DNA of 64,000 nt from Acholoe squamosa. Taxonomy: Eukaryota; Annelida; Polychaeta; Phyllodocida; Polynoidae. Where the stretch lies: NCBI GenBank assembly GCA_949317995.1, contig OX439035.1, positions 4,339,227 through 4,403,226 of the forward strand. Direction: 5' to 3'. The notes beneath the pieces were generated by a model. The model did no database searches and had not been told where the DNA came from. It saw nothing but the letters and a program-made list of their open reading frames with translations. How positions within the stretch are numbered: position 1 is the first letter of the stretch; each line of letters opens with the position of its first letter. A program made the translations under genes and the position numbers. Of this stretch, positions 1-64,000 are shown piece after piece.

Positions 1-3000
1 TCCTGCACATTCTGCAGCTATCTCCTGGGACTTGAGAATATCTGCAAGATGTTCATTCACACTTTTAACCTCTTCTGAATCAAATTTGAGTTGATTCTCA
101 GTTGGAAATAGAGGTTCTACTCCATGACTCATCATAAAGGCTGTATGCCCTGTGGCATACGCTGGTGTAGAATTCAAGCTGAACTCTACTGCCTCCAGAT
201 GCTTGTCCCAGTCTTTTTGATTCTCACTCACATAATTCCTGATCACTCCTAATATCGAGCGATTTGTTCTCTCAACAAGACCTGAGGCCTGAGGATGCAA
301 CACAGAATTGAATTGTTGTTGGATGTTGTAGGTAGCACACACTGACTCAAATACTTTACTTGCAAAGGACTTGCCATTGTCCATAACCAACCGTCTTGGT
401 GTTCCAAACCTACAAATCATCTTGTTGTAGAATGCCCTGGACACTGTGCCTGCTGTCAGATCTTTTACTGCAAAGCAAACAACAAACCTTGAATAATAGT
501 CAACAAGAACTAATATGTGTTCATTGAAATTGAGTGTCGGAGGTAATCTTTCGAGGGCATCTAGGTTCCATGTGTCGAAGGGCCTTGGACATGGGTCTCT
601 TAAGATCAGAGGAGGTTTAATTGGCCTTGTCATTCTCTTTGTTTGAGCACAGTCTTCACAAGAGGCACAATAATCAGTGACATCCTGTGACATCTTAGGC
701 CAAAAATACCTGGATCTCATTGCACCCAACAATTTGTTGACACCAAGATGACCTCCCATTGGGTCATCATGGTGTGCCATCAAAATCTTCAACCTTAGCC
801 CTTGGGGCACAACAATCAGTGCTGTAACCTCAGCCTTTGGTCCAATCGAGACATCCATGAAGTACAATATTCTGTCCACTATAGTGTAATGAGCTTCTCT
901 CAACACCAAAGCCCTAGCTTGCTTTGCATCTAGTGGCAACCTATCATTAACTAGATAGTCCCTCACACTATGACAGAAGTCATCACCCTCCTGCTCTTCC
1001 CACATCTCATCTCTAGAGATACCAACAAGTGGGAAGTGCTCTTTTGACTGCCGCTTGACCTCAGCTGTGTACTTCTTTCTTTTAAACTCTCGATGTGGTG
1101 CGTTCTCAGCTCTTAGCACTGCTAGATCCATTAAATCTGGACCAAACCACATATGCTCCTCCTGTTGAATCAAATCATGTTGTGGGCTAATCTTATCACT
1201 GAAAGTAACCCTTTTCTTAGGATGATCTGATTTCTTCATGATCTTTTTCTTGTACCTTCTCTCTGCTCTGACTCTCCTTCTCTCCCTCTTTGGAATCCTG
1301 ACCTTTGAGGCAGGCTTGAAAGACATAAGAGACTGCATCTCACTAGTACTGATGGAACTCAGCATAGGAAATGATTCCATCATCTCCTCAATGTCATCCT
1401 GCTCATATGGCTTACCTTCCAGCCTACTCAGAGAGTCGGGAACAACATTCTCCTTGCCCTTAACATGCTCTACTTTAAATGTGAACTGTCTCAAATCAGC
1501 TGCCCATCTGATTTGCCTAGGTGACAGCTTGCTCCTTGGGTTTAATATATATTGAAGGGGTGCATGATCTGTTCTTATCAAGAACCTTTTACCCTCCAAA
1601 TACACATGCCAATGAAGACAAGCATAAACAATACCTGCTAACTCTCTATCTAAAGTTGAGTAGTTTCTTTGGGCTGGGCTGAACAACTTTGCTGTATAGG
1701 CCACTGGTCTCAGATTGTCATCCTTATCATATTGGCTCAAGGTTGCACCAATGCCATAGTCTGAGGCATCTGTTGTCACAATGAACTCCTTTCTGAAGTC
1801 AGGATATAAGAGCAGATTATTGGATACCAGAGCCCTCTTGAGATCTTCAAAAGCCTCTGTGTGTTCTTCAGTCCACTCCCACTCCTTTCCCTTCTTTGTG
1901 AGATCATACAGACATCGTGCTCTTGTGGCATAGTTGGGTATGAACTTCCTATAGAAGCCACTCATACCCAAGAACCTCCTGACATTGGTGGGATTCTTTG
2001 GTGTTTTGATATCCTTGATAGCTTGTATCTTTTCCGGATTTGGTCTGATTCCTTCCTTATTCAGGACATGGCCTAGAAATGGGACCTCAGGTGCTGCAAT
2101 AATGCACTTGGCTGGCTTAAATTTGAGCCCTGCCTTCTGGATTCTTTTCAGAACCTCACCCAAGTCTTCCAGATGTTGTTCAAATGTGTTTGAAAACACG
2201 AGAATGTCATCTATGTAACAGATACAGTTTTTGAACTGTAACCCTTTCAAGACAAGGTCAACCACCATCTGGCAACTACGAGAGGAATTCATTAATCCCA
2301 TACTCATCCTTTTGTACCTGAACTTACCAAATGGAGTTAAGAACCCTGTCTTATCTCTGCTCTTCTCTGTGATGGGAATTTGATGGAACGCCATCTGCAA
2401 ATCGAGAGCTGAAATGAAATTGGGCTGCATCTGACCCACAGCATCAATGGCATCCTCTATCTTTGGAATAGCCAGATACTGTGGCACTGTAACTGCGTTC
2501 AGATTTCGATAATCACAAACGAGCCGATGCCCTCCACTTTTCTTTGACACAAGAAAGGCAGGGCTAGACCAGCCCCAATCGTAGCTGGGTTCCAAGATTC
2601 CCAATGTTACTTGCTCATCAATATGCGCCTTCAATTGTTCTCTCCTTTTGGGTGATATCCTGAAAGGCATCTGCTGTACAGGCTTAGCCCCAGAAATCAG
2701 TTCTATCTCATGTTCTATCCAATCGGTACAACCCACCATACCATCTGGTCCTACAAAGGCTCCACAGTTCTCTCTTAGAAGGGCATCCATCCGTGCTCTC
2801 TGCTCCTTTGTCAACTTTGACCTAGAATAATCGACTGCTGGAATGAAACTGGGTTGTCCATCTTGCTTCTGTGCCCTGCTTTCAACCTGTGGCTCAAACA
2901 TTTCCATTGAAGATACCTGTATCACCTCAACGTCTCTGGACAAACTCAACGTCCCTAAAGCCGTTCCTGGCTTCACCTCAATTTCCTGGTCTGAAAGGTT

Positions 3001-4122
3001 AACAAATCTCACAGGTACAGTGCCCTCATGCACTCTCACACAGCACCTAGCTGTCCACAATCCTGTCTGTTTTGCTACCTTAAAACCTACATAAGTCAGA
3101 AACATACCTTCTTTGAAAACGTCATCCACAGGGAGGCTGCACAGCATCTCAGTATGTGCTGGCACTACCAACTTACCATGTGCCCTCACAATACTCTGGC
3201 TATTGTCCTCTTGGTCTACTTCTTTGGGTTGGTCATATACTATGCTCATACCATACTGTTTCAGGAAATCTCTGCCCAGAACTATGTCTAGTCTGAGGCC
3301 TGGGATAACATGAAATGTGACTTCATAAGGAATGCCATCAATTTTAATAACACCCCTCATGTCACAATGAGCATCTCTGACCTGACCCCCTGCAAATGTC
3401 ACACATGCACGTGAAGAGAATTCCTCTATTTTACCACCATTTGCTTTTACCTGGTTGTAATAGTCAAGACTTACACAGCTACGGTCTGCCCCAGTATCAA
3501 CAAGTGCCCGTGCACAAGTTTGACCAATGCATACCTCAACACAATTCCTCTCTGACAACAGATGTGATGCCATGTAGGCCTTACCCTCTTGGTGCTGTCG
3601 GTCTTGGCGTTCACAGATAGATGAAATCATATCCCTAGTGCATGGGCTACGAGATCCACTGACGCCCGTCGGCTCTCTCCTGGACTGGTCACGTCTCCCC
3701 TTTGGATCCTCATACGGCACATTGCCCATGGCACACTCCTGACTGGAATATAAATCATTATCATTAGAACAGCTTGTACAACGGTTGTCTACCTCAGGGT
3801 GTTCATCATCCTTATATGTCAGAATATCTGTGTCATAATCTTTCTTATACAAGAAACTATACTTTCTGTTTGAATCTAACTCAACTGCATCTTTGACCTT
3901 TACACAAGATGTCTCATTACATTTACTGGTAATATTTACCACATTATCTTTAAAATCTGTACTCTTAGTTTTAGACCTTCTATTATTCCTTCTGTTACCT
4001 CTTTTTCCTGACAAACTCGATACTTGCTTGTCAGACATACACTCTACCTTACCAGAACCTTCCCCCTCTCTTTCCCCACAGGGAGGAGGAGATTCTAGTT
4101 TTCCGACTGGTTGGCAGATGAC
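1..4122 (-). CDS. pol: Ty3/gypsy LTR retrotransposon pol polyprotein (partial, runs off left edge)
   Basis: Polyprotein of an LTR retrotransposon, read right to left. I checked the frame codon by codon: it is open without a stop from 4122 to position 1 (1,374 codons). Counting from 4122, the aspartic protease motif DTGA begins near residue 209. The reverse transcriptase motif YIDD is near 636 and an RNase H motif TDASDYG near 785. The integrase has an HHCC zinc finger (HLGVNKLL then CASCEDC) just after residue 1115. Its catalytic residues are D1188, D1248 and E1284, the last two with 35 residues between them as in the family. The order PR-RT-RH-IN with integrase last is Ty3/gypsy rather than copia. 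The frame lies at -1 relative to gag and overlaps its end. The integrase C-terminus and the second LTR lie outside the window. The lack of stops suggests a recent, possibly mobile, copy (inference). Confidence 0.95.
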
Positions 4123-5432
4123 TTATTCTCCATCTTCGCCTCCAAGCTCTGAACTTTACTCATCAGCTCAGCACAGAACCTTTTGTAGAATCCCTCATCA
4201 CTGCCACCGCTGTTGCTATTACTGCCTGAGCTCCTGCCGCTGTTTTTCTCAGTTCTGGTACCTTGATTGTTGCCCCTGCCACCATTCCTCTGATTCTTCG
4301 GAGTATAGGGTCGCTTAGGTAAAGGGCACTCCCTGAAGAAATGCCCTACCCCATGGCAATTGAAGCACCTCTGAGTGGAATCCATAGTGGCAACTGTGGT
4401 GATGTTGCGTGCCTCAACCATCTTCCTCAGCTCTGCCATCTCACGCCTGAGCCTGTCACTTTCAGACTCCCTGGGTGAAATGGATTGGGCCGCACTAATT
4501 GAAGAGTTCTGACTACCAAATGTTGCTACACCAGAGGCATACTGCTGCTTCAGCAATTTTATCTCTTGTGACTGCTGCATAGAGATGTCAGCACTCTGTT
4601 TAAGAATAGCCTGAATTTCTCTCTGATTAGCGAGGATAGACTGGTCCTTATTCATGTCAAAGTCTTCTTCAGCCTCTTTACAAATGTCTATAGCCTCTTG
4701 GAAAGTGACTGGATTGCTTTTCCGGAGTTTCTTTCTATAAGGACTAGTCACCCCCCTGATGAACGAGAAAATCATATCGGTCTCACTCAGACCCATTCGC
4801 CGGTAGGCATAGGAAGCCTGAATTATAAAGTCTTCCAACTCCTGATCTGGCCTCATTGATAACCTAGACAACCTTTCAAACTCAGCATTAGTCACCTTGG
4901 TAAAATTGTCTAGAAAGGCTTTCCTCACCTCAGCCCATGTGGCTTTGTCCTTCACCTTGCTGACTATGTACCAGTCTCTAGCTGGGCCCTCAAGATAGGT
5001 AGGAAAAATCCTAAGAAGCTCGGCATCAATATTCATAAGACCTGGCACCTTTACATAGCGTTCAAAATCTTCCATCCATATTGATGGATCCATATTAGCA
5101 CTGTTCTTGAAATTACTTGGTGGTTTGGCATATGCTGACCTGCTCCCTAAATGATAGACATTCGGTCTATCACCCTGGTCTTGACCTTGACCTTGGCCCT
5201 GACCTTGACCTTGGCCCTGGCCTTGACCTTGACCTTGGCCCTGGCCCAAAGCATTGATCTCCCCCCTCTGCCTCTCAAACAATTGTTCTATTTGTTGCTC
5301 TGTTCTTTGCTCCATACTTTGAACATTGTGTTCAAACATCTGAGCTATGGCTTGATATAGACCTTGGATATTGGCATCTTCAAGATTTTGACCAAAGATC
5401 CTGCCAGATCTTAATTCTCTATTTTGTGACAT
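4095..5432 (-). CDS. gag: Ty3/gypsy retrotransposon Gag protein (445 aa)
   Basis: Structural protein of the same element, expected to assemble cytoplasmic particles and bind element RNA. The start is the first ATG after the LTR and primer-binding region (minus strand, 5432). The N-terminal third has a Gln/Gly dipeptide run coded by a 6-bp tandem repeat. A retrotransposon-Gag capsid-like region follows, with the stretch YLEGPARDWY and downstream helices. A single CCHC zinc knuckle (C-X2-C-X4-H-X4-C, RCFNCHGVGHFFREC) sits at residues 356-369, followed by a basic, Ser/Asn/Gly-rich tail. The frame is complete with no stop. Pol begins in the -1 frame 8 codons before the gag stop, so Pol would need a ribosomal frameshift or another recoding route. 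Confidence 0.93.
   Translation of the reverse strand: MSQNRELRSGRIFGQNLEDANIQGLYQAIAQMFEHNVQSMEQRTEQQIEQLFERQRGEINALGQGQGQGQGQGQGQGQGQGQGQDQGDRPNVYHLGSRSAYAKPPSNFKNSANMDPSIWMEDFERYVKVPGLMNIDAELLRIFPTYLEGPARDWYIVSKVKDKATWAEVRKAFLDNFTKVTNAEFERLSRLSMRPDQELEDFIIQASYAYRRMGLSETDMIFSFIRGVTSPYRKKLRKSNPVTFQEAIDICKEAEEDFDMNKDQSILANQREIQAILKQSADISMQQSQEIKLLKQQYASGVATFGSQNSSISAAQSISPRESESDRLRREMAELRKMVEARNITTVATMDSTQRCFNCHGVGHFFRECPLPKRPYTPKNQRNGGRGNNQGTRTEKNSGRSSGSNSNSGGSDEGFYKRFCAELMSKVQSLEAKMENKSSANQSEN
5177..5252. repeat. Hexanucleotide repeat inside gag (Gln-Gly run)
   Basis: Tandem CCTTGA/CCTTGG/CCCTGA hexamers on the plus strand encode alternating Gly-Gln on the minus strand. The unit length keeps the reading frame, so copy number can vary without breaking Gag. 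Confidence 0.85.
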
Positions 5433-5454
5433 TTTGAATTTGTGAGTAACCTAT

Positions 5455-5477
5455 TTGGGGTTCTCCACCAGTCGCAA
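5455..5477 (-). other. Putative primer-binding region of the LTR element
   Basis: On the minus strand the LTR end CCCCTAACA is followed directly by TTGCGACTGGTGGAGAACCC, then the gag leader. A TTGGCGAC-like sequence next to the LTR is typical of the tRNA primer-binding site of gypsy elements. I cannot assign the tRNA. Confidence 0.5.
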
Positions 5478-6290
5478 TGTTAGGGGAAGGCTGATTGCCT
5501 ACCGTCACTATGTGGGACAGATATGACCGCACACAGATTAGGTAAAGGCAGAATTTGGGCCTTTTCCCTAAAAGTGATTGCTTTCTACTATAATTACACC
5601 ATATTTCACTTATGGCTTAATATCAAGGTTCTAGGGATCAAAATATATTACAAAATACCAAATGGGAAGCTAGTATGCGGTTTATAATATATTTATTAAT
5701 GTTACTCACTATCTCAGGAGATATCCATCAAAAGGTCACAATATTCTCAATAGTAGTTCATATTATCAAATATCCAGTACCAGTCTCACAGTACATAGCC
5801 ATACACAGTTCACAATATAATAAAGTTCAGGTTCCAGAGCTTAACAAAATACAACATAAAAACAGGCAGAGGGTTCTAAATAAAGTCACAGTACCTTTAG
5901 GGTTATAATGCTACAGGTTTCCTGGTAGCATATATAACCCACCCCTAGAGTCCTAGCAGTCCCTGGCTATATCTGCTCCCATAGCCACTCCACACTGGGA
6001 ACTGCTGCTCCTAGGCTCCTAGCTCCTTGCTCTCTGGACTCCTACTGACTGTCTCTAACCTTTCCAACTCTATTTAACCTCATCATTGTTAGCCTGCTAT
6101 AACCATATTTGGGCATTGAACAAGCTCCAATTAGTGTGTGGCTTGGTTGTCACACCCTGAGTGGTGGAGGTGGGGGGGGGGGGCTGGTGGCACTGAAACT
6201 AAGTGGGAGTACCAGCTTTAGCACCTCCACCTCCACCCTGGAGCTGACAGCCCACACAGTTGCACTCTAATACCCATCATATTTCTAACC
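5478..6290 (-). mobile_element. 5' LTR of the Ty3/gypsy element (about 813 bp)
   Basis: Placed immediately upstream of gag relative to its transcription. On the plus strand it begins TGTTAGGGG and ends near TTTCTAACC, so the ends form an imperfect TGTTAG...CTAACA inverted repeat as expected for an LTR, with the final base changed. The interior has poly-G and CACCTCCAC-rich tracts and no coding frame of note. The partner LTR is outside the window, so the boundaries come from end structure only. Confidence 0.6.
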
Positions 6291-6410
6291 AAATATATAT
6301 CAAAATGCCTTTGCAACATTAATATACAAATAAATGACAATTGATAAGATTCCAATATTATATGTTATATAACATTGCATCATAATACCAAAGCTCCGCA
6401 CATATAGCCC

Positions 6411-6491
<81 letters not shown>

Positions 6492-6981
6492 ATACTGATA
6501 TAGCATAGAACTGTCTCTGTGTGTGCCCATTGATTTCTGTAACTTGTGTGCCACTCAGTCACCTGTGTTGATCTTTAACCCCCCCCCCCCTATGTCACTC
6601 TGCCATATTGTCGGTGTTCACCCATGTACTTACATACATGTGCATCTACATGTATAGGCACATGGCAATTGAAAGTATTGTAGACCCGCCGTAGACGGAT
6701 AGAAACTTAATATTAAAGAGAAGAGGAGAGGGGCTTGATAGATGTTTGCTAGATATATAGATAATACTCGCGACACCATTTTTCTTTTTTTTTGTATGCT
6801 GAGCTATAGAGATTTTGGGTTAACCCCTACCCCCCCCCCCACCCGTCTGCAGTCCCCTGACAAGGGCCGTCAGGTTAGATTAGTAAATAGCTAATCAATT
6901 GACCCTAGAAGAATTGAACATGGGCTCTATGGGTTCCATGGTAAAATGAAAATATCTGTGTACCCTGTTGTAGAGCCCTCT
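6291..6981. other. Non-coding stretch with AT microsatellite and poly-C runs
   Basis: Contains a (TA)n array at 6414-6484 and C-runs near 6580 and 6830. I see no gene here; the 84-aa frame across the microsatellite is an artefact. Confidence 0.7.
6414..6484. repeat. (TA)n microsatellite
   Basis: Uninterrupted TA dinucleotide run of about 70 bp. Confidence 0.97.
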
Positions 6982-7138
6982 CACCCTTTAAGGGTAGCTG
7001 ATGTAGGAGTGCATCGTGCCCACTGGTCGTCATGATGCACCAATGAAGTGCTGGTGAGCAGTCCGACCAGCACTTCATTGGTGCATCATGACGACCAATG
7101 GGCACGATGCACTCCTACATCAGCAGCATCTAAAGGAG
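6982..7138. mobile_element. Palindromic TTAA-type MITE, short form
   Basis: Begins CACCCTTTAAGGGTAGCTGA and ends CATCAGCAGCATCTAAAGG. The two halves are near-perfect reverse complements around the loop GTGAGCAGTCCGACC, with the core arm CCAATGAAGTGCTGG. Same family as the full-length copies at 9006 and 32610, but missing their other hairpin modules. Confidence 0.8.
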
Positions 7139-7975
7139 TGCAGTGGTGACCACTCCTTGGTGGTATACCGCGCCAACAGCTCAGACATGATGACTAACAG
7201 TCACCTCTCTATGACGGCTACTACAGGTGTGCCGTCACGTGACTACTCTAAGCCCCGCCCCCTTTCACCTGTCCCGCTCTGGTGGCCCAGGGGGGACGGG
7301 TCATTAATCAACAGGGGAGGTAGGGGTGGGGGAGTCTTTGCTTATTTAATTTTGTTTATTTATCTCTTTTTTTAAAAAAATCAAATTTCATTGTCTCTAT
7401 AATAAAAGTATTGATCCGACCCACATTCTGTTTGAGCGTCACACTGTCACAAAAAAAAATGTCTGAAATAATTCAAGTGCTGCACGTCAACTTATAAAAT
7501 GTAATATAATATAACTTTCACCAGTATATGTTTAAGAATGGTTTTAATAATTATAGTGGCGTATTACTGAAAGGCCAATTTTTTTTAAAAGTCATCTATC
7601 CTCTCCCTTCCACCAGTGCACAGAATATCAGAGGCAGGTAGGGGTGGGGGTGCATTTTAAAAAGAGAATCAGCAGGGCCTATTCACACTGTCAAAATTAC
7701 TCAATCCCTTAAAGAGCCGACAGTGCATTAACAACTAATGTGCACCAATAGTATGCTTCCATGGCAATGGCGAGTAAATAAAATACTACTGTAATAAAAT
7801 CTTAAAATCCCCCCCCCCCATATAGTCCTTAATGATCGCCCCAATGGCCCCAGTACACATCCCTGTAGATATTTGTATTAGTAGATAAGTAGACTGAGTG
7901 AGTGGCGTGACGACCACCAGTAGCAGTCGGGGCACCACACGGACAACACCTACCACTCTCTGACTCTGTATAAGG
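7139..7975. other. Upstream region of exon 1a, no gene seen
   Basis: A-rich and G-rich low-complexity tracts, and one GGTAGGGGTGGGGG motif that occurs twice (near 7318 and 7637). No coding frame has support. It may include regulatory sequence for the first exon at 8071. Confidence 0.5.
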
Positions 7976-7988
7976 CTACATATATACA
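7976..7988 (+). promoter_or_regulatory. TATA-like element upstream of exon 1a
   Basis: CTACATATATACA lies about 85-95 bp upstream of the ATG at 8071, suitable for a start site near 8010. Inferred from position and motif only. Confidence 0.35.
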
Positions 7989-8070
7989 CCATACATAGGG
8001 ACTTTAACACTACACACAGCGACCAGCCAACAACACCTTACTCTATATTATTCTAGACGACTTCCACAAC

Positions 8071-8110
8071 ATGGCTGGACGTCAAACTCAGCCTGAGATT
8101 CTCAAACCAG
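8071..8110 (+). CDS. STOM-like: Stomatin-family gene, candidate alternative first coding exon 1a
   Basis: ATG in good context (CACAACATGG) opens 13 codons, MAGRQTQPEILKP, plus one extra base, then a consensus donor GTAAGAAG. The exon ends in phase 1, matching the acceptors at 37514 and 37690, so the join reads ...ILKP-D/E... in frame. The ending ILKP is shared with the independent candidate first exon at 19117, which strongly supports both. It would supply a short cytoplasmic N-terminal tail before the membrane hairpin. The intron to exon 2a would be 29.4 kb. A TATA-like element lies upstream. No transcript evidence is available to me. Confidence 0.72.
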
Positions 8111-8117
8111 GTAAGAA

Positions 8118-8290
8118 GTTAGTAGTAGCCTAAAGTAAGGCCTAAACTTAGCCTAGGTAAAGCTTAGAACTTCTACTCAGCCTATGTAAAGATAGTAGTA
8201 GCCTAAAGTAAGGCCTAAAACTTAGCCTGGGTAAATCTTAGAACTTCTACTCAGCCTATGTAAAGCCTAGCTAAAACTTCTACCTGAGGT
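8118..8290. repeat. 73-bp tandem duplication just after exon 1a
   Basis: The segment with AGTAGTAGCCTAAAGTAAGG recurs 73 bp later (8121 and 8194), followed by a partial third stretch ending CAGCCTATGTAAAGCC. Confidence 0.8.
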
Positions 8291-8371
8291 CAGGCCCAGT
8301 GGTGGGACCCCGGGGGTGTGACCAAACATTTCAGGTCACCCTTTAAGGGCCGCTAGTGCATTAATGCATCA

Positions 8372-8620
8372 GGGGGCCTCCGGGGGGACCCCCCTGAGGT
8401 CACAATGTCGCCAAAAGGCAAGGCTTCAGGTCACATGTCAATTTTTAGGGCGAAAAAAAAGCATGTCTAATAATCTCAAAATTTAAGGCCTCAGATCAAA
8501 TATCACCTTTTTAGTGATTGGACATGTCACATGTCACTTTTAAAAGGGTACAATGTCGAAATGTCACCTAAAAATGGCCAAATGTCGCCATGTCGTTTTT
8601 TACCCGTTGGGGGCCACCAT
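8372..8620. repeat. TGTCACATGTCAC-rich dispersed repeat, copy 1
   Basis: Many copies of TGTCAC/GTGACA around the motif ATGTCACATGTCACTTT, ending in TTGGGGGCCA. The same arrangement recurs at 61857-62096 and, inverted, at 17812-18060. No coding capacity. It looks like a non-autonomous mobile element, class unknown. Confidence 0.7.
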
Positions 8621-8690
8621 CATGCTCATTGGTCGGTAGGATCCCGGGATAGGATGCATGAATGCAGCCCCGGCTAGTAGCTCACCCGGG

Positions 8691-8818
8691 CTGCATTCCT
8701 GCATCATGCTGCATTCCTGCATCATGCTGCATTCCTGCATCATCCTGCATTCATGCATCATCCTGCATTCATGCATCATACTGCATTCATGCATCATGCT
8801 GCATTCATGCATCGTGCT
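8691..8818. repeat. 18-bp minisatellite (about 7 copies)
   Basis: Units of CTGCATTCMTGCATCATG in tandem. The unit equals a piece of the hairpin module of the surrounding MITE. Confidence 0.92.
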
Positions 8819-9005
8819 GATCCTATGGGGCTGATACACTCCTGGCGGGTCGTCAAGATGCACCAATGAAGAGCTGGTGCAGGAGCTGGTGAGTCTGTTC
8901 GCCAGCACTTTGTATGTGCATCATGACGACCAATGGGCATGATGCACTCCTACATTAGCGCCTCTTATTGAAAGCCTGATAAAGGGCTAGATAGCTTTCT
9001 GTCAA

Positions 9006-9272
9006 TTAACCCTTTAAGGACTGCTGATGCAGTTCTAAGTGCATCATGCCCATTGGTCATTATGATGCACCAATGAAGTGTTGGCGAGACTGCTTGCCAG
9101 CACTTCATTGGAGCATCATGCCAACCCTATGAGGCTGATACATAATCTCCCGGCGGGTTGGCATGATGCCCCAATGAAGTGCTGGAGAGTAGTCTGACCA
9201 GCACTTCATTGGTGCATAACGATGACCAATAGGCATGATGCATTAATGCATCAGCGGCCCTTAAAGGGTTAA
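9006..9272. mobile_element. TTAA-flanked palindromic MITE, full-length copy (piggyBac-like)
   Basis: Flanked by TTAA on both sides, with ends CCCTTTAAGGACTGCTGATG and GCATCAGCGGCCCTTAAAGGG. Inside are two copies of the hairpin with stem ATGAAGTGYTGG / CCAGCACTTCATTGG and a GGGTTGGCATGATG module. A TTAA duplication with CCC-starting ends is the signature of the piggyBac superfamily (known biology). No transposase is coded, so this is a non-autonomous copy. Confidence 0.82.
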
Positions 9273-9562
9273 AGAGGCCTAAGTTTAGCCCCTAGTCCTG
9301 CAACACTAACAGCCTCTGACACTTCTCTGTCATACATACTATATAAAAGAGGCCTAAGTTTAGGCCCTAGTCCTGCCACACTAACAGCCCTGACACTTCT
9401 CTGTCATACATACTATATAAAAGAGGCCTAAGTTTAGGCCCTAGTCCTGCCACACTAACAGCCCTGACACTTCTCTGTCATACATACTATATAAAAGAGG
9501 CCTAAGTTTAGGCCCTAGTCCTGCAACACTAACAGCCTCTGACACTTCTCTGTCATACTAAA
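9272..9562. repeat. 74-bp tandem repeat (about 4 copies)
   Basis: Units start AAGAGGCCTAAGTTTAG at 9272, 9347, 9421 and 9495 and end in ACATACTATATA. The array abuts the TTAA end of the MITE. Confidence 0.93.
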
Positions 9563-10139
9563 TAGGCCACAGCAGAAGCTGCCTGTGCCTTATATGTGGG
9601 TCTTTTTTTACGTGTGTGTGTGTGTGCCCTTATAAATAAGAGCATATATAGTTCTATGTAGGTTTATAGTTCATGGCTTGGGGTCCTGTGCCATTACAAG
9701 GCTTTACATAACAGGGGCCTATAGATAGGCCTACAGATAGGCCGATAGATAAGGTACTAACTCATACTCATAGGGATACCATGTAGGCTATAGTATAGGT
9801 CAACTCTATAGATCTACAGATTTATACTTTGGACTGAAGCCCATACCAATGGAATAGCTAGGGGTCAGTAACTATCGTCATCCAATATAGACTAACACAT
9901 CCAGTCTCTGAAAGTTCAGCAAAGCATGTGCACTTATGGATACCTATGGGGGGGTATAGAAATATAGATATTAACCACGTTTAAGCCCCGTACGGACTAT
10001 TACAATGTATTATATTCTTATATAACATATACGTGCCAGTACTGCGTGATAAAATAACCCTTATATGGGCGCCATCATACATCTAGCAGTATGCAGTGCT
10101 GGGTGATAAGGCCAAAAAAGAAAGAAGTTGTGTTTCCAG
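9563..10139. other. Intronic stretch, no gene seen
   Basis: Contains a (GT)n patch near 9612 and repeated ATAGATAGGCC/TAGATAGGCC motifs near 9720-9745. No supported coding sequence. Confidence 0.6.
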
Positions 10140-10512
10140 TTACATGCCTCAAATATCTAGGGTTGCTAGGTCGGATTTTTTCTTATATTTTTTTTTAATT
10201 TTTTTTATATTTTTGTTTAGAAATGTAGGGGCAGACATGTTGGATTCTATGATTTTACAGTAGAATTGTGAAAAATACAAGAAATGTGAAGCATATGTAA
10301 AAGATATGAATGACTGTTATGAACTCTATACCAATAGATGAGGACCTGGATAAGCTCCACGAGAAATTGATGAAAAAAATATGAAAATTACAGGGAAAAT
10401 GCTTAAAAATTGCCAAAAATGTCAAAAATTCACAAAATAAAAAAAAAATTATTCCAGGATCGGCCCTGATTTGCTAGGGTCGGTCGGGTAAACAAACCTT
10501 TTTTTAGGCCTA
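10140..10512. repeat. Dispersed repeat with GGTCGGTCGGG end, copy 1
   Basis: AT-rich sequence ending TAGGGTCGGTCGGGTAAACA followed by TTTTTTTAGGCCTAA. Related ends occur at 20280-20650 and, inverted, at 26720-26900 (GGCCTAAAAAAA ... ATCCCGACCCGACCC). Probably an old mobile element; type unknown. Confidence 0.55.
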
Positions 10513-11031
10513 AGAAAGGAATGGTAAAAAAAAATGATAGTGAACCTCTGACCGAGATACCATTGCAGTCCTTTTAAGGGTAGAGTCTTTGAGCAATGCC
10601 TAAAGATCATGACATAATTATTCACAAAGCTTCCTTGCCAAAAGCCCGGCACTCCCTTATGCCGCCATTGGTTAAACTGTTCGGGTAAATGCGATAGGTG
10701 GGGTTCAAGGATGTTCTGGTCTTTGGTGTGTTTCACGTCGATATGGTTCTCATGGAATTCTGAGAATCAGACAATTCGTGTATGATGTAGAGAGAAAATA
10801 TAGACTGAAAATAGAAAACAAAAAGAAAGAGGGGAAAAAAACAGAAAAAAAGTCTAGACTATCTGTCATTTAAATTCTTCATTTATCCTGGCATTAATAA
10901 GGTTCAATAGCCTGGACAATTTTACACCAGTTATAATAGATACATCAAAATAAAGGTGAAAATGGAGAAAGTTAGTAATCTCTTATCACAATTAGAATCT
11001 ACCAAAGGAGTCTAAATGAATATTCAACATT
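10513..11031. other. Intronic stretch, no gene seen
   Basis: AT-rich sequence without recognisable repeats or coding frames that I can support. Confidence 0.55.
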
Positions 11032-11150
11032 AACCCTTTAAAGACGATACTGCATCTATGCATCATGCCGACCCAATTAGGTTGATGCCCTCCTGGAGGT
11101 GGGTATGATGCACCAATGGGCATGATGCACTCCTGTATATCAGGGGCATT
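11032..11150. mobile_element. TTAA-type MITE, partial copy
   Basis: Left end TTAACCCTTTAAAGACG with the modules GCATCATGCCGACCC and GGGCATGATGCACTCCTG. The right end is degraded. Confidence 0.65.
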
Positions 11151-11181
11151 CAATATCAGTCTAACCTAAAGTGGATGCAAC

Positions 11182-11427
11182 TACCGTAATCTCCCGCGTA
11201 GAAGGCACAGCTCGCGTAGAAGGCGCACCCCCAACCCAGAGAAGGCTGTTTCACATAGAAGGCGAATCCCTGAGGGCAGATTTTTATCAGTTTAGTACTG
11301 TCCTACAGTAAAAACACCCCCCTATAAGGCGCACCCTAAACTCAAGGCAATTTACCTCCCGCGTATAAGGCGCACCCCCGATCTGATTCGCGTATAAGAC
11401 GCGCCTTATACGAGGGAGATTACGGTA
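11182..11427. mobile_element. TA-flanked MITE with CCGTAATCTCCCGCGTA ends
   Basis: Inverted ends CCGTAATCTCCCGCGTAGAA and CCTTATACGAGGGAGATTACGG between TA dinucleotides. It carries repeated subterminal ATAAGGCGCACC/GAAGGCGC motifs in both orientations. A TA target duplication is the hallmark of the Tc1/mariner-pogo superfamily. Non-coding. Confidence 0.85.
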
Positions 11428-11740
11428 ATAAAGAGTGTTAGATTAACATAGGATACTTTTGATAAAAATGACCACCATCTATTAAAATGACAGCAACCCC
11501 TTTAATTACCCAAGACTCTAAAATTGATATTTGATTGTAATTTTTCAGAGTATTATCATTGGAATTAAAGTATAGTTAATATTGCCATATAAAATCAACT
11601 CTGTATGAAGTTTGGTGTCAGAATGTCATTTTATTTCATGTTGATATGCCCAAGATACTGACAGCCCATAGCTCTAGCACTCGATCGGCCGTATCGCACA
11701 CCCCCCATGCGATAACCCGCGAAAATATCACACGCCGAGG

Positions 11741-11784
11741 TCACGTGACCATTTAGTGACGTCATAGCTCCAAGATGGCGATGT
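11741..11784. promoter_or_regulatory. Clustered E-box, CRE and YY1-like motifs
   Basis: TCACGTGA (11741), a perfect palindromic CRE TGACGTCA (11757-11764) and AAGATGGCG (YY1-like, 11772-11780) lie within 45 bp. Such clusters are typical of animal promoters or enhancers. No coding exon with a matching splice phase is seen just downstream, so it may be an enhancer or part of a transposon. Confidence 0.4.
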
Positions 11785-11877
11785 AAACAGTGCGCACGGG
11801 GAGTCATTCTGGTAAATTTGATTCTATTTATCTGATTTAGATGAAAATAACATGAAATAAATGCAAAGGCACACTCG

Positions 11878-12000
11878 TTGGAGGAATGTTGGGGGGTTAT
11901 CGCACTTGCCGATCAGGTGCCGCATCGCACTCCACCCTGCGGGCGTCGTGCGATACGGCACCTGATCGGCGCGTGCGATAACCCCCCAACATTCCTCCAA
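11878..12000. repeat. Large inverted repeat (53-bp arms, 17-bp loop)
   Basis: Left arm 11878-11930 begins TTGGAGGAATGTTGGGGGG. Right arm 11948-12000 is its reverse complement with about three mismatches. The arms include ATCGCAC/GTGCGAT and CCGATCAGGTGCCG. The related piece CGATCGGCCGTATCGCACAC at 11682 suggests it is part of a larger dispersed element. Confidence 0.92.
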
Positions 12001-12003
12001 CTC

Positions 12004-12860
<857 letters not shown>

Positions 12861-13254
12861 TGCAGTTACATCACCAGAACATATATAGTCACCTCCATAT
12901 ATATAACGCGATATAACGTCTACATATATCCCACATGACCTTCCCTATTTAGTGAGGGAATAGGCCCTCACACCAGCACCTCCACCCTCAGTGGTGTGAA
13001 GGGATTAACTACTCTCACTCACCTTATGCATGTACCCCCCCCCCTACCTTATACAAGGCACTCATAGTATGGGACTAAAGCAGTCAGTCGTGCTCACCAG
13101 GTAATATAAGGGAGTGGTCATTTATTATGACCATGGGGGTGGTCGAGGGCGTAAAGATTTCACCCCTCCTCACTGGGAAGCTTAAAAATTGACCTCCTCT
13201 CTTGCAGCAAGGGGTGTAACAAATGTTGCCCCTTTTTTCGCGATTTTCTTGCCA
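12861..13254. other. Intronic stretch, no gene seen
   Basis: Contains ATATATA patches and a C-run near 13038. Two overlapping short minus-strand frames here have no supporting features. Confidence 0.55.
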
Positions 13255-13470
13255 GGACTGTGTTGGGTCTAAGCTGCTTTTGGCGACATGCACTTACAAG
13301 AGCTGATAAGATGGAACGAGCTACATGTCCCTGGAAGTGGTTTTTATCTAGGGACAAGGTACCCATCATGTCTTATCAGTGGATTTAGCCACTTTTTCAA
13401 GAACCAGCAAAAATTCAAAATGGTGGATCCACTGTGTATGGATCTAGAGCCCTATATCTAAGCATCATTA
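13255..13470. repeat. Dispersed repeat with GATAAGA/TCTTATC motifs, copy 1
   Basis: Contains TGGCGACATGCACTTACAAG, CATGTCCCTGGAAGTGG, AAGGTACCCATCATG and ATTCAAAATGGTGGATCCAC in this order. The same order occurs at 13735-14110 and 60440-60655. Two copies are only 480 bp apart in the same orientation. Unclassified mobile element. Confidence 0.75.
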
Positions 13471-13669
13471 AAACCACTATGCTGTCCTAGGCAGAGTGAA
13501 TATAATACATAGGCCTATACTTGATCATTATTTGTAGACCCACGTAGGCTCAGGTAGTTCGATAACTCCGAATAATTAATGATCCACCATGTATGCATAT
13601 TCTCCTATATTAAAGGTGGGGTAGAATTTGCTGAGACAGTATAATTCAACCTGTAGCTGCTACAGAGTT

Positions 13670-13735
13670 CTCACCAGGGCTGCATTCACGCACCGTGCCT
13701 ACCTGACTGGGTTGATACACTCCCAGAGGGTCTAT
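13670..13735. mobile_element. TTAA-type MITE fragment
   Basis: TCACCAGGGCTGCATTCACG and GGGTTGATACACTCCCAGAG are internal modules of the family. The piece is cut off by the next repeat. Confidence 0.6.
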
Positions 13736-14110
13736 TGGGTGTAAGCGGGAATAAAGCTGGTTCTGGCGACTTGCACTGACAAGCTGATATGGTAGGGACC
13801 AGTATGTCCCTAGAAGTGGTTGTTATCCAGTGACAAGGTACCCATCATGACAATGTCTTATTCCGAGTTAGCAGGTCATTCCATGGGCGCCGCCATTACT
13901 GGAGCTTGTTACCAGCGAGTTCTACTGATAAGACTTATCAGATGGGTACCAGTCGGCCCCGAGAGGACCGCAGTGAATCGTTGGGCTTATCTTATTGGCT
14001 AATAAATGATCCTGCTAAGTCCGTATAAGTATGTATTGCCACCTGTGACATAACCAGTGAAATTCAAAATGGTGGATCCACTGGATATGGGTCCAGGCTC
14101 CTATAGGATG
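13735..14110. repeat. Dispersed repeat with GATAAGA/TCTTATC motifs, copy 2
   Basis: Second copy of the 13255 repeat, with an extra internal stretch around 13860-14010 (between TGTCTTAT and GTGAAATTCAAAATGG). Confidence 0.72.
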
Positions 14111-14212
14111 CTCCGATCAAGTACTGGTGAGCATCAATGCCCCGAGACTAATGTATTATGACCCTTATGACAGGGTTGACCTTTTTTATCAGAATTCACG
14201 AGTAGAATACAT

Positions 14213-14325
14213 TAAGGGGCGGTTATGTAGGAGTGTATCATGCCCATTGGTGCATCATGTCGGGAGTGTATCAAGCATGATGCACCATTGAATTTAAAGG
14301 CCAAAGGTGCATTAATGCATCATGG
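14213..14325. mobile_element. TTAA-type MITE fragment
   Basis: TAGGAGTGTATCATGCCCAT and GCATTAATGCATCATGG modules only. Confidence 0.55.
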
Positions 14326-14333
14326 CTTCATGG

Positions 14334-14650
14334 GATTGCCCCTCAATGAACCACCTCTGTGTGATCAAAGGCCGTGGTTTGTCTGGCCTTGTCTATGGGA
14401 CCAGGCAAATAAAAGAACACTTGCTATCCTTCAAGAAGAGTGGGGGAATGAAGCCCTGGTAGTGGCCCCCCCCCTTATCCCTCCTCATAAATTCAATCAA
14501 TTATCTCATAGATTCGGTCATCCAAAGAGTTACTGATTTATGGACAAGCAGCATGTATGAATACCTGTCTAGTTGGACAAGCAGCTGTTAAATACCTATC
14601 CAGTCTTAGTTTGATGTCCATAACTAATGAGGCTGTCCCATTAAGTCCAC
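14334..14650 (+). repeat. Dispersed repeat, copy 1 (partner at 43354)
   Basis: About 300 bp highly similar to 43354-43660, sharing GTGATCAAAGGC, GGTTTGTCTGGCC, CAGGCAAATAAAAGAACACT, GAAGCCCTGGTAG and GACAAGCAGC. Both are in the same orientation. The AATAAA in the shared part could be a polyadenylation signal of a retroposed sequence, but I cannot assign a source. Confidence 0.75.
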
Positions 14651-14755
14651 TTTTGGACGTTAAGGTGGGTCACTACCATTCAAATTGAGCCTACTGCGCA
14701 GGTCCCTGCGCATACAGGTTTACTTCATCAGAACGACACTATTTTACCTTAAACA

Positions 14756-14795
14756 AATCCATCAATCAATCAATTAATCAATCAATCAATCAACC
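14756..14795. repeat. (ATCA)n microsatellite
   Basis: Ten or so ATCA/ATTA units. Confidence 0.9.
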
Positions 14796-14852
14796 AATAA
14801 GCATCATAGCTATTGGTCGCCACGGTGCATGAATGGTTGGACAAGACCAAAG

Positions 14853-15006
14853 GTGCATTAATGCATCATGCCTAGTGGGTGGTTACTATGATGCATTAAT
14901 GCATCATGCCTAGCGGGTGGTTACTATGATGCATTAATGCATCATGCCAAGTGGGTGGTTACTATGATGCATTAATGCATCATGCCTAGTGGGTGGTTAC
15001 GATGAT
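14853..15006. repeat. 38-bp minisatellite (4 copies) derived from the TTAA MITE
   Basis: Units contain GCATTAATGCATCATGCC, the terminal module of the MITE, followed by TAGTGGGTGGTTACTATGAT. Confidence 0.9.
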
Positions 15007-16019
15007 TGAATATTAAACCTAACATTGTGTAGTTTAATATGAATTATTTCACAGAGTGGCATTTAAGCCAGGGGTAGCTATTTTGTCTCGTTCGATAATC
15101 TAACTCGATGATGCATAGATGCAGGAGCTCCCATTAAAGGGTTATATGGAGACAAGCCTGTTTATTCATCCTAGTTCAAACCGGAGATAAATCAATTGGG
15201 ACAAGTAAACATGACTATTAAACTGTCCCATGGTCATATATCTATCTATAAATGTGCCACTCTATCTTTTAGGTTATCTCCCGTGATCATTATGTTATCT
15301 TTCTACATGAAGTCTACAAATCCCACATTCTGAGTTGAGTAGGTAGATCATGGGTATCAGGTTATATGTACCTATTGTAAGGGTTTGTGGCCTTACGGAC
15401 CTGGGGTGTATGCCAACGGTTAGTTTTATTTCTTATTGTACACTCACGGCTGCCGGATGATGTCAGAGAGGCAGCTAATATCAATGAATAATGGTTTACA
15501 TGGTGTGGAGGCCAGAAGGGCCTCTGACGTAGCGGCTGAGCCCTGGGCTTTATATACGGACCCAGGTGTTTGTCGTCAGATGTCCCCACAGACCCGGATC
15601 AGTGCTGCCACCTATCCGGAACCTGAGGAACGTCCGACGACTCGACTCACCCGCCACGTCAGACGGTACCCAACTCCTATGGTTTAATAACGTGTACCTC
15701 TACACTATTAACCACTTAAAGGCTGCTGAGGCCATGTTATTATAATTACTTGGATTACAGATTTGTTCAGTCACATTTTGGTCGGCCAGAGGCAAAAAAA
15801 AAAAGTTTTGAAACTCAGCCCCAAAAAAAAACATTGACCAGGGGCAAAAAAAAGGGCCATAATATGTCTCCAAGGGCTTTTTTTTTTTTTTTTTACTCTG
15901 AATGTTGAGAAATCTGGTTGGGCAGATTTTTTTTTGATTTTGCCTAAAATCTCGTCACCGGATCCGTAATTCAAGTTATTAGAATAAAAAGGCCTGATGC
16001 AGGAGTGCATCATGCCATG
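15007..16019. other. Intronic stretch, no gene recognised
   Basis: A CpG-richer piece at 15380-15690 carries short opposing frames without recognisable domains. From 15790 to 15900 there are A- and T-runs with AAAAGTTT/GGGCCATAATATG motifs. I see no supported gene. Confidence 0.5.
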
Positions 16020-17346
16020 GTCGGTGCAGGGGTAGCCTTACACCCATAGTCCACCTGGCCACTGTCACAGCACTGACACATGATGCCACAAGGTGCAGGG
16101 GTAGCCTTAAACCCATAGTCCACCTGGCCACTGTCACAGCACTGACAAATGATGCCACAAGGTGCAGGGGTAGTCTTAAACCCATAGTCCACCTGGCCAC
16201 TGTCACAGCACTGACACATGATGCCACAAGGTGCAGAGGTAGCCTTAAACCCATAGTCCACCTGACCACTGTCACAGCACTGACATATGATTCCACAAGG
16301 TGCACGGGTAGTCTTAAACCCATAGTCCACCTGGCCACTGTCACAGCACTGACACATGATGCCACAAGGTGCAGGGGTAGCCTTACACCCATAGTCCACC
16401 TGGCTACTGTCACAGCACTGACACATGATGCCACATGATGCCACAAGGTGCAAGGGTAGCCTTACACCCATAGTCCACCTGGCCACTGTCACAGCACTGA
16501 CACATGATGCCACAAGGTGCAGAGGTAGCCTTACACCCATAGTCCACCTGACTACTGTCACAGCACTGACAAATGATGCCACAAGGTGCAGGGGTAGTCT
16601 TAAACCCATAGTCCACCTGGCCACTGTCACAGCACTGACACATGATGCCACAAGGTGCAGAGGTAGCCTTAAACCCATAGTCCACCTGACCACTGTCACA
16701 GCACTGACATATGATTCCACAAGGTGCACGGGTAGTCTTAAACCCATAGTCCACCTGGCTACTGTCACAGCACTGACACATGATGCCACAAGGTGCAGGG
16801 GTAGTCTTACACCCATAGTCCACCTGGCCACTGTCACAGCACTGACACATGATGCCACAAGGTGCAGAGGTAGCCTTAAACCCATAGTCCACCTGGCCAC
16901 TGTCACAGCACTGACACATGATGCCACAAGGTGCAAGAGTAGTCTTAAACCCATAGTCCACCTGGCCACTGTCACAGCACTGACACATGATGCCACAAGG
17001 TGCAGGGGTAGCCTTAAACCCATAGTCCACCTGACCACTGTCACAGCACTGACACATGATGCCACAAGGTGCAGGGGTAGCCTTACACCTGTAGTCCACC
17101 TGACCACTGTCACAGCACTGACACATGATGCCACAAGGTGCAGAGGTAGCCTTACACCCATAGTCCACCTGGCCACTGTCACAGCACTGACACATGATGC
17201 CACAAGGTGCAAGATTAGTCTTAAACCCATAGTCCACCTGGCCACTGTCACATCACTGACACATGATGCCACAAGGTGCAGAGGTAGCCTTAAACCCATA
17301 GTCCACCTGGCCACTGTCACAGCACTGACATATGATGCCACAAGAT
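16020..17346. repeat. 69-bp minisatellite (about 19 copies)
   Basis: Units such as GGTGCAGGGGTAGCCTTAAA followed by CCCATAGTCCACCTGGCCAC and TGTCACAGCACTGACACATG. Because 69 is divisible by three, several frames stay open on both strands, giving spurious frames of 443, 307 and 275 aa. A 10-bp internal duplication near 16430 switches frame in the longest one, which a protein gene under selection would not tolerate. The 3-periodicity comes from the unit length. I do not call a gene. Confidence 0.95.
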
Positions 17347-17481
17347 GAGCAATGTAGAAGAAAAAATGAATAATGAATATATATATTTAAGAATATAGAA
17401 GAAGAAAAATCGAACAATGGCTATTTAAGAGAGAAGAAAATAATCTATGTCACTTAAAAACAGTCCAACCTCATACTTTAG

Positions 17482-17556
<75 letters not shown>

Positions 17557-17709
17557 CATCTAACTAATACATGTACCTGGTAATGCATTTTACTATAGTT
17601 TTACTCCAGTCAGGGTTACAGGTAAGTTAGGAGGGTGGTGATATGTCAACAGGTACATTTATACATACATACCTCCCCCACCCCCTCTCCCTTTCCCTAC
17701 TCTCAGTTT
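17347..17709. other. Intronic stretch with (AT)n microsatellite at 17486-17553
   Basis: AT-rich sequence with a 68-bp AT run. No gene seen. Confidence 0.75.
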
Positions 17710-18353
17710 TAACCCCTCAAGGATCGCTACAGCAGGAGTGCATCATGTCCATTGGTCGTCATGATGCACCAATGAAGTACTAGCGAGACTGCTCACCAGT
17801 ACTTCTTTGGTATGGGTCTAGACCCCTAAATTCGACAGGGTGACATGGCCATTTCTTAAAATCGACATGTGACATGGAGCTTAGTAACAAGGACATGGAG
17901 AATGAAAAAGTTAGTGACATGAGACATGACCTTTCCTTAAAATCGACATGTGACATGGAGCTTAGTGACAGAGACATGGGGAAATAGAAATTTAGTGACA
18001 TGTGACATGGCCTTTTCTTAAAATCGACATGTGACATGGGGACCCCCCATCTAGACCCCCATTGGTGCATCATGACCAAGAATAACAGACGGTCAAGGTG
18101 TGAAGAAAGTTGTCTATTGTCTTTATAAAACATTGAACATTACTTTAAGACAGTTAAGCACCCAATCAAGATAAATCTTGTCCAATCAATGGGGTTTTAT
18201 TTTTGGACAGCTACCATGACCTTGGTCAGGCGTGCACTGTTCTCCTATAATGCACTCAAGGTCACCTCTATCATGCAGCAGAGCACTGCTCACCGTTTTA
18301 TAATGGTGTATAATGACGACCAATGGGCATAAAGCATTAATGCACAACCAGCC
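17710..18353. mobile_element. TTAA-type MITE interrupted by another repeat
   Basis: Left part TTTTAACCCCTCAAGGATCG through AATGAAGTACTAGCGAGACT. The TGTCAC-rich repeat is inserted at 17812-18060 inside the hairpin module, after which ATTGGTGCATCATGACC resumes. The right end is near AACCAGCCTTTAAAGG. Confidence 0.65.
17812..18060 (-). repeat. TGTCAC-rich dispersed repeat, inverted copy 2
   Basis: GTGACATGGCC, ATCGACATGTGACATGG and flanking GTCTAGACCCC on both sides. It reads as the reverse complement of the copies at 8372 and 61857, but with three internal ATCGACATGTGACATGG repeats. Confidence 0.65.
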
Positions 18354-18528
18354 TTTAAAGGGGCCCTGGCATGGTAATGCATGCCCGCATTAAAAAGTCA
18401 CGTGATCACCCCTTGACCAATCAGGGTGTCGCGATTTTTTCGCTGGTTCCCGCGATTTTATTATCACTGTTTGAATCGGTACCCATGTTGTTAATTTTCC
18501 ATGCCAGCCACCCTTTAAATGGTTAAGG
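18354..18528. mobile_element. Small MITE with TTTAAAGG...CCTGGCATGG ends
   Basis: Inverted ends TTTAAAGGGGCCCTGGCATG and CATGCCAGCCACCCTTTAAA enclose a CACGTGATCACC and CCAATCAGG-containing interior. A half copy lies at 62361-62450. Confidence 0.65.
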
Positions 18529-18834
18529 GATCAGTCAATAGTGACCAGAGCGCACCCTGCAGTACCCACAAGGCACAGGTAAACACGTAAAACAAATACA
18601 CAAAGTCTGCTGGTCTCTCCCAGCCTTGTACCACAGGAAGGAGCAAATTAATGCTGCTCTACATGGCCAATTATGTACACCCTCCATTTTTATTACAAAT
18701 CCAAGACAAAATTTTCCATGACCACTTCCCTTTTCCCGAGTTCCCATGACTCACCCTCACCTATGGGCAAGGCTACACCTCCTGGTCAACACCACAGAAA
18801 TGAATTCTAGCCCTGGTTGCTATGAGGTACGTGA

Positions 18835-19116
18835 CCATCCCTCTTCATCTTGTTGATGTGGTTGCTAGGATATTCCCGCCAAATGGGCATCCCGTGACTA
18901 ATTAGCATAATCCATGACGTCATAAGAGAACAATACCTCTGATTGGCTGAGATGGGAATAAATCTGGGTCAGCTCATTAACATACGTCTCCTGCCTGAAG
19001 GGAGGAGTGTACAGCAGATACGGGTCACATCAGCCCCTGTGTGAAAAGCTGAGCTGCCTCATATATCTGCCCAGATCTAGTGTTCTACCACGGAATATAC
19101 CTTGATACAACACATA
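18835..19116 (+). promoter_or_regulatory. Putative promoter of exon 1b
   Basis: Upstream of the ATG at 19117 are an E2F-like TTCCCGCCAAA (18873-18883), a perfect CRE TGACGTCA (18915-18922), an inverted CCAAT box GATTGGCTGA (18941) and a TATA-like CATATATC (19060). Their order and spacing fit a promoter with a start site near 19090. Motif-based inference. Confidence 0.5.
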
Positions 19117-19177
19117 ATGTCGACCAAGGATGCCAGGCCCCAGTCGGGGGATCACACGGTGCAAATACTAAAGCCAG
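19117..19177 (+). CDS. STOM-like: Stomatin-family gene, candidate alternative first coding exon 1b
   Basis: ATG followed by 20 codons, MSTKDARPQSGDHTVQILKP, and one extra base, then donor GTATGTG. It ends in phase 1, the same as exons 1a and 1c, and matches both hairpin exons. The last residues QILKP parallel EILKP of exon 1a, while the codons differ (CTAAAGCCA against CTCAAACCA), as expected for an old duplicated exon kept by selection. It gives a longer, more polar cytoplasmic tail. A promoter-like motif cluster lies upstream. The alternative, a chance ORF, is unlikely because of the shared ending, phase and donor. Confidence 0.75.
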
Positions 19178-19586
19178 GTATGTGTTTAGAGCTATGTTAT
19201 GGTGTTGGATCCCGGTGTTGGATATCAGATGACATGTCCCAAGGTTCTCCCAGAGGAGAGGCAGAGTAGGGAGAAGGAGGCCGGGGAGGGGCGGGGCTGC
19301 TGACGGGGAACGCAGGCAGGAGGTGCCGGGAGCAGCCTGGGGCAGCGCCCGGTATCCAGAGTGAGTGAGTGAGTGAGTCAGTGCTATGTTTACCCTGCTC
19401 TTTAAATGTGATCAGTCAGTGTCCCATTCACACCCCGGGATTCACACAGACCGCAGTGGACTGTTTATCTTGCTGTGCACCTCCCCATATTGCACACTTC
19501 TTGGTCTGCAGCAATACAAAAAAATGTTGCATGCTGTGCCCTATTTTCTTTCTGCGCCCCCCCCCCCCACCCTAACCTGGTGAGCA

Positions 19587-19700
19587 CAGTGGCGGATTTA
19601 AGGGGGGCGCCCCCCCCTTTTTGCCAGTACTTAAGAATTTAATGAAATATTTTCAACCCCAAAATTTTCTAAAAATCAAGGGGTGCGCCCCCTCCTTTTC
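19587..19700. mobile_element. hAT-like MITE, partial (CAGTGGCGGATTTAAGG end)
   Basis: Left end CAGTGGCGGATTTAAGGGGG with internal GGGTGCGCCCCCTCC. The right end is lost. The same end type is seen at 26083 and 44310. Confidence 0.6.
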
Positions 19701-19875
19701 AAAATCGTCTGATGGACCATCCGTCGGTTTTATCCATCTTATTTATCATTGATTTCTATGGAGCAGAAGACGGATGAAGGGAGACGGATTGTCCATCCGT
19801 CACAGTGGATGCGCCCCTTTACTCGCCAGGGATGCATTCATGCATAAGGTCAACCAATGAGCTGCATTCATGCAT

Positions 19876-20042
19876 CAGGGGCGGATCCAGAAGGGGTGGT
19901 CTAGGTGGGGCACAGCCAAGAAAATTTGGTCTGGGGGCGGGGGCACCAGCAGGTTTTTGGGCCACGTTTCCTATAGTTAAGAGTCCTAGCCTGGCCCAAT
20001 TTCAGGGGGCCCCCTAGCCCCTCCCCCCTGGATCCGCCCCTA
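19876..20042. mobile_element. hAT-like MITE with CAGGGGCGGATCCAG ends
   Basis: Ends CAGGGGCGGATCCAG and CTGGATCCGCCCCTA are inverted repeats around a GC-rich interior. CAG...CTG ends of this form are common in non-autonomous hAT elements (family knowledge). Target duplication not clear. Confidence 0.75.
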
Positions 20043-21265
20043 GTGACCAGTGGTGAAGTAGCAGCATGGTGGCCTAGTACTGACAGACTGTATTTTATAT
20101 CACTGCCCCATGCAGCATCCAGCACTACAACTGTAGTAGGGCTACCCTGCAGGGCACCTCCCCCCACTGTCTGTCTCTCACATTTACTCACTCACTCACT
20201 ACTGCCTCTCTAGTGCTGCTTATACTACCCTCCCAAATCCACAACAACTAGTGTAAAATCCTGCGTTTAAGCCAAGGCTTAAGGAATGGTTTTCCCTGAT
20301 TTCAGGGATTTTCAGGTTCCAATTCCCTAAAAAAAGAAATCCTTGTGTTCATGGTAACATAGCCAAAAAAATAGATTTTTTTTTTTACTAATTCTTTTAG
20401 GGGTAACTTAATTGCCATAAACTACAACTACAACTGTAAGAAACAGATTCCGGATTTTTCACAAGTGTCATAGGAGGTTCTACTGCTAATTGGTTAATAT
20501 TGAAGGCCAGCTATATTCCTGACATCGTGAGGTTTAATTTGATACCAAATATGCCTATATTCCGAAAATATCTGATATATTTTACAATTTTTGTAAAAAA
20601 AAATTAAAAAATTAGGGTCGGTCGGGATACCTGAACACAATTTTTTTTTAGGCCTTATTATATGCATGATTATACAATACAGAAAGGGTATCTTATGCTA
20701 GCCTGTATTCTATAGATGCAATATAAATCATAAGGGTCATTTGTTGTATCATCATGTCACTTTTACTAGGGGTAATCTGTGCTGGTGGTATCACCTTGCA
20801 CTCTCAATGTATAGTCAATCTTGTGGTATGATAGTAGGGGTGATTGGGGCTGGGTGTTGGTGTGCTATGATATAAGGATTATGTGGGTAGTGTTGGGATA
20901 TTAAGTACATGAAGGGGGCTCTATAAATTCCAGGGAATAACCACACCTGGGTATAAGCTGCACCCCAACATTGGGTAGAGCTGAAAAAGCTGAACCAGTG
21001 TTTTGATTCATGTATAAGCTGCAGCTTATACATCTGAATTTACAGCACACTTCCATTGTACAAGTTCTGATCCCGGAATCTCTCGCAATATTTCTTATTG
21101 GCCTTGGTATGATGTTGGCTGTCCTGTTAAGGACCCTGGGGATCGGCTACTGGTAATAGGGACACATTATGTCATCTAGAACAGTGCCATTGATTATAGA
21201 CTCATAGGACATCAAGTCAGCATGCATTTAGTATGGTACTGTAGATCCATGCATGTAAGGTGCCG
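20043..21265. other. Intronic stretch with decayed repeats, no gene seen
   Basis: 20280-20650 is a second copy of the repeat ending TTAGGGTCGGTCGGGAT (partner at 10140). 20930-21055 carries GTATAAGCTGCACC and CTGCAGCTTATACAT pieces of a TA-type MITE. Nothing coding is supported. Confidence 0.6.
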
Positions 21266-22702
21266 CTTCTTAAATGCCTTAGATTGGTGAGTCAATTTGT
21301 CAGGGCTACTTAAATGCCCTAGATTGGTGAGTGGACTCCACAGGGCTACTTAAATGCCTTAGATTGGTGAGTGGACTCAACAGGGCTACTTAAATGCCTT
21401 AAATTGGTGAGTGGACTCCCCAGGGCTACTTAAATGCCCTAGATTGGTGAGTGGACTCCCCAGGGTTACTTAAATGCCTTAGATTGGTGAGTGGACTCCC
21501 CAGGGCTACTTAACTGCCTTAGATTGGTGAGTGGACTCCCCAGGGCTACTTAAATGCCTTAAATAGGTGAGTTGACTCCCCAGGGCTACTTAACTGCCTT
21601 AAATAGGTGAGTTGACTCCCCAGGGCTACTTAATGCCTTAAATAGGTGAGTTGACTCCCCAGGGCTACTTAAATGCCTTAGATTGGTGAGTGGACTCCCC
21701 AGGGCTACTTAAATGCCTTAAATAGGTGAGTTGACTCCCCAGGGCTACTTAAATGCCTTAGATTGGTGAGTGGACTCCCCAGGGCTACTTACCTGCCTTA
21801 GATTGGTGAGTGGACTCCCCAGGGCTACTGACCTGCCTTAGATTGGTGAGTGGACTCCCCAGGGCTACTTACCTGCCTTAGATTGGTGAGTGGACTCCCC
21901 AGGGCTACTTAAATGCCTTAAATAGGTGAGTTGACTCCCCAGGGCTACTTAACTGCCTTAGGTTGGTGAGTTGACTCCCCAGGGCTACTTAAATGCCTTA
22001 GATTGGTGAGTGGACTCCCCAGGGCTACTTAAATGCCTTAGATTGGTGAGTGGACTCGCCAGGGCTACTGAAATGCCTTAGATTGGTGAGTGGACTCGCC
22101 AGGGCTACTTAAATGCCTTAGATTGGTGAGTGGACTCCCCAGGGCTACTTAACTGCCTTAGGTTGGTGAGTGGACTCCCCAGGGCTACTTTACTGCCTTA
22201 GGTTGGTGAGTGGACTCCCCAGGGCTACTTAAATGCCTTAGATTGGTGAGTGGACTCCCCAGGGCTACTTAACTGCCTTAGATCGGTGAGTGGACTCCCC
22301 AGGGCTACTTAAATGCCTTAGATTGGTGAGTGGACTCTCCAGGGCTACTTAAATGCCTTAGGTTGGTGAGTGGACTCGCCAGGGCTATTTAAATGCCTTA
22401 GATTGGTGAGTGGACTCCCCAGGGCTACTTACCTGCCTTAGATTGGTGAGTGGACTCCCCAGGGCTACTTAAATGCCTTAGGTTGGTGAGTGGACTCCCC
22501 AGGGCTACTTAAATGCCTTAGGTTGGTGAGTGGACTCGCCAGGGCTATTTAAATGCCTTAGATTGGTGAGTGGACTCGTCAGGGCTACTTAAATGCCTTA
22601 GGTTGGTGAGTGGACTCCCCAGGCCTACTTAACTGCCTTAGGTTGGTGAGTGGACTCCCCAGGGCTACTTAAATGCCTCACTGAGATGAGTCGGCTCTCC
22701 AC
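21266..22702. repeat. 40-bp minisatellite (about 36 copies)
   Basis: Unit AGGGCTACTTAAATGCCTTA + GATTGGTGAGTGGACTCCCC with variants (AAATAGGTGAGTTGACT, GGTTGGTGAG, AACTGCC). Lengths are almost perfectly regular. Each unit contains a donor-like GGTGAGT and an acceptor-like CTCCCCAGGG about 10 bp later. It lies within the intron after exon 1b. Confidence 0.97.
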
Positions 22703-23872
22703 GAGAACTTTATCATGCCGACGTTGTAGAAGTACTGTGAATCCGTGGTCATAAGCAGGATCTTATTTTTGACCAAAACCAACACTTACAAGTCTCCCCT
22801 GCCTATTCATACTATAGATTAAGGATTATTGCACCATACAGGCCATACTATGTTGATTATGGTAATTAATCTCCTTTTGCTATAAGCTCTGGTAGAGGAG
22901 ATGATATATTGATTGACCAGCCTGATGTGCAGTGGTGTGTGTATGTGTGTGTGTGGGGGGGGAAGGGGGTTAGGACCACCCCCTTCCCCCCCTGGGGGTG
23001 GTGGCATTATGTCATAGAGTCTGGTCCATGCCCACCCATAGTGACCCATAGTGAGTCTCAGAGTGAGGGGCATTGATTACATTGTAATTGTGGTGTGCTG
23101 TGATTCATGGCTCTGTGTGAATCTGAATAAGCCTCATCAACACCTGCTATATGTCTCTGTACATGGAGCTGGAGGGCACGTTCTATATGTCTCTGTACAT
23201 GGAGCTGGAGGGCAGCACCTGGGGGCAGGATTCTAGTGTATAGGCCCTAAGGCTTTAATGGTATTATATGGTAAAAATATACTGTTTTTTATGTATTTAG
23301 TGCACTGTGCGCAAAATATTAGTCCAGTAGTGGGATTAAAATATGCAAAATCTTGGTTCATGTATTATCCAGCCTAAAATGTGAGCAAAATTTGACCTAA
23401 GAAGCGCCCTCCACCTAATAAGCGCCCCCCGCCCCCCCCGCTTTGGGAGCCTTTTAAGACTAGAAAAGGGTATACTTTTTACGATCTTGGAGGTAGTTAA
23501 ATTTTCAAGTACTAAATTACCATGAAAATGATTTTTTAAGCACCCGGGCGCTTAGTAGGTCAAATACGGTATTTGGTTATGTAGGCTCATTATGTGGAAT
23601 ACCGTTGTGTCCAGGTAATGGGTTGAAAACACAAAGGTTGTACATAGGAGAAGGCATGTTAGACCGCCTAGAATCAAAGCTCTCATTAGGGTCCCCACAT
23701 ATTAATGTCATCTCATGCCCTCCTTTTCCCCCAACACACATGACCTGTTAGAGTGGGTAGTTAGGTTTTTGATACAGGGTTCCTGCGGTATATACCATAA
23801 AACTTAGACTGAATATCAAGGGGTTGAGACTGAGATCACTCTATTGTAAAAGTTGTACCCGTCTAACTGATA
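22703..23872. other. Intronic stretch, no gene seen
   Basis: A 33-bp duplication (TATGTCTCTGTACATGGAGC) lies at 23145-23212. 23395-23571 is the right part of a TA-type MITE (CACCTAATAAGCGCCCC ... AGGTCAAATACGGTA). Confidence 0.6.
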
Positions 23873-24117
23873 GTTGTGCAGGAGTGCGTCATGCCTATTG
23901 GTCGGCATGATGCTCCGATGAAGTGCTGGTGAGTCTTCTCACTACCGCTTTATTGGAGCATCATGCGGATCCTCAGGGAGTGTATTGGACCCTGTAGGGT
24001 CGGCATGATGAGTGAATGTAGCACTGGCGAGTTACTCGCCAGGGCTGCAGTGAGTCATGCATCATGACGACCAATGGGCATGATGCATTAATGCATTACC
24101 AGTCTTAAAGGGTTAAA
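23873..24117. mobile_element. TTAA-type MITE, near-complete copy
   Basis: From TGTGCAGGAGTGCGTCATGC through two hairpin modules to CATTACCAGTCTTAAAGGGT TAA. Its right end is the seed of the following minisatellite. Confidence 0.7.
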
Positions 24118-24592
24118 TGATTAATACATTACCAGTCTTGAAAGGGTTAAGTGATTAATACATTACCAGTATTGAAAGGGTTAAGTGATTAATACATTAC
24201 CAGTATTGAAAGGGTTAAGTGATTAATGCATTACCAGTATTGAAGGGTTAAGTGATTAATACATTACCAGTATTGAAAGGGTTAAGTGATTAATGCATTA
24301 CCAGTATTGAAGGGTTAAGTGATTAATACATTACCAGTATTGAAGGGTTAAGTGATTAATGCATTAGCAGTATTGAAAGGGTTAAGTGATTAATGCATTA
24401 GCAGTCTTGAAGGGTTAAGTGATTAATGCATTACCAGTCTTGAAAGGGTTAAATGATTAATGCATTACCAGTCCTGAAAGGGTTAAATGATTAATGCATT
24501 AGCAGTATTGAAGGGTTAAGTGATTAATGCATTAGCAGTCCTGAAAGGGTTAAGTGATTAATGCATTACCAGTCTTGAAAGGGTTAAATAAC
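24085..24592. repeat. 33/34-bp minisatellite (about 15 copies) amplified from the MITE end
   Basis: Units GGGTTAAGTGATTAATACAT + TACCAGTATTGAAA. This equals the terminal CATTACCAGTCTTAAAGGGTTAA of the adjacent MITE plus a short spacer, so the array grew from the transposon terminus. Confidence 0.93.
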
Positions 24593-24703
24593 AGCTCCCC
24601 ACATCCAGTTGGTGCATTGCCTTGTGGTCCAGGTGGGAATGGCAGGTAACATGGCACAGGTATACACAGTGCTGCTAGGCTGCATAACTAGGTGCTTGTA
24701 TCA

Positions 24704-25256
24704 TTAACCCTTTAAGTGTCGCTGATGCATGAACACATCATGCCCATTGGTCGTCATGGTACATGAATGCAGCCCTGGTGAGTAACTCACCAGGGCTGCA
24801 TTCATGTACCATGACGACCATACAGGGCCGATACCCTCCTGGGCAGTGGGTCGGTATGATCATATATAATGGGCCAAATTTTTGAATGTGGTACTTTTGA
24901 CCCTGACAATGCAAAAACAGTGAAACTCAAAATAAGCTAAAACAACTTTACTACATTCAAAGGGCAATGTCTTGGCTACGTAAAAACACCTGACATACGC
25001 AGCAACTCCTAGCGGGTCCGTTTTTTATAAGCGTTCAAAGATAATCTGTTGTAATTTGTGTTACTCCCTGCTTAAAATTCAGATACCAACTGGATATGCC
25101 TCTTAACTATATCCTAATGACCTACGGGGTTGATACATTCCCGGAGGGTCAGTATGATGCTCCAATGAAGTGCTGGCAAGCAGAATGGCCAGCACTTTAT
25201 TGGTGCATCATGCAGACCATGATACACTCCTGCATCAGCTGCCAGTAAAGGGATAA
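24704..25256. mobile_element. TTAA-type MITE with about 265-bp internal insertion
   Basis: Left TTAACCCTTTAAGTGTCGCT, a perfect hairpin ATGAATGCAGCCCTGGTGAG / CTCACCAGGGCTGCATTCAT, then unrelated sequence at about 24861-25126, after which GACCTACGGGGTTGATACAT resumes. The right end is TCAGCTGCCAGTAAAGGGAT. Confidence 0.72.
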
Positions 25257-25569
25257 CAAGGCGGTTGTATCAGGGTCGTGTTGTGTAAACGACATTCCTT
25301 GCTCCATGACATGTGACCTCGTCCTCACACAACCCCTGCTGTGTTTCCTGTTTCACCCTCATTAGGCCTTTAAAAAAAGTTGAGTGTTTTAGGTATCAAA
25401 CATGCTGAAAAATAAAATAAAAAGGTAGGGTAGTTTGAAAAAAAAAGAAAAGAATTTAAATCTTTTTTTAATGCCATGAAAAGGCAGGGCACGCAATCCA
25501 GACAGAGGTTACTAAATGATCCAAAAGCTTCAGAAGAAAAAGTTTAGGTAAAAAACCTCTAACTCTCCA

Positions 25570-25872
25570 AAGCCAGTAAATGCATCATGCCAATTGTAGG
25601 GCATGATGCACCAATGCCAATAAATGCATTGGTGCATCATGCCAATTGTAGAGCATGATGCACCAAAGAAGTGCTGGCGAGTGTCCATCATGCCGACCCT
25701 CTGGGAAAGTATCATCCCCGTAGGGTCGGCATGAGTCATGAATGTAGTCGTGACGAGTTACTCACCAGGGCTGCATTCATGCATCATGACAACCAATGGG
25801 CATGATGCACCAATGTGCTGTTGGCATCATGATGACCAATGGGCATGATGCGCAATTTTCGTAAAGCGTTAA
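25570..25872. mobile_element. TTAA-type MITE, rearranged partial copy
   Basis: GCATGATGCACCAATG occurs several times, GTCGGCATGAGTCATGAATG and ACTCACCAGGGCTGCATTCA modules are present, and the right end CGTAAAGCGTTAA is degraded. Confidence 0.6.
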
Positions 25873-25994
25873 CCCATGTGAGCCCTGCAGTCCGCAATGT
25901 GCCAGGTGGTGGAGTGATTAACATACATGTTATGTTACCCTGCCATTATTCTGCTAACCCAGAAGTGGGCAAATGGAACCCTGGTCATGCCTCG

Positions 25995-26345
25995 ATGCCT
26001 CCCGTATAAACCTGTATCGTAAAACCCTGCGTATAATAAGCCATGACTTATAGACCATACCAGACCTCGGGTGCAGCTTATACAGTGGCGGATCCAGGAT
26101 TTGGGAAAGGAGGGGGCGCGGCCCCCCTGTGGCCGCACCCACTATTTTTGAGCAAATCGTGGGGTCCAAAATATATAATTCAACTCTTAAGTACCGGGGA
26201 AAAGGGGGGTGCTTGCACCCCGCGCCCCCCATCTAAAATCGCCACTGGCTTATAGCACCTTTGGAAAATCGGAGTGTGGCTTTTTTCTTATACAGAACCC
26301 GTGTATAAGCCGCACCCTGAGTTTGTGAAGAACCTACAAGCCGCA
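25995..26345. mobile_element. TA-type MITE (ATAAGCC family) split by a hAT-like MITE
   Basis: TATCGTAAAACCCTGCGTATAATAAGCC at the left and GTGTATAAGCCGCACCCTGA at the right. The 165-bp element at 26083-26247 sits inside, bounded by GCTTATA on both sides. Confidence 0.6.
26083..26247. mobile_element. hAT-like MITE (CAGTGGCG...CGCCACTG) with target duplication
   Basis: Ends CAGTGGCGGATCCAGG and ATTTTAGATGGGGGGCGC-like/CGCCACTG inverted. The exact 7-bp direct repeat GCTTATA lies at 26076-26082 and 26248-26254, showing insertion into an older TA-type MITE. Confidence 0.82.
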
Positions 26346-26719
26346 GGAAGGGTCTGAAATGGTCCTCATTCCAAATTATTTAAACAGATCCCTACTTTGT
26401 AAGAGATCTGTGACCTGAAATTCAGGTATATAATGATGTAATAATGGAAGAAGGGGAATTTACAAAAGTAAATTAAGCCCACCTACCACCATTCCATCCA
26501 ACACGGGCACACACATGCACTAAAATGAAAAAAAAGGGAAAATATCAAAAGTGCTTTATAGCAACTAATGAAAATGCACTTTTAACTCCAGTGGTGTATT
26601 GAACTGGTACTTTGTATGAAAATGAACACATCAATGGGGCAGACACCAGCGTTTACTCCCCCTCCCCCACGCAGATACACACGTGTCTGTATTGTAGGGC
26701 CCCTGATAATACTGAATTA

Positions 26720-26900
26720 TTCAAACACTCTAGGCCTAAAAAAAAAAAAAGTTGTGTTCAGCTATCCCGACCCGACCCAATTAAAAAAAAGAAATTCTTT
26801 TAGAAATTTTTGGTAAAAATGATCCAAAATCAAGAGGAAAAACATCACAATATTGGCATGTTTGGTATCAAATTAAAGCTCACGGTCTCACGAAAGCTGC
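26720..26900 (-). repeat. Dispersed repeat, inverted copy (partner at 10140 and 20280)
   Basis: TCTAGGCCTAAAAAAA followed by TATCCCGACCCGACCCAATT and AT-rich sequence. Reverse orientation of the ends at 10512 and 20650. Confidence 0.55.
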
Positions 26901-27867
26901 TAGCTTAAAATAAACATCTGGTCTTGGGCCTTATGAAGGCCCTCGACCAGCGTGCGTTATAGTCCAACAGAGAGTCTCAACATGAAGAATATCGTTGTCT
27001 ATTCTCTAAGTAACTCACCAGGGCTGTATCCATGACGACCAATGGCCCTGATGAAGGGAAGGGGGGCTTGCATTCTTGCCCAAATGACCCTGGCACGCCA
27101 TTTTGAATTTTGAATTACAAGGGCAATTATGGACCTGCATGAGGACAGGCCTAACTATTAAGGCCACTTTGGCCTGCATTGAGAAAAACATTTTGGCAAC
27201 ACTGGGTTTGTGATAAACACTTAAAAATCTGACCTACCCCAGGTATTGAAAAGGTCAAGCTGAAAAATGTCAAAAGTAGCTGAAAACGTTTTCTTTAAAG
27301 GTCAGTCTAAGAGATATTCTGGGAAAAGTCTGTCAAAAATGGAATTTTGACTCATCCAGGGGATGATAGTAAAGATTTCACACAGAATTTGATAAATTTC
27401 TTAAACTCCCTCGCTCCAGAGTGGATGATTTTTCTCATGAGTCCCAAAAATTATTCAATATTTGGTCACTTAGAAGACGATAAATGTCAGGCAAAAGTCA
27501 GTTAAACCCATGACCCATAAATAGTAGGAACCCAGTGTATTGATTGGCATTAGTTACCAGGCAGTCTGAGCCCCCCCCCCCACCCCCCACCATATCAATC
27601 ACAGTCCTTTTCACCTCTTACTAATGCAATAATAACAATGTGTGGAGAATATTTTCCCGTGGCACATGCCAAGTAATTAAGTACCACCACGAGACCTGGA
27701 CAGTATAAATATTGTTCTACTGTAGCCGCATTATCCGTCCGCATGGTGGTATTGAGCTCTGATTGGACGATAGAGAAAAGGTGTTTTGTCGCTTTTATGA
27801 ATGATATGGTGTTTGTATAGTGCGCTTAACACTCTATGGGCTGCGGTTTGTCTTAATGCAGCATCAC
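26901..27867. other. Intronic stretch, no gene seen
   Basis: One MITE scrap at 27008 (AACTCACCAGGGCTG). The remainder has no recognisable feature. A C-run at 27569 is low complexity. Confidence 0.55.
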
Positions 27868-28104
27868 TACCGTAATCTCCCGCGTATAAGACGCGTCCTC
27901 TACGCCAAACAAAATGCTGGGGAGTCTTATAGGATGTACTGAAATTGGGGGTGCGTCTTATACGAGGGGTACTTTTACTATAGAAATGTACTGAATTTAC
28001 AAAATTGGTACCTAAGAGGTGCGTTTTATACGCGAAAATGCATGTGCTGAGTTTGGGGTGCGTCTTCTACGCGCAGCGCGTCTTCTACGCGGGAGATTAC
28101 GGTA
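27868..28104. mobile_element. TA-flanked MITE, CCGTAATCTCCCGCGTATAAGACGC family
   Basis: Inverted ends CCGTAATCTCCCGCGTATAA and CTACGCGGGAGATTACGG between TA dinucleotides. Internal TATACGCGAAAATG and GTGCGTCTTATACGAGG repeats. Non-coding. Confidence 0.88.
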
Positions 28105-28185
28105 CTTGGTTATGATGCATTAATGCAATCTGGGTAAGTTACTTACCAGTGCTTCATTCATGGATCATACCGACCTTTTGTCCCA
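28105..28185. mobile_element. TTAA-type MITE fragment
   Basis: ATGATGCATTAATGCAATCT and GTAAGTTACTTACCAGTGCT modules only. Confidence 0.5.
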
Positions 28186-28237
28186 TAGACCTCTCAGCAT
28201 ATGTTAATACACCCACCTAGTAGGATACATTATTGAC

Positions 28238-28516
28238 TACCGTAATCTCCCGCGTATAAGACGCGTCTTATACGTGAGGTTTTAGTTCTCCCTGGATCCA
28301 CAAGGGGGACACCAAGAGCTTCATTTTGATATATTACACTCCCCCTAAGTCATATTATGACATAGATGTCTCCAGTGGTGTCTGGGAGGCCAGAGCTACA
28401 CATAGCTTTTTAAATTTTGAAAATCCGTTCAGTAGAAGAAAAGTTATGAATATTTCATTCTTTTGGGCATAATCCAAAACTCTAGGTGCGTCTTATACGC
28501 GCGGGAGATTACGGTA
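28238..28516. mobile_element. TA-flanked MITE, CCGTAATCTCCCGCG family, second copy
   Basis: Ends CCGTAATCTCCCGCGTATAA and TATACGCGCGGGAGATTACGG, interior AGTTCTCCCTGGATCCACAA. The interior matches the copy at 28802 but not the one at 27868, so at least two internal subfamilies share the same ends. Confidence 0.88.
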
Positions 28517-28801
28517 CTGAGAAAATTCCTATCATTCAGTGCAGACTTTGTAGGGTGCATTACATAACACCTGGTACCCATCAGGCTGGCTGGTGTCAGT
28601 GCTTATCTCGCAGGGTACCAGATCAAGCAATGGTGCCCATTACTAAGGAACCTGCTACCTCTGTATAGCATACTGCGAGGTATCGCCCTTAGAGGGCTAT
28701 AGGAATGACCCACGTGCAGGGACTATAGATACCAGGTAACACATGGCCACGTATTGACATGTTCAGGAATCAGGTACTCGGGGGTTGCTCGGGCAATCAT
28801 G

Positions 28802-29088
28802 TACCGTAATCTCCCGCGTATAAGGCGCGTCTTATACGAGAGGTTTTAGTTATTCCTGGATCCTCAAGGGGGAAGTCAAGACCTTCATTTTGATATCTTA
28901 CACTCCCATATAACCTCATCAGCTGAATATGGGGTCCAGGGGGGTCTGGGGGGTCCATGCAACACATAGGTTTTTTTGAATTTTCAAAATCCATTCAGTA
29001 GAACAAAAGTTATGATTTCTGGTCAAATCTCTAAACTCTAGGTGCGCCTTACAGGCGGGGTGCGCCTTATACACGGGAGATTACGGTA
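28802..29088. mobile_element. TA-flanked MITE, CCGTAATCTCCCGCG family, third copy
   Basis: Ends CCGTAATCTCCCGCGTATAA and ACACGGGAGATTACGG. The interior (TTATTCCTGGATCCTCAAGG, ATCCATTCAGTAGAACAAAA) is similar to the copy at 28238. Confidence 0.88.
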
Positions 29089-29311
29089 GTTTGGTGACTT
29101 GGTTTTCACAGATTATTCAGTCAAACATGTTTTTTTTTAGACAATTTAACTTAATATGGTTTAATGAATCGTCAGAGTAAGCACATCAATGATTGATTTT
29201 AATATTCTTATTTGTTCCATGCCAATTTTCATAATTTTAATTAAAGAAAACCTCATATGTGCTCTAGGCACCAGTCCCAAAATACAAATCCTCTAAAATA
29301 CATGTCTGTGG

Positions 29312-31284
29312 TCTTACAGCACATGTACACAGACCCAAAAAGGAGGGAATATAGGGTAAAGATACTTAAAGCACATGTACACAGACCCAAAAAGGAGGGT
29401 ATATAGAGTAAAGATACTTAAAGCACATGTACATAGATCCAAAAAGGAGTGAATATAGGGTAAAGATACTTAAAGCACATGTACATAGACCCAAAAAGTA
29501 GTGAATATAGGGTAAAGATACTTAAAGTACATGTACACAGTCCCAAAAAGGAGGGAATATAGAGTAAAGATACTTAAAGCACATGTACACAGACCCAAAA
29601 AGGAGGGAATATAGGGTAAAGATACCTAAAGCACATGTACACAGATCCAAAAAGGAGTGAATATAGGGTAAAGATACTTAAAGCACATGTACACAGACCC
29701 AAATAGGAGGGAATATAGGGTAAAGATACTTAAAGCACATGTACACGGATACAAAAAGGAGTGAATATAGGGTAAAGATACTTAAAGCACATGTACTCAG
29801 TCCCAAAAAGGAGTGAATATAGGGTAAAGATACTTAAAGCACATGTACACAGACCCAAAAAGGAGTGAATATAGGGTAAGGATACTTAAAGCACATGTAT
29901 ACGGATCCAAAAAGGAGTGAATATAGGGTAAAGATACTTAAAGCACATGTACATGGATCCAAAAAGGAGTGAATATAGGGTAAAGATACTTAAAGCACAT
30001 GTACACAGTCCCAAAAAGGAGGGAATATAGGGTAAAGATACTTAAAGCACATGTACACAGGCCCAAAAAGGAGTGAATATAGGGTAAAGATACTTAAAGC
30101 ACATGTACACCGACCCAAAAAGGAGTGAATATAGGGTAAAGATACTTAAAGCACATGTACACAGTCCCAAAAAGTAGTGAATATAGGGTAAAGATACTTA
30201 AAGCACATGTACACAGTCCCAAAAAGGAGTGAATATAGGGTAAAGATACTTAAAGCACATGTACATGGATCCAAAAAAGAGTGAATATAGGGTAAAGATA
30301 CTTAAAGCACATGTACACAGTCCCAAAAAGGAGGGAATATAGGGTAAAGATACTTAAAGCACATGTACACAGTCCCAAAAAGGAGTGAATATAGGGTAAA
30401 GATACTTAAAGCACATGTACACAGTCCCAAAAAGGAGTGAATATAGGGTAAAGATACTTAAAGCACATGTACACAGACCCAAAAAGGAGTGAATATAGGG
30501 TAAAGATACTTAAAGCACATGTACACAGACCCAAAAAAGAGTGAATATAGGGTAAAGATACTTAAAGCACATGTACACGGACCCAAAAAGGAGTGAATAT
30601 AGGGTAAAGATACTTATAGCACATGTACATGGATCCAAAAAGGAGTGAATATAGGGTAAAGATACTTAAAGCACATGTACACAGATCCAAAAAGGAGTGA
30701 ATATAGGGTAAAGATACTTAAAGCACATGTACACGGATACAAAAAGGAGTGAATATAGGGTAAAGATACTTAAAGCACATGTACACGGATCCAAAAAGGA
30801 GTGAATATAGGGTAAAGATACTTAAAGCACATGTACACGGATACAAAAAGGAGTGAATATAGGGTAAAGATACTTAAAGCACATGTACATGGATACAAAA
30901 AGGAGTGAATATAGGGTAAAGATACTTAAAGCACATGTACATGGATCCAAAAAGGAGTGAATATAGGGTAAAGATACTTAAAGCACATGTACATGGATCC
31001 AAAAAGGAGTGAATATAGGGTAAAGATACTTAAAGCACATGTACATGGATACAAAAAGGAGTGAATATAGGGTAAAGATACTTAAATCACATGTACATGG
31101 ATCCAAAAAGGAGTGAATATAGGGTAAAGATACTTAAAGCACATGTACACGGATCCAAAAAGGAGTGAATATAGGGTAAAGATACTTAAAGCACATGTAC
31201 ACGGATCCAAAAAGGAGTGAATACAGGGTAAAGATACTTAAAGCACATGTACATGGATCCAAAAAGGAGTGAATATAGGGTAAA
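29312..31284. repeat. 52-bp minisatellite (about 38 copies)
   Basis: Unit AAGCACATGTACACAGACCC + AAAAAGGAGTGAATATAGGG + TAAAGATACTTA. Variation is concentrated in the CACAGACCC/CATGGATCC/CACGGATAC segment. The array is nearly 2 kb long. The minus-strand frames over its right end are artefacts. Confidence 0.97.
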
Positions 31285-32609
31285 TATGGGGCCATCTCCT
31301 GTGCACCCCTTATGGTCAGTGGTGCCCTCCACCTTGAAAATTGAAAGCTTAAAGTCATGAGCCCTGTAAGTTGGGAAATGACTAGTTTCCAAAGAAAAGA
31401 AAGTTAAAGCAATTTTAGAAATGGTTGTACTACATACATTACAAATATAAAACATTATGAGGGTAGACAAAGGCTGAATCTTTTTGAAGTATGGATAAAT
31501 AATTGATTACCCTGGGGCTGGTTTTACCCTAGATTATAACACTGCTGGGCAAAGTCAGAGTGCATTATCCTTAATGCTGCGTTCTGATTGGCTGATTGAC
31601 CGCACATTATATAGATGGATAATGCACTCCTGGCAAAGGAGGTAAACTTCATCTCACCTTTAGACTTCACAATTGATATTCATGTATTGTCAGGTGGCTG
31701 TTGGGTGATTTTTTCTGTGTTATAAAAGGAATAATGCACTTGGTCATGGCTGTGGTCTTGCTCTAGACTGTATTGAGACATCTCAGGGCCTATAAGGCCC
31801 CTCAATGTCTCAATACAGTCTAGAGCACTCCCACAGCCATGCCCTGTGCATTATTCCCTAAATAGAGAATTCAAGGTTCTTTACTCTCATCGTGAGAACC
31901 TGTCTGCATTTATCTTTAAAACCATCAACACATCTTAGCTGTAGAACTACATTCCAGCCTTCACCGCTGGTAAATGTAACTGTTTGATCTGTTTACAAAT
32001 GGCAAAAAAACCTTGACGGTCAGCTCGCGCTTTAACATGTGAAGATCCATGCAATCCTACAAGAATATTTCCTGGGTGCGTTACTTGCCTGTGCTACAAT
32101 TATGCATCATGCATATATCCTGTGAGGTTCATTTATTACCCAATGTTTGGTTACGCCTAAAATGAAAACTCTTTTATGGGCATTTCAGGAAAAATCAGAT
32201 TTTTGCTTCGAGAGCTATGAAAATTTTCAGTTGGCATTTAAAAAATGTTCCTCAAAATTTCTTTTTCAACCCTTGTTACTTGAATGCAGCATTTCTTTAG
32301 GTCCTTGTGATTTTCTAACATGTATTGTATGCCATCTTGATCCTTTGGGCTTGCTCCCCCATGCTGCCCCCCCCCCATGCATCCCCACAAGGGTCAGTGA
32401 CAGCATACCTGTGCAGTGTGGGACCACATCTGGATACTTGTAGCTTAGTTTATTGACACGCCAGAACAAGCAAAACATGGCGCACGTGGCACCCAGGTCA
32501 CCAGTCAGGGCGAGAGCTGTTTTAGTCTTATAAAAAAGGGCCTGAGAATGTTTAGCATGCGAGTGGTGGGATCGTACAGATTGGTAAATGTACAAAGGTG
32601 CACTTGATG
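31285..32609. other. Intronic stretch with one strong palindrome, no gene seen
   Basis: Apart from the foldback at 31728-31857 and a related ATAATGCACTC piece at 31570-31632, I see no feature. The short frames at 32147-32595 lack support. Confidence 0.55.
31728..31857. repeat. Large foldback palindrome (arms about 55 bp)
   Basis: GGAATAATGCACTTGGTCAT on the left pairs with GCCCTGTGCATTATTCC on the right. The stem continues through GGCTGTGG...CTCTAGACTGTATTGAGACA, and the loop region is CAGGGCCTATAAGGCCCCT. Probably a foldback MITE or its derivative. Confidence 0.9.
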
Positions 32610-32869
32610 TTAACCCTTTAAGGGCCGCTGATGCATTAATGCATCATGCCCATTGATCGTCATGATGCATGAATGTAGCCCTGGTGAGTAACTCACCAGG
32701 GCTACATTCATGCATCATACCGACCCTTCAGGGGGTACAAAAACTCCTGGAGGGTCGTCATGATGCACCAATGAAGTGCTGGTGAGCAGTCTCGCCAGCA
32801 CTTCATTGGTGCATCATGATGACCAATGGGCATGATGCATTAATGCATCAGCGTCCCTCAGAGGGTTAG
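32610..32869. mobile_element. TTAA-type MITE, full-length three-hairpin copy
   Basis: TTAA + CCCTTTAAGGGCCGCTGATG at the left and GCATCAGCGTCCCTCAGAGGG + TTAG at the right. Hairpin 1 is ATGAATGTAGCCCTGGTGAG/CTCACCAGGGCTACATTCAT. Hairpin 2 is CAATGAAGTGCTGGTGAGCA/TCGCCAGCACTTCATTG. The GACCCTTCAGGGGGT...GGAGGGTC module lies between them. Best reference copy in the window for the family's architecture. Confidence 0.88.
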
Positions 32870-32935
32870 ACATGTAACATGCCCTGTCGTCGCGGGATGC
32901 TTAGCAGTAGAAATGGAGTGAATGTATCTGTATAA

Positions 32936-33160
32936 TACCGTAAATCCCCGGTCATAAGCCGGCCCCGGTCATAAGCCGGGGGGTGAGTTCAGGGAAATCC
33001 TATAAGCCGATTTTGGTGTCAAATTTTCCCCATTTTCTCTTTATTCTATAGTAAAAAAAAAACGGTCATAAGCCGGGGGGGACTTTGGGAAAAGTTTAGA
33101 AGCCGGTTTGGGCCCAAAATAGAAAAAAAAAATCCGGCTTATGACTGGGGATTTACGGTA
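32936..33160. mobile_element. TA-flanked MITE, CCGTAAATCCCCGGTCATAAGCC family
   Basis: Ends CCGTAAATCCCCGGTCATAA and TTATGACTGGGGATTTACGG between TA dinucleotides, with internal GGTCATAAGCCGGGG repeats. A second copy is at 35916. Confidence 0.9.
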
Positions 33161-33317
33161 ACAGATCGGAACAGTTGTCTTTTTACCAGTCAGCTGCCAC
33201 TGCTAGAAATGAAGTCCAGACACACAGGTTCAGGCTCTAACCCTTTATAGGCTGACCAATGCTTCAAAGTGGATGACCCTATATTATTACGAAGATGCAG
33301 CGATAAAGCTGAAATTT

Positions 33318-33429
33318 ACTGATTCATATGTGCATCAAATCTACTGATTCATGTGTGCATCATGCTGATTCATATGTGCATCATGCTGATTCATATGTGC
33401 ATCATGCTGATTCATATGTGCATCATGCC
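33318..33429. repeat. 21-bp minisatellite (about 5 copies)
   Basis: Units CTGATTCATATGTGCATCATG. The unit resembles MITE-derived GCATCATG sequence. Confidence 0.92.
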
Positions 33430-33474
33430 GAGCTTCCAGAGGTGTATCAACCTCCTAGGGTTAGCATGATGCAT

Positions 33475-33711
33475 TACCGTATTCGTTCTAATAAGCGCAC
33501 ATGTGCGGAAAATTAATTGTTAGGTGCTCAAAACCTTACAAGAAAAATTAATTCTAATAAGCGCACCCCCAAAAGCCTAAAATCGTTGTTTTTTTGCCCT
33601 AAAAATCTTTATTTTTACACTTCATTTGACTGATTTTACACCAGGTTGGGTTCCAAAAAGGAGGGGTGTGCGCTTATTAGAGCATGTGCGCTTATTAGAA
33701 TGAATACGGTA
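33475..33711. mobile_element. TA-flanked MITE, CCGTATTCGTTCTAATAAGCGCAC family
   Basis: Ends CCGTATTCGTTCTAATAAGC and GCTTATTAGAATGAATACGG, with subterminal repeats AATAAGCGCACCCCC and GTGTGCGCTTATTAG. Clear TA flanks. Confidence 0.9.
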
Positions 33712-33811
33712 TGTGAATTTAACCATCCTGCAGCAGGCTGCCCCCTCTCTGGTCCCTGAACTTTGTACGCTAAGCATTCTAAAAGCCGTGAAATAAGGCT
33801 ATGTGGCAACT

Positions 33812-34058
33812 TACCATAATCTCTCGCCTATAAGGCGCAGCTTGCCTATAAGGCGCACCCCCAACTCAGGGAGGTCTGTTATAACGTATAAGGCGCACCT
33901 CTGAGGGTAGATTTTTATCAGTTTAGTACTGTTCTATAGTAAAAATACCCCCCTATAAGGTGCGCACCAAACTCAAGGCAATGTCCCTCCCACATATAAG
34001 ACCCAGCAGCATTTTGTTTGGCGTATAAGACGCGCCTTATACGCGGGAGATTACGGTA
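33812..34058. mobile_element. TA-flanked MITE, CCGTAATCTCCCGCG family, fourth copy
   Basis: Ends CCATAATCTCTCGCCTATAA (diverged) and ATACGCGGGAGATTACGG. The interior GGTAGATTTTTATCAGTTTA is shared with the copy at 11182. Confidence 0.87.
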
Positions 34059-35416
34059 GATGAAGAACAGTGAGAAACAGGGAAAACAAGGTGGGGGAAA
34101 AAAAGCCAAAGTTTAAACTCAGTAGTAAACACCCTCTTGTCAATGTCTCAGAACTCAATATTAATAGGGAGAGAGAACTGGGACAAAAACATGATTTATT
34201 AACCTCACAGTTTAGGAAAAATATACTGGGAAAATATATTACTGTCTGGAGTATTTCAATCAATTAATGCAGAGGGTAAGAGCATTTAAATAAAATAATG
34301 ATGATAAAAAACACGGAGAAAAAAAGTGGGAATCTGTTATTGACACTATCCAAACAGTAAGAGTGCCTCCCCCCGCCAGTATACAGGTGTGCACAGACAG
34401 TGTATCTAAGAACCTACCCATCTGTTTCCCACCTGACATCACTGATTCTTATCATCCTACAGCGCAGCCCGCTAGGGGGCGGTGTGGTGTGGGAGCATGC
34501 GCAGTACTACACATGTGTAGATATTCAGAGAGGGGCTCTGGGTTTAGGTAACAAAGTACAACAAAACCCTCAGGTGTCCTCATGGTGGCCACCTGGTGGG
34601 AAAACCCAGCATATCATCATTTTATATCGATGCCCTTGGTGGATGATTTTCTTTTATGTAAATTTTCTTTTACTTTTTTGGTCAGTTTTACAAAACATCT
34701 GATTTTTGCCGAGTTAAGAGTTGGTGAAGGTCAGCTAAAAGTCAATTAAATACCATGGCCAATAAATGATGGGAACCCTGGCTACACCAAAATGGCCTTG
34801 CCCTATTCTCATCCTAATGTGGTGACAATTCACCTGATCATGTTTTAGCAATGGCCGGGTGGGGGGGGGGGGGGGTGCGGTGAGTTTTCTTACAGATAGA
34901 TGAAAAAGATTTTGCCATCATCCTCACAAAGATCTTCGTTTTTGTGCCCCCCTCCCGGAGGGAACGAAAATTGCGACTGAACGTACCCTTTTGCCGCAGA
35001 GACATTTTTGCTGAAAACAGGTAAAATTATTTTCAGAGGGGCTAAAAAAATCCCCCCCCCCTCCCTTTGTTGAAAAAGGATTACTCCCTAAAAAGGAGTC
35101 CAATAGCAGTGAGAGGATTACCATAGGGGAGAAGGATTATCTTAGGGGAGAAGGATTTTCTTACCCGGTAAATCCTACCCGGTAATATCGGTAGTTATCG
35201 TTCACGAAGCGTGGCGCTGCCTCTCACACCCTCCCAATGCTCCCCTCACCACTACTGCCTCACTATACCACTCCTTAGATACATGACTGTTTTCACCTGG
35301 CCCCCCTTAGATACATTAGGTTGGTCTCTAGCAGTTACCAAGTGTGTCAGTGCTGGGTCAGACTTGGCAGCTAGCGGAGGTCTATCTCACATCGGAGTAT
35401 CTGGAGGTTTGCCACT
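34059..35416. other. Region upstream of exon 1c, no other gene seen
   Basis: Contains the CTCF/NRF1-like cluster at 34468, G- and C-runs near 34860 and 35055, and a triplicated GGGGAGAAGGATT motif near 35125-35160. No further coding exon with phase-1 ending was found. Confidence 0.5.
34468..34503 (+). promoter_or_regulatory. CTCF-like motif next to NRF1-like motif
   Basis: CCGCTAGGGGGCGG (34469-34482) differs from the CTCF core consensus at one position. GCATGCGCA (34495-34503) is an NRF1-like site. The pair could mark an insulator or a promoter for exon 1c 0.9 kb downstream. Motif inference only. Confidence 0.4.
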
Positions 35417-35438
35417 ATGCAACAGATAATCAAAACAG
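35417..35438 (+). CDS. STOM-like: Stomatin-family gene, candidate alternative first coding exon 1c
   Basis: ATG with A at -3 opens seven codons, MQQIIKT, plus one base, followed by donor GTAGGG. The exon ends in phase 1, in frame with both hairpin exons 2.1 kb downstream. The IIKT ending parallels ILKP of exons 1a and 1b. It would give a form with almost no cytoplasmic tail. Its shortness makes a chance match more likely than for 1a and 1b, and the donor is weaker. Confidence 0.45.
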
Positions 35439-35481
35439 GTAGGGTTAAATAGAACTATTGCAACCCTTCATCAATTACATT

Positions 35482-35652
35482 GACCGTATTCAATGTAAAT
35501 TAGCGCACATACCATTATAAGCCCACACACCTCTTTTTAGTGACATTTTAAAGTATAAACAACCCAAATTTTTCCATTTTTAGAAGCCAAAATAAATTCT
35601 CAACTTCTGGAACAATATTTTGGACAGTCCCCTAATTATGTCGAATACGGTA
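35482..35652. mobile_element. TA-type MITE, CCGTATTC...AATACGG family, decayed copy
   Basis: CCGTATTCAATGTAAATTAGCGCAC at the left (split: CCGTATTCAATG, ATTAGCGCAC) and TTATGTCGAATACGGTA at the right. Related to the element at 33475. Confidence 0.65.
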
Positions 35653-35668
35653 ATGCATTCATGCCCAT

Positions 35669-35720
35669 CAGTGGCGGATCCAGGATCTGGAAAAGAAGTA
35701 CGTCTGGATATTTCCCTAAT
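35669..35720. mobile_element. hAT-like MITE fragment
   Basis: CAGTGGCGGATCCAGGATCT end only. Confidence 0.55.
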
Positions 35721-35839
35721 TGTGATAATGTTGTACAGTAGGTGTGCAAACTTCCTTGTTAGTGAGGGGGATTGAAAGTCATGTGCCAATCGGTAAAAAC
35801 CCAGAAGACGGTGGGATTTCCACAAGGGCTGATATATAC

Positions 35840-35859
35840 AATGTATATATATATATATG

Positions 35860-35919
<60 letters not shown>

Positions 35920-36157
35920 GTAAATCCCCGGTCATAAGCCGGATTTTTTTCTATTTTAGGCCCAAACTGGCCTCTAAATTTTTCCCAATTTCCCCCTCCC
36001 AGCTTATGACCGGGTTTTTTTTTACTATAGAATAAAGAGAAAATGGTAAAAATTTGAACCCAAAACCGGCTTTTAGGATTTCCCTGAACTCACCCCCGGC
36101 TTATGACCGGGGCCGGCTTATGACCAGTGATTTACTGTATATATATAAATATATATG

Positions 36158-36218
<61 letters not shown>
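35840..36218. repeat. (AT)n and (AG)n microsatellite split by a MITE
   Basis: AT runs at 35840-35916 and 36139-36180, then (AG)n at 36180-36218. The MITE at 35916 sits in the AT array, consistent with its TA target preference. Confidence 0.93.
35916..36139. mobile_element. TA-flanked MITE, CCGTAAATCCCCGGTCATAAGCC family, second copy
   Basis: Ends CCGTAAATCCCCGGTCATAA and TTATGACCAGTGATTTACTG, interior matching the 32936 copy in reverse. Confidence 0.88.
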
Positions 36219-36221
<3 letters not shown>

Positions 36222-36248
36222 GAATATTTTTCAATTCCTTTTCACATA

Positions 36249-36545
36249 GGCCACACCTAAAAAATAAGCTGGTCTACGGATTTTGGTTTTGAAAAAATGG
36301 TGTGGGCAAGCGAAATCTTTTTTTTTTTTTTAAAGAATTTTTTGGCATCCAATGGATTCCTTGCTGGAAAAGTGACGTGAGCGAAAAAATTTTATTTTTA
36401 AAAAACAATTGCCAAACATCACAAAGAGAAAACTTGTAGAAAGCGAAGTGAGCGAAATCCGTAGACAAGATTTTTTCAAAGAAAAAAAAAATTTGTATTT
36501 CCAAAAACATGGAGAGGGAAATCCGTAGACCAACTTGAAATATCA
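36249..36545. mobile_element. MITE with AAGYTGGTCTACGGATTT ends
   Basis: AAGCTGGTCTACGGATTTTG at the left and GAAATCCGTAGACCAACTTG at the right, AT-rich interior with GCGAAGTGAGCGAAATCCG. Partial inverted copy at 36716-36905. Confidence 0.75.
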
Positions 36546-36715
36546 ATACTTATATGGCCTGTATGAGAAGGAAATGGCCTGCGTAATGTGCCAAGATGCA
36601 GGCCACTTTCGCCTGCAGCGATAAAAGGTTTTGTGTCCTGCCGTTTGTGACTATATACATGGACATAATGTTGTAGTCCTACGGTAACAATTGATCGTTG
36701 TAAAAAAGTGCCATA

Positions 36716-36905
36716 CTAAGGCCACACCATAAAAAAAAGTTGGTCTACGGATTTCCCTCTCCATATTTTCAGAAATAAAAATTTTTTTTTTCTTTGAAAA
36801 AATTCTTGTCTACGGATTTTGCTTGCTTCACTTTCTACAAGTTTTCTCTTTGTCATGTTTGGCAAATTTTTTTTTTTAAATAAAATTTTTTCGCTCGCCC
36901 TACTT
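36716..36905 (-). mobile_element. Partial inverted copy of the 36249 MITE
   Basis: GTTGGTCTACGGATTTCCCTC and TTTCTACAAGTTTTCTCTTTG are the reverse complement of the right half of 36249-36545. The pair can form a hairpin in the pre-mRNA. Confidence 0.75.
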
Positions 36906-37028
36906 AGGAGCATCATGCTGACCCTCTGGTAGGGTCGATAATGCAATCTTGGTGAGTTACTCGCCAAGGCTGCATTCATGCATCTTGAGGACCAAGTGGC
37001 ACGATGCATTAGGAGGCGTACAGGGTTA
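36905..37028. mobile_element. TTAA-type MITE, partial copy
   Basis: TAGGAGCATCATGCTGACCC, GAGTTACTCGCCAAGGCTGC and GGCACGATGCATTAGGAGGC, ending CAGGGTTAA. Confidence 0.65.
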
Positions 37029-37048
37029 AACGCGGGAGATTACGGTAG

Positions 37049-37277
37049 TACCGTAAATTCTCTCGTTCGTATATGCTGTGGCTAGTACCAGAACCGAAAA
37101 TAAAAAATTTCTGCTCATAGAATGTGCCTAAATTCAGGGTGTGGCTTATAGGGGTAAATAATCCAACAGAACAGTCTAAAACCTTCACTTTTCCAGCTTT
37201 GTCTGCAGCTTGTGGTTTCTCCAAAATTCAGGGTGGGCACGGCTTATACAAGGGTGCAGCTTATACGAGATAATTTA
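37049..37277. mobile_element. TA-type MITE, GTAAATTCTC...GAGATAATTTAC family
   Basis: Left CCGTAAATTCTCTCGTTCGT and right GCTTATACGAGATAATTTAC, with GGCTAGTACCAGAAC inside. Sisters at 42427 and 57815. A 17-bp stub CGCGGGAGATTACGGTA of another family directly precedes it at 37031. Confidence 0.75.
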
Positions 37278-37285
37278 CTCTACAC

Positions 37286-37457
37286 AGTCGACCCTCACTT
37301 CCTTGACGCTTTGATTCCTCAGACCCACATTACCTCAGACAGAAAATCTGGAACTATCTCTATGATTTCTATCATATTTAGACTCATCTCAGATAATTCG
37401 CTTCCTCAGACATTTTTCCTAGCATTTTTCATATCTGAGGAAGCAAGGGCTGACTGT
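37286..37457. mobile_element. Pogo/Tigger-like MITE just upstream of exon 2a
   Basis: Inverted ends CAGTCGACCCTCACTTCCTT and AGGAAGCAAGGGCTGACTG, followed by TA. CAGT...ACTG ends are typical of pogo-group elements. It ends 56 bp before the exon at 37514, so it lies in the pre-mRNA region controlling hairpin-exon choice. Confidence 0.7.
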
Positions 37458-37513
37458 ACTTCAAGTGTGTCTGTGTAACTAATTCATACTAAAAGCTGTC
37501 TCCTTTCACACAG

Positions 37514-37635
37514 ATGACGGGATTGACGCTGGTGGTGAGGGCGCGTGCGACTCGTGCTGCGGGACGGTGTTGAAGATCGTCAGCATAATCTGCATCTTCC
37601 TCACCTTCCCCATCACCCTATGCTTCTGCTTCAAG
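37514..37635 (+). CDS. STOM-like: Stomatin-family gene, hairpin exon 2a (mutually exclusive candidate)
   Basis: 122-nt exon between acceptor TTTCACACAG and donor GTATGTTG; starts in phase 1 and ends in phase 0. With the incoming G it codes 41 residues: an acidic start (DDGIDAGGEGA), a Cys cluster CDSCCG, then the hydrophobic hairpin with the central motif LTFPIT and the end LCFCFK. In stomatins this segment inserts as a monotopic hairpin in the inner membrane leaflet, a conserved proline kinks it, and neighbouring cysteines are palmitoylated (family knowledge). It is followed 54 nt later by exon 2b of the same length, phase and fold. 29 of 41 residues match exon 2b, with 11 silent differences among the shared codons. 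That pattern indicates an old duplication under purifying selection. Confidence 0.9.
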
Positions 37636-37689
37636 GTATGTTGTCAAAAACTACTTAAGGCTAATCTAAATCATATTTGTGATTTACAG

Positions 37690-37811
37690 AGGGCAATTTC
37701 GAAACGGAGGAGGAAGGCTGCTGCGACTCCTGTTGCGGGGTCACGTTGAAGATCGTCAGTATTATTGTGATCTTCCTGACCTTCCCCATAACTCTGTGCT
37801 TTTGCTTCAAG
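37690..37811 (+). CDS. STOM-like: Stomatin-family gene, hairpin exon 2b (mutually exclusive candidate)
   Basis: 122-nt exon between acceptor TGTGATTTACAG and donor GTGAGTCG, starting in phase 1 and ending in phase 0 like exon 2a. Codes EGNFETEEEGC, the identical CDSCCG cluster, then LKIVSII and IFLTFPITLCFCFK as in 2a. Differences lie in the first eight residues, position 11, a TV/VT swap and one C-to-V change in the hydrophobic arm. If both exons were spliced together, the frame of 2b shifts and stops at TGA 37747-37749, so only one can be used per functional mRNA. The 54-nt spacer places any branch point about 30 nt from the 2a donor, a classic steric bar to joining 2a to 2b. Confidence 0.9.
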
Positions 37812-38487
37812 GTGAGTCGTTTATGCTAACTCGGGCCCTGAGTTTGTTTTTTTCGGATCGGCGCCAGGGCAGGCAGGTTTAGGTTTTCGGTTCCTTAGAT
37901 CTTTCATTCATACTTATTCATAGGATATATTTTAAGTGCTTTACTCTTTCAGAGCATCTTTGTATTAGGGACAGTTTTAAGGCTTTGATAACTTTTTTAA
38001 GACTATTTTCAGACTTAAGTGATCTTCTTAACAGAGCATTGGATCGAATTCTAGAAGTGATCCTATTTGTTGAATCTTATCATTTCACTCACTTTCCTAA
38101 CTCTTCACTTTCTGAGGAAAGGAATGTTCATTCTCCTTAACTCCAAACACCAAACCTTCACCTGTAGGGTCCTCACACAATAGTCTTAGAGAATATTTTG
38201 CTTCTTTTACACTCTTAAACCCATCTAATGAGTTGTAATTGTAGGAGCAGTATTGGTCATCTCAGTTACCATAAAACCTCACCTATAAGCCGAATCTCTT
38301 AAGTGATTTATTTTTCATATAAGCCGCATTTCCTCTCTGAAATTAAAATTCGGCTTTAGGTCAGTTTTTGATATAATAGAATAAAGAGAAAACCAGTTTA
38401 AACCCTTTTTCGTATAAACTGAATTTTCTCCCTAAAACTGAGATTCGGCTTATAGCTGAGGTAGGCTTATGGGTGAGGTTTTACGGT

Positions 38488-38897
38488 CAGGGCTCAACAA
38501 ATCCCTGTGTCCAGTGCCCGGGACACAAAAATATTTCTCTGGACACAGGGCTTCCCTAGCCCACTTAAAAGGGTTTATTTCTCCTTTTTCCTATCCCCTC
38601 GGATGTATGTGGTGCACATATGCGCAGGCACCCACACATTCCTCTGTGAAATTGTGTAATGTAGTTCTCGCCATGAATATGACCTTAGCTGTCGAAATGG
38701 CGTTAAACATCTATTACTCACTCACTCACTCTGGACACAACTTATTTTTCAAGTTGTGTCCAGTGGACACAGTTTGTAAGCCAGTATAATACATTGACCC
38801 AAAGGGCTAAGACACAACATTTTCCTGATGGACACAACTTTGATTTGCCTTTGTGCCCAGTGGACACACTGTTTTCAAACAGATTTGTCGAGCCCTG
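38488..38897. mobile_element. CAGGGCTC-ended MITE (hAT-like) inserted in the TA-type MITE
   Basis: Inverted ends CAGGGCTCAACAAATC and GATTTGTCGAGCCCTG, flanked by the direct repeat ACGGT (38483-38487 and 38898-38902). The interior repeats CTGGACACA/TGTGTCCAG, and a SINE-like copy is inserted at 38548. Confidence 0.82.
38548..38729 (+). mobile_element. SINE-like retroposon with target duplication
   Basis: Begins GGGCTTCCCTAGCCCACTTA and ends GGCGTTAAACATCTATTA followed by a CACTCACTC tail, bounded by the direct repeat CTCTGGACACA (38537-38547 and 38729-38739). Other copies at 47580, 53855 and 56310 share GGTGCACATATGCGCAGGCA. A simple-repeat tail plus a duplication of about 11 bp is retroposon-like. 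I do not see clear tRNA-type promoter boxes. Confidence 0.72.
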
Positions 38898-38924
38898 ACG
38901 GTAGTAACTGGTCCCCTACTTTAG

Positions 38925-39090
38925 CTGTCATGATGTATGCATGCAGCAGCCCAGGTCATGATGCATTCATGCATCAAGACAGCCCTACAGGATTGATACA
39001 CTCCTGCAGAGCTGGCATGATGCATGACTGCAGCCCCAGCGAGTAACTCACCAAGGCTGCATTCATGTATCATGTTGACCATAGGACATG
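38925..39090. mobile_element. TTAA-type MITE, partial copy
   Basis: CATGATGCATTCATGCATCA, GATTGATACACTCCTGCAG and GAGTAACTCACCAAGGCTGC modules. Confidence 0.6.
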
Positions 39091-39324
39091 TTAAAGCGCT
39101 GTGCTGTCGGCAATTTGATAACAAGGCATAAATAAAGGTCAGATTGACCGGCCGGTGAAAGGTGCGTGATTAGTCATGTACCAAATCGGTGGATAACAAC
39201 ATGCATGCCTTAGCGGGCTGTGACCACAAGGCGCCAGTCCTCACTCTGAATGAAAAAAAAGGCATGAAATTGATAGGCGATTGGTCGAAAATATGGCCGG
39301 GTTGGTACAGACTATTAACCTGTT

Positions 39325-39570
39325 AACCCTATAGGGGGTGGTAATGCAGGAGAGCAGCATGCCCATTGGTTGGCAAGCTGAAGTGCTGGGAAGACCGCTC
39401 GCCAGCACTTCATTGGCGCCTCATGCCAGCCCTCTGTATCAACCCTGATGTATGAATTTCACCCAGGCGAGTTACTCGCCAGCTGCTCTGAACCATCCGA
39501 GGGTGCTGACGCAGGAGTCCATCATGCCCATTTGTCAGCATGATGCATTCACAGCATTTAAAGGGTTAAA
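39325..39570. mobile_element. TTAA-type MITE, decayed near-full copy
   Basis: TTAACCCTATAGGGGGTGGT at the left, AAGTGCTGG...CCAGCACTTCATTGG hairpin, GAGTTACTCGCCAG module and AGCATTTAAAGGGTTAA at the right. Confidence 0.7.
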
Positions 39571-40785
39571 GATCTTTATGTAAAATGACCAATTTCCGGG
39601 TCATGTCCAGGCTGAAATATGGCATTTATAAACCTTGCTGTGCTTCCTGATTTTGTTTATCAAAGGCCGACTGTCTAGTTTATATTAAAACATGGGCCTA
39701 TTAAAGCCTGGTGACCATTTTTAACATATTCATGAATGCTGCCCAGGTAATTCTAGTACATGTACAGACAATGTGCTGAGGCTATGGAGTGGAGATATTC
39801 CCAAAGGGGTTATCGTGATGCACCTCTTTCCCTTAGTGGCGGTGAGTTACTCGCCAGCACTGCCTTAGCGCATTATGGCGACAAAGGAATATACAAAATT
39901 GATGCTATTAAATCTTGGCTTAGAAACTTTCCCTTTTGGCCATAAACATCAGGGGACTGATGAAACTGCATCCAAGTTTTACCTTATATGGGATAAATTG
40001 TCAGGGCATGTATGCCCTTATTTGGACAGAGAATCATGTCAGTTTTGGAGCTTCAAGCAAACCATATTGCTAGTAATTTGTTTCATGCTAAGCACCATAG
40101 TTTTATCATGAGTCTTTCCCTACAAGCGTAAATAAAAACACTTTTCTCCCCAAAATAGCCCCCTCCAAAAAGAAAAAAAGTCTAAAAATAATAAAGGTAC
40201 GTAGGGCCAAAAACAGGGTAGGTAGTGTTTGCTAAATAAGCAATATTTAATGCCTGATGACAGGTACATGAAAGTGACAGCGAGGTATCAGGTTATGACA
40301 ATGTGACACCTGCCCGACACCATGGACTTCTTAGAACTGCTCGCTGTCAAAAGCCCCACGACAACAATAACAAATATAGCCATAGAACTGATTACTCTGA
40401 AGTCTCCCACCTGAATAGCATCTGTTGTGCCGACTTAGCTGTTTCTGACACAGGTGCATGAAGTCTTGGATTTCTGATGAGTGTAGAATTTCTGGCATTA
40501 CTGCATCTTAATTTGTGAAGTGTTGCAGAAAAGATGATGGCTTTTACAACAGCAGACTCAAGATTATTGGCTGGCATAGGGTCTAGGGGCGCAGGCCGTT
40601 CCGGCCTGCCATGATGTCAACTTTCGAATGGTGAAAGACTTTTTCAAATCGGCCCATTAGAAGTAGAGATTGGACTTCTTTTGTAGAGTTATGTACTATT
40701 CAAACAGTTTCCTTTTTCTTCTAGAGTTTGTGTAGTATAAAACAGGTTATGATTTAGTTTATCAAGATACCTTAAAATAACTATA
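39571..40785. other. Intronic stretch, no gene seen
   Basis: Scraps of MITE modules near 39840 (GAGTTACTCGCCAGCACTG). The rest lacks recognisable features, and the small frames at 39760-40577 have no support. Confidence 0.55.
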
Positions 40786-42163
40786 GTTCCTGTGGAAGAA
40801 TAAGGAGTCCCAGCGTTAACCCTATGGGGCCTGTTCCTGTGGTAGAATAAGGAGTCCCAATGTTAACCCTATAGGGCCTGTTCCTGTTGTAGAATAAGGA
40901 GTCCCAGTGTTAACCCTATGGGGCCTGTTCCTGTGGTAGAATAAGGAGACATAGTGTTAACCCTATGGGTCCTGTTCCTGTGGTAGAATAAGGAGTCCCA
41001 GTGTTAACCTATGGGGCCTGTTCCTGTGGTAGAATAAGGAGTCCCAGTGTTAACCCTATGGGGCCTGTTCCTGTGATAGAATAAGGAGTCCCAATGTTAA
41101 CCCTATGTGGCCTGTTGCTGTGGTGGAATAAGGAGTCCCAGTGTTAACCCTATGGGGCCTGTTCCTGTGGTAGAATAAGGAGTCCCAGTGTTAACCCTAT
41201 AGGGCCTGTTCCTGTGGTAGAATAAGGAGTCCCAATGTTAACCCTATGGGGCCTGTTGCTGTGGTAGAATAAGGAGTCCCAATGTTAACCCTATGGGAAC
41301 TGTTGCTGTGGTAGAATAAGGAGTCCCAATGTTAACCCTATGGGGCCTGTTGCTGTGGTAAAATAAGGAGTCCCAGTGTTAACCCTATGGGGCCTGTTAC
41401 TGTGGTAGAATAAGGAGTCCCAATGTTAACCTTATGGGAACTGTTGCTGTGGTAGAATAAGGAGTCCCAATGTTAACCCTATGGGGCCTGTTGCTGTGGT
41501 AAAATAAGGAGTCCCAATGTTAACCCTATGGGAACTGTTGCTGTGGTAGAATAAGGAGTCCCAATGTTAACCCTATGGGGCCTGTTGCTGTGGTAGAATA
41601 AGGAGTCCCAATGTTAACCCTATGGGAACTGTTGCTGTGGTAGAATAAGGAGTCCCAATGTTAACCCTATGGGGCCTGTTGCTGTGGTAAAATAAGGAGT
41701 CCCAGTGTTAACCCTATGGGGCCTGTTCCTGTGGTAGAATAAGGAGTCCCAATGTTAACCCTATGGGGCCTGTTGCTGTGATAGAATAAGGAGTCCCAGT
41801 GTTAACCCTATGGGACCTGTTACTGTGGTAGAATAAGGAGTCCCAATGTTAACCTTATGGGGCCTGTTCCTGTGGTAAAATAAGGAGTCCCAGTGTTAAC
41901 CCTATGGGGTCTGTTCCTGTGATAGAATAAGTAGTCCCAGTGTTAACCCTATGGGGCCTGTTGCTGTGGTAGAATAAGGAGTCCCAGTGTTAACCCTATG
42001 GGGCCTGTTACTGTGGTAGAATAAGGAGTCCCAGTGTTAACCCTATGGGGCCTGTTCCTGTGGTAAAATAAGGAGTCCCAATGTTAACTCTATGGGGCCT
42101 GTTGCTGTGGTAGAATAAGGAGTCCCAGTGTTAACCCTATGGGGCCTGTTCCTGTGGTAGATA
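40786..42163. repeat. 47-bp minisatellite (about 29 copies) with 94-bp higher-order part
   Basis: Unit CCTGTTCCTGTGGTAGAATA + AGGAGTCCCAGTGTTAACCC + TATGGGG. Between about 41290 and 41690, units with GGGAACTG alternate with units carrying GGGGCCTG, forming a dimeric higher-order repeat. Confidence 0.96.
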
Positions 42164-42426
42164 AAGAATAAAGAGTCTCTAAGTGTACCTTGAGAAGTCA
42201 AGTCAAATAGGGAGTCCCTAATTGTGAAATAAGAAGTCAGTTGAGCCCTAGTATTGACCCTATGGGGGCCTGTATATATAGTTAAAATATTCAACCTACT
42301 GGCATTTCTGAAGAGAAAAAAGGAGTAAAATGTAAGACTAACAAAGAGAGGCATCAGAAATATGATAAACTCCAACAGTCATTCCACTGAGTGCACCTTT
42401 TTTCTCCCAGAGGCAAACAATCCCAC
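42164..42426. other. Flank of the 47-bp array, no gene seen
   Basis: Degenerate GGAGTCCC and GAAGTCAG remnants of the array, then ordinary sequence. Confidence 0.55.
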
Positions 42427-42641
42427 TGTAAATTCTCTTGTAAAATCCGTGGCTAGTACCAGAAACCAAATCAAAATGCAGTTTATAGGATCACCGAAAA
42501 GAAGGGGTGCGGTTTATAGGAGGGTATTATAGAATAGTATTTAAGCTACAATTTGCAGGCCACAGATGAAGCTTATAGCGCTCGCTAAAGTCAGGGGTAC
42601 AGCTTATGCGAGGGTGTGGCTTACACAAGAGAATTTCCGGT
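42427..42641. mobile_element. TA-type MITE, GTAAATTCTC...GAGAATTT family, second copy
   Basis: CTGTAAATTCTCTTGTAAAA at the left, GGCTTACACAAGAGAATTTC plus CGGTA at the right, shared GGCTAGTACCAGAAACC. Confidence 0.75.
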
Positions 42642-43353
42642 ACTTTTTTTCACCGTCTGCGGATAGGCATCACCAGCTGCAGCTAACATATGGCCGAGGC
42701 AGCAGTCGATGGCATATTTTTGATTTGGCGGCTGACCTTTGAGTGCATCGGCCTCCATTGGATAAGTGGGTCAGTAGTTAACATTTACTGCTCTAACCCG
42801 AAGTGTGCCTCACCAGTCATTGTGGATCGAAAAGGTCATGCACAGCGAAACGCGAGGTTTTTATTTATAGGAATGAAAAGTAAACTGAATGTAATAGTTC
42901 AGGTCAAATGCAAAGGCATGAAAGTATTGTTAAATAAAAATTGATTGGTCCTATGGACAATTACTACAATATTCTGATTGCTTAATATCCATAAAAGATG
43001 TAAAGAAATCTCTCTCAAAGACTTTTAAAGAGAAGCTCTTTTCTTTAGATTAAAGAGGAGAAAAATGTGTAGGATGTGATGGACTGTAAGGTGTACTTTA
43101 AATTGTCTTGTATAAGTTGCACCTAGACTTATTCTATTCCCCCTTTGGAGTGGGGACCTTCATGTGAGGGTATGGAGGAGCAGAATAACTTCATTGGGAG
43201 TCCACAAGGACAGAAATCTCCTTCTATACTAATAGTGGGCATACCAGATTCGTAAAAGGTGACAAACTCAGGGTTTCTTGTATATTAGGGTGAGCATGTG
43301 GGCAACTGTTGTCCATATGCGCAGGCCCGGGCTTACATGCTTGTCTTTTGTCA
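42642..43353. other. Intronic stretch, no gene seen
   Basis: An 84-aa frame at 42690-42944 has no recognisable domain and no convincing codon pattern. I do not call it a gene. Confidence 0.5.
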
Positions 43354-43660
43354 TGGGATTCCCCCTCAGTGAACCACGTCTGAGTGATCAAAGGCTGTGG
43401 TTTGTCTGGCCCTGCCTATGGGAGCAGGCAAATAAAAGAACACTTGCTATACTTTGAGAAGAGTAGGGGTATGAAGCCCTGGTAGGCATAGTGGTTTCCC
43501 CCCTCAACTCTCCTCATAGATGCAGTCATTTATCTCATAGATTCCGTCATTCATAGATTCAGTCACTGCTGTGTCAGGCAAGCAGCATATAAATACCTGT
43601 CTAGCTGTCTGGACAAGCAGCTTTGAAATACCTGTCCAAACCGAAAAGAAAGGACTTAAT
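43354..43660 (+). repeat. Dispersed repeat, copy 2 (partner at 14334)
   Basis: Matches 14334-14650 over CTGAGTGATCAAAGGC, GGTTTGTCTGGCC and GACAAGCAGC blocks, same orientation. It ends just after CCTGTCCAAACCG. Confidence 0.75.
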
Positions 43661-44309
43661 GTCTGAGAAGCAAAGAAACTCTGCTTAGTCTTAACTACTA
43701 TTAGTGGAGGTAAAATCAACCAAACCAAACTTATTCTATTAGCTTACTTTGGGTTCTGGTACTAGCTGCAGCTAATACGAGAGAATTTACGTTATAGCTT
43801 ACTGTAACCTATTTTGGTCCAAAAAATATATCGTAGCACGTACCTCGCTAATAAGTGCACCGTACGAATAAGGTATACCCTATATTTTCTATGGGCCTTT
43901 TAGGAAAGAAAATTGAGAAAAATGATTAAAAAACCCCATTAGGATCCCTCAGGTGAAATTCGCAGACAAAGGTATAAACATTAAAAGTCACCCTTAAAAG
44001 CTTCCTTTAAGATGAAAGAAAAAACCTGATTCCTGATTGCAACACTGAGGCCCCATCTGGTTGTTAATGGTTAAATACCGGTAATTGAGATCAGAATAAA
44101 TAAATGATAAGGATGGGTGATTAGGTGTGGAGTCTCATCTCATCTCGCAGTTAATGAGCAAGCCGATACCACTCTCCTAGCAGTCACTTTGTGCCTGACT
44201 CTTAACTCTGTCACACAATCTCCTACCAGTTCCTTCCTCGATCACACACTTAATGGGGTACAGAGCAATCTGACTCAAATCCAGTGTTGTGTTGCCAAAA
44301 TGAGGCCAT
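43661..44309. other. Intronic stretch with TA-type MITE remnants
   Basis: CTGCAGCTAATACGAGAGAA at 43770 and GCTAATAAGTGCACCGTACG at 43846 are decayed ends of TA-type MITEs. No gene seen. Confidence 0.5.
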
Positions 44310-44516
44310 CAGTGGCCGATCCAGGATATCGAAAAGGAGTGGGCACGCCCCTTGTTTAAAACCCTACCTTTGGTTAGATTTTGGGGTCAAAAAGTGGCTG
44401 ATCCAGGATATCGAAAAGGTGGTTACATTTTGTAGTCAAAAGAGGCAATTAAACCTTCAACTATTGGCAAAAAGTAGGGGGCCTGGCCTCGCACACCCCG
44501 TCTAAATCCGCTTCTG
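44310..44516. mobile_element. hAT-like MITE, CAGTGGCCGATCCAGG end
   Basis: Left CAGTGGCCGATCCAGGATAT, repeated internally as GTGGCTGATCCAGGATATCG at 44394. Right end TCTAAATCCGCTTCTG. Confidence 0.65.
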
Positions 44517-45346
44517 GCCAGCAAAAGCTGTTGTGAAATCTTAATACTGGTGTAGAGCCTTCAGATAGAGGCCATGGTGACCTGCCATCATCTCAGCTTT
44601 CTGTTTGTGAAATATGATCCAAGAAATCTCCAAGATCTTTACCTTTATTAGAAGAGTTCCTGAGATTTGTGTAAATCCGCTGAGAAAAAGGGGAGTCTAA
44701 AACGATTATATGAATTTCTTATTATGTCTGAACCCTCAATAAATGGTTGATGCTATGTTATTCCTCATGGGCATTTGAGTTAATGAAAAAAAAACAACTT
44801 TTCTTACAAAATATGAACTGCAAACTCATTCCACAACCCTCCAACAGAAAAAGAAATCTTGTTTTGATGAGCATAGGGCACAGAAATAACAGGTGCAATG
44901 CGGCGTGCGTGTTTGTTAGGCTCATTAGTGAGTTTACCTGTCGGTCTTAATAATACTCAATCACGACACATTATAACAAAATAATTTGACACCGTGAAAG
45001 GCGTGGTTCTCATTTTGTTAACGACTGCAATAAGGATGTTGGATAACAGTGCGTGCTAAAATTGAAGCACTTAGATCAAGTGTCAATCATGTGTTTCCTT
45101 ATTTCGATAATGCGACATTACTCTGTAAATGAAGAGCTTCAAGAGCGACTGTTGACTATTGTTCGTAATGTCACTGTATACTTTTTACTGAGGGGAAAAA
45201 TCAATAAGACTGAATAAACCATCAAGTCAAGGTTGCTAGTTCATCAAACATTGTATAGATTATATTGAATATTTGATCTATTATATCTCTCAATTGTCTT
45301 CCTGGCCAAATCCAGTGCCCTGTAAGCCAAAATCTTAAAATGCCTT
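44517..45346. other. Intronic stretch, no gene seen
   Basis: No repeats or coding features that I can support. Confidence 0.5.
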
Positions 45347-45507
45347 TTAACCCTTAAGGGTCTCAGATGTAGGGCTCCATCATGTCCATTGGTCGTCATG
45401 ATGCACCAATGAAGTGCTGGTAAGACTGCTCGCCAGCACTTCATTGGTGCATCATGACGACCAATGGGCATGATGTACTCCTGCATCAGCGGCCTTTAAA
45501 GGGTTAT
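45347..45507. mobile_element. TTAA-type MITE, single-hairpin 161-bp form
   Basis: TTAA + CCCTTAAGGGTCTCAGATGT at the left and GCATCAGCGGCCTTTAAAGGG + TTAT at the right. The two halves pair along almost their full length (GACGACCAATGGGCATGATG). Confidence 0.85.
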
Positions 45508-45668
45508 ACTTATACAGCCTCCCAATAGAGAGGGTGTGACTTATAGGCAGAGTGCCATACATGTGAAGCATACACGAGGGATAATGAGTAGGTACTTGAC
45601 AAAACTGAGCGCCGCTCCCGCACAAGTCCCGGTTTCGTTGTGCACTCTCTCAGAGCCTCCAGGGATCA

Positions 45669-46004
45669 CAGGGGCGTAGGAAAAGGGGGGGCCCAGGGGG
45701 GCCTGGCCCCCCCCCCAATCATGAAGGAGGTGGGGCCTGAGTATGTCTGGGCCCCCCCCCCCCAATATTTTCCAAGAACTCATAAACACACTGGAAAAGA
45801 AGCTAAAACATTACATCTGAAATTAGATTATTTTATGGTGATGTCATAGGGAGAATGGGGGTCTGAGCCTAAAGTAAGATCCAAAATTGACCAAAAATCA
45901 CTTTTCTTTATGAATTCTAAATACGCATCAGCCGACAATTCAAGGTGGTCGCGATGGTGCCCTCGCCGGGCCCCCCCAATGAAGATTTGCTTCCTACGCC
46001 TCTG
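45669..46004. mobile_element. hAT-like MITE with CAGGGGCGTAGGAA ends
   Basis: Ends CAGGGGCGTAGGAA and TTCCTACGCCTCTG with GATCA directly flanking on both sides. The interior has runs of G and C (GGGGGGCCTGGCCCCCC). Confidence 0.78.
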
Positions 46005-47093
46005 GATCATATCTCACTCTGAGGGCCCTCCTGTCCTTGATAATTGGACTGAAGGGGTGGTTGGGGTCTTTTTCACCACAACATCTGAGTCATCTGAACA
46101 TGATTATACTTGGGTGGAGATAGGAAGTATCCATTTGTTGATGGTATGATCACTCATGTTACAGGGCATATAAAGAAATAATGTGATTTGGAGACATTTG
46201 GAACCTGTGGGTACAGTGTCAGAGATGTCAGACCTTCAGAGGTCCGTCTATTTTCAGATGTTCAAACTTTCCCAAAAGTCAGACATCACAGAGGCTTCTT
46301 CCATCTTGTGGTCATAATATAGATAGAGGGAATTACATTAATCATAGATACCCTTACAACATGCCCTTTCTACTTCTATGGAACATAAGACTGAGCATAG
46401 TCCAGGCTTCAGCAGGTGAAATTAAGCATGCCTTGTGCTGCCCTCTATCCTTTTCTAGACAAACCACCTTTCAGAGATCAGAGGATCTCTGAAATCTCAT
46501 TTCAGAGGACATGAATCTAAGCTGGCTTCTGATTGGCTGAAATTCAAATGCAGTCTTTTAATTGTTTTTCTATCACCATCCAATGTAGAGATGGTTTTAA
46601 AGGTTTTTAATGAAGGGAACAGGTTGAAATGAAGATGAGATGGGTGCTTTTAGTATAATAAATTGAGGGAAATGGGTGCTTTGCTAAGACCCAAAAATTT
46701 CAGAGGTTGAGCCCATACCCAACTGACATCTCTGCGGGTACTGGATATTATGTAAACAGATATGAAGTCATCAAATAATTCTATATGACCAAGTTTAATC
46801 CTGTAGATTTCAAATCATTTTCAGAATCTTATTTAAGTGCCTACTTTAAGAGTAATTTTTACCTTCTTCAATCAGGTGAACAGCTGAATAATGAGACTAA
46901 TGTTGAAGTCAGCATATTTGACTTTGATACAACATGCCTAAATTGATTTTCTCTTTATTTACACCACTGATCCACTGTTCTATAAATCTTTGCCCATACA
47001 ACAGGTAAACCATGTGAACTAATCCATTAAATTTATATCATTTGATAAATGTGCACAAAAAAGTAAACCATTATCATTATGATTTATTTCCAG
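46005..47093. other. Intron preceding exon 3, no other gene seen
   Basis: Ordinary AT-rich intron sequence ending in a pyrimidine-rich tract and acceptor GATTTATTTCCAG. Motifs CAGAGG/CCTCTG recur near 46240-46700 without clear structure. Confidence 0.5.
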
Positions 47094-47163
47094 ATGGTTC
47101 AGGAGTACGAGCGGGCCGTCATATTCCGTCTTGGTCGTGTCCTCCCCGGCGCTCGCGGACCTG
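47094..47163 (+). CDS. STOM-like: Stomatin-family gene, exon 3 (start of SPFH domain)
   Basis: 70-nt exon between acceptor TTTATTTCCAG and donor GTAAGTCG. It starts in phase 0, matching the ends of exons 2a and 2b, and ends in phase 1. It codes MVQEYERAVIFRLGRVLPGA and then RGP(G). The stretch EYERAVIFRLGR is the diagnostic start of the stomatin/MEC-2/podocin SPFH domain, directly after the membrane hairpin, where it drives oligomerisation and partner binding at the inner membrane face. The initial Met is an internal residue here, not a start. I did not find the next exon before position 64000, so the gene should continue to the right. I cannot tell stomatin from MEC-2-like paralogues on this fragment. 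Confidence 0.93.
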
Positions 47164-47579
47164 GTAAGTCGTCTTTATGTTTCCTTGGCAACTGTTGAGA
47201 TTTCCTGTTACATTTTTAGAGATAACCTATTATTCTCAAGATAAAACTGATCAACTACCAGAAGTAAGGGAAGGCGAGGAAAGGAAGCATGTCAGAGTGC
47301 GCCTTATATAGGCCTCAATGAAGATGCCCAGTAGATCCGCCATTTTAAATTTCACTGGTACACTGGCACCATAACCACAACGCTCACCTTGGCACTGACT
47401 ACATGCTACTCTGCTTGAAGAGGGATCGTGGTTTCCTGTTGACTGGATGGTGGAGTTCCATAACTACCATGGGCCTGGGTTACCCAAATCTAGTTAGCAG
47501 TGTGCCTGCCTGAGAGGTACTGAGGTGGACATAATGAATATCATTGGTTTAGAACTTTTATGGCCGAAAGATGCCTCGA
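47164..47579. other. Start of intron 3, no gene seen
   Basis: Contains GAAATTTAAAATGGCGG-type scraps (inverted remnant near 47340, CCATTTTAAATTTCACTGG). No coding features. Confidence 0.5.
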
Positions 47580-47815
47580 GCTCCCGGTCTCCAGCTTCAT
47601 GCCCCTTTGTCGTCACAAGCGAGTGTGTAATAGATGTTTAATGCCATTTCGACAGATAAGGTCATGTTCATGGCGAGAAATGCATTACATAATTTCGCAG
47701 AGAAATGTTTAAATGCCTGTGCATGTGTGCACCACACACATCCCGAGGGGATAGGAAAGAGGAGATATAGACCCTTTTAAGTGGGTTAGGGAAGCTTAGG
47801 GTTGCTAACGGCTAA
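47580..47815 (-). mobile_element. SINE-like retroposon, inverted copy
   Basis: Reads in reverse: ATAGATGTTTAATGCCATTT, GCGCA-like CCTGTGCATGTGTGCACCAC, and ACCCTTTTAAGTGGGTTAGG. Partner of 38548, with the extra segment CCGAGGGGATAGGAAAGAGG. Confidence 0.72.
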
Positions 47816-48303
47816 CGTTAAGTAACCACTGCCCAGACGTTAATGTTATATCAGATCTACATAGTCACATACCCCCCTCCCTAATGGCCAGTTACAGTCA
47901 GCCATATAGGCACAGGGGTGGACTGGGGTCCTGAGTGCTTCCCAAGCTATTCCCAAAATGCTAGTTTAATTAACCCTATATTGATTTGCATGAAATTTCA
48001 GAAAGCTATACAATTCCAAAATTTCATATACAAACTGGAAGTAGCATTTCAATAAACAGAAATAAAGAAAAAAAAAAGCAGACATTTTTTTTTTGCTGCT
48101 GCTGCTTGTTGCCGGTGAGTGGCAGCAGAGCAGGGCTTATCAGGCACACAGAGGCCGGGCACCAGGGGCAGGCTGAGCGCTGTTGTCAGTGCTGATAGCG
48201 GCCCCATTGCATTGTGGGACAGTAGATAGGCAGGACTGAGGAGGATGGGTGGAGGGGGTGATAACAGCTAAGGGCTCCCTGTAGGGTAACCATGGGAACA
48301 CTT
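47816..48303. other. Intronic stretch, no gene seen
   Basis: A-run at 48067 and T-run at 48087. The short frames here are unsupported. Confidence 0.5.
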
Positions 48304-48550
48304 TAACCCTTTTAATGTAGGAGTGCATCATGCACATTGGTCGGCACGATGCACCAATGAAGTGCTGGCGATAGTGCTCACCAGCACTTCATTGGTGCAT
48401 CAAGCCAACCCTATTTGTTTTGATACACTCCCAATGCGTCCACATGATGCACCAATACATTGCTGTTTCAATGGTGCATCATGCCGACCATGGACAAGAA
48501 GTAGCCTTGAGGCATCATTGAGGAACACCCCGGGGAACAGCTGAAGGGCT
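48304..48550. mobile_element. TTAA-type MITE, degraded copy
   Basis: TTAACCCTTTTAATGTAGGA at the left, hairpin CCAATGAAGTGCTGGCGATA/CACCAGCACTTCATTGG, then GATACACTCCCAATGCGTCC. The right end is lost near GAAGGGCTAAA. Confidence 0.7.
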
Positions 48551-49839
48551 AAATGCAGATCGGCTACAACCTTTGAATACTGTGTGTATCTGCAGTCTAA
48601 CTGTAGGCTGCAACAGCTTTTATGTATTCCTGTGGACCTGCAGGTTAAAAGACTTAAATGGCTTTTACATATTTGGCTGCTACTGCAGTCCCATTTCCTC
48701 TCTGTACTGTGTACTGTTAAGATAGATGACCCTGGGTTTTAAGCCTCAAGGGTCAGAATTCTTATTCCTTGCGGATTAGACCCACCCTGCACAAAAAGAT
48801 GCACCCAGAAACTTTGCCAGACCTATAAGGCGCACCTGTGTCATTAGTTTGGACCATAAGACGCACCCCTGACTTTGGCTGATTAAAAAAGGTGCACTTT
48901 ACAGGCCTATCCTTGCATATAATCTGCGCCTACTTCGCAAAATAATATCGTTGCCTCAGTGCAACAAGGTTGTATCTGCATTTTCCAAGTTTTGCAGGAG
49001 AGGCAAAAGAAGGGTCCCAGCTACTATAGCACACAGCTGACACAGCCTTATTGCACTGTAACCTGTAGACACACACATAGACAGAGATTCACTACTCTCA
49101 TTGTAAGTAGATAAGGGTCAATACATATTAAATTAGAAGAAAAGTCAATTTTACCGAAATGTCAGTGACAACCTTGTTGCACTGAGGCGACGATATGGGA
49201 GGTCTGTAAAATAGTCTATGCGCTGTGGCATATATTCGGGGTTATTGTGTAGGATTTCAGAATAAATGCCTAAAACCTGGTTATAGATAAATGATCCCTA
49301 TGCCATAGGTACACTAAGGTAAAGAGAGTAAGTACTACATAGTAGGACGCCTGGATTCCACTCTGCAGTTTAACCCTTTCACCCCTGAATTTCTGTTACT
49401 CTATGGGATTTGCGTGCAAATCCTGCTTTATGGGGTTGAAGGGGTTAAATAAAATCAACATGTTTCTATCAGTTTTCTTACACCTACCTGTGGGTTGATG
49501 AATAGTACTAGTCTAGCTCTGTAAGGGACAGAGAGTGCATTAATACATCATGCCCATTGGTCGTCATGATGCATTAGGCCACCCTTAGAAATATGTCCGT
49601 TTCCTGTTCAGAGGGTGGGATTTTTCACACCCATGAGGGAGAGAGGGAAACATTGATTTTTATTTGTCATGAACATCGTAAGTGAGGAAGGCATGAATTC
49701 GTCATTATGTTTTAAGGTTTTGTGATTGGAAACCTAGTTTCTTGTGCTGATGGACGAAAAAAAAAAAATTTCTTCAGAACTCAGGAAAAATCTTTCCCAT
49801 TCTCACAAAAAAATCCTCTGGACAGGAAACAAACATGGC
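48551..49839. other. Intronic stretch with TA-type MITE remnants
   Basis: 48775-48960 carries CCTATAAGGCGCACCTG and ACCATAAGACGCACCCC, internal motifs of the TA-type MITEs without intact ends. A MITE scrap ATCATGCCCATTGGTCGTCA lies at 49546. No gene seen. Confidence 0.55.
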
Positions 49840-50280
49840 CTGAATGCAGCCCTGGTGGGTCACTCACCAGGGCTGCATTCATGCATCATGCAATTCTGCC
49901 GGGTTGGTGCACTCCCAGAGTTGGCATGATACTCCGGTGAAGTGCATCATATGTCATGCATCATGCTGAGCCCATGGGGTTGATACACTCCTGGAGGCTT
50001 GCATGATGCTTCAGTGGGCATGATGCACTCCTGTATAAATGCTTCTTGAAGAGTTAATAGCAACACAGTGCTTTAGTGTAACGAGGCCGGTCCCAACTAC
50101 CACGCGTTGATGTATGGTAGAAGTAGCCGTGGCTGTTTTCATGCATCATGCCGACCCTATTTGGTTCACGCAGTCCTGAAAGGTCGACGTGATGCACAAA
50201 TTCCGAGCTGGTAAATAACACGCCAGCATTTAGTTGGTGCATCATGGCAACAAAATGTAGCTGCGGTCCGTTAAGAGTTA
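49840..50280. mobile_element. TTAA-type MITE modules, rearranged
   Basis: TGAATGCAGCCCTGGTGGGT/CACTCACCAGGGCTGCATTC hairpin, two GGTTGATACACTCC-like modules, then a second decayed block at 50135-50280 (CATGCATCATGCCGACCC, GGTGCATCATGGCAAC). Confidence 0.6.
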
Positions 50281-51102
50281 GGAAGCGGTACCTCACATAT
50301 CTCAAGGTATCATCCATCATGACCAAGGTTAATCTGGTGCCAAGGTCAATCTAGGAACTAATATGTAAGAAATATTTCAAATAGATAAAGTCCCTGAAAC
50401 GAGCATTCACCTAGACTTGCCAAGGTGTACTTTGTATTTTAAGTGATAAGCATGAAATAAAGGTTATTTTCACAGCTTGCGTTAGTCAAATCACTGAGCA
50501 AGCAATAACAACAGTTTTATGATTTCACCTAGCCCTCCTTGTAGTCTTGTTCTAATGGATCTGAGGACAACAACCGCTCCAGCTGTCTCAGAATCTTACA
50601 ATAGGTTAAGAAAATGGAAAAAAGCAATTTCTGAGAAAAGGAGTTTGCTAGATTATTATCCTCCCAAAAGTATATTAATAGTAAATATGAAAATTTTGCA
50701 AAAAGGAAACCAAATGAAATGAGCACATGTTGCTAAGCGATATGCAGACTTGAGTTGTAGCGAGCGGACCCTCTGGAGGGGCAGGGTATGATGGGAATGC
50801 TGTCACGTGTTGCTATTTATAAGGCGCATAGTTCATTATACATGTATAGGCAGACTTAGGGTGGGTAGTGTTCAGTCACTGGTAGCTACTGATGTGGTCT
50901 GGGGGCTGTAAATGTCAGGGATCCAATTCTTCCAAGGGTTTTCCCTGATTTAAGGAATTCTCAAGGTCCTGATACCTATACATTCCAAAAAAGAAGAAAC
51001 AACTCTATTATAGGGCCTCTAATTGAGCAATTAGGAGTTTCTCTCAACATAGCACCTTTTACAAGAATCAATGAAGATCTATAGGTGTAAGGTGTTTTGC
51101 TT
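50281..51102. other. Intronic stretch, no gene seen
   Basis: A motif near 50935 (GGGTTTTCCCTGATTTAAGG) resembles one at 20288 (GGTTTTCCCTGATTTCAGG). Otherwise no features. Confidence 0.5.
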
Positions 51103-51264
51103 TTAAATCTTTAAGGGCCACTGATGCATTGATGAATCATGCCCATTGGTTGTCATGATGCACCAATGAAGTGCTGGCGAGCAGTCTCGCTAGCACTTCA
51201 TTGGTGCAGCATGATGACCTTTGGGTATGATGCGTGAATGTATCAGCGGCCTTTACAGCGTTAA
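51103..51264. mobile_element. TTAA-type MITE, single-hairpin form with both TTAA
   Basis: Left TTAAATCTTTAAGGGCCACT, right TATCAGCGGCCTTTACAGCG + TTAA. Hairpin CCAATGAAGTGCTGGCGAGC/CTCGCTAGCACTTCATTGG. About 160 bp, like the copy at 45347. Confidence 0.82.
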
Positions 51265-51289
51265 ACCACACTTGGTGCATGTGCTATCT

Positions 51290-52504
51290 GCTGCAGCTGG
51301 TGTCTGAATATATTGCATCAGTTTGTTTCAGCACCAGGTTTGGTGTCTGAATAAAGTGCATCAGTTTGTTTCAGCACCAGGTTTGGTGTCTGAATATAGT
51401 GCATCAGTTTGTTTCAGCGCCAGGTTTGGTGTCTGAATATAGTGCATCAGTTTGTTTCAGCACCAGGTTTGGTGTCTGAATATAGTGCATCAGTTTGTTT
51501 CAGCGCCAGGTTTGGTGTCTGAATATAGTGCATCTGTTTGTTTCAGCACCAGGTTTGGTGTCTGAATATAGTGCATCAGTTTGTTTCAGCACCAGGTTTA
51601 GTGTCTGAATATATTGCATCAGTTTGTTTCAGCGCCAGGTTTGGTGTCTGAATATATTGCATCAGTTTGTTTCAGCACCAGGTTTGGTGTCTGAATATAG
51701 TGCATCAGTTTGTTTCCGCGCCAGGTTTGGTGTCTGAATATATTGCATCAGTTTGTTTCAGCACCAGGTTTGGTGTCTGAATATAGTGCATCAGTTTGTT
51801 TCAGCACCAGGTTTGGTGTCTTAATATAGTGCATCAGTTTGTTTCAGCACCAGGTTTGGTGTCTGAATATAGTGCATCAGTTTGTTTCCGCGCCAGGTTT
51901 GGTGTCTGAATATAGTGCATCAGTTTGTTTCAGCACCAGGTTTGGTGTCTGAATATAGTGCATCAGTTTGTTTCAGCGCCAGGTTTGGTGTCTGAATATA
52001 GTGCATTAGTTTGTTTCAGCGCCAGGTTTGGTGTCTGAATATAGTGCATCAGTTTGTTTCAGCGCCAGGTTTGGTGTCTGAATATAGTGCATCAGTTTGT
52101 TTCAGCGCCAGGTTTGGTGTCTGAATATAGTGCATCAGTTTGTTTCAGCACCAGGTTTGGTGTCTGAATATAGTGCATCAGCTTGTTTCAGCGCCAGGTT
52201 TGGTGTCTGAATATAGTGCATCAGTTTGTTTCAGCACCAGGTTTGGTGTCTGAATATAGTGCATCAGTTTGTTTCCGCGCCAGGTTTGGTGTCTGAATAT
52301 AGTGCATCAGTTTGTTTCAGCACCAGGTTTGGTGTCTGAATATAGTGCATCAGCTTGTTTCAGCGCCAGGTTTGGTGTCTGAATATAGTGCATCAGCTTG
52401 TTTCAGCGCCAGGTTTGGTGTCTGAATATAGTGCATCAGTTTGTTTCTGTGCCAGGTTTGGTGTCTGAATATAGTGCACCAGTTTGTTTCAGCGCCAGGT
52501 TTGG
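51290..52504. repeat. 43-bp minisatellite (about 28 copies)
   Basis: Unit CAGGTTTGGTGTCTGAATAT + AGTGCATCAGTTTGTTTCAG + CAC/CGC. It starts within 30 bp of the right TTAA of the preceding MITE. Each unit has an acceptor-like TTTGTTTCAG. Confidence 0.97.
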
Positions 52505-53524
52505 GATAAGCGCCGGCTTTGTTTCGCATGACATGAAATGTTTCAACAAATCTGAAGGGACCAGCAGTGAAGGCTCATAAAGCTAATGGTATCTGGCATA
52601 CCATGTGCAGGCATGTAGGTGTGGTGCAGGTGATGTAAGTAGTAGGGTCTGGAAGGGAGTAGAGGTAGATAAATGGCCATGTACCCCATGTGTCTTTGGT
52701 TAGGCCTGACTTCGGCAATGGTCATTATGTATCAACAGGGGGTGGTGGGTCTGAGGAGGGGGGGGGGCACAAAAACTTTTAACTCCTCCTGAGTGGAGGG
52801 TGTAAAAACTTTTGAAGTAAAAATTGACCCTCTCAAAAATGTCTGCGCGCTACTATAGATTGAAGAGGGGCATGAAAATTCTCTGCGTTTTCACATGTCC
52901 TCTCGAAAACCTACCACCAACCCCCCTGTTGATAAATAATGAACACTCCCTTAGGCTTTACTTAGACTGTCCCTGTCAGCAGATAACCTTCTGCAGGCCT
53001 ATCTACAACTACAAGATCTTAGTATGTAAGGAGGGGGTGGGCTTGGTGAGCTACAGATATGGGACAGTGAGATGAAGACAGCCAGAAGAATGAATTATCA
53101 ACCAATCAGATAATTCCCTGTAATCACTGCAGGGTTTTTATGGTGCATCTGGTACCCATCTTGATAGCTGTGACCAGTGCTTATCCCAACGGTACCAGTC
53201 TAAGCAATGGCGGCCCAAACTTCCTCAACCAAGGATGAAAGTCCTGGATTTAAGCTATTTCTAAGTTCCAAAGACTCATATTTAGAAGCCCCTATTTGAA
53301 CATTTGAGGGTTTGTGTACTCTTGTCACTTCCATACCTGGTTTACCTTTACAGTTTAGGGTGTGGTATGTTGTACCTGAGTTATTATACAGGTAACATCC
53401 AGGTGTGTCATACAGCACCTGTGCACTGTCCCACCACCTGTAAATACCTCTTACACCTGTGGTAGATTACCTGTGGTAGATTACCCGTCAGGTCTTAGTT
53501 AGCACATTTTACCTTTGCCGTCTT
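52505..53524. other. Intronic stretch, no gene seen
   Basis: 53145-53220 (CTGGTACCCATCTTGATAGC, CAGTGCTTATC) resembles 28570-28635, a small dispersed repeat. A G-run lies at 52762. Confidence 0.5.
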
Positions 53525-53690
53525 AACCTGTCAAGGGCTGATAGGCGATACACTCCCAGAGGGTCGGCATGATACGCAAATGAAGTACTGGCGATCAGAC
53601 TCACTAGCAGTAACTAGCACTTCATTGGTGCATCATGACCACCAGTGCATGTGATGTACTAATGATTGAATTAGTGCCCCTTAAAGGCTA
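53525..53690. mobile_element. TTAA-type MITE, degraded copy
   Basis: TTAACCTGTCAAGGGCTGAT at the left, AATGAAGTACTGGCGATCAG and TAGCACTTCATTGGTGCATC hairpin, right end CCCTTAAAGGCTAA. Confidence 0.65.
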
Positions 53691-53854
53691 AAAGAGTTGA
53701 TTGGTCTATGATCTGGTTGTGACCAGGGCGTGGCGCCGTACCGTGGTGCCACCAGGTATATCATTGTCTTGTACCAGTCGTATTGAATATTCCCACCTTG
53801 TCTGCAGCTTACCTGTGTTGGCTACTCGAGCCCACTTCATAGTGTCTAAATCTC

Positions 53855-53962
53855 ATCTTTGTGTGTGGTGCACATATCTGCGGGCACTGACACATTCATC
53901 TGTGAATTTGCGTAATGTAGTTTTCTTGCCATGGATATGACCATAGTTGTGGAAACTTCTTT
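53855..53962 (+). mobile_element. SINE-like retroposon, fragment
   Basis: TGTGTGGTGCACATATCTGC, GGGCACTGACACATTCATCT and GCCATGGATATGACCATAGT match the central part of the 38548 copy. Confidence 0.65.
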
Positions 53963-54004
53963 TGCTGAATTACAGCTCAGCTGTTTATTGTACTCTTTAA
54001 ACTT

Positions 54005-54550
54005 CTGAGGGCGGCTGATGCAGGAGTGCATCATGCCCATTGCTGCTGATGCAGGAGTGCATCATGCCCATTGCTGCTGATGCAGGAGTGCATCATGCCC
54101 ATTGCTGCTGGTGCAGGAGTGCATCATGCCCATTGCTAAGCATGATGCAGGAGTGCATCATGCCCATTGCTGCTGATGCAGGAGTGCATCATGCCCATTG
54201 CTAAGCATGATGCAGGAGTGCATCATGCCCATTGCTGCTGATGCAGGAGTGCATCATGCCCATTGCTGCTGATGCAGGAGTGCATCATGCCCATTGCTAA
54301 GCATGATGCAGGAGTGCATCATGCCCATTGCTGCTGATGCAGGAGTGCATCATGCCCATTGCTAAGCATGATGCAGGAGTGCATCATGCCCATTGCTGCT
54401 GATGCAGGAGTGCATCATGCCCATTGCTAAGCATGATGCATGAGTGCATCATGCCCATTGCTGCTAATGCATGAGTGCATCATGCCCATTGCTTAGCATG
54501 ATGCAGTAATGAAGTGCTGGTAAGTCTGCTTGCTAGCACTTCATTGGTTC
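54005..54550. repeat. 31/34-bp minisatellite (about 15 copies) amplified inside a TTAA-type MITE
   Basis: Units GCTGATGCAGGAGTGCATCA + TGCCCATTGCT, mixed with longer AAGCATGATGCAGGAGTGCA units. The unit equals the first module of the MITE, which resumes after the array with AATGAAGTGCTGGTAAGTCT/GCTAGCACTTCATTGG. Confidence 0.93.
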
Positions 54551-55140
54551 TTCCGAGATCCAATCAACCCCGTTTTCAAGACACGGGGCGGAGGTGCGAC
54601 CTCTCTCTGCTGTGCTACCTTGATGACTGTGAGTACACACAGTCAGACCAGACCCTGGTCTCCTTAGCAACCTTCTGTGACATCATCACTAAAGGTGTAG
54701 TTACCATGGATGCAATAAGCAAAAGATTTGTAGTCACCATGGATGCAATAATATATTGCATCACTCCCTCCAGAGGTGAGAGTTACACTCTCCCAGCAGA
54801 GGACTAATTGCCAAACATATTTCTAGCATAACCACACTGTTAGCATTAGTGGGTGACAGTTCAAGGTTTCGATCTCTTGGATCTCGTCAGGCACAAATAA
54901 AGCTATATCAAGTCCTGTAGTCTTACTACAGTCTCAGTTGTTAATTTTCACAACCGGTATTATATCCAACTCAATCCTTGGAGTGGCCCATGGGAGTGTT
55001 GGGGAGGAGAGGATCCCTCACAAGATTGTTATGGGTTAGCATGATGCATGAATGCAGCTCTGGGGTTGGAATGTCAAACCTGTAGGGTCTACCCTGGTGA
55101 ATATACACTTACTTGGTTCTGTAAAATACCCTGACTACAT
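54551..55140. other. Intronic stretch, no gene recognised
   Basis: A 97-aa plus-strand frame over 54514-54807 includes the MITE hairpin and has no recognisable domain. The repeated TCACCATGGATGCAATAA (54702 and 54735) is a short local duplication. Confidence 0.5.
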
Positions 55141-56154
55141 GAAAGGCCGCTGATGCACGAGTGCATCATGCAAATTGGTCATCATGATTCACCAATGAAG
55201 TGCTGGTGAGCAGCCTCGCCAGCACTTCATTAGTGCATCATGCCGACCCTACAGGGTTGATACAGAAACTCCCAGAGGGTCAGCATGTTGCACCAATGAA
55301 GTGCTGGCAAGTAGTCTCACCGACCTTAACTCGTGCCCGTCGGTTCTGAGAACACGTCAGCGAAGCAAAGCACAGCAGTGTCTGCCGATGAACACAAGGA
55401 GCCCAGTGTATCACTGACCCTACAGGGTTGATACAGAAACTCCTAGAGGGTCGGCATGATGCTTCAATGAAGTGCATGCGAGTAGTCTCACTGACCCTAC
55501 AGGGTTGATATAGAAACTCCTAGAGGGTCGGCATGATGCTCCAATGAAGTGCATGCGAGTAGTCTCACTGACCCTACAGGGTTGATATAGAAACTCCTAG
55601 AGGGTCGGCATGATGCTCCAATGAAGTGCATGCGAGTAGTCTCACTGACCCTACAGGGTTGATATAGAAACTCCTAGAGGGTCGGCATGATGCTCCAATG
55701 AAGTGCATGCGAGTAGTCTCACTGACCCTACAGGGTTGATATAGAAACTCCTAGAGGGTCGGCATGATGCTCCAATGAAGTGCATGCGAGTAGTCTCACT
55801 GACCCTACAGGGTTGATATAGAAACTCCTAGAGGGTCAGCATGATGCTCCAATGAAGTACTGGCAAGTAGTCTCACCTACCCTACAGGGTTGATACAGAA
55901 ACTCCTAGAGGGTCGGCATGATGCTCCAATGAAGTACTAACAAGTAGTCTCACCGACCCTACCGGGTTGATACAGAAACTCCCAGATGGTCGGCATGATG
56001 GTCCAACCCTACCGGGTTGATACAGAAACTCCTAGAGGGTCATCATGATGCTCCAACGAAGTGCATGCGAGTAGTCTGGCCAGCACTTCATTAGTGCATC
56101 ATGATGACCAGTGGACATGATGCATTAATGCATCAGCAGCCCTTAAAGGGTTAA
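55141..56154. mobile_element. TTAA-type MITE expanded by internal tandem amplification
   Basis: Begins GAAAGGCCGCTGATGCACGA and ends GCATCAGCAGCCCTTAAAGGG + TTAA at 56151. Between the normal modules, the internal segment has been multiplied into a 77-bp array, so the element is about four times its usual length. Confidence 0.82.
55246..56090. repeat. 77-bp minisatellite (about 10 copies) inside the MITE
   Basis: Unit GACCCTACAGGGTTGATATA + GAAACTCCTAGAGGGTCGGC + ATGATGCTCCAATGAAGTGC + ATGCGAGTAGTCTCACT. Five central units are nearly identical while the outer units are diverged. An unrelated 80-bp piece interrupts the array at 55322-55410. Confidence 0.94.
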
Positions 56155-56309
56155 CATGGCCTTACCTTGCCCCCATCCTTATCAGCAGGTTCAGCCCCAC
56201 ATTACCAGGGTTATCAGGTTGATTGATTGATTGATTTGTGTTTTACAGCACTTTAGCTGCACTAAGTGGCTATCCCGTGCTTCACAGGTTGATAATTTAA
56301 CAGAGGAAT
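56155..56309. other. Short intronic stretch
   Basis: (GATT)n at 56219-56236, nothing else. Confidence 0.6.
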
Positions 56310-56420
56310 GTGTCAGTGCCCGCGCATATGTGCACCACACACATCCTGAGGGGATAGGAAAGAGGAGATATAGACCCTTTTAAGTGGGCTAGGGAAGCCC
56401 GTTCCCTTCGGTGGAGTTGA
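56310..56420 (-). mobile_element. SINE-like retroposon, inverted fragment
   Basis: GCCCGCGCATATGTGCACCA, CCTGAGGGGATAGGAAAGAG and TTTAAGTGGGCTAGGGAAGC match the reverse of 38548-38650. Confidence 0.7.
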
Positions 56421-57814
56421 ATCACTCTTGGGTTTTGGTTGATGAAAAGGTATGTGTAAGAAGGGGTGAAAGGGTTGTCTTTCTCATGTAGAAGGAAACA
56501 AGATAAATGTTAATGATCTATAAAAGAGAGAGGGGAAAGTAATGAATAAGATGGACCTCCTAAGTCCTGTTGAAGGTTTGTCCTGCTTTTGGTACTCTTT
56601 GGACCAGGCTGATCAGTACATAAGCCGGGGCGGAATTTGTTGACCCTCCAAGCCCCATTTGGAGGGAGGGTTATCAGGTGCTAACATGGTACAGATGCCT
56701 CTTATCACTAACAGGTAGGGGAAGACAGCAGTCGACCTTGGCAAACACCTAAAACCCACTCTACACTCAACAGGTGCCTTAGTAGCCATTTACCCATAGG
56801 GTGCTAGGGAATCTTTTTCAGAGAACTCCAGCTATAATTATCAGGGTAAGTTAACTATTGCCCAAAGTGCACTGATTTCAGTCAGGTACCGTAATGCTTC
56901 TCGAAGGCACAAAGTGGGTATAAGGCGCACCCTTAGTCTAAAGGAGATGCAACTGGGATTTTGAGCAGTTGTCACTGTTCTATACAGTCAGATCTTGATA
57001 GTCCACCCCTTGTGGTTGCAAGCAAAATGATGGCAGATATCACATCTGGCGGACTATCAAGTCATATTTGAATACTAATATACTAGAACTGTTACACCCA
57101 AATCCTGGCGGATCCTGTGTATGTCGGGCTATCAAGGGACGGACTATCAAGGCCTCACTGATATCCTCACCTGCATGGGGCACCCTACTTAAGGTAGGTT
57201 TTAGAAGGGGCGGCTGGGGCTTATCCGCGGATATAAGCGAGGCACACTTAGTAATAAAAGTATGGTCAGACACATCAGATTACAACAAAATTATTGAGCA
57301 ATTCCATTACTGCTCATGAATTCTTTTAGAGTAGAAAGTTAAAAAAACCTTAATCAAGACAAATGTCATCTGATATTGTCTTGCATTTGAAGAACCTTTA
57401 TTGAATTTGAGGATTCACTAAAGTGTACTTTCCAAACGGCGTGTGAATAATACTCTCATGTCACCACCGATTAATACAACATGGGCGACCGTGTACAGTG
57501 ATGGGTTGTCAATTGTCAATAGAGCAAACCAGCTTGGCCTGCCACTTGAATGAGTTTTTACGAGGTTGAGATCGACAACGGTAAACCATAAATATGGCTT
57601 TGGTAATGAATTGCACGGTCGCATTACGACATTGAGTTGTCAGAGAGAATTGACGAGTCTAAATCAATGCTATGTTACCATGGTAGCAGTCAACAGAACT
57701 AGATTGGTCTGTTGTTGATCTATGAATGACCAATAAAGGTAGACCTCATCTCATTAGCCCTATTGGGCTATTCTTGTAACTCAGGCCAAAGTCCGACTGG
57801 AAATAAGGCGAATC
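56421..57814. other. Intronic stretch with two decayed DNA-transposon pieces
   Basis: 56886-56990 is the left part of a TA-type MITE (TACCGTAATGCTTCTCGAAG, GGTATAAGGCGCACCC). 56985-57150 has CAGTCAGATCTTGATAGTCC and GGGACGGACTATCAAGGC ends of a pogo-like element. No gene seen; the opposed frames at 57040-57319 lie in these pieces. Confidence 0.55.
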
Positions 57815-58385
57815 ACATGTATACCATGAATTCTCGCATAAAAGTCACAGCTGGTACCAGAACCCAAATGGAGATGAGCCTTATTCTAGGGAGCAGCAGT
57901 GACGTCATAGCAACCAGCGCGGCCCTTATCAGGCTTATCTCCCTACTGATAAGAATCCCCATGAAGGGTTAAATTGAATAGGTAATGTACTAGAAAAGGG
58001 TGTTAAAATCCTTATCAGAAAAGATCTAGGCATCGTACAGCAAAATGCATTCCAAAACCAGAAAGATATTCAAAATTTGCATCACATACTTGATGCATTA
58101 TTTTCTAATCCCAATATTTGAAAAGAAAACAGCAAAAAGGCTACATTTTCTAGTACGTTGCCTATATAATTTGACCCTTTGCCAGGTCCCTAGCAACCAG
58201 GGTTCTGCCCCCGAGAATAGGAGATTCCCAAAGTCAGGGTGTAGCTTATAGGAGGGGTTTGTGCACCATAGATTAGAATGAACTAAGTTACCAATGTTCA
58301 AGCCACAGGTGCAGCTTCTACCATGCTCTAAGACTTAGGGTGCGGCTTATACGAGGGTGCGGCTTATGAGGGAATTCACAGTAAT
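57815..58385. mobile_element. TA-type MITE, GAATTCTCGCATAAAAG family, long interrupted copy
   Basis: Left TACCATGAATTCTCGCATAA with CTGGTACCAGAACCCAAAT. Right TACGAGGGTGCGGCTTATGA and GGGAATTCACAGTA. Interior insertions make it longer than the sisters at 37049 and 42427. A perfect CRE plus X-box-like TGACGTCATAGCAACC lies inside at 57900. Confidence 0.65.
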
Positions 58386-58556
58386 ACGCACCCCAATAGA
58401 GCACAGCTGGGGCTTGTATTTGAGCTGTTCTGTATTAGTTGGTAGTCTTAAAGCCCTCACTTACAAGTCAGTAAATTAGTTCCAGATACATTCAGGCACA
58501 GCTTACTTTGGGCTAAATTGCAGGTTAAAATGAGCCAAGTAAACTCTAAACTGGTT

Positions 58557-58609
58557 AAAAGGAGGGGGCGTGTACATCCGCACCTCCGTCTAAATCAGCC
58601 ACTGCGGAG
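58557..58609. mobile_element. hAT-like MITE right-end fragment
   Basis: GGAGGGGGCGTGTACATCCG and GTCTAAATCAGCCACTG. Confidence 0.5.
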
Positions 58610-58793
58610 CTACTACAGATTTACCTGCCTTTTTAGTTTGGTGGTAAAAAGTGGAGAAAAAAAGTATGATGAGTGAATTTCAACCAAACTGGTGTGAATT
58701 GAGCGAGCGGCAGTATTAGCTCTATTGTGGCACGGGGATTGATCTGGTATGGGCTATTTAGCACTATGCATATTTCAACATGTATAAACCTTT

Positions 58794-59024
58794 AAATGGT
58801 GCACAACGCATTAATACATCATGCGATTGGTTGTCATGATGCATGAATGCAGCCCTGGTGAGTAACGCCCCATTGCTACATTCATGCATCATGCCAAGGG
58901 GTTGATACACTCCTAAAAAGTCAGCATGATGCACCAAATAAGTGCCTTGCGCTGACTCGCATCATGATACCCAATTGGCATGATGCACGACACACTCATG
59001 CATTACCGTTCATCAAAGATTTAA
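58794..59024. mobile_element. TTAA-type MITE, degraded copy
   Basis: ATAAACCTTTAAATGGTGCA at the left, GATGCATGAATGCAGCCCTG, GGGGTTGATACACTCCTAAA and ATTGGCATGATGCACG modules. Confidence 0.65.
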
Positions 59025-59128
59025 AGAGTCAATATACAACATACACAGTGGGTTATTGTGATGTTGTTGAAGCTTTGTAAACTGCTGTATTGGCAGTATC
59101 AAATCCCTTAAGTGGATTGTGCATGCAC

Positions 59129-59674
59129 TACAGTAAAACCTCGCTCATAAGCCTACCTCAGTCGTAAATTGGGGGTAGAGTTTGGGAAATGTTATAAGCC
59201 ATTTTTTTCAGTTTTCTCTCTATTCTATTATAATAAACCCCCCGTCATAAGCCGGGGTAGAGTTTGAGCAAATGTTAGAAGCCAGTTTTGGTCTAAAATC
59301 GGAAAATGAAATCGGCTTATGACCGGTACTCAATTCACCAAAGTTTGCCCCCAATAAGGCTTGGCCAAAGTTTGGGATGCGCCTTATATGCAGGGCCTGT
59401 GAACTGTAGAATAGTCCTCAAGTCACCAAAGTTTGTCCCCAAATGAGGCTTCACTACATGATTGGCCAGAGTTGGGGATGTGCCTTGAACTAGAATAAAA
59501 GCTGTCTTATATATTAATTTATATTGATTTCTATTAAAATATGGTTCAAAAACTTTTAAACTTTTGGAAAACCCCAGTCATTAGCCGGGGGTAGACTTTG
59601 GGAGAATTTTAGAAGCCGATTTTAGTCAAAGGTAGAAGAAAAAAAAAGCGGCCTATGACCGGGGTTTTACGGTA
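59129..59674. mobile_element. TA-flanked MITE, CAGTAAAACCTCGCTCATAAGCC family, composite
   Basis: TA + CAGTAAAACCTCGCTCATAA at the left and TATGACCGGGGTTTTACGG + TA at the right. Two internal insert-like segments (59330-59500) repeat AGTCACCAAAGTTTG and GGGATGYGCCTT. Confidence 0.75.
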
Positions 59675-59808
59675 GGTAATATAGCCCGCTGTATTGTGTT
59701 TCAGCATTGCAGTACATCACCAATACTGATATTTGAAAATAGAAACTTGAAATAGCCATTTAAGGGATGCACTGTTCTACTTCATCATGGTATTTATTTG
59801 CCTTCATC

Positions 59809-60012
59809 ATGGCCCTTATGTAGGAGTGCATCATGCCCATTGGTCATCATGATGCACCAATGAAGTACTGCTCACCAGAACTTCATTGCTGCATCATGCT
59901 GTCCGTCCGTGAGTAACCCTGGTGAGTTACCAGGGCTGCACTCATGCCGCATGAATAATGCCCGTCGGTCACGATGATGCATCACGACAACCAATGATGC
60001 ATTGATACATGA
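59809..60012. mobile_element. TTAA-type MITE, decayed copy
   Basis: CCCTTATGTAGGAGTGCATC, CATGATGCACCAATGAAGTA, CCTGGTGAGTTACCAGGGCT. Ends are lost. Confidence 0.6.
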
Positions 60013-60269
60013 ATTCAGCTCGAAAACGGCAAATAATCAACATTAGTAGGCATTTAGTGCTTAGTTCAGATTCCTGAAATACAAAGCAAATCATGAAATA
60101 GGTAGTTGGTAAAGTATGAATGTATAATCAGGTCCATTCTGATATGCAAGCGGAATAAGAACGAGCAGAATAAGAGACTGGGCACTATGCCTGTATTGTA
60201 ATGCAATGCACTTCATTTTGCTGCAAAGATGAGGCCAATGACATTCAACATCTGTTATAACTTAGGTGT

Positions 60270-60415
60270 CACAGAATGCATTGATATATCATGTGCATTT
60301 GTTGGACTGCTGTGGGTCCTGGTGAGTGTGTTACATTCATGCACCATGCAGACAAAATTGATACCATCAATAATGGTAGGCTGAGCATGATGCATGAATG
60401 TAGCCCTGGCGAGTC
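60270..60415. mobile_element. TTAA-type MITE, fragment
   Basis: AATGCATTGATATATCATGT, GAGCATGATGCATGAATGTA and GCCCTGGCGAGTCACCC modules. Confidence 0.55.
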
Positions 60416-60439
60416 ACCCACAAGGACCATTCAGGCAAT

Positions 60440-60655
60440 TGGGTGTAAGCGTGACTGGAGGTGGTTCCTGGCGACATACACTGATAAAAGCTAGCTGATA
60501 GGATGGAACCAGCATGTCCCTGGAAGTGGGTGTTACCCAGGGACAAGGTACCCATCATGGTATGTCTTATCAGTGGGGTTTACCTCAACCAGTGAAATTC
60601 AAAATGGTGGACACACAGGACATCCATACTAAGCCCTATAGGCATTAGCGGTCCT
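60440..60655. repeat. Dispersed repeat with GATAAGA/TCTTATC motifs, copy 3
   Basis: GGTGTAAGCGTGACTGGAGG-like start, GGCGACATACACTGATAAAA, CATGTCCCTGGAAGTGGG, GGTACCCATCATGG and ATTCAAAATGGTGGACAC. As at 13735, it sits inside a TTAA-type MITE fragment. Confidence 0.72.
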
Positions 60656-60844
60656 TAAAGGTCACCGTTATGTATTCTCTTACATAAATGTTGCCCTCTG
60701 ATTGCTTCAGTCTACAGCAGGCGGTTATCAAGTTACTTATTGTCCTACACCCTGTAGGACCATCCAGAGGTTAAGCTGCCATGTCATGTTATTGCCTCTC
60801 ACAGCTGTGAATAAATGAATTGAATTGAACTAGATTAATTTGTA

Positions 60845-61180
60845 GTCATGATGCATGAATACAGCCCTAGTGCTTAACTCACCATTTATTAGCATGATGC
60901 ATTCATAGAACATAGAATGCAAGCATCATGCCCATTGGTTGTCATGATGCAGCAATGAAGTCTGTGCAAGTCTGCTCACCAGCAGTTCAGTGGACCATCA
61001 TGCTGACCATCTGAGAAGGTATCAGTCTTAAAGGCGCTCTGAATCGAGGACCTACGTCCGCCGACGTTAGCACTGTGGCGGACGTAGCCGATTCAGAGCT
61101 CCTTTAAGGCATTGGCATGTAGCTCACCTGGGTTGTATTCATGCATCATGCCAACCAATGGGCATGATGCATTGATACTC
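60845..61180. mobile_element. TTAA-type MITE modules with a nested small palindrome
   Basis: GTCATGATGCATGAATACAG, GCAATGAAGTCTGTGCAAGT, ATGCTGACCATCTGAGAAGG, then the foldback at 61027 and GCATCATGCCAACCAATGGG. Confidence 0.55.
61027..61108. mobile_element. Small foldback MITE (82 bp)
   Basis: CTTAAAGGCGCTCTGAATCG pairs with CGATTCAGAGCTCCTTTAAG, and CCTACGTCCGCC pairs with GGCGGACGTAG. The loop is GACGTTAGCACTGT. Confidence 0.82.
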
Positions 61181-61364
61181 TATCACCCCTTATGGAGTTC
61201 ATGTATTATACTACCCAGAAAGGGCCATCTTTGTGACAATACAAGCCATGGCCTCCAGGTCCCCTGTTCAGTATGCTGTACCACCTCTGTACAATCCCTT
61301 GTGGATTCAGCCTCTCCGGTTCCCAGGCATTTCATTCGCTCCACCGAATAACCAATAACCAATA

Positions 61365-61506
61365 CATTATGGGGTTGATACACCCAAAGGATCGGCATGA
61401 TACTCCAATGAAGTGCTGGGGAGCAGACCTGCCAGCACTTCCTTGGTGCATCATACCGACCGATGGGCATGATGCACTCCTGCATCAGCGGCCTTTAGAG
61501 GGCTAA
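61365..61506. mobile_element. TTAA-type MITE, right half
   Basis: GGGTTGATACACCCAAAGGA, hairpin CCAATGAAGTGCTGGGGAGC/CTGCCAGCACTTCCTTGG, right end GCATCAGCGGCCTTTAGAGG. Confidence 0.7.
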
Positions 61507-61674
61507 AGGAGCTGCTCTTAGTCGTCCTCCTGAGTGAGTGAGAAAGGCCTCAGGCTCAGCAGGTCTTCATTGGGAAGCTCGCGGTGCAAGTCCCACTCAA
61601 GTAGCCTCCATTTATCCTGCCTCGCTTACTTGAACCTTGTCCTTCGGGGACACCTGCTGTCATCACCAATACCA

Positions 61675-61707
61675 CCACTAGGTGGCACCAGGGCCGCCAG
61701 GTGGCAG
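61675..61707 (+). promoter_or_regulatory. Two tandem CTCF-like motifs
   Basis: CCACTAGGTGGCAC (61675-61688) fits the 14-bp CTCF core consensus at every position. CCGCCAGGTGGCAG (61694-61707) differs at one. They are in the same orientation, 19 bp apart. CTCF is conserved in bilaterians, so an insulator role is plausible. Motif inference only. Confidence 0.5.
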
Positions 61708-61856
61708 CACTGTGACAGACCGGCACAGGAAACCAATCTAGTGTAAGTGGTGCATTCTGGGAAGTGAGAAGAATTATGGGATGGTGATCCTGTTGGCAGA
61801 CACTTGGAGCACTCTCTATTGTCTGTCACGTGTAGATGGAGTGAGATAGCGATACT

Positions 61857-62096
61857 GGGGCACCCAAGGGGACCCCCCCGCCTGATGTCGCATTGTCGCC
61901 AATGTTCAAGTCTTCAGGTCACATGTCACTTTTTAGGGGAAAAAATTGTCTATAAAGAAAGCCATGGCTCAAAATTCAAGGCTGTAGGTCACATGTCACT
62001 TTTTTAGGGAATGGACATGTCACTTTGAAAAGGGTGGAATGTCACCTCAAAATGGGCAAATGTTGCCATGTCGGTTTTTACCCCTTGGGGGCCATG
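61857..62096 (+). repeat. TGTCAC-rich dispersed repeat, copy 3
   Basis: GTCTTCAGGTCACATGTCAC, GGACATGTCACTTTGAAAAG and GTTTTTACCCCTTGGGGGCC parallel 8372-8620 throughout. Confidence 0.75.
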
Positions 62097-62360
62097 ATAC
62101 TGGCAATTTGCATCCTTGAATTTGTTAATCAGCCAACCAATGATCTTAATGTTAGTGGCCTGTGTGTAAATTGTACTGTGTCCAAGGTTCTCATTGGTCA
62201 GCCACCAGGTTGTGAGGCATCCCCCTCATTAGCTACTATTGCACACTGCTATGAGTGTCCAGTTTGGGAGTAAACTTATGGATAGAGATAGGTCCAAGTC
62301 ATTGGTATGCTGCTGTAGAGGCCTCTGTAGCCAATCAACTCTTCAAATGGTGTTCTAAAC

Positions 62361-62450
62361 CTTTAAAGCGGGGCCAGCACGGGAAATTTCAACATGGGTA
62401 CTGCATCAAAGATCGTTGATTAATTCGCGACGACCTGATTGGTCAATGGG
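62361..62450. mobile_element. Half copy of the 18354 MITE
   Basis: TTTAAAGCGGGGCCAGCACG, AACATGGGTACTGC and CGCGACGACCTGATTGGTCA correspond to the reverse of the right half of 18354-18528. Confidence 0.55.
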
Positions 62451-62665
62451 TGGTCATGATGCTTTTCATGATGCATGTATTGCAGCCCTGGTGACTGTCT
62501 TTGCCAGCCCTGTATTTGTGTATCTTACCAAATTTATGGGGTTGATACTCTCTTGAATGCTCAGTATGATGAGGCTGAGCGTTCGACTCACCAGCACTAC
62601 ACTGGTGCATCATGACAAATCAAAAGAAAATGGACATTTTGGCATCATGCGGCCCTCTGGTGGTG
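62451..62665. mobile_element. TTAA-type MITE, decayed copy
   Basis: GTCATGATGCTTTTCATGAT, TTGCAGCCCTGGTGACTGTC and GGGGTTGATACTCTCTTGAA modules. Ends are lost. Confidence 0.55.
62651..62663 (-). promoter_or_regulatory. CTCF-like motif, minus strand
   Basis: CCACCAGAGGGCC on the minus strand fits the CTCF core over its first 12 positions and differs at the 13th. It faces the plus-strand pair at 61675, giving a convergent arrangement about 1 kb apart. Confidence 0.4.
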
Positions 62666-62666
62666 T

Positions 62667-63141
62667 AACAGAAAACTAATGACATAGGGAGCCTAAGTCT
62701 CGCGATAAACTATGTCGTAAAAAAATTTCTGATTTGAAACTAAAATAACCAATACTTGAATTGACAAGAGGCCCACCATATTTGAAATTTTAAGGCTCAA
62801 CTCTCATTCTTAAAAAAGTTATGCTAGGCCTAAAACTTTCCCCTATCCCCCACGCCTGCAGGCGATAATATGCTGAGCTCAGAATCCGCCCGCACGTGAC
62901 GTGACTTCGCCTCCCTATAGAAGTGGTTCTGGCGTCACATGTTTGCAGTGACGTGATAATGGCGGATGAGCTGACGGCAGAGCCAGAGTGCCAATATGGC
63001 TGCCACTGCTTAGCAACCACATAGCAACAACAGCCTGTGGCCTTGAAGCCAATGTGAACTCTATTCTTATCGCTCCATGCTCAGATTTACTTCCATAATG
63101 ATAAATGTAGTACAATAAGAGACCCCGCTGAGTGTCAATAT
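62667..63141. other. CpG-containing stretch with E-box/CRE-like motifs, no gene seen
   Basis: CACGTGACGTGAC at 62894, GTGACGTGATAATGGCGG at 62948 and TTAGCAACCACATAGCAAC at 63010 recall regulatory sequence. No coding exon with the needed phase was found. Confidence 0.4.
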
Positions 63142-63233
63142 CAGGGTTGCCAACTCTCACGCATTGGCACACACTCCAGAAGAGGGTGGTGCTGTAAACA
63201 GTACGGCCAATTGCGTGAGAGTTGGCAACCCTG
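63142..63233. mobile_element. MITE with CAGGGTTGCCAACTCTCACGC ends
   Basis: Left CAGGGTTGCCAACTCTCACG, right CGTGAGAGTTGGCAACCCTG, perfect inverted repeats of at least 20 bp around a short loop. CAGGG...CCCTG ends suggest the hAT group. Target duplication not clear. Confidence 0.85.
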
Positions 63234-64000
63234 CAATTTGGCTTCTGCATAGCAACAACAGATTACCGTTCCGCTATAGCCTTGAACCAGATGCACTTAC
63301 AGACCAGAATGGACACATTGTGAACCAGAAATAACCTGCACTGTGTTCCCTTGCTAAGTGACTTATCAGTGAATGTAAATAGCTTTTTTACCTCTATTTG
63401 TAGGTCCTGCCTATATGTGGCAGTGTAGAACAGAAACGTTAAGTTAGAGACAGACGCTAACTCTTTTGTGAGAAAGTAAAGAACAAAGACTGCTCTTGAA
63501 GCACACAAAATGGTTTATGTTTAAAACAACTCTGACAGGCAGACTGCAGCATTTCGGAGCATCTTAATTGCTCTAAGACATCGACCGACTTGCTAGGCCC
63601 TAGCCCCTGCTCAGTTCCCCAAATGCACTACCAAGCCTTTTATAAGCATATCATCAGGGTTTAGTGAGGACTTACCCGGACAGTGTTTATACTAGTACTT
63701 TTCTACAGATACACTCATAAACAGATCACTCAGCATACCTAAGTGATAAAGGTGTCTAGTCCGGCATCAAGTGTTTACTCGCCCATGTCTTAATATAGGC
63801 CATTGCCCCGGGGGGGGGGTCACTTCATATGTTGGAGATACACATGTGTGCGACTGGCAAGGGTACTTTTTGAGCAAAATCCCTTTAAGCAAGGGTCCCT
63901 TTTGCCCAAAAAATCCCTCTAAGCAAGGGTCTGTTTTTGCCAAAAGTCATCATGCGCATCACTTTTTGACAAGATTTACCCACAAGAGGGGCAATTTTTT
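63234..64000. other. Intronic stretch to right edge, no gene seen
   Basis: GCAAAATCCCTTTAAGCAAGGGTC-type duplication near 63885-63930 (motif TAAGCAAGGGTC twice). No further stomatin exon recognised. Confidence 0.5.

Follow-up and report, generated by a model that had tools for sequence, protein, structure and literature searches.

A stomatin gene of Acholoe squamosa, denoted as gene A, contains two pairs of tandem homologous exons, 2a/2b and 6a/6b, and mutually exclusive splicing of this one gene at two places is very probably the best explanation of its layout. In each pair the exons are homologous, stand in tandem with equal length and phase, have been retained by selection, and keep the gene in frame only when exactly one of them is used; we infer that the splicing machinery enforces this choice. 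Exon 2a or 2b would supply the membrane-proximal stretch together with the half-membrane hairpin, and exon 6a or 6b would supply 19 residues lying, by position, around the end of SPFH2.

Two tandem exon pairs in a stomatin gene

Gene A is an animal stomatin gene with an open frame and a length of about 120 kb. The genome that we searched comprises 1.48 Gb in 63 contigs, and the window, which is the whole stretch of 64,000 nucleotides analysed here, corresponds to C1:4339227-4403226, so that a position on contig C1 equals the window position plus 4339226. The exons are collected in Table 1. When translated with 2b and 6b and without a first exon, the protein has 281 residues, of which 15-269 aligned to the solved human stomatin with an E value of 8.6e-115. 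Two of the 12 possible isoforms, 2b/6b and 2a/6a, were also scanned without a first exon against Pfam Band_7 (PF01145), where they scored 129.4 and 130.1 bits at a cut-off of 23.6, with E values of 1.9e-37 and 1.2e-37, respectively.

Table 1. Exons and candidate exons of gene A. Positions are those of the window unless given on contig C1; a slash marks an exon boundary.
Feature	Position	Strand	Description
Candidate first exon 1a	C1:4333097-4333148	+	upstream of window; two possible starts
Candidate first exon 1b	8071..8110	+	MAGRQTQPEILKP-G/gtaag; yields a 294-residue protein
Candidate first exon 1c	19117..19177	+	MSTKDARPQSGDHTVQILKP-G/gtatg
Exon 2a	37514..37635	+	122 nt; ..cacag/ATGACG...TTCAAG/gtatgt; entry phase 1, exit phase 0; open frame
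2a-2b spacer	37636..37689	+	54 nt; best branch-site match CTAAT, second CTAA
Exon 2b	37690..37811	+	122 nt; ..tacag/AGGGCA...TTCAAG/gtgagt; length and phases as 2a; open frame
Exon 3	47094..47163	+	MVQEYERAVIFRLGRVLPGARGP-G, start of SPFH1; GT-AG; phase 0 in, phase 1 out; aligns to solved human stomatin
Exon 4	C1:4444698-4444780	+	downstream of window
Exon 5	C1:4448999-4449202	+	downstream of window
Exon 6a	C1:4449723-4449778	+	56 nt; AVLDEGTDPWGVRVERVEV; GT-AG; downstream of window
Exon 6b	C1:4449897-4449952	+	56 nt; HVLDEGTDPWGVKVERVEI; GT-AG; downstream of window
Exon 7	C1:4451584-4451662	+	downstream of window
Exon 8	C1:4452626-4452856	+	downstream of window

Exons 2a and 2b are confirmed as real tandem duplicates. 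The original prediction had described two exons of 122 nt that enter in phase 1, exit in phase 0 and lie 54 nt apart, and all of these figures held on the sequence. The two exons are identical at 86 of 122 nucleotides and encode the same residue in 29 of 40 whole codons, and a recount of the silent differences among these shared codons again gave 11 of 29. Once the G supplied by a candidate first exon completes the split codon, which then encodes Asp with 2a and Glu with 2b, the claimed identity of 29/41 residues is obtained as well. Chance likeness was rejected, since the local alignment of the two exons scored 110, whereas 500 shuffles averaged 16.7 and none was equal or better, and the exon peptides matched only these two exons within the window at E < 0.01. 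An assembly artefact or a recent copy was likewise rejected, as 36 of the 122 nucleotides differ and the introns are no longer similar. The similarity starts just ahead of the cysteine cluster. Of the predicted clustering of changes in the acidic approach to the membrane, the common acidic composition stood, but over their first 30 nt the two exons were alike only at chance level (429 of 500 shuffles as high), and the two approaches appear to have a composition in common rather than a demonstrable alignment. The 2a version of the intramembrane hairpin has a Cys in its first arm, and the 2b version is acidic with a CC-DSCC variant.

The second tandem pair, 6a/6b, lies beyond the window between exons 5 and 7 (window +110497 to +110726), with a spacer of 118 nt between its members. 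Both pairs combine equal lengths (122 = 122 and 56 = 56), equal phase and GT-AG sites throughout with residue similarity, 29/40 in the first pair and 16/19 in the second, where 16 of the 19 residues are common to 6a and 6b. Each pair is made up of internal exons, as opposed to terminal alternatives or duplicated genes, having acceptor and donor sites, and is flanked by exons common to all forms, although the exon upstream of 2a/2b is a candidate only. The 54-nt and 118-nt spacers are the shortest two gaps in the gene, the next shortest being 520 nt.

Any choice of one exon per pair reached the common stop codon in an open frame, and the 12 combinations (3 first exons x 2 x 2) each gave one open stomatin frame of 294-301 residues. 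The frame was broken in the four other forms that we translated, namely 2a+2b, no exon 2, 6a+6b and no exon 6. With 2a and 2b joined, translation reproduced the predicted frameshift and TGA at 37747, a position counted by hand. The mutually exclusive use that had been proposed for 2a and 2b thus gains from the equal length and phase, the frame break, the 12 of 12 open combinations and the second pair, and the exclusion itself is deduced from these features. A second pair in the same gene reduces the likelihood of a one-off accident and suggests that the gene is built for choosing between isoforms.

Elsewhere in the window, the minus strand of positions 1-5450 contains long open frames, one of 1374 residues that runs off the window end and one of 451 residues with a QG run, which we take to be of retroelement type by their reverse-transcriptase motifs. 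Minisatellites crowd the window (16023-17344, 21265-22678, 29313-31284, 40786-42161, 51298-52504 and others), their units measuring about 31-81 bases and being repeated up to about 38 times.

Spacers, reading frame and candidate first exons

In the 2a/2b spacer, the sole yTnAy match at the usual distance is CTAAT, the A of which is at intron position 29. By this motif prediction, 28 nt would separate the branch site from the first intron base of the 2a donor and 25 nt from the acceptor; intron position 34 has another CTAA, likewise a motif prediction, which is 33 nt from the donor. For human introns, the accessible text of two reports places at about 50 nt the donor-to-branch-site distance below which both sites cannot be engaged (PMC5740500, PMC7969005). 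The predicted distance of 28 or 33 nt is under this limit, which is a human calibration and may not be that of this animal. Introns of about 50 nt are routinely spliced in some animals. The 2a donor is probably too near the 2b branch site for simultaneous use, and the earlier argument from tight spacing against 2a-2b splicing is retained for its geometry, with a branch match 28 nt from the donor, and weakened in its threshold, which was borrowed from human introns.

The geometry of the second spacer is different. Three branch-site matches are found 14-32 nt before the 6a/6b acceptor, which corresponds to 85-103 nt from the donor, and three more are 56-90 nt before the acceptor, at 27, 57 and 61 nt from the donor. 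The 6a/6b pair would come under the steric limit only with an unusual, distant branch point, and steric crowding does not seem to be indicated there. Considering that the matches near the acceptor are 85-103 nt from the donor, strict exclusion of 6a and 6b probably needs another cause, and other regulation or decay of the wrong products would be required. A frame break with decay of the wrong products would apply to both pairs.

The alternative that survives best, although we consider it rather unlikely, is a loose choice in which 2a-2b joining does occur and the frameshifted poison form is lost to nonsense-mediated decay, with the pair also setting the expression level. The TGA of the joined form ends 62 nt before the next junction, and a stop at such a distance before a junction triggers nonsense-mediated decay by the usual rule. 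While the 6a/6b spacer is roomy enough for splicing, only 28 nt separate donor and branch-site match in the 54-nt spacer of 2a/2b, which is less than the limit of about 50 nt for human introns. Furthermore, differing coding sequence is maintained separately in each copy, which implies translation of both and argues against a pair kept for a poison form. In the available part of a human survey, joining reads were present in 83 of 377 clusters of mutually exclusive exons with frame-breaking lengths (PMC5740500), a precedent on the side of the loose choice.

Mutually exclusive splicing remains our preferred reading. Candidate first exons were sought in the 77.5 kb upstream, as frames that begin with ATG and run to a good donor of the required phase, and the scan gave 21 by start codon, or 14 by donor. 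Three candidates with distinct donors, 1a, 1b and 1c, end in ILKP-G/gt, a common ending that was spotted by eye. Their ILKP codons vary only silently (ATC/ATT/ATA, CTA/CTC and AAG/AAA), and in all three comparisons the last 14 exon bases with the six donor bases were matched by 0 of 300 shuffles, with the flanks at chance. In 60 first-order Markov simulations, which hold no repeats, two candidates never shared a four-residue ending. A dispersed sequence also gave a shared ending, ECSP, with 2 instances upstream and, in 224 kb, 4 on the plus strand and 3 on the minus strand, so that a shared ending by itself is no proof of first exons. In contrast with ECSP, the ILKP candidates with a start codon lie exclusively ahead of exon 2 and on the strand of the gene. 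Intron 3 contains one more ILKP-GGT match, at 80512, for which the 60 displayed bases include no start codon. In the 30 kb ahead of exon 2 in paralogue C, described below, none of the 16 generic candidates listed was alike and no first exon of ILKP type was found, and this absence speaks neither for nor against 1a, 1b and 1c. Gene A may have three promoters, each with its own short first exon. The introns after 1a, 1b and 1c have TTAG in common at positions 9-12 (8111-8122, 19178-19189 and C1:4333149-4333160; gtaagaagTTAG, gtatgtgtTTAG and gtacgttcTTAG), possibly by chance or as a common splicing signal.

With three candidate first exons whose upstream regions are unrelated, the hairpin could in principle be chosen by promoter, each of 1a, 1b and 1c being tied to one hairpin exon. 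We regard this as quite improbable, because the common end phase and G make every first exon fit both 2a and 2b, the first exons are all 18-44 kb upstream of 2a/2b, and regulated splicing would be required even so. We found no processed copy that would reveal the exon use of the mRNA: among the best candidates, to which scoring was confined, there were only exons 2b, 3 and 2a in place, and no contiguous exon 2-3 copy.

Constraint on both copies and relatives in the genome

The 2a/2b pair had been claimed to be old and under purifying selection, and three lines of evidence bear this out. First, the introns adjoining both pairs have about chance similarity, whereas the similarity of the exons was reached by 0 of 500 shuffles in either pair; a weak residual signal upstream of 2a/2b, with the acceptor removed, was equalled in 35 of 500 shuffles. 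Second, the NG86 estimates for 2a/2b were dS 1.23 and dN 0.234, and for 6a/6b the synonymous sites were saturated (pS 0.94) with dN 0.166. Third, in simulations with one copy neutral, 0 of 5000 runs remained free of stops at the identity observed, both for 2a/2b at branch divergences d of 0.45 and 0.6 and for 6a/6b at d of 0.6 and 1.0. At d 0.3, the successes per 5000 runs were 20 for 2a, 16 for 2b, 30 for 6a and 11 for 6b. Pairwise counts, which address neutrality of both copies together while the branch-divergence simulation covers the one-copy case, were 0/20000 for the 2a/2b core, 7/20000 for the whole 2a/2b exon and 0/20000 for 6a/6b. On these simulations, neutral drift of either copy is rejected near the measured divergence. 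The first seven whole codons of 2a/2b, with pN 0.59 and pS 0.74 on 4.5 synonymous sites, exhibited no clear constraint.

Four close stomatin genes were found in the genome, A and C on contig C1 and D and E on contig C12, and among these four, tandem exon pairs were seen only in A. The count leaves out a more divergent stomatin-like gene on C7 (L007/L038), more distant Band 7 matches (L005, L006, L007), weak matches at C2:103314045 and C12:28794050, and repeat-like matches on C6, C1:58984221, C2:1829824, C14 and C18. Paralogue C (C1, about 4470257 to 4554350, minus strand) is tail to tail with gene A, and it firmly has a single exon 2 (116 nt, L030) and a single exon 6. Paralogue D had a single match to exon 2 (E 0.30, L034) and a single match to exon 6 (E 7.6), both with weak scores, and paralogue E gave one weak exon-6 match (E 0.14), with no exon-2 match among the best candidates. 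Given such weak scores, and a scoring confined to the best candidates, a further copy in D or E, if diverged, could have escaped the search. In the core of 27 codons, 24 residues are common to 2a and 2b, and 17 and 18 residues are shared with C by 2a and 2b, respectively. At two sites 2a has TV, 2b has VT and C has VV, so that each copy carries a conservative change of its own.

It is highly improbable that only one exon works, its partner being a relic or a cryptic exon of rare use, since the unalignable 30 nt at the start of 2a and 2b and the pN of 0.59 against pS of 0.74 in the first seven whole codons, on very few sites, are outweighed by the rejection of neutral decay of either copy near the measured divergence, by splice sites, length and frame kept in both copies though the introns lost their similarity, and by the separate conservative changes of 2a and 2b at neighbouring sites in comparison with paralogue C.

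Several other sequences resemble parts of the gene. On the plus strand of C1, a third hairpin-exon-like copy, EEGCCDSCCGGVLKIFCVIVIVLTFPITLYFCFK (4464258-4464389; window +125032..), is followed by a shortened exon-4-like piece (4465020-4465088; window +125794..) in a seemingly unfit frame; the two look like what remains of a partial gene copy situated between A and C. The stomatin-like gene at about 61.11 Mb on C7 has Band 7 exons and its own hairpin, GPIITLVSYLLIFVTFPLSAWFVFK, which is 44% identical over 25 residues and was seen as one copy in a locus of 3.1 kb. Five loci on five contigs (L032, L033, L036, L039 and L040) hold a dispersed sequence, readable as DTIKGTYTKIISMYCLSLEQPITFCMCWK or near, that is weakly hairpin-like (E 0.1 or worse) and is probably a repeat family with a chance likeness. 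In IMG/VR viral contigs, none of 18 pattern matches was confirmed as a relative.

The encoded proteins and known systems

The accessible text of two structural reports describes human stomatin (STOM) as a 16-subunit cage (PDB 9oh9, 9wkz and others), in which two short helices are inserted halfway into the membrane with P47 at their junction (PMC12344292, PMC12407830). According to the same text, the belt has its first intramembrane element (IMH1) in residues ~20-53, the first ~20 residues bind the SPFH1/2 interface, palmitoylation is known or likely at C30, C53 and C87, and aquaporin-1 contacts the stomatin dome mainly via IMH2 (PMC12344292, PMC12407830). Human positions are given here as the chain numbering of 9oh9 minus 20, which was checked by hand on P47, C30, C53 and C87.

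Like human STOM, gene A keeps the hairpin H1/H2, the kink proline P47 and the cysteines C30, C53 and C87. In its protein, a short hydrophobic hairpin precedes the SPFH domain, and the shared Pro aligns to human P47 (9oh9, numbered by hand). By hand count, Cys is aligned at human C30, C53 and C87, the putative palmitoylation sites, with either exon 2. The aligned differences between 2a and 2b are at human positions 32, 33 and 41; beyond position 41, via the second arm to K55, 2a equals 2b. The differences before residue 15 of the translated isoform lie outside the alignment and would correspond to positions ~16-22 and 25 by simple extension of the register. An extra Cys is found near the membrane at about 25 in 2b, and inside the membrane at 41 in 2a. 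The 6a/6b differences are at human positions 176, 188 and 194, which by position only are near the end of SPFH2.

Swapping 2a for 2b would alter the first hairpin arm and the cysteines within a putative ring of 16 subunits, and the kink proline, the second arm and the three positions of palmitoylated cysteines would stay fixed. In this manner the swap may tune the contact of the ring with lipids or cargo. More speculatively, and with considerable doubt, up to 12 stomatins (3 N termini, 2 hairpins and 2 SPFH2-end versions) might co-assemble in mixed 16-subunit rings, where splicing would set the membrane belt, the lipid patch and the enclosed cargo as the swapped transmembrane exons of some channels set gating. 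Gene A presents a natural swap of the hairpin with all else constant, plus a second swap in the cytosolic part, which bears on how stomatin rings choose lipid and cargo. Comparison of the isoforms would reveal which hairpin positions matter (human 32, 33, 41 and, by extension, 25), and whether the extra cysteines, near the membrane in 2b and inside it in 2a, alter anchoring.

The original prediction knew of no stomatin with swappable hairpin exons, and none was found in a limited literature search by title and start of abstract, outside which most subscription papers fall; automatic annotation may already list such isoforms. In gene A the hairpin exon and the SPFH2-end exon each come in two versions, unlike human STOM, for which the available text of the structural reports mentions no homologous tandem pair. 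A human STOML2 event was called mutually exclusive by an RNA-seq pipeline, in a report whose accessible part does not mention homologous exons (PMC12807931). A further case within the family is C. elegans mec-2, also a stomatin gene, for which the accessible text describes a cell-specific function set by alternative splicing and isoforms proposed to work as heteromers (PMC8934639). As far as that text goes, mec-2 isoforms differ in the C terminus through an alternative 3' splice site and a cassette exon of 2,340 bp and have the stomatin and membrane domains in common, whereas gene A swaps the hairpin itself.

Outside the family, the exons of human OGDH provide a close parallel in spacing. According to the accessible part of the report, branch points of exons 4a/4b mapped at 25-41 nt from the upstream donor enforce exclusion (PMC7969005), and this range is close to the 28 nt of 2a/2b, although the OGDH branch points were mapped experimentally and those of gene A are predicted. 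OGDH is a vertebrate enzyme gene, in contrast with the stomatin gene described here. In similar length, same phase and sequence similarity, the pairs of gene A are like the exons of CadN, Mhc, tropomyosin and voltage-gated channels, judged by what is accessible of the published criteria (PMC3228551) and the human set (PMC5740500). Tandem duplicated exons are, in the available text of a further report, enriched in plasma-membrane and ion-transport genes (PMC9741552). The tandem-exon kind is thus already known and the stomatin case looks new, and with it a membrane-scaffold family would join the genes in which animals swap homologous exons.
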